A stretch of 33,769 nt of DNA from Myxococcaceae bacterium (GCA_003818285.1 RPRB01000033.1:1-33769), one strand, 5' to 3'; shown: positions 1-33,769, counted from the stretch's first letter. Numbers and translations are program-made. Notes: generated by a model from the sequence alone, not told the origin.

Positions 1-698
1 CAGCCCGCAACCTGTGGAACGCGCGGTTCGGCGGGCTGATGCAGCTGCTGGTCGAGCACGGCTACGTGCTGGTCCAGGTCGACTCCCGCGGGAGCACCGG
101 GTACGGCCGCGCCTTCCGGGAAAAGTTTCTCTTCGAGTGGGGGCGTAGCGACCTGGACGACTACCAGGATGCGGTCGCCGGCATGAAGTCCCTGCCCTTC
201 GTGGACCCGGGCCGGATCGGGATCTTCGGGGGCAGCTACGGCGGGCTCCTGACCATCTTCTCGCTCTTCAAGAAGCCGGGGCTGTTCCAGGCCGGAGTGG
301 CCGCCGCACCGGCGACGGACCCTCGCTACTACGGGAGCGACGACGTGGCGATCACCCGGACCCCGGCGACGCATCCGGAGGTGTTCGAGAGGGGCCGCGC
401 TGCCCAGTACGCGTCCGGGCTCCAGGACCCGCTGCTGATCATCCACGGCATGGCGGACGACGTCGTTCCCTTCCAGACCTCGGTCCAGCTGGTCCAGGCG
501 ATGGTGAAGGCCCGCAAGCGTTTCGAGTTCGCCTTCACGCCCACGGCGACCCACGCCTGGGCCGCGAAGGAGGACGACGCGCTCTACCTCTACGGGCGTC
601 TGGTGGACTTCTTCGAGCGGTGGATCCCGCCCGGACCACGACCGATCGCGCAGGGCGCCGGCGGAGGAGAATCCGCTCCGCCGCGGCCAGGGAACTGA
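1..698 (+). CDS. S9 family prolyl oligopeptidase / dipeptidyl-peptidase IV-like, C-terminal part
   Basis: Partial gene entering from the left edge in frame with position 3, about 231 residues. It is the alpha/beta-hydrolase catalytic domain of a serine peptidase that removes short peptides from peptide N-termini or cleaves oligopeptides after proline. The nucleophile elbow GGSYGG places the catalytic Ser at 234-236. The Asp lies in HGMADDVVP (456-458) and the His in THAW (552-554), in the usual order and spacing for the S9 family. The N-terminal beta-propeller expected upstream is outside the window. The ATG at 39 is internal, because the open frame and the family homology extend to the window edge. 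The exact peptidase type (DPP4, acylaminoacyl peptidase or POP) cannot be decided from this part. Confidence 0.9.
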   Translation, partial: ARNLWNARFGGLMQLLVEHGYVLVQVDSRGSTGYGRAFREKFLFEWGRSDLDDYQDAVAGMKSLPFVDPGRIGIFGGSYGGLLTIFSLFKKPGLFQAGVAAAPATDPRYYGSDDVAITRTPATHPEVFERGRAAQYASGLQDPLLIIHGMADDVVPFQTSVQLVQAMVKARKRFEFAFTPTATHAWAAKEDDALYLYGRLVDFFERWIPPGPRPIAQGAGGGESAPPRPGN

Positions 699-699
699 A

Positions 700-745
700 G
701 GAACGGACACCGCGTTCCATACGACGGGGTCGACGGGCCTCGACC
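700..745. terminator. Two hairpins in the convergent gap
   Basis: The gap between the S9 peptidase gene and the convergent small membrane protein gene holds two perfect 6-bp stems. One is GGAACG (700-705) with CGTTCC (713-718). The other is GGTCGA (728-733) with TCGACC (740-745). Neither is followed by a clear T tract, so bidirectional termination is an inference from position and structure. Confidence 0.4.
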
Positions 746-759
746 GCCAGGCGTTCCCC

Positions 760-1026
760 TCAGCGCTTCTTCAGCCGCTTGCGGTTCGCGGCGAGCTTCC
801 GCGAGGCGCGAAGGTGCTTGGCCACGTGGGGCACGCAGGCGATCACCGCGGTGCAGATCATCGCCGTGATCGCGGCCAGCGCTGCGGCGCGCTGCAGGTG
901 GAGGATGCGCGACACCGAGAGGGTCGCGAGGACCAGGGTCGAGACGAGAGGGAGCAAGGGACGGCCGGAATCTAACAGCGGCCACCCACGACCGCGCTCG
1001 TCCCGCGGGACAGTCGCGGGTGGCAC
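760..1026 (-). CDS. Small two-helix membrane protein
   Basis: A short gene of about 88 residues at the downstream end of the Glt-like gene run. From the GTG at 1026 it lies 11 bp behind the RGG/repeat protein gene, which suggests co-transcription. Two hydrophobic stretches are visible (PLLPLVSTLVLATLSV and AALAAITAMICTAVIACV), followed by a strongly basic tail ending RKRLKKR. This fits an inner-membrane hairpin with a cytoplasmic positive tail. No family is recognised. The open frame continues upstream over the neighbouring gene, so the start is chosen by position only; no strong ribosome-binding site is seen. Confidence 0.5.
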   Translation of the reverse strand: MPPATVPRDERGRGWPLLDSGRPLLPLVSTLVLATLSVSRILHLQRAAALAAITAMICTAVIACVPHVAKHLRASRKLAANRKRLKKR

Positions 1027-1037
1027 CGGGATGGCGT

Positions 1038-2966
1038 CTACGCGTGATCCGACGCGCCCGCCTCGCTCGGATCGCCGGAAGGTGACGGAGACGTGTCGGA
1101 CTGCTCCGCACCCTCCGACTCGTGATCCGGCGGCTCCGGAAGCGGGGCCGGGGGCGGAGCCGGCGGAAGCGCCTCGAGCCGGTCGGCCTCGGGGTCCTCG
1201 CCGGCGCGGCGGAACAGGCGGATGGCCTCGTGCCGGTTGCCGATCTCCTCCGCGAGCCGCGCTCCGGCGCCGAACTGGCCCGCCGTCTCCAGCAGGGGGA
1301 ACGCCTTGTCCTTCCGGCCGGCCGCCACCCACGCCTCGGCCGCCTCGGCGGGACGCTCGAGCAGCTCGAGCCACCGCGCCCGGGCCATCGACTTGTTCTC
1401 CTCGGTGGCCCGCTGCAGCTCGCGCTCGCCGAGCGCCTTCGCGTCGGAGTTGAGGCCCAGCTGCTGGAGGAAGCGGAACGCCTTGGGCGGAGGCAGCGGC
1501 TCGAGCAGCTTCGCCGCCTGGTCTCGCCGGCGGGCCTGCACCAGGAGGAGCGCGGCCCCGAGCCGGTCGCCCCGCTCCACCAGCCGGTCCACCTCGAGCG
1601 TGCGCACCCGGTCCACCGAGGCCATGTCGCGCGCGCGCTCGTACGCCTTGCGGGCCGCGCTCAGCTTCCCCGCGCGCTCCCAGGCGAGCCCGGCCTGGTC
1701 GAACTGCCGGGCACGCTCGTAGAGCTTTGCCACCTCGTCGAAGCGCCCCGACTTCACGTGCAGCTCCATCAGGAGCTCCCAGGCCTCGCCCTTCTCGAGG
1801 AGGGTCTGGGCCTCCCCGGGCGGCAGCTGCGTCGCGAGCCGTCGGCCGGCCTCGCTGTCCTTCGCCGCGAGCGCTGCCCGGAGCGCCGAGCGGAGGTCAC
1901 CTCCGGCCTCGAACAGCCGCGCGGCATCCGCGAACGAGCCGTGCCGGTCGTGCAGCCGGGCCGCATCACGCGTCCGCCCGCGCGACTCGAGGAAGTCCGC
2001 CTGGCCCTTCCAGTCGCCGGCCAGCTCGGGGGGAATCTCCACCAGTCCGCCGCGGGGTGCACCGGCTGCCCGCTCGCCGCGCGCGGGGCGCTCCGGGCGG
2101 GGGGGACGCTCTCGTCGCTCGCCACGTTCCGGACGCTCGCGTCCTCCGCGACGGCCAGTGGCGCCTCGCTCACCGGCAGGCTCGGCGGCTCCGGCGGGAG
2201 CCCGGAGCTCCTCGGGGCTGGGGTTGCGCCCGGCCGCGGCGAAGGCCGTCTCCGCGCGCTCCTGCTCGCCCACGGCCGCCCAGGCCAGCCCCACACGGTA
2301 GAGCACCTCGCCATACGCCCGGGCGGGCGTCATCGGTGCTGGTCCCGCGGGGGGAGGCGTGCCCTCGCTGACCCCGGTGACAGCCTCGGCGGGAGCCCCG
2401 GGGGCCGCCTCTGAATCCGCACCGGTCTCCGGTGAAGCTGGCGTGGCCGCCGACTCGGTCTCCCCGGCGGCCTCGGCGCTTGCCTCCTCCGCCGGCGGAG
2501 AGCCCTCGCCGGTGCCGGCGGGCTCGGCCTGAACCGCCTCGCCAGGCACCGTCGCCGGTCCGGCACCTTCCTCGGGCGCAGCGGGCCCGTCCGGTTCGGA
2601 CTCGGGCTTCGTCTGGCGCGCCACGCGGGACAGCGTGGTGATGAGCCGTCCCCGGGTGTCCATGTCCAGATCCTGGAGCGAGCGGGCGCGCGCCTGCCGG
2701 AGCGACTTCACCACCGAATCCAGCGGCTGGAGCTCGGCCGCGAAGTCGCTCCTGGCCAGCGCCTTCTCCAGCACCGAGAGCTCGGAGACGATGCGCCCAC
2801 CGGCGCCACCCAGGCCGCCACCCTCGCGACGGCGGTCACCCCGGTCGCGGCCGCCACGGCCACCGGGGCCGCCCCGGTCACCCCGACCTCCGCCCCGTCC
2901 TGCCGGTCCCTCGCCGCGAGGCCCCTGCCCCGGGCGCCCAGGTCCCTTTCCACTGTCCACTGCCAC
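1038..2966 (-). CDS. RGG-rich, TPR-like repeat protein downstream of gltH
   Basis: About 642 residues from the GTG at 2966, which follows GAGGG at a good distance and sits 11 bp after the stop of the outer-membrane barrel gene. Residues 10-58 are almost entirely Gly and Arg with RGG-type repeats. A predicted helical segment follows (about 59-108), then a long Ala/Glu/Pro-rich linker, a second Arg/Glu/Gly patch, and a C-terminal half of TPR-like helical hairpins (for example AAKLLEPLPPPKAFRFLQQL and similar units). The tail is Pro/acidic. No signal peptide is seen, so it is probably cytoplasmic. Its position suggests a partner of the Glt-type complex, but no named M. xanthus homologue is assigned. 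The open frame extends to 3581 over the barrel gene; that extension is a shadow. Confidence 0.8.
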   Translation of the reverse strand: MAVDSGKGPGRPGQGPRGEGPAGRGGGRGDRGGPGGRGGRDRGDRRREGGGLGGAGGRIVSELSVLEKALARSDFAAELQPLDSVVKSLRQARARSLQDLDMDTRGRLITTLSRVARQTKPESEPDGPAAPEEGAGPATVPGEAVQAEPAGTGEGSPPAEEASAEAAGETESAATPASPETGADSEAAPGAPAEAVTGVSEGTPPPAGPAPMTPARAYGEVLYRVGLAWAAVGEQERAETAFAAAGRNPSPEELRAPAGAAEPAGERGATGRRGGRERPERGERRERPPRPERPARGERAAGAPRGGLVEIPPELAGDWKGQADFLESRGRTRDAARLHDRHGSFADAARLFEAGGDLRSALRAALAAKDSEAGRRLATQLPPGEAQTLLEKGEAWELLMELHVKSGRFDEVAKLYERARQFDQAGLAWERAGKLSAARKAYERARDMASVDRVRTLEVDRLVERGDRLGAALLLVQARRRDQAAKLLEPLPPPKAFRFLQQLGLNSDAKALGERELQRATEENKSMARARWLELLERPAEAAEAWVAAGRKDKAFPLLETAGQFGAGARLAEEIGNRHEAIRLFRRAGEDPEADRLEALPPAPPPAPLPEPPDHESEGAEQSDTSPSPSGDPSEAGASDHA

Positions 2967-2977
2967 GGCTGCCCTCG

Positions 2978-3622
2978 CTAGAAGGCGTACCGCAGGTTCG
3001 GCGTGATGGCGAAGCCGAAGGTCTTCGGCTTCAACAGGTACGAACCCACGATTTCCACGCCCACCGAAAAGTGTCGAAGGCGCGTGTAGTACTGCAACCC
3101 GGGTCCGCCGAACACAAGAATGCTTCCGTAGCTGTCCGTTGGGTCGGTCGCGAACAGGGCGTTCGGCTTGAGGAGGGCGAAGCCCCCTCCTGCCTTGAGG
3201 TACAGCCAGGTTCTCTGGACGCCCTGGCTGTCCGAGAACCCGAGGAAGTTCCACCGCACCGCGAGGCCGCTGGCGATGCTGGAGAAGTCGCCGGAGGCCG
3301 TCCCTCCGGAGTTGCCGACGTAGTCGGCGTTCGCCGAGTAGGTGTTCCCGGCGAAGAAGATGCTCAGGGAGACGAACCGGCCGATGTCGTAGCCCACCTC
3401 GAGGCGGAGGGTGGCGCCGGTGCTGAAGGGCTTGTTCTGCCCGGTCGGTGCCGGCGCGGCAGTGACGAACGCCGGACCGATGTCCAGGCCGAAGAAGACC
3501 CCCCGCTCGACCTCGTCCACGGGAGGCTCGGTCGAGGCGAGGATCGGCGCCGAGGTCTGTGCCCGGAGCGGGCCGGCCCACAGCGAGGTGAGGACCACCA
3601 TCCCCAGGAGGGAGCGGTTCAT
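2978..3622 (-). CDS. gltH: Outer-membrane beta-barrel protein, GltH/NfsH-like
   Basis: A protein of 214 residues with a Sec signal peptide (MNRSLLGMVVLTSLWAGPLRA, probable cut near residue 21). The mature part has alternating beta segments and ends RYAF, the terminal aromatic typical of outer-membrane barrels recognised by the BAM machinery. The start ATG lies 7 bp behind the stop of the FHA/TonB-tail gene. In myxobacteria the FHA/TonB-tail gene of both the gliding (glt) and spore-coat (nfs) systems is followed by a barrel gene of this kind, and the name rests mainly on that order. It would be the outer-membrane end of the envelope complex. Glt and Nfs paralogues cannot be separated here. Confidence 0.75.
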   Translation of the reverse strand: MNRSLLGMVVLTSLWAGPLRAQTSAPILASTEPPVDEVERGVFFGLDIGPAFVTAAPAPTGQNKPFSTGATLRLEVGYDIGRFVSLSIFFAGNTYSANADYVGNSGGTASGDFSSIASGLAVRWNFLGFSDSQGVQRTWLYLKAGGGFALLKPNALFATDPTDSYGSILVFGGPGLQYYTRLRHFSVGVEIVGSYLLKPKTFGFAITPNLRYAF

Positions 3623-3629
3623 GTAGGCG

Positions 3630-5615
3630 TCATTCCCCTGCTTGCTTGAACACGAACGGGTAGGTGACCACCGCCACGCCGCCGCCCTTGGGCTTGGGGA
3701 AGATCCAGGTCAGCACGCGGCCGGCGATGCACTGGTCGAGCTCCCGGGTGTTGGTCGTGGAGCTCACCACGTTGGACGAGGCGACCGTGCCGCCCTCGGT
3801 GATGATCCACCGCACCGAGACCTTGCCGGTGAGCTTCGGGTTCTTGGTGAGCGCATTGTCGTAGCAGTACTTCAGCTGGTCGTGGTGGCTGCGCACGACG
3901 CGCCGGATCAGCTCCGGATCCATCGACCCGGTCACCTCGGGGTCGGAGTTGGTGATGGAGATGTCGGCGCTGGACTTCTTCCCCATCCCGATGCCGGTGC
4001 CGTACTTGCCCTCGCCGCCCGCGACGCCGCGCGTGCCGACCGCGCCGATGCCGATCGTGTTCCCGGTGCCGCCGCCGCCACCGCCGCTGCCCTTGAGGCC
4101 CATGCCCAGCACGCCGCCGGCGTCACCGACGGTGGATCCGGTCATGTGTCCCATCGCCGCCTGCAGGCTCCCGCCCAGGCCAGCGCGTCCGAAGAGGGTG
4201 GCGACGCCCGCGTTCCCCTTGCCGCCGAAGATGCGCTGGGCGATGAGGCGCGCCTCGTCCTTGCTGTTCGGGTCGATGGCCTTGGGAGAGGCCTTGGCAT
4301 CGCGGTTGGGCGCGTTCTTCTTGCCCATCTGCCCCTCGGTGCCCTTGAAGGCCGCCGGCGCCTGACCCTTCTCCTTGGACCTGTTCAGCTGCTCGATGAA
4401 GGGGTTCTTCTGCATCTCCGGCGGCTTCACCAGGAGCTTGGTGAGCACCGCGGTGTTGCCGGAGAGCTCGTCGGTGAACTCCTCGCCCGAGGCGGCGCGG
4501 GTCACTGCCGCCACCACCAGGCGGCCGGCGAAGAAGAAGACCAGGAGGAAGATGTGGGGCGCGGTCCAGTCCAGCCGCTCGGCGAGGGGCACCAGGACCT
4601 TCGGCGGCACGGGCTGGAAGCAGAGGTCCACCACCACCCCGCCGATGTCCACCAGGGCGACGTCGTCGGGCTCGAGGGTGATGGCGTAGGCATCATCCTC
4701 GCGGATGGCCATCCCCGACTCGATGGCCTGCATCAGGGTGACGATGCGCCCCTTGCGCTCCAGCCCACCGGTCATCTGCCCGGTGATGCGGAGGGTGAAG
4801 CCGCCCGCGCCGTCGGCGGTGACCAGGGCGAAGGACGGTCCGCCCAGGCGCTGGTCGCCGACGATGAAGTCCACGCCGGCGGCGTTGCCGATCTTGAACT
4901 CGCCCTTGTGCTTGGGCCCGAGGAGCTGCTCGGCGAGGATCTGATCGCCCCAGCGGAAGCGGAGCTCGAGCCCGAGCGGTCCGGCACCCTTGCGGCGGAC
5001 CGGCCTCGCGCGCGCGTCGAGCCGCGGCCACTGCTCCTCGGGAGCGGCGTGACGCGGGGCGGGATGAGCGACGACCGGAGCCGGCGCAGCGGCGACCGGA
5101 GCCAGGCGAGCAGGAACGACCGGCGCCGCTGCCGGAGCGGGCGTGGGGACCGGCGCGATGGCGGGGGCGACGGCGGGCATCGGAACCGCGCGAGCGGCCT
5201 CGGAGAGCATCGCGGCCGCGGAGACCGCGTTGCCGTTGGTGTGGACCGGGGCGGCGGCGGCGGGAGCGGCCCCCTGGGCGGCGGTGGCGGCGAGCTCGGC
5301 GGCGGCCCGGGCGGTGGCCCCGTCCTCCACCTTGATCATCGTGTTGCCAATGCGGATCTCGTCACCGAACGACAGGGCGCCCTTGTTCACCCGCTTGCCG
5401 TTGACGAAGGTGCCCTCGACGCTGCCCATGTCGATGATCGACAGCTTGCCGTCGGGGGCGACCTCGATGACGGAGTGGATGCGGCTGACCTTGTCGTCGT
5501 CGAGGCAGAGGTGGGCCGAGGCGAGGCGGCCGATCTTGATGATGTCGCGGTCGTAGTCCTTCGCCGCGACCATTGCGTCGCCCTTGAAGACCTTGAGTGT
5601 GAGGGGCACGGACAC
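3630..5615 (-). CDS. gltG: FHA domain / TonB-like tail protein, GltG (NfsG)-like
   Basis: A protein of 661 residues from the GTG at 5615. Residues 25-97 are an FHA phosphothreonine-binding domain with conserved IGR, SRIHS and GTFVNGK motifs. An Ala/Pro linker follows (about 100-195), then a beta-rich region (215-340), one membrane helix (about 352-371), a Gly-rich stretch (460-545, including six consecutive Gly) and, at 563-661, the AgmX/PglI C-terminal TonB-like domain with a Cys pair (CYDN and QCIAG). This layout puts the FHA domain in the cytoplasm and the tail across the periplasm. It matches GltG/PglI of the M. xanthus gliding machine and NfsG. The FHA domain implies control by Ser/Thr kinases. 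Confidence 0.85.
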   Translation of the reverse strand: MSVPLTLKVFKGDAMVAAKDYDRDIIKIGRLASAHLCLDDDKVSRIHSVIEVAPDGKLSIIDMGSVEGTFVNGKRVNKGALSFGDEIRIGNTMIKVEDGATARAAAELAATAAQGAAPAAAAPVHTNGNAVSAAAMLSEAARAVPMPAVAPAIAPVPTPAPAAAPVVPARLAPVAAAPAPVVAHPAPRHAAPEEQWPRLDARARPVRRKGAGPLGLELRFRWGDQILAEQLLGPKHKGEFKIGNAAGVDFIVGDQRLGGPSFALVTADGAGGFTLRITGQMTGGLERKGRIVTLMQAIESGMAIREDDAYAITLEPDDVALVDIGGVVVDLCFQPVPPKVLVPLAERLDWTAPHIFLLVFFFAGRLVVAAVTRAASGEEFTDELSGNTAVLTKLLVKPPEMQKNPFIEQLNRSKEKGQAPAAFKGTEGQMGKKNAPNRDAKASPKAIDPNSKDEARLIAQRIFGGKGNAGVATLFGRAGLGGSLQAAMGHMTGSTVGDAGGVLGMGLKGSGGGGGGTGNTIGIGAVGTRGVAGGEGKYGTGIGMGKKSSADISITNSDPEVTGSMDPELIRRVVRSHHDQLKYCYDNALTKNPKLTGKVSVRWIITEGGTVASSNVVSSTTNTRELDQCIAGRVLTWIFPKPKGGGVAVVTYPFVFKQAGE

Positions 5616-5641
5616 GGTCGTTCGTCGCTCTCTGTCGATGA

Positions 5642-5908
5642 CTACAGCTCGTCCACCGACTGCATCACCTTGTCGCGGTACTCCTCGCGAATCCGGATGA
5701 GGTTGGAGTGCGGCACCTTCTTCAACGCCTCGATGTACTCGCCGTCGGGACGGTTGAGGTCACCCTCGATGGTGTCCTCCTCGAAGCTGAACTCGCTCCG
5801 CTTCTGCGCCTTGGCCGCAGTCGCTTCCGCGGAGCTCGCCGCCGCCTTGTCCTGCGCGGCCGCGATCCACGGCATCAGCACCACGAGCAGCATCCAGACT
5901 CGAGCCAC
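5642..5908 (-). CDS. gltF: Small exported protein, GltF/NfsF-like
   Basis: An 88-residue protein with a GTG start at 5908; an in-frame ATG at 5893 is a less likely alternative because it trims the signal peptide. Residues 1-18 form a signal peptide (MARVWMLLVVLMPWIAAA). The mature part is charged and contains EGDLNRPDGEY and a helical C-terminus (RIREEYRDKVMQSVDEL). It lies between the TPR lipoprotein gene and the FHA/TonB-tail gene, exactly where gltF or nfsF lies in myxobacteria. The family is short and poorly characterised; it is thought to be a periplasmic component of the motility or spore-coat complex. The name rests on size, export signal and gene order. Confidence 0.7.
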   Translation of the reverse strand: MARVWMLLVVLMPWIAAAQDKAAASSAEATAAKAQKRSEFSFEEDTIEGDLNRPDGEYIEALKKVPHSNLIRIREEYRDKVMQSVDEL

Positions 5909-5927
5909 GCGTCCAACCCCCGAAGTG

Positions 5928-5944
5928 CTCCCCGACTCGGGGAG
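5928..5944 (-). other. Short hairpin between gltE-like and gltF-like genes
   Basis: A perfect 7-bp inverted repeat (CTCCCCG / CGGGGAG) with a 3-nt loop lies in the 124-bp gap between the two genes, the largest gap inside the run. There is no T tract. It could be an RNA-processing site or a weak attenuator that sets different levels of the two products; this is inference. Confidence 0.35.
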
Positions 5945-6032
5945 ACCCGCCAGCGTTTCAATCTACATCGAATGGCCGAGGCCACACCAAACCCCGGCTT
6001 CCCCGCCTTCACCGTGCGCCGACCACACACGC

Positions 6033-7355
6033 CTACAGCTTGTCCGGACCTTGCTTTCCGGTGTCCGGTGCCGGGCCCTTGGCCGGCGTTCCCTTCGACG
6101 CTCTCTCCTCGGCGTCCTTGAGCCGCTGCTGCTGCAGCTGCTGCGCCTGCTCCAGCGTCTTCGCCTGCTGCTCCTGCACCTTGGCCTGCGACTTGGCCGC
6201 CACCAGCGCCTCCGCCTCGCGCCGGAGCGCGAGGACGGGCGCATCGTTCGCGAGCGCAGACTCGCCACCGGACAGGGCGACGTACTGCTTGTACAGCTCG
6301 AGCGACTTCTCGGGCGCGTCCTTGTACCGCTGCAGCACGATGCCCCGGTTCAGGTAGATGGCGGCCAGGCGCGGCTGGAGCTTCTCCGCGGCCTCGTACT
6401 CGGTGAGGGCCTTGTCCGGCTGCCCGAGTCCCCGGTACGCCACGCCCAGGTCGAGATGGACCTCGGCGCTTCCACCGCCGTCGGCCACCGCGCGCGACAG
6501 GTGCTTCTCCGCGGCGGCGAAGTCCTCGTCCTTGAGCGCGAGCCGCGCGAGCGCCAGCCGCGCCGGCACGAACCCCGGGTTGGCCTCGAGCGCCTTCTGG
6601 TACTGGGCCGCGGCCTTGTCCACGCTGCCCTTCGCCATCTGCGTGTCGCCGATGGCCAGGTACAGATCGGGATCGGTGGTGGAGATCTTCAGAGCCCGCA
6701 CGCCGACCAGCTCGGCCATGGCGAACTGCTTCCGATCGAGGTTGCTCCGGATGAGCGTCTTGTAGGCGTCCAGGTTCTTCGGGTCGCGGATCAGCGCCTG
6801 CCGCGCCTGCTCCTGGGCCCGGTCGTGATCGCCGGTGAGCCGGGACAGCTCGGCGAGCTGAGCGCGGCTCTCGGCATCGTCGGGGAAGCCCCGGGCCACG
6901 TCGTTCCACTGGGCGGTGGCCGAGGGCAGATCGCCCTGGGCGCGCGTGAGCCGGGCCAGCCCCGCGGCCGCCGGCTTGAGCGAGGGCTTCTTCTGCAGCG
7001 CCGAGCGGTAGAGGGCGAAGGCCTGGTCGCGCTTCCCCTGGCGCTCGGCCAGGACGCCCAGGTTGTAGTCGGCCTCGGCGAAGGTCGGGTCCGCTTGCTG
7101 GACCGCCTGGAAGCGGCGCTCGAGCGCGGCATCGTCGCGCTGTCCCGACTTGGCTTGCGCCTCGGCGGCCTTGGTGGCGTCCTCGAAGAGGAGCATCGCC
7201 TTGCTGTTCGGCATGCCGGGCGCGGCGGCCGGTGCGGCGGTGACGGGGGCGGGGGGCGCCTTCTCCGCCGGTGCGCTGGTGGCGCAGGCCGTGGCGAACA
7301 GCACGGCGAGGGTGGCGGCCAGGCGGCTCGGGGTCATGACGGGATGGGCGCTCAC
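6033..7355 (-). CDS. gltE: TPR lipoprotein, GltE/AglT (NfsE)-like
   Basis: About 440 residues. The GTG at 7355 is preferred: it overlaps the upstream stop as GTGA and has GAGGA six bases before it. The ATG at 7337 is in frame and also possible. The N-terminus carries a lipoprotein signal ending FATAC, with Cys24 as the lipidated residue. Repeated TPR helices fill the body (for example DYNLGVLAERQGKRDQAFAL and VHLDLGVAYRGLGQPDKAL). The C-terminus is a Gln-rich coiled coil (EQQAKTLEQAQQLQQQRLK) followed by a Lys/Gly/Pro tail. It matches AglT/GltE, the TPR lipoprotein of the gliding machine, and its Nfs paralogue. Immediate overlap with the large TPR gene indicates translational coupling. Confidence 0.8.
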   Translation of the reverse strand: MSAHPVMTPSRLAATLAVLFATACATSAPAEKAPPAPVTAAPAAAPGMPNSKAMLLFEDATKAAEAQAKSGQRDDAALERRFQAVQQADPTFAEADYNLGVLAERQGKRDQAFALYRSALQKKPSLKPAAAGLARLTRAQGDLPSATAQWNDVARGFPDDAESRAQLAELSRLTGDHDRAQEQARQALIRDPKNLDAYKTLIRSNLDRKQFAMAELVGVRALKISTTDPDLYLAIGDTQMAKGSVDKAAAQYQKALEANPGFVPARLALARLALKDEDFAAAEKHLSRAVADGGGSAEVHLDLGVAYRGLGQPDKALTEYEAAEKLQPRLAAIYLNRGIVLQRYKDAPEKSLELYKQYVALSGGESALANDAPVLALRREAEALVAAKSQAKVQEQQAKTLEQAQQLQQQRLKDAEERASKGTPAKGPAPDTGKQGPDKL

Positions 7356-10300
7356 TTGACGTCCTCGGGCTCCGCGTCGCGGGCTGGCTTCTTCGGCTGG
7401 GTGGCGCTGGCCGGGACCACGCCCGGACCGCGCGATTCTTTCGGCCGCTGTCCGGGCCGGAGATCCGCCGCGTCGTCCTGACGGCCAGTGTTGCCGGTCG
7501 AGCTCTGGGTCTCCCGGCTCACCACCGGCTTTTCCTGGGGCATCCCGGCGGCGGTCCCCTTGAGCACCACTCCGGGGAGCGTCGGCTGCACCGAGGTGAG
7601 CAGCTGCGGCGCGGGCGGCTGGACGCCACGGTCCTGGCGTGGGTTGGCCACCTCCTCGAGGAGCGGCGGGTACTGCGCGGGGCGGTAGGTGGTGCGGAGC
7701 ACCTGCAGGCTCTTGGTGGCGCAATCGCTGCGGATGGCGAGCTCACGGCTCTTGGTGACCGCGGCGGCGAAGTGGTCCGCCGCCTTCTCCCGGATGGGCT
7801 GGGCCTGCTGCTCGAGCTGGTTCTTCAGCTCCTCCTGGGCCTCGGGTGGGAGCGAGCGGAGCATCGGCGCGTTGGCCACGGAATCCGCCATGTTCTCGTA
7901 GGCCAGGCCGATCTTCCGGAGCGAGCAGATGGCGGGCTCGGCCGCGCCCAGGGCCACCACGCTGGTGTAGACGCGGTTGATCTCGTCGAGGGAGCGGCCC
8001 TTCTCCTTGATGCTGTCGCGGAAGCCTTTCACCGGATCGCCGCCCTTGCCCCAGTGGAGCTTCTGCCGGGCGTACCACTGGTACTGCTCCTCGTTCTTCG
8101 CGTACTGGGCGCGGGCCACCGCCTCCTTCGCCCCGGGCTCGAGCGCGTCCTTCTGCCTCCGGTAGAGCTTGTCGTAGTACTCGAGCACCAGCTTCTGCCG
8201 GCGGGCCACGGCTCGAGGGTTCTTCAGCTTCTGGTCCTCGATCAGGAGCATGCGCGCCTGGGCGGCGAGAAATTTGTTCGGGTCGCGCTCCTGATCACGG
8301 GCGCGCTGGTCGAGGAAGGCCACCGCCTTGCCGTACTGGTTCATCCGCTCGTGCAGGTCGGCGATCGACAGCGCCACCGTCTCCGAGTCCTTCGCCGCAG
8401 GCCAGAGCTCGAGGTACCGCTCGCGGTCCTTGAGCGCGTGGCGGAGCTGGCCCATGCCCTCGCGGTAGACACCCGCGTTGAAGAGGGCAACCTGCGCCTT
8501 GGACTCCTCCCAGACCGGGCCCTCCTTCTTCGGCTCGTCGGTCGGCGCGCTCTTGGCCTGCTTGGTCTTCTTCTTGCCGTTCCCCTTCGCCGTCTTCCGC
8601 CCGGGCCCGAGCTGCTTCTCGAAGCCGTTGACGTAGAGCTCGTACGCGTCGGCGGCGTGCTCGAAGTCACCGATGGCCTCGTAGCCCTCGGCGTTGGCCA
8701 GCTGGCAGGTGGGGACCAGCGGGCTCTGGGGATAGTTGCGGAACAGCATCTCGCGGGCGGCGAGCGCCTTCTCCAGCATGTGCGCGCGGTAGAAGTCGGT
8801 GGAGGCGTTGTACAGCGCCTTGTCGGCGATCTGGGTCTTCGGGAAGTCCTTCACGAAGTCCAGGTAGGCCTGCGCGGCAGCGGCGTACTCCTTCTTCTCC
8901 TCCAGCTGGCTCACCAGCTTGAAGCTCGACTGCTCGATGACCTTCGCCAGCTCGTCCTTGAACTTGCCGGTGGCGAGCTTGTCGTTGGCGTAGAAGCGCC
9001 GGGCCCACTCGTTCACCTTCTTGTAGTCGCCGAGCGCGTTGTACGAGTCGAGGACCAGGTTCGCGGCGATCTCGCCGGCGCGGTCCCCGTTGTCGAACTT
9101 GTGGTCCGGCGAGGTGAGGGCGATCTCGCTGAATCGAAACACCGCCTCGTCGTAGCGGTGGTGGTCGTAGTACAGGCGCGCCGCGCGGTAGGCGATCTCC
9201 ACCCGCTTCTCGCCCTTGGGGAGGTACTTGAGGTAGCGCTCGCAGGCGTCGATCAGCAGCTTCCGCTGGGGCGCGAAGGGCACCGCCGTCTTGAGGTCGG
9301 CGCCGGTGGGAGGCTTCAGCTCACCCTTCTGCTCGGCGCGGCGCACCACCTCGTCGGCGGCGTAGACCGCGTTGAAGGCGGCGTTGGGGAGCCACTTGCC
9401 GGGCTTCTGCTTGGCGTCGATCGCCTTGCCGTCCTGGGTGACCACCGCGGTGTACTGCTGCTCGGCCTCGACGTACTTGCGCAGGTAGTCGTTGAGGAGC
9501 TCGCCCCAGTAGAAGCGGAGGTCGTACGACTTCTTGTTGTCGGGGAAGAGCGTGAGGTAGTCGGCGTACACCTCGTTGGAGAACTCGAAGGTGTCGTCGT
9601 CGCGGGTCTTCCGGCCCTCGTTGTGCCAGTTGACCGCGATGTTGGAGAGCGTGCGCTCGGACCGGTCCTTCGCCGAGGCCATGTGCTTCTTGTCCGCCTC
9701 GGTCTTGACGTTGCCCGAGGCCTCCACCTCGCCGATGACCTTCACCAGCTTCCGGATCTGGGCGACGGTCTGCTTCTTGTTCCCTGCGCGCAGCACGCAG
9801 TCGACGATCCGGCTCTGCCAGTCCGGCGTCTTGGCGATGAGCGGCTTCTCCTTGATCAGGAAGCTGTAGGCCAGCGCCGCCTCGGTGTCCTTGCCGGCGT
9901 CGTAATAGAGGTTGGCCAGCAGCTCCATCATCCCGAAGCGATCGTCCGGGTTGCTGGCGACGGTGCTGAAGTTCTCCTTGGCGTTCTGCGGCAGCAAGCC
10001 GGCCCGCTCGTAGGCCCGGACGTAGTCGTTCCGGGCCTCGCGGATGAGGGTGCTCTTGCCCTTGGCGCCGCCCTGCTTCTCCAGCGCCGAGGCGCCGGCG
10101 AACTCGCCGTAGAGGACGGTGGCCTTGAAGAGGTCCATCGCCCGCGGGTAGTCGGTGAGGTTGAAGTGGCACCAGCCCTGCTTGTACAGGGCGAAGCCGT
10201 AGATCGCGCTCTCGGGGTAGTTGGCGGCGGACTTGTAAGCCTCGAGCGCCTTGAGCAGCCAGTCGCGACGGCCCTTGCTGTTGTTGAAGTAGTACTCGCC

Positions 10301-10951
10301 GAAGGCCAGGTACGCGTCGGGGACGAAGCGCGACTTCGGGTAATCCTTCACCAGCTTCCCGTAGGCGATGAGGGCCTTCTTCTCCTCGTTCAGGTCCATC
10401 AGGTTGTGGGCGAGGAAGAAGAGCACCTCGTCGGTGCGCGGGTAGTCCCGGTACTTCTGGACGATCTGGGTGTACTGGTTGACCGCGAGCTTGGCGTTGG
10501 CGTCGCGCTGGACCATCAGCGCGGCCTTCTCCTTCTTGGCCTTTTCTTGAAGGCCGACGTCCTTGGTCGCGAGCCCGCGGATCAGATCATCGTCCTTGCG
10601 GTTGGCCTGGAAGAAGTAGTCGCGCGACTCCTCGAAGTAGAGCTCGCCGAGGCGGAAGAGGAGATCCGGCGTCTCCTTCGAATCGCCGGACAGCTCGATG
10701 ATCCGCTGGAGCGAGTCGATCTGGCTGTGGCGCTTGTCGTTGATCTGCCGCTCGACGCCGAGCTGGAACTGGTCGTACTCGAGCGCGGCGCCGCCGGTGT
10801 CCTCCTTCTTGCGCGTGATGTCGCCGGCGAGCGACGTGTCGAGCGTCGTCTCCTGCTTCTTTCCGAGCGTTTGCTCCTTGGGCGCGCGGGCCGTGTCGGC
10901 CGCATGCGCGAACATGGGAAGCAACAGGAGAAGGACGAGGGAGCGTCTCAT
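7352..10951 (-). CDS. gltD: Large periplasmic TPR protein, GltD/AgmU (NfsD)-like
   Basis: A protein of 1199 residues from the ATG at 10951; GGAG lies upstream and the signal peptide begins there (MRRSLVLLLLLPMFAHA, cut before AD). An in-frame ATG at 11014 would put 21 unlikely residues in front. The whole mature protein is made of TPR-type helical repeats rich in Lys, Glu and Tyr (for example PDLLFRLGELYFEESRDYFF and YPKSRFVPDAYLAFGEYYFN). The C-terminal 80 or so residues are a disordered Pro/Lys/Gln tail. Size and architecture match AgmU/GltD, the periplasmic TPR scaffold of the M. xanthus gliding machine, and NfsD. It is the first gene of the run. The glt symbol here means gliding transducer, not glutamate synthase. 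Confidence 0.8.
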   Translation of the reverse strand: MRRSLVLLLLLPMFAHAADTARAPKEQTLGKKQETTLDTSLAGDITRKKEDTGGAALEYDQFQLGVERQINDKRHSQIDSLQRIIELSGDSKETPDLLFRLGELYFEESRDYFFQANRKDDDLIRGLATKDVGLQEKAKKEKAALMVQRDANAKLAVNQYTQIVQKYRDYPRTDEVLFFLAHNLMDLNEEKKALIAYGKLVKDYPKSRFVPDAYLAFGEYYFNNSKGRRDWLLKALEAYKSAANYPESAIYGFALYKQGWCHFNLTDYPRAMDLFKATVLYGEFAGASALEKQGGAKGKSTLIREARNDYVRAYERAGLLPQNAKENFSTVASNPDDRFGMMELLANLYYDAGKDTEAALAYSFLIKEKPLIAKTPDWQSRIVDCVLRAGNKKQTVAQIRKLVKVIGEVEASGNVKTEADKKHMASAKDRSERTLSNIAVNWHNEGRKTRDDDTFEFSNEVYADYLTLFPDNKKSYDLRFYWGELLNDYLRKYVEAEQQYTAVVTQDGKAIDAKQKPGKWLPNAAFNAVYAADEVVRRAEQKGELKPPTGADLKTAVPFAPQRKLLIDACERYLKYLPKGEKRVEIAYRAARLYYDHHRYDEAVFRFSEIALTSPDHKFDNGDRAGEIAANLVLDSYNALGDYKKVNEWARRFYANDKLATGKFKDELAKVIEQSSFKLVSQLEEKKEYAAAAQAYLDFVKDFPKTQIADKALYNASTDFYRAHMLEKALAAREMLFRNYPQSPLVPTCQLANAEGYEAIGDFEHAADAYELYVNGFEKQLGPGRKTAKGNGKKKTKQAKSAPTDEPKKEGPVWEESKAQVALFNAGVYREGMGQLRHALKDRERYLELWPAAKDSETVALSIADLHERMNQYGKAVAFLDQRARDQERDPNKFLAAQARMLLIEDQKLKNPRAVARRQKLVLEYYDKLYRRQKDALEPGAKEAVARAQYAKNEEQYQWYARQKLHWGKGGDPVKGFRDSIKEKGRSLDEINRVYTSVVALGAAEPAICSLRKIGLAYENMADSVANAPMLRSLPPEAQEELKNQLEQQAQPIREKAADHFAAAVTKSRELAIRSDCATKSLQVLRTTYRPAQYPPLLEEVANPRQDRGVQPPAPQLLTSVQPTLPGVVLKGTAAGMPQEKPVVSRETQSSTGNTGRQDDAADLRPGQRPKESRGPGVVPASATQPKKPARDAEPEDVK

Positions 10952-11131
10952 GTGGAAGTGGACTCCGGACCCTTGTGCCCAGGCGCCGTGCCGGGTCTGC
11001 GGGCGAGCGGGCAAGCCATTGATCGTGTTGGCAATTTTTTCGGAGTTGCAGCGGCATCATCCTCAACCTCGTGATGGGAGGTCAACCTGGCCCACCCCTC
11101 GACTGGTCGCCTGCTCCACCCAAGGTGCGGA
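10952..11131. promoter_or_regulatory. Divergent intergenic region
   Basis: This 180-bp gap separates the leftward glt-like run from the rightward ATPase pair and must hold both promoters. It contains the most AT-rich patch of the area, with a six-T run at 11035-11040. No pair of -35/-10 boxes or sigma-54 site stands out clearly on either strand. Confidence 0.4.
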
Positions 11132-11443
11132 ATGAGTCTCCTTCCGCCTACCTCGACCTTCGCCGAGCAGGTGGAAGTGCTCTTCGCCGTTGTGCGAGGG
11201 CGCGGCCTGGCGCTCGGCGCCTTGGACCGCGAGCTCCTTGGCCTCTGGTCGCAGGAGGGGATTCCGCTGAAGGTGGTCGCACGTGGGCTGCTGCGCGCGG
11301 CCGAGCGGGCGCGGTGGAACGGTCCGGCCGGGGCCGCCCCGCGGTCTCTCCGCGCCTGCCGTCCGGAGGTGGACGCGGAGATCGAGGCCTGGAAGCTGCG
11401 CAGCATCGGCGCAGGCCAGACCGGGGAGGACGATGGTGTCTGA
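11132..11443 (+). CDS. Small helical protein upstream of DnaC-like ATPase
   Basis: A 103-residue protein with ATG at 11132 preceded by AAGGTG. It is predicted largely helical, with segments such as FAEQVEVLFAVVRGRGLALG and GIPLKVVARGLLRAAERARW, and a C-terminal helix VDAEIEAWKLRSIGAG. No signal peptide or membrane segment is seen. The family is not recognised by name. The position, just upstream of a zinc-ribbon DnaC/IstB-type ATPase on the same strand, and a fold that could be a small helical DNA- or helicase-binding domain suggest a replication or repair partner, but that is inference only. Codon third positions are strongly GC-biased in this frame, which supports coding. Confidence 0.65.
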   Translation: MSLLPPTSTFAEQVEVLFAVVRGRGLALGALDRELLGLWSQEGIPLKVVARGLLRAAERARWNGPAGAAPRSLRACRPEVDAEIEAWKLRSIGAGQTGEDDGV

Positions 11444-11701
11444 AACCGGTGGGCTTCTTGTGGGCAGCGTGTTCGGAACGACCGAGCGCGTCCACGGACG
11501 CGGTCTCGTGCTCGCGTTGCCGCGGAGGATTCCGCTCGCAGCGTCGATCGCGCTGGTGATCGAACGTGCGCGTAGGGAACGCTTGTCCATCTTGCGCACG
11601 CGGCGCTCCGAAATGGTACACGACGCGACTCCTCGATCCCGAGCACTGCGCGGCACCACGCCACGCATCTGGGGACGTCGCGACTGAGGGCACACGACGA
11701 C
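11444..11701. other. Non-coding gap upstream of the DnaC-like gene
   Basis: No convincing gene is seen in these 258 bp on either strand. Open frames through it give low-complexity Arg/Ser-rich peptides without recognisable motifs. It probably holds the leader of the ATPase gene; no clear promoter boxes or strong hairpin were found. Confidence 0.4.
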
Positions 11702-12673
11702 ATGGAAGCCCTCGCCACCTCCTCTCCGTGCCCCGAGTGCCGCGGTGACGGCTACCGGGTCGAGGCGGAAGTCCAGCCGGGGCCGGGCGACGGCGAGGGT
11801 CGGCGCGCGCGGGCGGTGGCGCGGGTGTGCAGCTGCCGCGACCGCTGCCCGCACTGCGAGGGGCGTGGCTTCGTCTACACCTCGCGGCAGGTCGAGTTCA
11901 GCAAGAAGGTCGGGATGAGGAGCTACGAGGCGCTGACCGCGTGCGTGTGCCGGCTCCTGGCTCAGCGCGTGGCGAACTTCGCCCAGGTGGGCATCCCTGC
12001 CCACCACGCGACGAGCAGCTTCTCCACCTTCCGCGCCAAGGGGGACGACCAGGAGAAGACCGCGGCGCTGGAGCAGGCGCTCGGGGTGGCCAGATCGGCC
12101 GCGCAGGAGTGGCGGCGGGACCGTCCCGCGCGCGGCTTCGTCCTCTCCGGCCGGGTCGGTTCGGGGCAGACGCACATCCTGTCGGCGACGCTGCGGCACC
12201 TGGTCCTCGAACGGGGCGCGTCCGCTCAGTACCGGGAGATCTCGCTGCTCTTCGCCGACATCCGGCGCGGGTTCAACGCCGGGAAGAGTGGCGGGGAGAT
12301 CAGCGCGCGCCTGGTGGACGCGGACGTGCTGGCGATCGACGAGCTGGGCCGCGGCCGGGGCAGCCCCTTCGAGATGGAGACCCTCGACGAGCTGATCGCC
12401 CGTCGCTACAACTCGGGGCTCACCACCATCGTGGCCACGAACTTCTCGCTCGAGCGGGAGCGATCACCGTCCCCCGGCCCGCGCGGCTTCCAGGCCCCGG
12501 CGCAGGCGCTGGAGGAGCGGGAGGACCTGCTGGTGGAGCGCATCGGCGAGCGCATCTACAGCCGTCTCTGCGAGATGTGCGACTTCGTCTCGCTCCCCGC
12601 GCGCACGGACGACTTCCGTCGAACGAAGCAGGACGGGCGGCCCACGCGGCGCCTGGTCCGGCCGGCGTCGTAG
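11702..12673 (+). CDS. Zinc-ribbon DnaC/IstB-like AAA+ ATPase with altered Walker A
   Basis: A 323-residue protein with ATG at 11702. Residues 10-83 form a Cys-rich region with C10/C13, C43/C45, C49/C52 and C81/C83, resembling DnaJ-type or ribbon zinc clusters. An AAA+ core of the DnaC/IstB helicase-loader type follows: GRVGSGQT at 150-157 (Walker A position), VLAIDEL at 209-215 (Walker B), and sensor-1 TTIVATN at 241-247. Family members load the replicative helicase or assist transposases. The Walker A Lys is Gln156 (codon 12167-12169), one base from Lys, so ATP binding may be impaired or the base may be wrong. There is no transposase nearby, so a DnaC-like role is preferred over IstB. Confidence 0.8.
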   Translation: MEALATSSPCPECRGDGYRVEAEVQPGPGDGEGRRARAVARVCSCRDRCPHCEGRGFVYTSRQVEFSKKVGMRSYEALTACVCRLLAQRVANFAQVGIPAHHATSSFSTFRAKGDDQEKTAALEQALGVARSAAQEWRRDRPARGFVLSGRVGSGQTHILSATLRHLVLERGASAQYREISLLFADIRRGFNAGKSGGEISARLVDADVLAIDELGRGRGSPFEMETLDELIARRYNSGLTTIVATNFSLERERSPSPGPRGFQAPAQALEEREDLLVERIGERIYSRLCEMCDFVSLPARTDDFRRTKQDGRPTRRLVRPAS

Positions 12674-12757
12674 GCCCGCTGCCTCCGGGCCACACCGCGG
12701 CCTCGCGGACGTCCGGAAGTGGCGAGGAGAATGCACGGGCTGGCAGACCGCCCTCCC

Positions 12758-13714
12758 ATGTCTCGCGTCCGTGCTCTCGCCTCGCTGCTCCTCACCGGCG
12801 CCCTCCCGGCCATCGGGCAGGTCGCCGCCCGCGGCGACGCCTCGGTCGAGGCTCAGGTCTTCGGGCTCGTCGGATCCGAGCGGGTGAGCGTCCTCTGCCC
12901 CGGGCGCGCCATCCGCGCGAGCGAGGAACGGATCGAGGAGCTCGCCTCCGGATGGCAGCCGCTGCGGAGCGCGCTCGGGGTCGGGGAGATCCGTTGCACC
13001 GGAAGCGCGTGGCAGGTCCGCGTCGCGGGGGGCAGGCCGCGTCCGTACGACGGCACCTTCCTCTTCCGCCCGCTGCCCGATCGAACGCCCGAGTCGGGCA
13101 CGACTCGCCGCGAGGCACGGGCCCGGCGCGGCTCGGAGGTCATCTTCCGCACCACGCTCGGCGCCTACGTCGCGGGCGTCCTCGCCGCGGAGCATGCCGG
13201 GCTCACCGGCCAGGCGGCGGTCGCCCTGGCGCAGGTCATCGCGCACGACGCCCGCGTCGAGCGGCATCCGGGGCGGCCGCTCTGCGACACCACCCATTGC
13301 CAGGTGTTCCTCGGCACGGCGGCCCCGACCGCCGAGGTCACGCGCGCGCTGACCCTCCCCGAGCTCCCGACGCGTGCCTGGCTCCCGTACTTCCGGGGTG
13401 GCGACGAGCCCTGGGAGGTCCGTCGTTCCCGCGCCGAGGTGCGAGCGACGCTCGGGGACGCGCAGCGACTGCAGGGCGACGGACGCACCGTGGAGGTCAC
13501 CCGGGCCAGTGGGGTCGAGCGCGTCCCGTGCGAGCGGGTCCGCGCGGCGCTCCGTCTCCCCGGCTGCCCGATCGAGGGCGTCTTCCAGGAGGAGACGGTG
13601 CGTCTCTCCGGACGTGGGCGCGGTCACGGCCTCGGCCTCGACGTCGAGGCGGCGCGGCGCTCGGGGCTGACCGCGGAGGACCTTCTCCGGCGGGCATACG
13701 GTCTCGGCCCGTGA
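12758..13714 (+). CDS. SpoIID/LytB domain protein, secreted
   Basis: About 318 residues. The ATG at 12758 is chosen because the signal peptide begins there (MSRVRALASLLLTGALPAIG); a GTG at 12719 in the same frame would hide it. The SpoIID domain spans roughly residues 130-318. AYVAGVLAAEH has Glu145 at the place of the catalytic Glu, CDTTHCQVF at 176-184 is the hallmark loop, and GRGRGHGLGLD lies near the end. SpoIID enzymes are lytic transglycosylases that cut peptidoglycan stripped of stem peptides. LytB-type relatives occur in bacteria without endospores, so a cell-wall remodelling role in the periplasm is likely. It starts 84 bp after the ATPase gene, on the same strand. Confidence 0.85.
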   Translation: MSRVRALASLLLTGALPAIGQVAARGDASVEAQVFGLVGSERVSVLCPGRAIRASEERIEELASGWQPLRSALGVGEIRCTGSAWQVRVAGGRPRPYDGTFLFRPLPDRTPESGTTRREARARRGSEVIFRTTLGAYVAGVLAAEHAGLTGQAAVALAQVIAHDARVERHPGRPLCDTTHCQVFLGTAAPTAEVTRALTLPELPTRAWLPYFRGGDEPWEVRRSRAEVRATLGDAQRLQGDGRTVEVTRASGVERVPCERVRAALRLPGCPIEGVFQEETVRLSGRGRGHGLGLDVEAARRSGLTAEDLLRRAYGLGP

Positions 13715-13777
13715 GGTGAGTGGCAAGCCCACGCTCCCGTGACCAGCGTGGTCCGATTCACCACGGAGCCCGCGCCC

Positions 13778-14179
13778 ATGATCGACCTCATTCACTGTGC
13801 CGCCCGGCTGCCCGCCCAGGACCTGGGACGGGCGCGGGCCTGGTATTCCGACAAGCTGGGGCTGAAGCCGGTGGAGGAACGCCCCGGCGGCCTGCGTTAC
13901 CTCGTGAACGGAATCGAGTTCGCGGTCTACGAGTCGGCCGGCAAGTCGGATGGGAGCTTCACCCAGCTCGCCTTCACGGTGGCCGACATCAAGGAGGCGG
14001 CGGCCACGTTGCGGGCGCGCGGCGTGACGCTGGAGGACTACGACATCCCGGGCCTCGCGACGCACGACGGCATCGCCAAGATCGAAGGAAACTATCCCAG
14101 CAAGGGCAAGGGCGAGCGCGCCTGCTGGTTCCGGGACTCCGAAGGCAACCTGATCGGAATGGGCGAGACGGTGCGCTGA
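13778..14179 (+). CDS. VOC (glyoxalase/bleomycin-resistance) family protein
   Basis: A 133-residue protein of the vicinal oxygen chelate fold, with one pair of beta-alpha-beta-beta-beta modules. The N-terminal module has LPAQDLGRARAWYSDKLGLK and the typical LRYLVNGIEFAVYES; the second has FTVADIKEAAATLRARGV and ends WFRDSEGNLIGMGE. The ATG at 13778 gives the usual family start and is preferred over a GTG at 13739. Members range from glyoxalase I and dioxygenases to drug-binding proteins, so the substrate cannot be told. It lies between the SpoIID-like gene and an HxlR-type regulator on the same strand but is separated from the latter by 185 bp. Confidence 0.85.
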   Translation: MIDLIHCAARLPAQDLGRARAWYSDKLGLKPVEERPGGLRYLVNGIEFAVYESAGKSDGSFTQLAFTVADIKEAAATLRARGVTLEDYDIPGLATHDGIAKIEGNYPSKGKGERACWFRDSEGNLIGMGETVR

Positions 14180-14364
14180 CCGGTCTCGAGCTCCGTTTCC
14201 CGAGCGCTCCTGCTGCCCGCCCGAGCCTTCCTCCTGGGTGAGCCACGTGCAGAACCGCTCGGAGAGCCGGAACGCGCTGCCGGCGGCCCCGGCGGGCTCG
14301 GGCTCCGATGCCGAGGAGCCTGGTCACCCCCGCGGCGGTGAGCATACCGTGAGGCCACACGACG

Positions 14365-15039
14365 ATGACGAGCTCCGGCCAGTTCTGTTCCATTGCCCGC
14401 GCGCTCGACGTCCTCGGCCAGCGGTGGATGCTGCTGGTGGTCCGCGAGCTGTTCGCCGGGAGTCGGCGCTTCGGGGAGATCCATCGAGGACTGCCGCGGA
14501 TCTCCCGCACCATGCTCTCGGCCCGCCTCCACGAGCTGATCGACACCGGCATCGCGATCCGCGGCCAGGACGGCCACGGACCCTTCTACGAGCTGACGCC
14601 GGCCGGTCGCGAGCTGGAGGGCACGCTCCGCGAGCTCGGGGTGTGGGGCCAGCGCTGGCTCTCGCGGGAGCTGCCCGCCGAGGAGCTCGACACCGAGGCG
14701 CTCGTCGCCGACATGCGCCGGCGCGTGGACCGCGACGCGCTCCCCCGCTCGCCGCTGGTCGCGCGCATCGAGACCTGGATCGACCCGCGGCGCCGGGAGG
14801 AGCGATTCCTCCTGCTCCGGCGGAGCGAGGTATCGCTCTGCACGGCCAGCGCCGGCTTTCCGGTGGAGCTCCACGTCCGGGCGCCGCTCCGGACGCTGAC
14901 CGCCTGGTGGCGCGGCGACGTCTCGCTAGCCCAGGCCCGCGCGGCCGGGCTGGTCGTCGATGGGCGGCGGGAATGGGTCCGTGCGTTCCCCCGCTGGTTC
15001 GAGAGGTACCTCTTCGCCGGGGTCTCGCCCGCACGCTGA
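14365..15039 (+). CDS. HxlR-family winged-helix transcriptional regulator with C-terminal extension
   Basis: A 224-residue protein. Residues 8-80 are an HxlR/MarR-like winged helix: CSIARALDVLGQRWMLLVVR, then FGEIHRGLPRISRTMLSARL as the recognition region, and a wing around GPFYELTPAGREL. The N-terminal Cys8 sits where redox- or aldehyde-sensing HxlR proteins often have one. HxlR proteins are about 110 residues, so roughly 110 residues are extra here; this part (SEVSLCTASAGFPVELHV, LTAWWRGDVSLAQA) resembles the SCP2-like sterol-carrier domain found in a known HxlR subgroup and may bind a lipid or hydrophobic ligand. The 185-bp gap upstream (14180-14364) shows no other gene. Confidence 0.85.
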   Translation: MTSSGQFCSIARALDVLGQRWMLLVVRELFAGSRRFGEIHRGLPRISRTMLSARLHELIDTGIAIRGQDGHGPFYELTPAGRELEGTLRELGVWGQRWLSRELPAEELDTEALVADMRRRVDRDALPRSPLVARIETWIDPRRREERFLLLRRSEVSLCTASAGFPVELHVRAPLRTLTAWWRGDVSLAQARAAGLVVDGRREWVRAFPRWFERYLFAGVSPAR

Positions 15040-15100
15040 GCCGTGCCCGGTACGGATTTCGTACCACCGGCGGCCGGGCCCTTCGTTATCTGGTCACGGC

Positions 15101-15628
15101 ATGGAGCCACGCCCCTTCGAGATTCGCCTCGCCCGGCCCGGCGAGCTCGCCGCGCTCGGGAACCTCGTCGCCGATGCTTACGCGGCCCTGCCCGCCATGC
15201 CCGGCCCCGAGGAGCAGCCGGGTTACTACGCGATGGTGCGGGACGCGGCGGCTCGCACCCGGAACCCCGCCATCCGCGTCCTCGCCGCCGCCACCCCTGG
15301 CGGTGAGCTCCTGGGGAGCGCGGACTTCATCGAGGACATGGCTCACTACGGCTCGGGCGGGACCGCCTCCGCGCGCGTCAACGCCGCGGGCATCCGCCTT
15401 CTCGCCGTCGCTCCGGCCGCCCGCGGGCGGGGCGTGGGCAAGGCGCTGACCCGCAACTGCATCGACCGCGCCCGGGCGCTCGGTCGAGCCTTCCTGGTGC
15501 TGCACACCACGCGTGCGATGCAGACCGCCTGGCGCATGTACGAGCAGCTCGGGTTCCGGCGGAGCCCGGATCTCGACTTCCGGCAGGGGGAGCTCGACGT
15601 GTTCGGGTTCGAGCTTCCGCTCGGGTAG
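15101..15628 (+). CDS. GNAT family N-acetyltransferase
   Basis: A 175-residue protein with ATG at 15101, 61 bp after the HxlR gene. The acetyl-CoA-binding motif A is clear: IRLLAVAPAARGRGVGKALT followed by a helix (CIDRARALG), and motif B appears as AWRMYEQLGFRR near the C-terminus. GNAT enzymes move an acetyl group from acetyl-CoA to an amine of a small molecule or protein; the substrate is unknown. The frame stays open upstream to 14960 inside the regulator gene, but those residues are a shadow. It faces the aspartate kinase gene across a 62-bp convergent gap in which no strong terminator was found. Confidence 0.85.
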   Translation: MEPRPFEIRLARPGELAALGNLVADAYAALPAMPGPEEQPGYYAMVRDAAARTRNPAIRVLAAATPGGELLGSADFIEDMAHYGSGGTASARVNAAGIRLLAVAPAARGRGVGKALTRNCIDRARALGRAFLVLHTTRAMQTAWRMYEQLGFRRSPDLDFRQGELDVFGFELPLG

Positions 15629-15690
15629 GAGCTCTCCCGCCTCGCGAGCAGGCCTCCGACGTGCCGTTCGGTCGCGAGAGCGCGCGCCGC

Positions 15691-16848
15691 TCAGCGGGTG
15701 GCGCGATGGAGCTCACGGGCGAGCTCACCCACCCGCCCGACGTCCACCACGAACGTCAGCTGCAGCGGTGAGCCGTGCACCGCCCGCACCTCGATGCCCA
15801 GGGCGGCCGCGGCCCCGAGACACCCGGCGAGGAGCGCGCTGTCGGTCCCCACTCCAGGCCCGGCGAGGGTGACCGTTCCCAGGCCCGGGCGCGGCTCGGC
15901 CCCGAGAGCGCGGACGCTCGCGTCGAACGCCTCCACCCCGTGCACGTCCTGGAGAGGGACGACCAGGAGCAGCCGCCCCATCGCCCCGCGGGACCCGGCC
16001 ACCAGCCGGAGGCGGACCTCGTCCCCGGCAAGCCGGCGGAGCACCGACTCCAGCTGGGCGTCGGCCAGCTCGAGCACCCGGATCTCCGTGTCGGTAGCCA
16101 CCGCCCGCACCGGCGCGGGGTCGGGCCCGATGCGCGAGCCGGTGCCGCCCGCATGGGTGCTCCGTGCCTCGATGACGATGCCGGCGTTCCGTGCGAACTC
16201 CACCGCCTGCGCGTTGAGCACCCGGGCGCCCGCGGCCGCCAGCTCCTGCATCGTCCCGTAGTCCAGGGTCTCCAGCTTCCTGGCCTCCGGGACAACCCTC
16301 GGGTCGGCGGAGAAGACCCCGTCCACGTCCGAGTAGATCTCGCAGGCCTCGGCCCCGAGCGCGGCGGCGAGAGCTACCGCGGTGGTATCGCTCCCCCCGC
16401 GGCCGAGCGTGGTCACCTCGCGGTTGCGAGAGACGCCCTGGTACCCGGCGACGATGACCACCCTCCCCTTCCCCAGCTCCTCGCGGATGCGGACCGGCCG
16501 CACCTCGACGATCCGCGCCTGGGAGTGCGCGTCGTCGGTGATGATCCCGCTCTGGCTGCCGGTGAAGCTGATCGCCGGGACTCCCTGCTCGTGCAACGCC
16601 ATGGAGAGGAGGGCCATGCTGATCCGCTCCCCGCACGTGAGGAGCATGTCCAGCTCGCGGCGGGGGGGATCCGAGGACATCCGCTTGGCCAGGGTGAGCA
16701 GCTCGTCGGTGGTGTCACCCATGGCCGAGACCACCACCACCATCTGGTGGCCCTCGGCTCGCCTGGCCGCCACCCGCGCCGCGACCTTCCGGATGCGCTC
16801 CACGTCGGCGACCGAGGAGCCTCCGAACTTCTGGACGATCACGCTCAT
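15691..16848 (-). CDS. lysC: Aspartate kinase
   Basis: A 385-residue protein with ATG at 16848. It phosphorylates aspartate, the first step towards lysine, threonine, methionine and diaminopimelate. The N-terminal kinase domain has KFGGSS (7-12), [27 protein letters not shown], the [13 protein letters not shown] loop, [18 protein letters not shown] and [15 protein letters not shown], all intact. The last 130 or so residues form two ACT-type regulatory domains (starting near [12 protein letters not shown] and [20 protein letters not shown]), so allosteric control by lysine or threonine is expected. Length is slightly below the usual 400-410. It is transcribed divergently from the ABC operon across a 117-bp gap. 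Confidence 0.93.
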
Positions 16849-16906
16849 GTCGGGTCGAGGTCGATGCACCGGCCGGGCCACGGAAAGAATCCGTGTGCCA
16901 CGCGTG

Positions 16907-16934
16907 TTGACAGACCGGTGCCCATCCATAGTAT
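16907..16934 (+). promoter_or_regulatory. Candidate sigma-70 promoter of the ABC/DUF4340 operon
   Basis: A perfect TTGACA (16907-16912) is followed after 16 bases by TAGTAT (16929-16934), which matches four of six bases of the -10 consensus. It lies about 30 bp before the ATG of the ATPase gene. The region is otherwise GC-rich, so the match stands out. Confidence 0.55.
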
Positions 16935-16965
16935 CGCGCGCCCGCTCGCGAGGAATGACAGTCCA

Positions 16966-17694
16966 ATGGCGATGATCGAGGTCACCGGGCTCAGCAAGCG
17001 GTACCGCGACCGGATCGCGGTGGAGGACCTGACTTTCGGCGTTCCCGAAGGAGAGATCCTGGGCTTCCTCGGACCGAACGGGGCCGGGAAGTCCACCACC
17101 ATGCGGATCCTCGCCGGATACCTCCCCGCCTCGAGCGGGACGGTGAAGGTCGCGGGGTTCGACGTCTTCGAGGAGCCCTACGAGGTGAAGCGGCGCATCG
17201 GCTACCTGCCGGAGACGCCGCCGCTCTACCCCGAGATGACGGTCCGGGGGTACTTGAAGTTCGTCGCCTCCATCAAGGGAGTCCGGCGCGGCCAGATGGC
17301 CGCGGAGCTGGAGCGAGTCGCCCACGCCACCGGCGTCGCCGATGTGTTGGAGCGCCTCATCCAGAACCTCTCCAAGGGGTACCGGCAACGGGTGGGCGTC
17401 GCCCAGGCCCTGCTCGGCAATCCGCCGGTGCTGATCCTCGACGAGCCCACCGAGGGCCTCGATCCCAGCCAGCGCGCCGAGGTGCGCCAGCTGATCAAGG
17501 GCCTCGCCGGGCAGCACACGGTCATCCTCTCCACCCACATCCTCTCGGAGGTCACCATGACCTGCGAGCGGGTACTCATCCTCAACCAGGGACGGATGGT
17601 GGCCTTCGACGAGATCCGGAACCTGGCCCACGCACTGGGCCAGGGCGACCAGACCTCGCTGGAGGACATCTTCCTCAAGCTCACCGCCGCCTGA
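16966..17694 (+). CDS. ABC transporter ATP-binding protein, GldA-type
   Basis: A 242-residue ATPase. It has Walker [10 protein letters not shown] (36-44), the Q-loop-like region [16 protein letters not shown], the signature [10 protein letters not shown] (135-144), Walker B VLILDEP (155-161) and the switch His in LSTHILSEV. The [12 protein letters not shown] context and the short size match the drug-export/GldA subgroup that pairs with ABC-2 permeases. The ATG at 16966 is chosen because the family N-terminus ([11 protein letters not shown]) begins here; a second ATG at 16972 is possible. It is the first gene of a tight four-gene run with a matching permease, a GldG-like protein and a DUF4340 protein. 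What is exported is unknown. Confidence 0.93.
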
Positions 17695-17717
17695 CGCCGG
17701 AACGGAGCACGACCCGC

Positions 17718-18521
17718 ATGCGCAACGCGCTGGCCATCGCCCGCAAGGAGCTGGGCATCTACTTCAGCACGCCGTGGGCCTACGTGGTCTTCACCGCGAT
17801 GCTCGGAATCTCGTCGTTCTTCTTCGTGAACCTGCTGGCCACCTTCAAGGAGGTCCAGGGGCTGGCCCGGGTGTACGGCTGGGCGCGGCTCCCGCCGGAG
17901 TACGGTCTGTTCAAGAACCTGACCGACGGCATCGTGGTCCAGCTCTGGGACGTCATCGGCGTCATCACCCTCTTCGTCGCCCCCTTCCTCTCCATGCGGC
18001 TCTTCGCCGAGGAGAAGCGCAACCGGACCTTCGAGCTGCTGATGACCGCGCCGGTACGGCCCTGGGAGATCGTCCTCGGCAAGTACCTCGGCGGCGTGGG
18101 GGTGATCTGGGCCACCCTCGGCCTGACGATCATCTTCCCCATCACCCTGTCGCTGTTCGGCTCCAGCGAGTCCGGGACCGCGCTGGAGTGGAGCACGGTG
18201 ACCCTCGGCTTCGCAGGTCTCCTGCTCTGGGGCGCCACCTGCCTCGGGGTGGGAATGTTCGTCTCCTCCCTCACCGAGAGCCAGATGCTCGCGGCGTTCC
18301 TCACCTTCGCCATCCTGCTTCCCTGGATGCTCCTCCGCGGTCTGGCCCAGAGCGCCGACGAGCCGTGGCGGAGCATCGCCAATCACCTGTCGTTCAGCTC
18401 GCAGCTGTCCACGCTCTCGCGGGGCGTGCTGGACCTGAAGGCACTGGTCTTCTTCCTCTCGGTGATCCTCTTCTCGCTGCTGCTCACCCATCGCACGGTG
18501 GAAGCGCAGCGCTGGGCCTGA
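17718..18521 (+). CDS. ABC-2 type permease, GldF-type
   Basis: A 267-residue integral membrane protein with about six helices. It begins with the amphipathic [18 protein letters not shown] typical of GldF/NosY-like ABC-2 permeases, followed by the cytoplasmic [19 protein letters not shown] coupling motif after the second helix. The last helix ends just before the stop ([20 protein letters not shown]). It would form the channel powered by the ATPase encoded 23 bp upstream and work with the GldG-like protein encoded 3 bp downstream. In Bacteroidota GldA/F/G support gliding, but relatives are widespread in non-gliding bacteria, so a role in motility is not implied by this gene alone. Confidence 0.92.
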
Positions 18522-18524
18522 CCG

Positions 18525-20096
18525 ATGAACACCCGCACCCTGGGAAAGATCCTCGGAGCGCTGGGGCTGGTGGCACTGCTCTCCGCCCCCTACACCTACT
18601 TCGTGACCACGGGCTCCCCGTGGATGGCGGCGGTCAAGGCTGCGCTGGGCGTGCTCCTCATCGGTGCCTACTTCGCCACCAACCTCGGAGAGTTCGGGCA
18701 GTTCGCCTCGCGCCGGAGCACCTTCTACCTGGTCTCCACCATCGCGACCGTCCTCGTGGTGCTGATCGGTCTGGTGGCGGTGAACTACGTCACCGCGAAG
18801 AAGGGCAAGAGCTGGGACCTCACCACCAAGAAGATCTTCACCCTCGCCCCCCAGACCAAGAGCGCCCTCGCCTCCTTGAAGGAAAAGGTGCGGGCCTACG
18901 CCTTCCTCGCCCCGAGCGATCCGGATTACGAGCAGGTGGACCGGCTGCTCCAGCGGTACCGGGAGCTGGCGCCGGACCGGTTCGAGGTGGTGTTCAAGGA
19001 CCCGCGGAAGGCCCCCGACCTGGCGCAGAAGTTCCAGCTGCGCGAGGGCCAAACGACGCTGGTCCTCACCCGCGGCTCGGGTGACAAGGAGAACCACACC
19101 ACGGTGTCGGTCTCGGGCGGGGTCACCGAGCAGGACCTCACCAACGCGCTGATCAAGCTGAACGCGGTCGGCGAGCAGAAGGTCTACTTCACCACCGGGC
19201 ATGGCGAGTGGCCGCTCGAGCCCAGTCAGCCCCGCGACCCCGGCTCCCTGAGCGAGCTGCGGAAGACGCTGCTCCAGGAAGGCTACGTTCCGAGCACCAT
19301 CAACCTCGCCGACGGCAAGGAGGTCCCGAAGGACGCCGCGCTGGTGGTGGTGGCGGGCGCGCGGAGCAAGTTCGGAAAGACCGAGGCGGACCAGCTCGGG
19401 AAGTACCTCGAGCAGGGCGGCCGGATGCTCTACTTCGCCGAGGCCTCCGCCGAGCCGGGGCTGGACGCCGTGCTTGCCCGGTACGGCATCCAGGTCGACC
19501 CGGGGCTGGTGGCCGACGACGTCTACGCCATCGACAGCCCGTACCTGGTGGTGTCGCACTTCTTCGGCGACACCGAGCTGGCCCGCGACCTCAAGAAGGC
19601 CCAGTACAACCTCCAATTCCCCACCGCGCGCGGGCTGACCGCGCTCAAGGAGGGCCTGGCGGAGGGGACCGAGGTCGCGGCGGTCCTCACCACCTCGCCC
19701 AACGGGTTCGAGGTGAAGGCTCCCACCGAGAATCCGCAGCGGCAGAGCGGAGCCAAGGCGGGAAGCATCCCCCTGGTCCTCCAGGCCACCCGGAACGTGG
19801 GGAGCGCGGAGGGGAAGCGGAACGACGAGATGCGGCTGGTCGTCTTCGGCGACTCGGAGATCCTGGTCGACCAGAACTGGGGCGACGAGCCCAACCGGAA
19901 CATGGTGATGAACGCCTTCGCCTGGGCGACGAGCCAGGTGCAGAAGATCACCATCCGCCCGCCGGACCGGGACATCTCCACCATCGACCTGGACGCGCCC
20001 CGGCTGGCGCGGATCCGGTTCCTGGCCACCGACCTGGTGCCCTTCGGGCTGCTCGCCGTGGGGCTGGCGATCTGGCTGAACCGCCGCAACAAGTGA
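18525..20096 (+). CDS. GldG-like ABC transporter auxiliary protein
   Basis: A 523-residue membrane-anchored protein. Three helices occur near the N-terminus (ILGALGLVALLSAPYTYF, AAVKAALGVLLIGAYFATNL and YLVSTIATVLVVLIGLVAVN), then a large periplasmic domain of the ABC_transp_aux type (LTTKKIFTLAPQTKSALASL, KVYFTTGHGEW, ADQLGKYLEQGGRMLYFAE), and a final helix LVPFGLLAVGLAIWL before a basic tail. This is the architecture of GldG-type subunits, which look like degenerate substrate-binding or scaffold parts of the exporter. It starts 3 bp after the permease stop and is followed after 1 bp by the DUF4340 gene, so the set is translated together. Confidence 0.9.
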   Translation: MNTRTLGKILGALGLVALLSAPYTYFVTTGSPWMAAVKAALGVLLIGAYFATNLGEFGQFASRRSTFYLVSTIATVLVVLIGLVAVNYVTAKKGKSWDLTTKKIFTLAPQTKSALASLKEKVRAYAFLAPSDPDYEQVDRLLQRYRELAPDRFEVVFKDPRKAPDLAQKFQLREGQTTLVLTRGSGDKENHTTVSVSGGVTEQDLTNALIKLNAVGEQKVYFTTGHGEWPLEPSQPRDPGSLSELRKTLLQEGYVPSTINLADGKEVPKDAALVVVAGARSKFGKTEADQLGKYLEQGGRMLYFAEASAEPGLDAVLARYGIQVDPGLVADDVYAIDSPYLVVSHFFGDTELARDLKKAQYNLQFPTARGLTALKEGLAEGTEVAAVLTTSPNGFEVKAPTENPQRQSGAKAGSIPLVLQATRNVGSAEGKRNDEMRLVVFGDSEILVDQNWGDEPNRNMVMNAFAWATSQVQKITIRPPDRDISTIDLDAPRLARIRFLATDLVPFGLLAVGLAIWLNRRNK

Positions 20097-20097
20097 C

Positions 20098-21555
20098 ATG
20101 AGCGCCCGGAGCAAGAACCTCTGGACCCTGCTGGGGGCGGCGGTGGTCGGCACCGGCCTCGCGCTCTACGCCTACTTCGGGGTGATGAAGGGCGAGGAGA
20201 AGAAGGACGAGCAGAAGCGCGCCGCCGAGCGACTGGTCCAGCCCGTGTCGCGCCCGGACGGCGGCACCGACACGGTCCGCTACGACCGCCTGGTGGTGAA
20301 GGCGAAGGGCGAGACCACCGAGCTCGCGCGGCTGCCCGACCAGTTCTGGGTCATCACCCGCCCGCTGAAGACCGCCGCCGACGTGCAGACCGCCGAGGGG
20401 ATCGTCAGCGCGCTCCAGTTCGCGCGGATCCGCGCGACGGTGGAGGAGAAGCCGACGCCGGAGGACCTCCATCGGTTCGGCCTGGACAAGCCGGGCGTGG
20501 AGGTCGTCGCTTCGGCGGAAGGAGTTCCCCCGCTGACAGTGCGCCTCGGGGTGGAGAACCCCTACGACGGAAGCGCGTACCTGCAGCGCGAGGGGGATCT
20601 CAAGGTCTACTCGGTCGACGGATCGACGCGGTCCAGCCTGGACAAGGGCACGTTCGATCTCCGCGACCGGGACGTGCTCGCGGTCCGGGACCTGGGCATC
20701 ACCCGCATCGAGGTCCGTGGCAAGAAGCGCGACTGGGCCGTGGGCCGGGACCCGGGGCAGCCGTACGCGTTCGTGCGTCCGGCGAGAGAGGATGCGGACA
20801 CCGCCGCCATCTCCGGGTGGCTGAGCTCGCTGCGGGGCACGAAGGCCACGAAGTACCTCCCGGACAGCCCGGCCGAGCGAAAGCGCACCGGGGTGGAGAA
20901 GCCGGTGGTCGAGGCGACCTTCCAGCGCGGGACCACCGAGACGGTCCGGGTGCGGCTCGCCGCCGGGAAGGCCGAGACCGACCCGGTCTACGTGCTGCGC
21001 GAGGACCAGTACGGGCCCGCACTGGCCGAGGTGCCGCGGGCCGCGCTGGCGGCGCTGGACAAGAGCCCGGCCGAGCTGCGCGATCGCTCCGTCCTCCGAG
21101 CGAAGCCCGAGGACGTGAGCCGGATCCGGATCGGCAGCGGCGATGGCGCGCTCGTGCTGGAGCGCCAGCGTCCGGCGGACGGCGGGCCGGAGAGCTGGCA
21201 CGTCGGCGGTCCGACCGGGGCAGTCGCGGACTCCTTCAAGGCCAGCTCGCTGCTCTACAACCTCACCTCGCTCCGCTCCCAGGCGACCGAGGAGAAGCTT
21301 CCGACCGACCCGAAGTCGACCGGGCTCGGGCCCACGGCGCGGACGCTCGTGTTCGAAGGGCAGGACGGAAAGACGCTCGGCAGCATCGCGGTGGGCGGGA
21401 CGTCGAAGAAGCCGGCCGGGACCTTCGTGCGGGATGACCGCGGCCGGGTGGTGGTCATCGACAGCGCGCGACTCAAGGAGCTTCCGTCCAAGGCGGCCGA
21501 TCTGCTACCACCGCCGCCGCCCGCTGCTCCGGTGGGTGCAGATGCCGGAAGCTGA
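20098..21555 (+). CDS. DUF4340 domain-containing protein
   Basis: A 485-residue protein with one N-terminal membrane helix (NLWTLLGAAVVGTGLALYAY) followed by a charged region and a large extracytoplasmic part made of repeated beta-rich units. FWVITRPLKTAADVQTAEGI and the later YDGSAYLQREGDLKVYSVDG are the typical DUF4340 repeats. The C-terminus is Pro/Ala-rich. DUF4340 genes regularly follow gldG-like genes, and here the ATG is one base after the GldG-like stop. The function of the domain is unknown; it probably completes the periplasmic side of the transporter. Confidence 0.9.
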   Translation: MSARSKNLWTLLGAAVVGTGLALYAYFGVMKGEEKKDEQKRAAERLVQPVSRPDGGTDTVRYDRLVVKAKGETTELARLPDQFWVITRPLKTAADVQTAEGIVSALQFARIRATVEEKPTPEDLHRFGLDKPGVEVVASAEGVPPLTVRLGVENPYDGSAYLQREGDLKVYSVDGSTRSSLDKGTFDLRDRDVLAVRDLGITRIEVRGKKRDWAVGRDPGQPYAFVRPAREDADTAAISGWLSSLRGTKATKYLPDSPAERKRTGVEKPVVEATFQRGTTETVRVRLAAGKAETDPVYVLREDQYGPALAEVPRAALAALDKSPAELRDRSVLRAKPEDVSRIRIGSGDGALVLERQRPADGGPESWHVGGPTGAVADSFKASSLLYNLTSLRSQATEEKLPTDPKSTGLGPTARTLVFEGQDGKTLGSIAVGGTSKKPAGTFVRDDRGRVVVIDSARLKELPSKAADLLPPPPPAAPVGADAGS

Positions 21556-21571
21556 CCTCGCTGAGCCGAGG
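21556..21571 (+). terminator. Possible terminator hairpin after DUF4340 gene
   Basis: CCTCG (21556-21560) pairs with CGAGG (21567-21571) around a 6-nt loop directly behind the stop of the last gene of the ABC operon and before a convergent gene. The stem is short and no T tract follows, so the call is weak. Confidence 0.3.
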
Positions 21572-21597
21572 ACGTTCCTGAACCGGTCGCGCTTCCT

Positions 21598-21903
21598 TCA
21601 GTCCTCGCTCGTGGCGTACGCCTCGTAGTGGTGGACGAAGCTGTCGAGGAGCACGGGCCGCTCCTCCTCCGGGACGACGGCCTGCTCCCAGTCCGGACCC
21701 ACGAACGCGCGGATCGACTCGACGCTGTCCCAGAGCGTGACCATGACGAACTCGTCCTTCGAGTGCCCGAGGGGGCGCCCGGCGTAGAAACCGAGCAGCC
21801 CCTTCTGCTTGCGGACCAGCGGCACCGAGAGCCGCCGCGCCATGGCCTCGAAGTCGGCCTGCCGGCCGGGCTGGACGTGGGCGCGAAAGACACGGATGAC
21901 CAT
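21598..21903 (-). CDS. Antibiotic biosynthesis monooxygenase (ABM) domain protein
   Basis: A 101-residue single-domain protein of the dimeric alpha/beta-barrel ABM fold. It has VIRVFRAHVQPGRQADFEAM at the N-terminus, LLGFYAGRPLGHSKDEFVMV and LWDSVESIRAFVG, in the usual order. Members include quinol monooxygenases and haem-degrading enzymes, but many are uncharacterised, and no haem-binding residue set can be confirmed here. The ATG at 21903 gives the normal family start. It is encoded 80 bp downstream of the epimerase gene on the same strand and could share its transcript. Confidence 0.8.
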   Translation of the reverse strand: MVIRVFRAHVQPGRQADFEAMARRLSVPLVRKQKGLLGFYAGRPLGHSKDEFVMVTLWDSVESIRAFVGPDWEQAVVPEEERPVLLDSFVHHYEAYATSED

Positions 21904-21983
21904 CGGGACCTCCGACGCCGTGGCACCTGACCACGGGATGCAGGACCCTGCCAGTTCCCTGCCGGCTCAGATCATCCGCCGAA

Positions 21984-23096
21984 TCATCCCCGCGCCTCCA
22001 GCCGGGCGCCGATCCCGGCGAGCTCGTGGCGGTCACGTTGACGGGCCAGCCACTCGGCAAGCTCCAGCAACCCCTCGGTGAACGACACCCGGGCTTCGTA
22101 ACCAAGCGCCTTCGCGGCGAGCGTGGTGTCGGCCACGCTGTGCCGCACGTCGCCCTCCCGGTACTGGCCGGTGATCTGCGGCCGGAGCTCCCGCCGCCCG
22201 AGGGCCTCCGCCATCTGCGCGGCCGCGGCGCGGACGGTCATGCTGCTGCCGCTCCCGACGTTGAAGACCCTTCCGCCGGCGACGGCGGACTCGAGGGTCA
22301 GGCGGCAGGCGCGCACCACGTCGTGCACGTTGACGAGATCTCGCTGCTGCAGTCCGTCCTCGAAGATGATCGGCGCGTTCCCCGCCAGAAGGCGCGAGGC
22401 GAAGGTGGCCAGCATCCCGCCGTCGGGATTGCCGAGCGCCTGCCGGGGTCCGTAGACATTGGAGAACCGGAGCGCAACGGTGGGAATGGCGTGCGCCCGG
22501 CCGACCATCAGGCACAGCCTTTCTTGGTGATGCTTCACCAGCGCGGAGATCGAGCCGAGGGAGGGGGACTTCGTCTCGGGCGTGGGAATCGGCTCGAGCG
22601 GCTCGCCCTCGGGCCCGCACGGCTCCCAGCGGCCGGCCTGCAGCTGCGAGAGGGGCCGCTCCTCGGCCTCGACGATCCTCCCCTCCGGGGTCCGGTAGAG
22701 CCCCTCGCCGTAGACGCTCGTCGAGCTGGCGACGACGAGCTTCTCCACCGGCTTCCGGACGACCGCCTCGAGCAGCACCGCGGTGCCGAAGTCGTTGACG
22801 CTGCTGCAGTGGGCGATGTCCTGGATGCTCCGTCCTGCGCCGACCCCCGCCGCGAGATGGAAGACGGCGTCCACCCTCTTCAGTGCCCGCTCCACCGCCC
22901 GCCGGTCGCGGACGTCTCCGCGGATGAGCTCGACGTCGGCGGCGAGGTACCCGGGGCGGGAGCGTGCGTCCCCGTGAACCTGCGGGATGAGCGAGTCCAG
23001 CGCCCGCACCCGGTACCCCCGCGCGAGCAGCTCGTCGGCCAGATGCGAGCCGATGAACCCGGCTCCCCCTGTGATCAGCACTCGCTTCCGCGCCAT
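21984..23096 (-). CDS. NAD-dependent epimerase/dehydratase with Ser in place of catalytic Tyr
   Basis: A 370-residue extended short-chain dehydrogenase acting on nucleotide sugars. The NAD site GGAGFIGSHL (10-19) and the catalytic-region SSTSVYGEG (124-132), RFSNVYGPRQAL and LVNVHDVVRACRL are present. The family normally has YxxxK; here the segment reads SISALVK, with Lys188 kept but Ser184 (codon 22545-22547) where Tyr is expected. Relatives recalled for this subgroup read SVYALSK. A single base change (TCC for TAC) explains it, so it may be a real inactivating or specificity change or a base error. Insertions around 130-180 (EGLYRTPEGRIVE, PTPETKSPSLG) are subgroup features. It is divergent from the propeller lipoprotein gene. 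Confidence 0.88.
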   Translation of the reverse strand: MARKRVLITGGAGFIGSHLADELLARGYRVRALDSLIPQVHGDARSRPGYLAADVELIRGDVRDRRAVERALKRVDAVFHLAAGVGAGRSIQDIAHCSSVNDFGTAVLLEAVVRKPVEKLVVASSTSVYGEGLYRTPEGRIVEAEERPLSQLQAGRWEPCGPEGEPLEPIPTPETKSPSLGSISALVKHHQERLCLMVGRAHAIPTVALRFSNVYGPRQALGNPDGGMLATFASRLLAGNAPIIFEDGLQQRDLVNVHDVVRACRLTLESAVAGGRVFNVGSGSSMTVRAAAAQMAEALGRRELRPQITGQYREGDVRHSVADTTLAAKALGYEARVSFTEGLLELAEWLARQRDRHELAGIGARLEARG

Positions 23097-23330
23097 CTCC
23101 GCCGTCGCCCCCGTCGTGAGTCCCGAAGCAGCTCCAAGGACCTATGCACGCGAGCTGACCCTGCGGAGGCCAGCAGACAGTTGCGGGACCTCGACTGTGT
23201 GAAGCCGGACCACCGATTCACGCCCCGTGCGGCCCCGTGTGGGAGCAGGTAGGACCCTGACGTTCGCTTTGCCCGGAAGGGATGGCTCGCGGTCCAGGGG
23301 TCTGTGCGAAGAGCCTCCCCGGAGATCCGA
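23097..23330. promoter_or_regulatory. Divergent intergenic region before the caspase operon
   Basis: This 234-bp gap lies between the leftward epimerase gene and the rightward five-gene operon and must hold both promoters. The ribosome-binding GGAG (23321-23324) of the first lipoprotein gene is clear. No convincing -35/-10 pair or ECF-type promoter could be picked out by eye, and no gene is seen. Confidence 0.4.
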
Positions 23331-25382
23331 ATGACTCGTTCCGTCCTGGCTGCCGTGCTCCTGAGCGCCGTCCTCACCGGATGTTCCAGCGACTCGGGCA
23401 GCAACGGGGTTCCCGCCCCGCGGGGCATCGACCGCAACCCGCTCCTGACCCAGGTCACCAGCTGCAGCCAGCTCGAGACCGCGATCGAGGACGCGCTGGT
23501 GCTGGAGATGAAGAGCAGCCTCGAGCAGCTCCGGAGGTACGACTACTACATCGGCGACTGGGGGATCCCGGTCGGTGCCGGCGCTCCCGGCGGCCCGATG
23601 GCCGGACCGAGTGGCGGCGGCGGGCCCACCAGCGTCAGCAGCACCAACACCCAGGTGGCGGGCGTGAACGAGGCCGACTTCGTCCAGAACGACGGCACCC
23701 GCATCGCAGTGCTGGCCGGAGGGAAGCTTCATCTCCTCTCCTCCTGGCCTCCCGAGGCCATGGCCGAGACCGCGAGCCTGACGATCGACGGCTGGCCCCG
23801 GGACATGTTCCTCGTCGACGACCAGGTGGTGGTCTTCAGCAACGTCTACATCCCACGGAAGATCGAGGGTGACCATCCGATCTGCGCTCCCGGCGGGGGC
23901 ATCGCGGCGGATGCGTACTGCGGCTACTGGGCGAGCGACGTCACCCAGATCACCACCGTGGACGTGAGCGATCTCTCGCAGCCGAAGATCACCGCCGAGA
24001 TCCTCCTCCCCGGCTCGTATCTCTCGGCGCGGAGAATCGACCAGCGGGTCCGGGTGGTGATGTCCGACACCCTCCCCTTCCCCGACGGGATCCGGTACTG
24101 GCCGGATCTTCCACCGGGCGCGACCCCCGAGCAGCGCAACAAGGCGTTCGACGAGCTGGAGGCCGCCAACGAGGCGCTCATCCGCAGCCGCTCCCTCGAC
24201 GACTGGCTCCGGAAGGGTGAGGTCCGCATCCCCGGCGGGCCCACCACGTCGATCTCCTACTCCTGCTCCGAGTTCTCCCTCAGCTCCGCGCCGACCCGGC
24301 CGGGCCTTCTCACCGTGGCCACCGTGGACCTGACCGACGACTCGCTGAAGAGTCGGACCTCCGTGCTCGCCGAGCCGGGCACCGTCTACGCCTCCAAGGA
24401 CACGCTGTACGTCGCCACCTCCCACTGGTGGTGGTGGCCGGAGCTGGGCCAGTCGGACGCCACCTACGTCCATGGCTTCGACCTTCGCGATCCCGACAGG
24501 GCGCCGTACATCGGCTCCGGGACCGTGGACGGCACGGTGCGCGACCAGTACTCGATGGACGAGTCCGCCGGAGCGCTCCGGGTGGCCACCCATCTCACCA
24601 CCCGCGTCGCGGACGGAACTCCCTGGGGCACGCTCAAGGGAGCCAACCGGATCTCGGTGCTGACCCCCGCCGGGGGCTCGCTCCAGCTCACCGGCAAGAC
24701 CGCCGACTACGGGGCGGACGAGCAGACCTTCGGCACTCGCTTCGTGGGCCCGCGCGGCTTTGTCATCACCGCCCGGCAGATCGACCCGCTCTTCACCTTC
24801 GACCTGAGCGACCCCGCCCATCCGACCAAGGTCGGCGAGCTGGAGATGCCGGGGTTCATTGGCTACCTCCACCCGATCGACGACACTCACCTCCTCGGCA
24901 TCGGTCGCGAGCCCGGCACGAGCGGGATGATGCAGCTCAAGGTTGCTCTCCTGGACGTCACCGACCTCGCCGACCCCAAGCTCCAGGCCGTCCAGCTGGT
25001 GGGTCAGGGCTGGTCGTACTCCGACGCGCTCTGGGATCCGAAGGCCTTCACCTGGCTTCCGGCCCAGAAGATGCTCGCCATCCCGTTCGCCGACTACGGG
25101 TCCCAGGACTTCGTGTCCGACCTGAGGTTGTTCCAGGTCGATCCGGCGGCGGGGACCATCCAGGCCAAGGGGAGCCTCTCGATGGCGGACGTGTACCAGA
25201 CCTGGTCCGGCCAGGGCTGGAGCTACAGCTGGTCGCCGTGGATCCGCCGCGGCATCCTCGCCGACTCCGCGGATGGTCAGTTCGTGTACGCGATCAGCGA
25301 CGCGGGCGTCCGCTCGGCCAAGGTGGCAAGCTTGCCGGCGTGGCTCCAGACGGTGAAGTTCCCGCCGCTCGTCTACCCGTGA
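23331..25382 (+). CDS. Beta-propeller domain lipoprotein (COG4880-like)
   Basis: A 683-residue protein. The ATG at 23331 is chosen for its GGAG site and because it starts a lipoprotein signal, MTRSVLAAVLLSAVLTGC, with lipidation at Cys18. The hallmark of the COG4880 secreted propeller family follows: NTQVAGVNEADFVQNDGTRI, then repeated blades such as KLHLLSSWP, ITTVDVSDLSQPKITAEILL, TFDLSDPAHPTKVGELEMPG and LLDVTDLADPKLQAVQLVG. The C-terminal SWSPWIRRGILADSADGQFV closes the propeller. It is probably held on the periplasmic or outer surface of a membrane and binds protein or ligand; no catalytic motif is seen. The stop overlaps the next start as GTGA, making it the first gene of a five-gene operon with an ECF sigma factor and a caspase-like protein. 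Confidence 0.85.
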   Translation: MTRSVLAAVLLSAVLTGCSSDSGSNGVPAPRGIDRNPLLTQVTSCSQLETAIEDALVLEMKSSLEQLRRYDYYIGDWGIPVGAGAPGGPMAGPSGGGGPTSVSSTNTQVAGVNEADFVQNDGTRIAVLAGGKLHLLSSWPPEAMAETASLTIDGWPRDMFLVDDQVVVFSNVYIPRKIEGDHPICAPGGGIAADAYCGYWASDVTQITTVDVSDLSQPKITAEILLPGSYLSARRIDQRVRVVMSDTLPFPDGIRYWPDLPPGATPEQRNKAFDELEAANEALIRSRSLDDWLRKGEVRIPGGPTTSISYSCSEFSLSSAPTRPGLLTVATVDLTDDSLKSRTSVLAEPGTVYASKDTLYVATSHWWWWPELGQSDATYVHGFDLRDPDRAPYIGSGTVDGTVRDQYSMDESAGALRVATHLTTRVADGTPWGTLKGANRISVLTPAGGSLQLTGKTADYGADEQTFGTRFVGPRGFVITARQIDPLFTFDLSDPAHPTKVGELEMPGFIGYLHPIDDTHLLGIGREPGTSGMMQLKVALLDVTDLADPKLQAVQLVGQGWSYSDALWDPKAFTWLPAQKMLAIPFADYGSQDFVSDLRLFQVDPAAGTIQAKGSLSMADVYQTWSGQGWSYSWSPWIRRGILADSADGQFVYAISDAGVRSAKVASLPAWLQTVKFPPLVYP

Positions 25383-26098
25383 GAAGCACCGGAACGGCAC
25401 TCGGCGTCGTGCTCGCGGCGATGCTGGCTTGCGATGCCCAGACCGACCCCGGATACCAGGGGGAGCCCCTGGTGACCCTCCGGGGCCGGGTGGAGAGCAG
25501 CGGAGAGCTTCCCCCGCTCGAGGCGGCGATGCTCTGGCAGCGTGGTCCCCCACCGGGAACGGACGACCAGCAGCTGGCGACCCGCGCGCCAGTCACCTCC
25601 GGGTTTCCGGCGACGTTCACCCTCCGTCTCTACGCCCCGCCTCCGGAGGCCGCGTTCCGCGCGCTTGCCACCGGTGCACCGCGCTGGGCCCGCGCCAACG
25701 CCGCGGCGGTGCCCTACGGGCTCTCGGCTGACCAGGTGCCCAGCCTGCCGACGTCCTACAACCCGAACTACACCTACGACGCCGACCACTGGGTGCTGTA
25801 CGTCGAATCGGACGTCCCGCCGAGCTCGCTGACCGAGTGGTGGCTCGGGGAGGCGCTCGGCGCCGGCTACCACCTGCTGCGGGTGCTCCCCCTCTCCGGT
25901 TGCCTCGCCTCCCCGCAGCTGGAGGCGTGCGTCGCCGACCTGGTCCAGCGGGGCGTGCCCGACGACGGGACGGACGCGCCCGGCACCGCGCGTGGCTTCT
26001 GCAAGGCGCCTTACCGGCTCCAGCCCACCACCCTCGACGAGGCCATCGTGCTCCGGCTCGGTCAGCAGGGCGGCGGGGCCGGCCCGGCTTGCCCATGA
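25379..26098 (+). CDS. Lipoprotein of unknown function
   Basis: A 239-residue protein from a GTG that overlaps the propeller stop by four bases. The N-terminus (VRSTGTALGVVLAAMLAC) is a lipoprotein signal with Cys18 after LA. The mature part has a predicted beta-rich segment (EPLVTLRGRVESSGELPP, FPATFTLRLYAPPP), a Tyr/Asn-rich stretch (TSYNPNYTYDADHWVLYVES) and four Cys towards the C-terminus that could form disulfides (GCLASPQLEAC, GFCKAPY, final AC). No family is recognised. The stop overlaps the ATG of the sigma factor gene as ATGA, so it is translated with the regulators and may serve as their envelope sensor or as a partner of the propeller. Confidence 0.75.
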   Translation: MRSTGTALGVVLAAMLACDAQTDPGYQGEPLVTLRGRVESSGELPPLEAAMLWQRGPPPGTDDQQLATRAPVTSGFPATFTLRLYAPPPEAAFRALATGAPRWARANAAAVPYGLSADQVPSLPTSYNPNYTYDADHWVLYVESDVPPSSLTEWWLGEALGAGYHLLRVLPLSGCLASPQLEACVADLVQRGVPDDGTDAPGTARGFCKAPYRLQPTTLDEAIVLRLGQQGGGAGPACP

Positions 26099-26583
26099 TC
26101 CTCGACGGCGCGGCCATCGCCAGCCTGTACCGGTCGCACGGACACGTGGTGCTCCGCCGTGCCCGGACTCTGCTCGGCAGCGAGCCCGACGCGCGCGAGG
26201 TCCTTCAAGAAATCTTCACCGCGCTGGTGCGCAACCCGGACGCGGTCCGCTCCGCTGGCTCCATCGTCGGCTGGCTATACCAGGCCACGACCCACCACTG
26301 CCTGAACCTGCTGCGCAAGGCGCGCACCGGCGCCCGGGTGCTCGAGCTGCACGTGCGCCCCGGGCTGTCGGAGAGCGGAGGTCCGCGGGGGGAGGCGGCC
26401 GCCGAGGTGCGCCGCCTGCTGGCGCTGCTGCCCGAGGACGTGGCGGCGGCCGTCGTCTACCACCACCTGGACGGGATGACCCACGCCGAGGTGGCCGAGC
26501 TTCTCGGCTGCTCGCGGCGTCAGGTGGGCTACCTCCTCGAGCGCGCCCAGGGGCTCTGGGACCGCGCGGAGCAGACCGCATGA
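26095..26583 (+). CDS. ECF-type RNA polymerase sigma factor
   Basis: A 162-residue sigma-70 family protein with only regions 2 and 4. Region 2 covers about residues 1-75 (IASLYRSHGHVVLRRARTLL, DAREVLQEIFTALVRNPDAV, GWLYQATTHHCLNLLRKART). Region 4 is LALLPEDVAAAVVYHHLDGM followed by the helix-turn-helix THAEVAELLGCSRRQVGYLL. The short linker and size are those of ECF factors. The ATG overlaps the preceding stop as ATGA, and its own stop overlaps the anti-sigma start as ATGA. It is expected to be held inactive by that neighbour and to switch on an unknown regulon, probably including its own operon. Confidence 0.9.
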   Translation: MILDGAAIASLYRSHGHVVLRRARTLLGSEPDAREVLQEIFTALVRNPDAVRSAGSIVGWLYQATTHHCLNLLRKARTGARVLELHVRPGLSESGGPRGEAAAEVRRLLALLPEDVAAAVVYHHLDGMTHAEVAELLGCSRRQVGYLLERAQGLWDRAEQTA

Positions 26584-27296
26584 ACCTCACCGCCACCCCG
26601 CTCAGCTGGAACGCCTGCCTCTCCGCCCTCCGACTCGACCGGTGGATGATGGGAGAGCTCGGCGCCGCCGACGCCGAGACCGTGGGCACCCACGTCTCCT
26701 CCTGCGCGGCGTGCAGCGCCGCCGTGGCCGGCATCCGGGGCGTCCGCGAGGAGGTGCGCGCCCTTCCTCTCCCGGCCGCGCTCGGCCGGCCCGCCCCCCG
26801 ACGCCGGATCCCCGGAGCGGCAGTGGCCGGGCTCGGCCTCGCGCTCGCCGCGTCGCTGGTCGTCGTCCTCCGCCCGCCGCCGGCCGGCGAACGGTCCAAG
26901 GGCGGCGGCCTCGGCCTCACGATGTTCGTCCAGCACGGGGAGGAGGTGCGGCGCGCCGCGCCGGGCGAGACCGTCTCGGCAGGAGACGCGGTCCGCTTCG
27001 CGGTGAGCACGCCCACCCCGGCGTACGTCGCGGTGCTCAGCCTCGACCCGACGGGCAAGGCCTCGGTGTACTTCCCGCAGGCGCCCCGGGCGGCGCAGGT
27101 TCCGGCGGGCACCGAGGTGCCGCTGCCCCTCGGCACGCGGCTCGACACCACCACCGGCGAGGAGCGGCTGCTGGGCATCTTCTGCGCCTCGCCGGTGGAG
27201 CTCGAACCCATCCGCCTCGGCCTCGAGCAGGGCCAGGACGGCATCCCGCTGCCCGCCGACTGTCAGGGTCTCCGGTGGAGCTTCGTCAAGCGCTGA
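26580..27296 (+). CDS. Zinc-finger anti-sigma factor with DUF4384-like periplasmic domain
   Basis: A 238-residue membrane protein. The N-terminal ASD-type zinc-finger domain has H38-x3-C42-x2-C45 (HVSSCAAC), the standard anti-sigma signature. One membrane helix lies at about 79-97 (GAAVAGLGLALAASLVVVL). The periplasmic C-terminal part (about 105-238) resembles DUF4384: AGDAVRFAVSTPTPAYVAVL, then PTGKASVYFPQ, and LLGIFCASPVELEPIRLGL. The protein would bind the ECF factor encoded just upstream and release it on an envelope signal. DUF4384-like modules often accompany caspase-family proteins; here the caspase gene starts 22 bases before this gene ends. Confidence 0.88.
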   Translation: MNLTATPLSWNACLSALRLDRWMMGELGAADAETVGTHVSSCAACSAAVAGIRGVREEVRALPLPAALGRPAPRRRIPGAAVAGLGLALAASLVVVLRPPPAGERSKGGGLGLTMFVQHGEEVRRAAPGETVSAGDAVRFAVSTPTPAYVAVLSLDPTGKASVYFPQAPRAAQVPAGTEVPLPLGTRLDTTTGEERLLGIFCASPVELEPIRLGLEQGQDGIPLPADCQGLRWSFVKR

Positions 27297-28834
27297 TCGC
27301 GCTGTCGCTCGTGCTGCTCCCCGCCGCCGCGGTGGCGCAGGTGGAGCGGTACGCGGTGGTGGTGGGCAACGACGTCGGCGAGCCCCCGGACGTCCCGCTC
27401 CGGTACGCGGAGCTGGACGCGGCGAGGGTCGCGTCGGTGCTCCAGGAGGTGGGGGGCGTCCGTCCGGAGAACACCGTCCTGCTCCAGGGCAAGGACGCGG
27501 CCACCGTGCGCCGGGCCCTCATCGCCGTGAACGAGCGGGTGCGCACCGCGGGCCGGCCCACGGTGCTGCTGGTCTACTACTCGGGCCACGCCGACGCCGG
27601 CGCACTCCACCTCGGCGGCACGCGGCTGGAGCTCGCCGAGCTGGAGCAGCTGGTCCGCGGCTCGGCGGCCGGCTTCCGGCTGCTGGTGCTCGACGCCTGC
27701 CGCTCGGGGGCGCTGACCCGGGTGAAGGGAGGCACGCCCATTCCGCCGTTCGAGATCCACCTCGGCGAGCGGGTGGCCGGCGAGGGGGCGGTGTTCCTCA
27801 CCTCCAGCTCGGCCTCCGAGGACAGCCAGGAGTCGGACGAGCTCAGGGGCAGCTTCTTCACCCACGCGCTGGTCTCCGGCCTGCTGGGCGCGGCGGACGA
27901 GAACCGCGACGGGCGGGTGACGCTCGACGAGGCCTACCGGTACGCCTACGAGACCACGCTCCGCGCCTCCAGCCGGACGCTCGCCGGCACGCAGCACCCC
28001 ACCTTCCAGTACGACGTCCGCGGCTCGGGAGACCTGGTCCTGGCCACGCTCGACTCGCGCTCGCCGACCCGGGCCTGGCTCGAGCTGCCACCGGGGAAGA
28101 GCTGGCTCCTCTTCCAGGAGAACGCCGACGGCGCGGTGGTGGGCGAGGTGGCCAGCGCGGACCGGGTGCGACGGCTCTCGCTGCGGGCCGGTCGGTACTA
28201 TTTGCGCGGCCGCGGGCCGGAGGTGCTGCTGGAGGGAACGGTGGCCGTGGCGCCGGGCAACACCGCGACGGTGGACGAGTCGAAGCTCCAGCGCACGGCG
28301 TACGCGCGGCTGGTCCGCAAGGGCGAGGGCAACCGCGACGCGGTCGTCTCGCTCGAGGCCGAGGCGAGATTCCGGACCTCGCTGGTGAGCGACGCCGGTC
28401 TGTGTCCGGGCGTGGCGGTGGGGGTGGCCATCGCGCTCCGGCCGATCACCCTCGTGCCGCGGGTGGCCTGGTGCCGGACGGGCTACACCAATGACGGCCT
28501 CGCGGCGACGACGGACCAGTTCGACGTGGAGCTGCAGGCCTCACACGTGTGGGACCTGGCCCCGGTGTCCATCGAGGTCGGGCTCACGGTGGGGGCGGCG
28601 CTCTTGAACCAGTCGTTCAAGACCTCGGGCGAGGCCCCGCCGCGAACCACGGCCGCGCTGCAGCTCACTCCGGCGGTGGCGGTGAGCCGGGACCTCGGCT
28701 CGCAGACCTACCTGTACCTGACGGTCGCCGGAGCGACGTACCTCTTCAAGAACGAGTCCACCACGACCGAGACCACGAGCTTCGGGCCGTCCTTCGCCGT
28801 TCGTCTGGCGCTGGGGTTCGGCTACCGCTTCTGA
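27275..28834 (+). CDS. Secreted caspase-family (C14) protein with EF-hand loop and C-terminal beta-barrel-like region
   Basis: A 519-residue protein from the GTG at 27275, preceded by AGGG, with a signal peptide (MELRQALIALSLVLLPAAAVA). The caspase-like domain covers about residues 24-255, with the catalytic His105 in YYSGHAD and Cys142 in LDACRSG. A canonical EF-hand loop, DENRDGRVTLDE, lies at 208-219, so calcium may control activity. A beta-rich middle region follows (260-345). From about 355 the sequence alternates in short beta strands (AVGVAIALRPITLVPRVAW, VSIEVGLTVGAALL, TYLYLTVAGATYLF) and ends LALGFGYRF, the terminal aromatic signature of outer-membrane barrels. Bacterial caspases cleave after Arg or Lys. 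The gene overlaps the anti-sigma gene, so a link between proteolysis and sigma-factor release is plausible but unproven. Confidence 0.88.
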   Translation: MELRQALIALSLVLLPAAAVAQVERYAVVVGNDVGEPPDVPLRYAELDAARVASVLQEVGGVRPENTVLLQGKDAATVRRALIAVNERVRTAGRPTVLLVYYSGHADAGALHLGGTRLELAELEQLVRGSAAGFRLLVLDACRSGALTRVKGGTPIPPFEIHLGERVAGEGAVFLTSSSASEDSQESDELRGSFFTHALVSGLLGAADENRDGRVTLDEAYRYAYETTLRASSRTLAGTQHPTFQYDVRGSGDLVLATLDSRSPTRAWLELPPGKSWLLFQENADGAVVGEVASADRVRRLSLRAGRYYLRGRGPEVLLEGTVAVAPGNTATVDESKLQRTAYARLVRKGEGNRDAVVSLEAEARFRTSLVSDAGLCPGVAVGVAIALRPITLVPRVAWCRTGYTNDGLAATTDQFDVELQASHVWDLAPVSIEVGLTVGAALLNQSFKTSGEAPPRTTAALQLTPAVAVSRDLGSQTYLYLTVAGATYLFKNESTTTETTSFGPSFAVRLALGFGYRF

Positions 28835-28836
28835 CT

Positions 28837-28869
28837 CCGGGCCGACCCGGAGGTGGCCGGCCGACCACC
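28837..28869. terminator. Tandem hairpins after the caspase gene
   Basis: CCGGG/CCCGG (28837-28850, 4-nt loop) and GGTGG/CCACC (28852-28869, 8-nt loop) lie directly behind the stop and are followed by TTGTTG. The position between convergent genes fits a terminator of the five-gene operon. The rest of the gap to 29002 shows no gene. Confidence 0.5.
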
Positions 28870-29002
28870 TTGTTGCGAAAACGCCTGCAGCCGCCTCGAC
28901 CTCAGCGCGCTGGCCCGTCTCGTGCGCGAGCTCTGCCGCCCCGCTCACGCCGCGTCGCTGATCCGGTCCAGCGCCCAGGCAACGGTGATCAGCCCGACTG
29001 GG

Positions 29003-31687
29003 TCAGGGTCGGGACTCATTCCCGGCCGGCCGCACCAGGCCACGAGCGATGTGCAGATACCCGACGCTGCGCGAGTAAGTGAACGCCACGTGTCGACCGT
29101 CGGGCGTGAGAACAAGTCTCCCAATAGAGGTCACCCCACTTGGATCCGTCGGTCCTACGCTCCGCTCCTCGACTACCTTTCCTGTGCGCACGTCGACACG
29201 GAATCGCCGGAGACGGGCGGGTGCGTGGTCTCCACCCTGGCTAAGCCAGAGGCTGCCGTCGGGCGCACAGCCACGGGGAAGAGCATCGGCGTGGCCGGAT
29301 AGAACCGACACTGTTGCTCCGTCTCTCAACGAGACAATGATGGGCTGCCGGTTCACGTCGCGTAGTGCCACCCAGCGGCCGTCCTGGGAGATACAACCTC
29401 CTGACTCCACGAGCGGTGCGTCGCTGACGCGAACCGGCTTGGAGCCGTCGTCTGCCAGTCGGTAGAGGCGGAAGTCGCTCTCCGGAGGAGTCCGCCCTCC
29501 CACGAGCAGGCCCTTTCCGTCTGGCATCCAGCCTGCCCCGGCGATTTCCAGACCGTGGGTTGCGATTTGTCTGGGCTGACCCGCCCCGGTAGGAAGCGCC
29601 GTCAATCTTGTGCGGTCGGTGGACATGACGAGGGCCCAGCGACCATCGGGGGACAAATCCTGTGGTATTCCCTCCCCCAGCATTTGCGCAGCGGCGCCGT
29701 CTGTCGTCCGCAGCATCGCGAAGGAAGGTTGGAGCGCCTGACCGGTCGGGGCTGCTCCTTGAACCAAGAAGAGGACTTTTTTTCCGTCGCCCGAGAGGGC
29801 GGTGACGCCGTTCAAGTCGCTCCAAGAGAGCAGAGTCTGGGAGCTTGCGCCGTCCCCCGCATAGACGAGCTCCTGACGCTCCAACTCATGGCCGAGGAGG
29901 ACCTGTCCGTCCCTGCTGACATCCTCGAGCCGAAGGTTAGAAAAGCCCCGATACATCTCCCGGGTCTTCCCCCCCAGGCTCACCGCTAACAGGAGATTCC
30001 GTGGCCATCGGCCCCCGGCGAACCAGACCTCGCTGTCATCCGGAGCCCAGGCTACTCCCCGAGTCGTTGGCCATCGGCGACTCAGCGTTCGGGTCTGGCC
30101 CTCCAAGTCGATCACCACCACCTCCCCCATGTCATCAAAGAACACTGGATGGTGGAGGAAGGCGATCCGGTCTCCTCGAAAAGAGAATCGTGGATGCGAG
30201 ATCCACCCGCTCGTTTGGAACAGCACCTTGCCCGGCGGAGATTCGAGGGTGCGGCTTGCTCCGGTGGCCCCGCTCACTCGAACCACTGCGAGCTCTCCAG
30301 CCGGAGACCAATCCGCATATTCGGTATTCTCGAGCAGCTCTCGGGGGACCCCGCCCACGGAGGGCACGCGGGCCAACGTGCCCCGGCGGGCGTAATTTAT
30401 TGAGTTGCGGGGATGGAGAAGAATGGCAAGTTCTCCTGTGCGGGAGACCCCGAGCAAGCTCACATCGGGGAGACCCAGGGCCTGCGGCGAGATGCTCCCG
30501 GACGGCTGGACGAAGACTTCCTCAGGACGGTTCTCGAAGGCGGCGCTGAACGCTACTCGGCCATCGGGGAGGAACCGGGCGCTGCCAATCGTTCCCAAGC
30601 GAAACGTCACCTGCTCGATCTCGGGGACGGGTTGGGCCCCCGGCCCGCGCTGGTGACCGACCGCGAGCCCGACCAGCAGAGCGGCTAGGACTGCCGCGAC
30701 GCCCCCGATGAGCCACACCGCCGGGCGCGGAAGGACGCGTGAAGGGCGGGGGACTGGGCCCGTGGAAGCGGTCGGGTTCCGGAGCAACTCCAGCTCGAAG
30801 GCCAGGTCCGTTGCGGATTGAGGTCGCCGAGCCGGCTCCTTCTCCAGGCAGTGCAGCACGACCTGGGCCACGACCGGGGGCACCTCGGCGGGCAATGGCT
30901 CCGGCTCGTCGCGGAGAATGGCGGAGCCGCTCTCGACCACTGTTGCGCCCGGAAAGGCTCGCTTCCCGGACACCATCTCGTAGACCACCGCGCCGAGGCT
31001 GAAGATGTCCGTCCGCGCGTCCACCGACTCCCCGCGGACCTGCTCGGGCGACATGTAGCCCGGCGTCCCCAGCACCGAGCCCGTTCTCGTCGCGCCGCCG
31101 GTGGGCGTCACGGTGACGTCCATCAGGCCGTGTGGCCCCTTGTCGCGCGCGGCCTCGGCCAGCTTCGCGATGCCGAAGTCGAGCAGCTTCACGTGTCCGT
31201 CGGAAGTGACGAAGACGTTGTCCGGCTTCACGTCGCGGTGGACGATTCCTCGGGTGTGGGCTGCGGCCAGCCCGTGCGCCAGCTGGGCACCCCACTCGAG
31301 CGTCAATTGGAGCGGGATGCGCCCGCGTGAAAGGCGATGCCGAAGTGACTCTCCTTGCAACAGCTCAGTGATGAAATATGGCGCCCCCTCGTAGAGGCCG
31401 AGGTCGTGGACGGCGACGAGGTTGGGGTGGTTGAGCGACCCAGCGAGTCGCGCCTCCTGCTCGAAGCGCCGCACCAGCTCTGGGTCACCGGCCAGAGCGT
31501 CGTTGACGACCTTCAGGGCGACTTCACGCCCTAGCCGGGTGTCCCGCGCCCGGTAAACCTCGGCCATTCCGCCGGTGCCGAGGACCGACAGCACCTCGTA
31601 GGGGCCCAGCCGCGCTCCGGGAGTCAGGCGCACGCCTGGAGACTCTACTGCTGGCGCAAGGGTGTGGAAGACGGGCTGCGCTTGCAC
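29003..31687 (-). CDS. Hanks-type Ser/Thr protein kinase with extracytoplasmic beta-propeller
   Basis: About 894 residues from the GTG at 31687; the GTG at 31633 is an alternative that starts nearer the kinase domain. The kinase domain is complete: glycine loop GTGGMAEVY (37-45), Lys59 in VALKV, the catalytic HRDVKPDN (150-157), DFG (170-172) and GTPGYMSPEQ in the activation segment. One membrane helix (about 324-343) precedes a TolB/WD40-like propeller: DLSPDGRWALVM, AGWMPDGKGLLVG, SQDGRWVALRD and LTPDGRHVAFTY are typical blade motifs. The propeller probably senses an envelope ligand. Codon use in the propeller half is somewhat less GC-rich than in neighbours. It is transcribed behind the phosphatase gene. 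Confidence 0.92.
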   Translation of the reverse strand: MQAQPVFHTLAPAVESPGVRLTPGARLGPYEVLSVLGTGGMAEVYRARDTRLGREVALKVVNDALAGDPELVRRFEQEARLAGSLNHPNLVAVHDLGLYEGAPYFITELLQGESLRHRLSRGRIPLQLTLEWGAQLAHGLAAAHTRGIVHRDVKPDNVFVTSDGHVKLLDFGIAKLAEAARDKGPHGLMDVTVTPTGGATRTGSVLGTPGYMSPEQVRGESVDARTDIFSLGAVVYEMVSGKRAFPGATVVESGSAILRDEPEPLPAEVPPVVAQVVLHCLEKEPARRPQSATDLAFELELLRNPTASTGPVPRPSRVLPRPAVWLIGGVAAVLAALLVGLAVGHQRGPGAQPVPEIEQVTFRLGTIGSARFLPDGRVAFSAAFENRPEEVFVQPSGSISPQALGLPDVSLLGVSRTGELAILLHPRNSINYARRGTLARVPSVGGVPRELLENTEYADWSPAGELAVVRVSGATGASRTLESPPGKVLFQTSGWISHPRFSFRGDRIAFLHHPVFFDDMGEVVVIDLEGQTRTLSRRWPTTRGVAWAPDDSEVWFAGGRWPRNLLLAVSLGGKTREMYRGFSNLRLEDVSRDGQVLLGHELERQELVYAGDGASSQTLLSWSDLNGVTALSGDGKKVLFLVQGAAPTGQALQPSFAMLRTTDGAAAQMLGEGIPQDLSPDGRWALVMSTDRTRLTALPTGAGQPRQIATHGLEIAGAGWMPDGKGLLVGGRTPPESDFRLYRLADDGSKPVRVSDAPLVESGGCISQDGRWVALRDVNRQPIIVSLRDGATVSVLSGHADALPRGCAPDGSLWLSQGGDHAPARLRRFRVDVRTGKVVEERSVGPTDPSGVTSIGRLVLTPDGRHVAFTYSRSVGYLHIARGLVRPAGNESRP

Positions 31688-31754
31688 GAGCAGCGAATGT
31701 TGCCGGGAGTCCGGGAGTCCGCGTACGGACCGGGCCTTGGCCAGCGTTAGATGT

Positions 31755-32285
31755 TCATCCGGCGGTGCGGAGGTGCGAGTAGGCGACCCAGGCGAGGGCG
31801 TCGAAGCTCGGGACCTCGATTCGGGCGCCGGTCCGTTGCCGCCAGCGTCCCGCCCAGGTCCGGAAGGCGTCGAGCTGCTCCGGCGCCGGCGAGACGACCG
31901 GTCGGGCGACCTTGATCCGGTTCATCGCGTCGAGCGGCGCGATTCCACGCGCGACGAGGACGCACAGCGCCAGGAGCGCGCTCCTCCCGACGCCGTGCTC
32001 GCAGTGGATGAGCACCCGCGTGCCGGCGTCGAGGCGGGTCCGGACCCATTCCACCCCTTCGTCGATCATCCGGGGCGAGATCGCGCAGCAGTCCTCGGTG
32101 GGCAGGTGGAGGAACTCGAGGCCGTGCACGCGCAGCGTCGCCTCGTCGTCACAGGTCTCCACCCGGAGGTCGACGATGGCTCCGATTCCCTCGCGGTGCG
32201 CGAGATGCTCCGCCGCCTCCATGGGGAAGCGGCCGCCTACCGCCAGTCGCTCGCCGATCCAGTTGAAGTTGAAAGCCGAACGCAT
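31755..32285 (-). CDS. Dual-specificity / tyrosine protein phosphatase
   Basis: A 176-residue protein with ATG at 32285. The signature HCEHGVGRS (94-102) gives nucleophile Cys95 and phosphate-binding Arg101 in HCx5R, and Asp65 in LPTEDCCA is a candidate general acid. Size and layout (VGGRFPMEAAEHL at the start, IVDLRVETCDD) fit small dual-specificity phosphatases. The frame is open far upstream (to 32720), but those residues lack family resemblance. The gene ends 67 bp before the Ser/Thr kinase gene, same strand, so the two could be made together as an opposing pair. The substrate is unknown. Confidence 0.85.
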   Translation of the reverse strand: MRSAFNFNWIGERLAVGGRFPMEAAEHLAHREGIGAIVDLRVETCDDEATLRVHGLEFLHLPTEDCCAISPRMIDEGVEWVRTRLDAGTRVLIHCEHGVGRSALLALCVLVARGIAPLDAMNRIKVARPVVSPAPEQLDAFRTWAGRWRQRTGARIEVPSFDALAWVAYSHLRTAG

Positions 32286-32397
32286 GGTCGGCGCACACCC
32301 TACGCACGCTCCGCGGAAAAATGCGACGCGCACCGCCGTTGCTCGGCAGCAGACCGTCGCGGCGCCCGGAGGACCGACCCCACCTCGGTCGGACAGG

Positions 32398-32570
32398 GAC
32401 CTTTGCGTCTTCGGCCTCGCGCCTCGTCTTCGTGGGGCAACGGGCAGGCGACGCTTTCGCGCGGGCTCATCGCCGCGCTGGGACGGCTGGCCCATCGGGT
32501 GACGTTCTTCGAGCGGGACGCGCCCCTGGGACGCCGCACACCTTGACGTCACCGAGCTCCAGAGCTGTCC
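32398..32570 (+). pseudogene. Glycosyltransferase (CgeB-like) N-terminal remnant with two frameshifts
   Basis: Three frames together spell the start of a CgeB-like glycosyltransferase. CVFGLA (32404-32421) is joined by loss of one base near 32422 to SSSWGNGQATLSRGLIAAL (from 32424), which runs to HRVTFFERDAP. An extra C in the run 32523-32526 then shifts it to WDAAHLDVTELQSC (from 32527). The family start is recalled as VFGLSxSSSWGNGHAT followed by FxERDVPWYAAHRDL. Beyond about 32570 no resemblance is seen and the rest of the gene, normally more than 300 residues, is missing. It is a decayed fragment, not a functional gene; the start codon is also not evident. Confidence 0.65.
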
Positions 32571-32830
32571 CAGCGCACTGCGACCGAACCGGCGGTCCCC
32601 TACGCCGGGCAGCGCTGACGCGAACGCAGCGTGTCCTGCGCGCGTGCCTGGCCGCGCATCCGAGATAAACGCGATGCACTGCGCACCCCCTCGGTGAAGA
32701 GCCCCGGCATGCAGAGGCACATGCAGAACGCGCAGAAGGGTTCTGGCATGAAGCCCTGAGGAAGGGCACCGCCGCCGGCTTGCTGCTCGGGCCTCGACTC
32801 CTCGCCGGGCGGCTCCGGCCGGCGGGGCAC

Positions 32831-32962
32831 GATCGAACGCCCAGAGGTTATAGCCACAACCTGCACTCAGGGCGAAGTCGCTCGACCAGCGTCTCAGCGG
32901 TTACGGTTGGGTTCCACGCACTCAGGGTCCAAGTTGTGGCTATAACCTCTGGGCGTTCGATC
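32831..32962. repeat. 132-bp element with perfect 30-bp terminal inverted repeats
   Basis: Positions 32831-32860 and 32933-32962 are perfect reverse complements over 30 bases (left copy begins GATCGAACGC, right copy ends GCGTTCGATC). The 72-bp interior has no open gene but carries a direct repeat, GCACTCAGGG, at 32863-32872 and 32918-32927. It could be a miniature inverted-repeat transposable element, a mobile hairpin (cruciform) or the stem of a structured RNA. No target-site duplication is obvious next to either end. The repeat arms are AT-richer than the surroundings. Confidence 0.75.
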
Positions 32963-32996
32963 TCCCTCGGCCGCCCCGGACACCTGTCGGTGCAGC

Positions 32997-33011
32997 AGAG
33001 CTCCTAGCTCT
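32997..33011. other. Small perfect hairpin
   Basis: AGAGCT (32997-33002) pairs with AGCTCT (33006-33011) around a 3-nt loop, close to the right end of the inverted-repeat element. Its role is unknown; it could act as a weak terminator in the gap. The following 33012-33213 shows no gene and no other structure. Confidence 0.3.
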
Positions 33012-33213
33012 CGGCGGGGGCGCCGCAAGGTGTGTGGCCCCCCGAACTCTGGTGGCGTTCGATGAATCGCGCCTGCCCCCGGAGCGTTCGAGACCTCGCA
33101 GGCCGTTGCACGAGCGCGAGCGGGTTGGAGTGGACGGAGCCCGGGGCCGGCCCAGGAGCAGCCGTTCCATCCGGACCTGAGCGGCGCCCGCGTGGCTCGG
33201 CTTCGTCAGTCCC

Positions 33214-33320
33214 CCAGCCCCGATGCGGGGCTCCTCGCTGTCGAGCACTCCCGCCAGGTGAGCGCCGCCAGCTGACGGGCGACCGCGACACCGCTCCGGT
33301 CGTGCGTCCCGAGGCCGCGC
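33214..33320 (-). pseudogene. Degenerate duplicate of the acyl-CoA dehydrogenase 3' end
   Basis: On the minus strand this piece reads DRSGVAVARQLAAL and then, in another frame, LAGVLDSEEPRIGA. The intact neighbour ends DRSGVAVARQLVAL...LVGVMDTDEARVVA. At DNA level 33259-33302 matches 33397-33440 with three differences in 44 bases, and a gap of about 13 bases explains the frame change. It is a second, broken copy of the last 35 or so codons, lying in tandem behind the stop of the intact gene. Confidence 0.65.
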
Positions 33321-33325
33321 GCGCT

Positions 33326-33769
33326 CTACTCCTCGAGTCTCGCCACGACACGGGCCTCGTCGGTGTCCATGACTCCAACGAGGTCCGGCACCGGGCTGAG
33401 CGCCACGAGCTGACGGGCGACCGCGACGCCGCTCCGGTCGCCCCGTCCCAGCAGCCATTGCGCGTGCTCGGCCGCGAGCGCCAGCTGCAGCGCCCGTCCG
33501 ATGGCCATCGAGAACCGCCGCGCCCCACCCTCGAGCTCGGCCGGGCCCGCCTGGTGCGCCACGCCGAACCATCCACCCGCCGCGTCCATCAGCGCCCGCG
33601 CCCTCGACCGGACCGGCGCGAGCGCCTCGTCGGTGGCGATGCCCAACGCCCGGCTCAGCTCCGCGTCCACGTCGCGCAGCCCCGCCTCGCCGGTGAGCGC
33701 GCGCAGCAGATCCAGCGAGAGGACGTTGGTCGTCCCCTCCCAGATGGGGAGCACCTGCGCATCCCGCAG
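33326..33769 (-). CDS. Acyl-CoA dehydrogenase, C-terminal part
   Basis: Partial gene cut by the right edge; 147 codons remain. The frame opens at the edge with LRDAQVLPIWEGTTNVLSLD, the conserved C-terminal FAD/substrate motif of acyl-CoA dehydrogenases (R, then IxEGTTNV with the Glu found in this position in several subfamilies). A helical C-terminal extension follows (SRARALMDAAGGWFGVAHQA, FSMAIGRALQLALAAEHAQW) of the kind seen in AidB-like and long acyl-CoA dehydrogenases. These flavoenzymes introduce a double bond next to the CoA thioester. The GTG at 33754 is not a start, since the motif runs past it. Confidence 0.88.
   Translation of the reverse strand: MRDAQVLPIWEGTTNVLSLDLLRALTGEAGLRDVDAELSRALGIATDEALAPVRSRARALMDAAGGWFGVAHQAGPAELEGGARRFSMAIGRALQLALAAEHAQWLLGRGDRSGVAVARQLVALSPVPDLVGVMDTDEARVVARLEE

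Follow-up and report, generated by a model that had tools for sequence, protein, structure and literature searches.

At this Myxococcaceae locus, the secreted caspase probably cleaves the membrane-held anti-sigma inhibitor of the ECF sigma factor encoded in the same operon, at a short motif that also lies beside the caspase's own active site. This reading comes from a new result, a tetrapeptide, (R)-x-K-G, that is common to the anti-sigma factors and the partner caspases of a gene triad found across the Myxococcota. To our knowledge, few natural substrates of bacterial caspases have been identified, and these proteases are usually discussed around cell death. In the present case a single substrate, a single scissile bond, and a single physiological role, that of a putative anti-sigma site-1 protease, are indicated by sequence alone, and bacterial caspases thereby gain a specific testable target.

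The locus lies in a stretch of 33,769 nucleotides, referred to as the window. ORF calls agreed with the first-pass annotation, which had placed five genes on the plus strand with all four junctions overlapping; in order, the overlaps are 4 (GTGA), 4 (ATGA), 4 (ATGA), and 22 bp. The genes and the promoter-like element that precedes them are as follows.

23268..23295, plus strand: ECF-promoter-like element, TTTGCC-N17-GGTCC, which precedes the operon and recurs in relatives
23331..25382, plus strand: propeller lipoprotein (PF09826, Pfam E 3.7e-118), with lipobox Cys18 (LTGC-S)
25379..26098, plus strand: small lipoprotein, lipo2, with an invariant lipobox Cys18-Asp19
26095..26583, plus strand: ECF sigma factor with regions 2 and 4 (Sigma70_r2, Sigma70_r4_2; TIGR02937 sigma70-ECF)
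26580..27296, plus strand: anti-sigma factor with ZAS, TM, and periplasmic DUF4384 parts (Pfam, TM scan, alignments)
27275..28834, plus strand: caspase with a signal peptide, a C14 domain, a beta-domain, and a predicted C-terminal 8-stranded barrel

A divergent epimerase gene on one side and a convergent Ser/Thr kinase gene on the other, both on the opposite strand, bound the operon at both ends. The caspase gene was identified as Peptidase_C14 in the Pfam search and is the sole C14 match in the host genome. The lipo2 protein gave no match in Pfam or NCBIfam, its AF2 model was too poor for a structure search (pLDDT 41), and its close orthologs were found only at this locus. An inner-membrane placement of lipo2 based on Asp at position +2 was considered and dropped, since that rule is the one of E. 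coli; in M. xanthus, Lys is the residue conserved at position +2 (PMC3222651).

When the locus was compared across genomes, the conserved unit proved to be four genes, namely lipo2, the ECF sigma factor, the ZAS/TM/DUF4384 anti-sigma factor, and the caspase. This set was kept in family f1 (G000, G001, and G021) and in family f7 (G041, G078, G079, G080, G083, and G084), the locus of a further f7 genome, G082, being split over contigs, and remoter four-gene versions were present in G105, of the same family, and in G068, from another part of the phylum. In the f1 and f7 orthologs, lipo2 and the ECF gene overlap by 4 nt, the ECF and anti-sigma genes by 4 nt, and the anti-sigma and caspase genes by 4 or 22 nt; recurrence of these three overlaps in two families indicates that they are not due to chance. 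The propeller lipoprotein gene adjoined the four-gene set in all ten loci with a close lipo2 relative, but it was collinear in only three of them (G000, −4 nt; G001, +2 nt; G021, +15 nt) and head-to-head in the other seven, all from f7, so that its overlap with lipo2 is peculiar to G000 among these loci. The propeller is thus a conserved neighbour that stands outside the conserved four-gene operon. The first-pass annotation had expected all five genes to be made as one unit, which is only partly right: the four genes form the conserved operon, whereas in seven of the ten loci the propeller is transcribed apart and divergently, in part the outcome that the annotation itself had named as refuting. 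In those loci it remains adjacent, nonetheless, and is preceded in most by the same promoter-like element. In the propeller tree, collinear and divergent arrangements fell into one clade (support 0.99), which also held the unlinked G045 copy, and one ancestral locus with one change of orientation is therefore the simple reading. A separate clade was formed by the propellers of G009, which immediately follow triads at two loci, and that of G010, which lies 1.7 kb beyond one, indicating that a second propeller-triad association arose.

The triad of ECF sigma factor, anti-sigma factor, and caspase is itself phylum-wide, with several copies in many genomes. At E <= 1e-10, the caspase profile, whose count takes in a sister caspase subfamily, was found in 163 of 195 Myxococcota genomes with up to 14 matches per genome, and in closely sampled genomes ECF and anti-sigma genes preceded most of the type-A caspase matches. 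The earlier remark that ECF and caspase genes are known to lie near each other understated the case.

The sigma factor contains regions 2 and 4 and lacks region 3, and the anti-sigma gene follows it with the conserved 4-nt overlap. The anti-sigma protein matched DUF4384 in Pfam, with a zf-HC2 match below the cut-off, and carries a ZAS motif, H38-x3-C42-x2-C45, whose H38, C42, and C45 are invariant in six orthologs, as well as one TM helix at about residues 78-97 by TM scan and alignments. The two proteins are, by these features, an ECF sigma/ZAS anti-sigma pair. Just outside the membrane helix, R105, K107, and G108 are likewise invariant in the six orthologs. The sites on which the argument turns are listed below.

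26892..26903, plus strand: anti-sigma juxtamembrane R105-S106-K107-G108, with putative site-1 cleavage after K107
27587..27589, plus strand: catalytic His105 (SGH) of the caspase, invariant in caspase alignments
27698..27730, plus strand: catalytic Cys142 and the loop CRSGALTRVKG, with K151-G152 at Cys+9/+10 as the putative self-processing site
28343..28831, plus strand: predicted outer-membrane beta-barrel, about residues 357-519, ending GYRF (AF2, Foldseek)

The caspase has the sequence features of orthocaspases and metacaspases, a His-Cys dyad (H105/C142) and acidic S1 residues of the kind that accept Arg or Lys at P1, and C142, K151, and G152 were invariant in 14 divergent homologs. Close caspase homologs retrieved no PDB entry by sequence, and the alignment to metacaspase structure was obtained only with a diverse caspase alignment. 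In that alignment the invariant D48, S103, and D140 aligned with the S1 residues of metacaspases, which in TbMCA2 are Asp95, Ser156, and Asp211 (PMC4357240), and a basic P1 residue is therefore expected. The C-terminal part, which the first-pass annotation had missed, was modelled by AF2 as eight long strands in about residues 357-517 (moderate confidence; mean pLDDT 61, six sequences). Foldseek with this model returned OmpA, NspA, OmpX, and OmpW in addition to true caspases, and the C-terminal residue was F, L, W, or I in 77 of 87 complete caspase homologs. Eight amphipathic strands and an aromatic or hydrophobic C-terminal residue fit an 8-stranded barrel at the level of a moderate-confidence prediction, and together with the resemblance to small outer-membrane barrels they lead us to predict that the caspase is anchored in the outer membrane.

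In nearly every triad anti-sigma factor, (R)-x-K-G lies just outside the membrane helix, and in the partner caspase it lies at Cys+9/+10. Among 74 distinct pairs, K-G followed the anti-sigma TM helix in 73, as compared to a mean of 22% when the same post-TM segments were shuffled, and R-x-K-G did so in 78%, compared to 2% in shuffles. The zf-HC2 anti-sigmas without a caspase (18 usable controls) carried K-G in one case and R-x-K-G in none; L136, listed as a nineteenth control, has RLKG but was left out as misassigned, since its locus includes a caspase. In an enlarged set of 127 anti-sigma/caspase pairs, 107 of the 109 type-A caspases, including families across the phylum, had K-G at exactly Cys+9/+10. 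An automatic scan found K-G in 99 of the 107 partner anti-sigmas, and hand correction raised this to 105, since six of the eight failures (L031, L130, L200, L280, L306, and L328) had the motif further along, while L046 has K-S and L293 has no Lys. Within type A, the P3 Arg residues of the two motifs were associated (51 RR, 9 xx, 8 xR, and 5 Rx; Fisher p 2.7e-4, not tree-corrected).

In the sister caspase subfamily (CKSYFMVFDRGAGG), R-G occupied Cys+9/+10 in 12 pairs, and the partner anti-sigmas carried R-G in 10 of these; the other two, L316 and L318, have Lys in the anti-sigma and Arg in the caspase, and these exceptions to K/R matching count against the main reading. A further member, L334, has K in both partners (K-G and K-S). 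The association of K and R types across subfamilies gave a pooled Fisher p of 1e-12, a value that overstates the independent evidence because the matching rests on two clades. A caspase type with ATCHSGSGKS lacks this K or R, and its anti-sigmas, where present (L325 and L338), carry IKAAG. L354, a full-length ZAS/TM/DUF4384 anti-sigma that is not followed by a caspase gene within about 1.4 kb, is without K-G. One K-G anti-sigma, L358, precedes a gene for a secreted metalloprotease and not for a caspase. For about ten K-type caspases, no anti-sigma was detected in the retrieved stretch, in some cases because the contig ends. The HMM used to find anti-sigmas was seeded from K-G-bearing sequences, and these last three points likewise count against the main reading.

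The promoter-like element, TTTGCC-N17-G(G/T)TCC, lies 35 nt upstream of the start codon of the operon's first gene. It recurred before the propeller in G021 and before lipo2 in the f7 loci, with a variant in G079 (GTTGCC with 16 nt), and in six of the seven f7 loci the divergent propeller was preceded by a copy of its own, on the opposite strand, with a spacing of 17 except in G082, where it is 16. A similar element was found before the distant lipo2 of G068, and none before the solo G045 propeller. The exact pattern occurred six times in ten genomes, each time at this locus, a count that serves as a check of specificity and not as an independent discovery because the pattern was derived from these same loci. 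With up to one mismatch, 29 matches were found in the ten genomes as compared to six for the reversed pattern, and the scan of these genomes revealed no convincing regulon outside the locus. Since the element stands before the operon and before the propeller in both arrangements, the two appear to be co-regulated, and the element would be read by the operon's own sigma factor.

Taken together, these features lead us to lean, if only slightly, towards an autoregulated ECF operon, acting as a stress switch, in which the caspase would serve its anti-sigma factor as a dedicated site-1 protease and would process itself at the same motif. The anti-sigma would span the inner membrane, its ZAS part retaining the sigma factor on the cytoplasmic side and its DUF4384 part lying on the periplasmic side, and the caspase would be exported and tethered to the outer membrane through its C-terminal barrel. 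An envelope signal would activate the caspase; candidates are failed or altered barrel assembly, ligand binding by the lipoproteins and, as an attractive trigger, loss of barrel insertion. A single active site with a basic-specific S1 pocket would then make two cuts, one in the post-cysteine loop of the caspase, after K151 (TRVK|GG), and the other in the anti-sigma, after K107 (RSK|GG); the latter, just beyond the membrane by a few residues, would be a site-1 cut. Release of the sigma factor would subsequently fall to the intramembrane and cytoplasmic proteases usual in such pathways, and the freed factor would transcribe its own operon and the propeller from TTTGCC-N17-GGTCC, a positive feedback that would supply the envelope with further caspase and lipoproteins. 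Control of sigma release by the caspase, as part of a surface-to-transcription pathway, had been suggested before, and it is now the best-supported reading: the predicted link between caspase and anti-sigma is strengthened by the shared K/R-G motif, which the first-pass annotation did not contain, while the cleavage itself and its direction we infer from the two sequences. The cell-death alternative suggested alongside it found no direct support at this locus. A caspase held in the outer membrane by its barrel would have no obvious route to a site lying within 8-26 residues of the inner membrane, and this counts against the autoregulated-operon reading.

The position of the caspase as the last gene behind the promoter-like element, and the frequency of cell death as a context for bacterial caspases (PMC8195603, PMC7475262), would also suit a protease that is mainly an output of the regulon, acting in cell death or envelope remodelling and not on the anti-sigma, with the two K-G motifs being unrelated, one a structural loop of the caspase and the other a membrane hinge. 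We consider this unlikely, since the motif is common to about 110 divergent pairs in an otherwise variable segment, differs jointly in the sister subfamily, and is absent from the control anti-sigmas. The mimicry itself could instead mean that control runs from anti-sigma to caspase, the anti-sigma segment replacing the caspase's K-G loop in the active site as a pseudosubstrate and keeping the protease off until another protease removes the anti-sigma; the loop of the gingipain R prodomain, which puts an Arg into the S1 pocket, offers a parallel (PMC4357240). This arrangement would require another site-1 protease, however, and an operon-encoded protease and anti-sigma are more simply taken as enzyme and substrate, which makes it decidedly unlikely. 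The occurrence of the propeller away from any triad in several genomes (e.g., G045) and on a separate strand in f7 would fit a linkage due only to common ancestry and operon drift, with the lipoproteins, the sigma pair, and the caspase having separate functions, but adjacency in all ten lipo2 loci despite the change in orientation, an element before both transcripts in most of them, and the retention of triads across the phylum render such an explanation very improbable.

Extended beyond this locus, the autoregulated-operon reading would define a phylum-wide class in which each caspase is dedicated to one anti-sigma, the self-processing and substrate sites co-evolve as one tetrapeptide (K-type or R-type), and the caspase's own barrel is the sensor that keeps protease from substrate until barrel assembly fails; this generalization is tentative, and we regard it as possible but doubtful. 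Much of the Myxococcota carries the candidate system in several copies per genome, and its K-type and R-type pairs provide a built-in test of specificity. If the reading is true, signalling, and not death, would count among the main functions that secreted caspases have in these bacteria.

Compared with known systems, the locus resembles E. coli sigmaE/RseA/DegS-RseP in having an ECF sigma factor, a single-pass anti-sigma, a predicted periplasmic site-1 cut near the membrane, and a link to outer-membrane barrels. There the protease, DegS, is of the serine type, senses through a PDZ domain, and is encoded apart, whereas here the operon itself encodes the candidate protease, a caspase with a predicted barrel fused to it. 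From RseA-type RIP, the locus displays one element only, a conserved candidate site-1 position in the juxtamembrane segment. In type III-E CRISPR (CASP), the caspase-clan protease of Csx29-Csx30-CASP-sigma cuts an ECF sigma inhibitor, much as proposed here, but that system is cytoplasmic and RNA-activated, its inhibitor is not a membrane ZAS protein, and the portion of the report drawn on here describes no barrel or common K-G motif (PMC10028731). By Pfam, the present caspase has no CHAT or TPR part and no Cas gene is found among the five, whereas CASP is defined by a TPR-CHAT protease bound to Cas7-11. The ECF54 group also has a protease, CHAT included, beside the ECF gene as its proposed controller, but it is proposed to act without an anti-sigma (review PMC8999054), while the set here includes a ZAS/DUF4384 anti-sigma. 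In TonB-dependent cell-surface signalling, as proposed here, an outer-membrane barrel protein controls an anti-sigma and sigma pair; that barrel is a TonB-dependent receptor with a signalling domain, neither of which Pfam found in the five genes, and the one predicted here is a small, 8-stranded, OmpA/OmpW-like barrel fused to a protease. Orthocaspases and metacaspases, among which MaOC1 self-activates at an Arg (review PMC7475262), share with this caspase the C14 fold, the His-Cys dyad, and conserved acidic S1 residues predicting Arg or Lys at P1, but the present protein is exported, has a predicted barrel fusion, and is encoded with an anti-sigma. The TRADD-N/EACC2-caspase neighbourhoods of multicellular bacteria likewise have caspase genes near ECF sigma genes; they are components of conflict systems, and a word search of their description gave no mention of anti-sigma, DUF4384, or lipoproteins (PMC8195603). 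A literature search did not find the ECF/DUF4384/caspase combination, the only precedents being DegS, Csx29, ECF54, and the like. Overall, the kinship to DegS/RseA and Csx29-Csx30-sigma marks the proposed system as a known kind of switch, of which it is a caspase-operated variation.

In a sister subfamily of the caspases (loci L311-L323, L334, L336, L344 and L348), R-G replaces the K-G that follows the catalytic cysteine, and the anti-sigma proteins paired with these caspases mostly carry R-G. A third caspase type, with the motif ATCHSG.GKS, was found at L325 and L338, where the partner anti-sigma proteins bear a differing juxtamembrane motif, GIKAAG. At L358 (positions 1111-2880), a ZAS/DUF4384 anti-sigma protein bearing LGVKG is followed by a secreted metalloprotease (zinc motif HESGHFLGLAH) in place of the caspase. 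It is possible that the putative site-1 protease, which would make the first cut outside the membrane, has been swapped at this locus, metalloprotease for caspase.

PF09826 propellers were also found 3' of other caspase triads (L043, L106 and L049), where they form a clade of their own, representing a second association of propeller with triad. Lipoprotein-like genes lie immediately 3' of many triads (L036, L038, L041, L054, L058, L103, L104 and L110), and their products share an N-terminal domain with lipo2, the small lipoprotein encoded second in the operon.

Outside the operon, the window contains:

17718-21555, + strand, consecutive ABC-2 permease, ABC_transp_aux and DUF4340 genes

29003-31687, - strand, Ser/Thr kinase with WD40-like repeats at its C-terminal end, convergent with the operon

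The ABC-2 permease/ABC_transp_aux/DUF4340 row resembles a gliding-type ABC transporter set.
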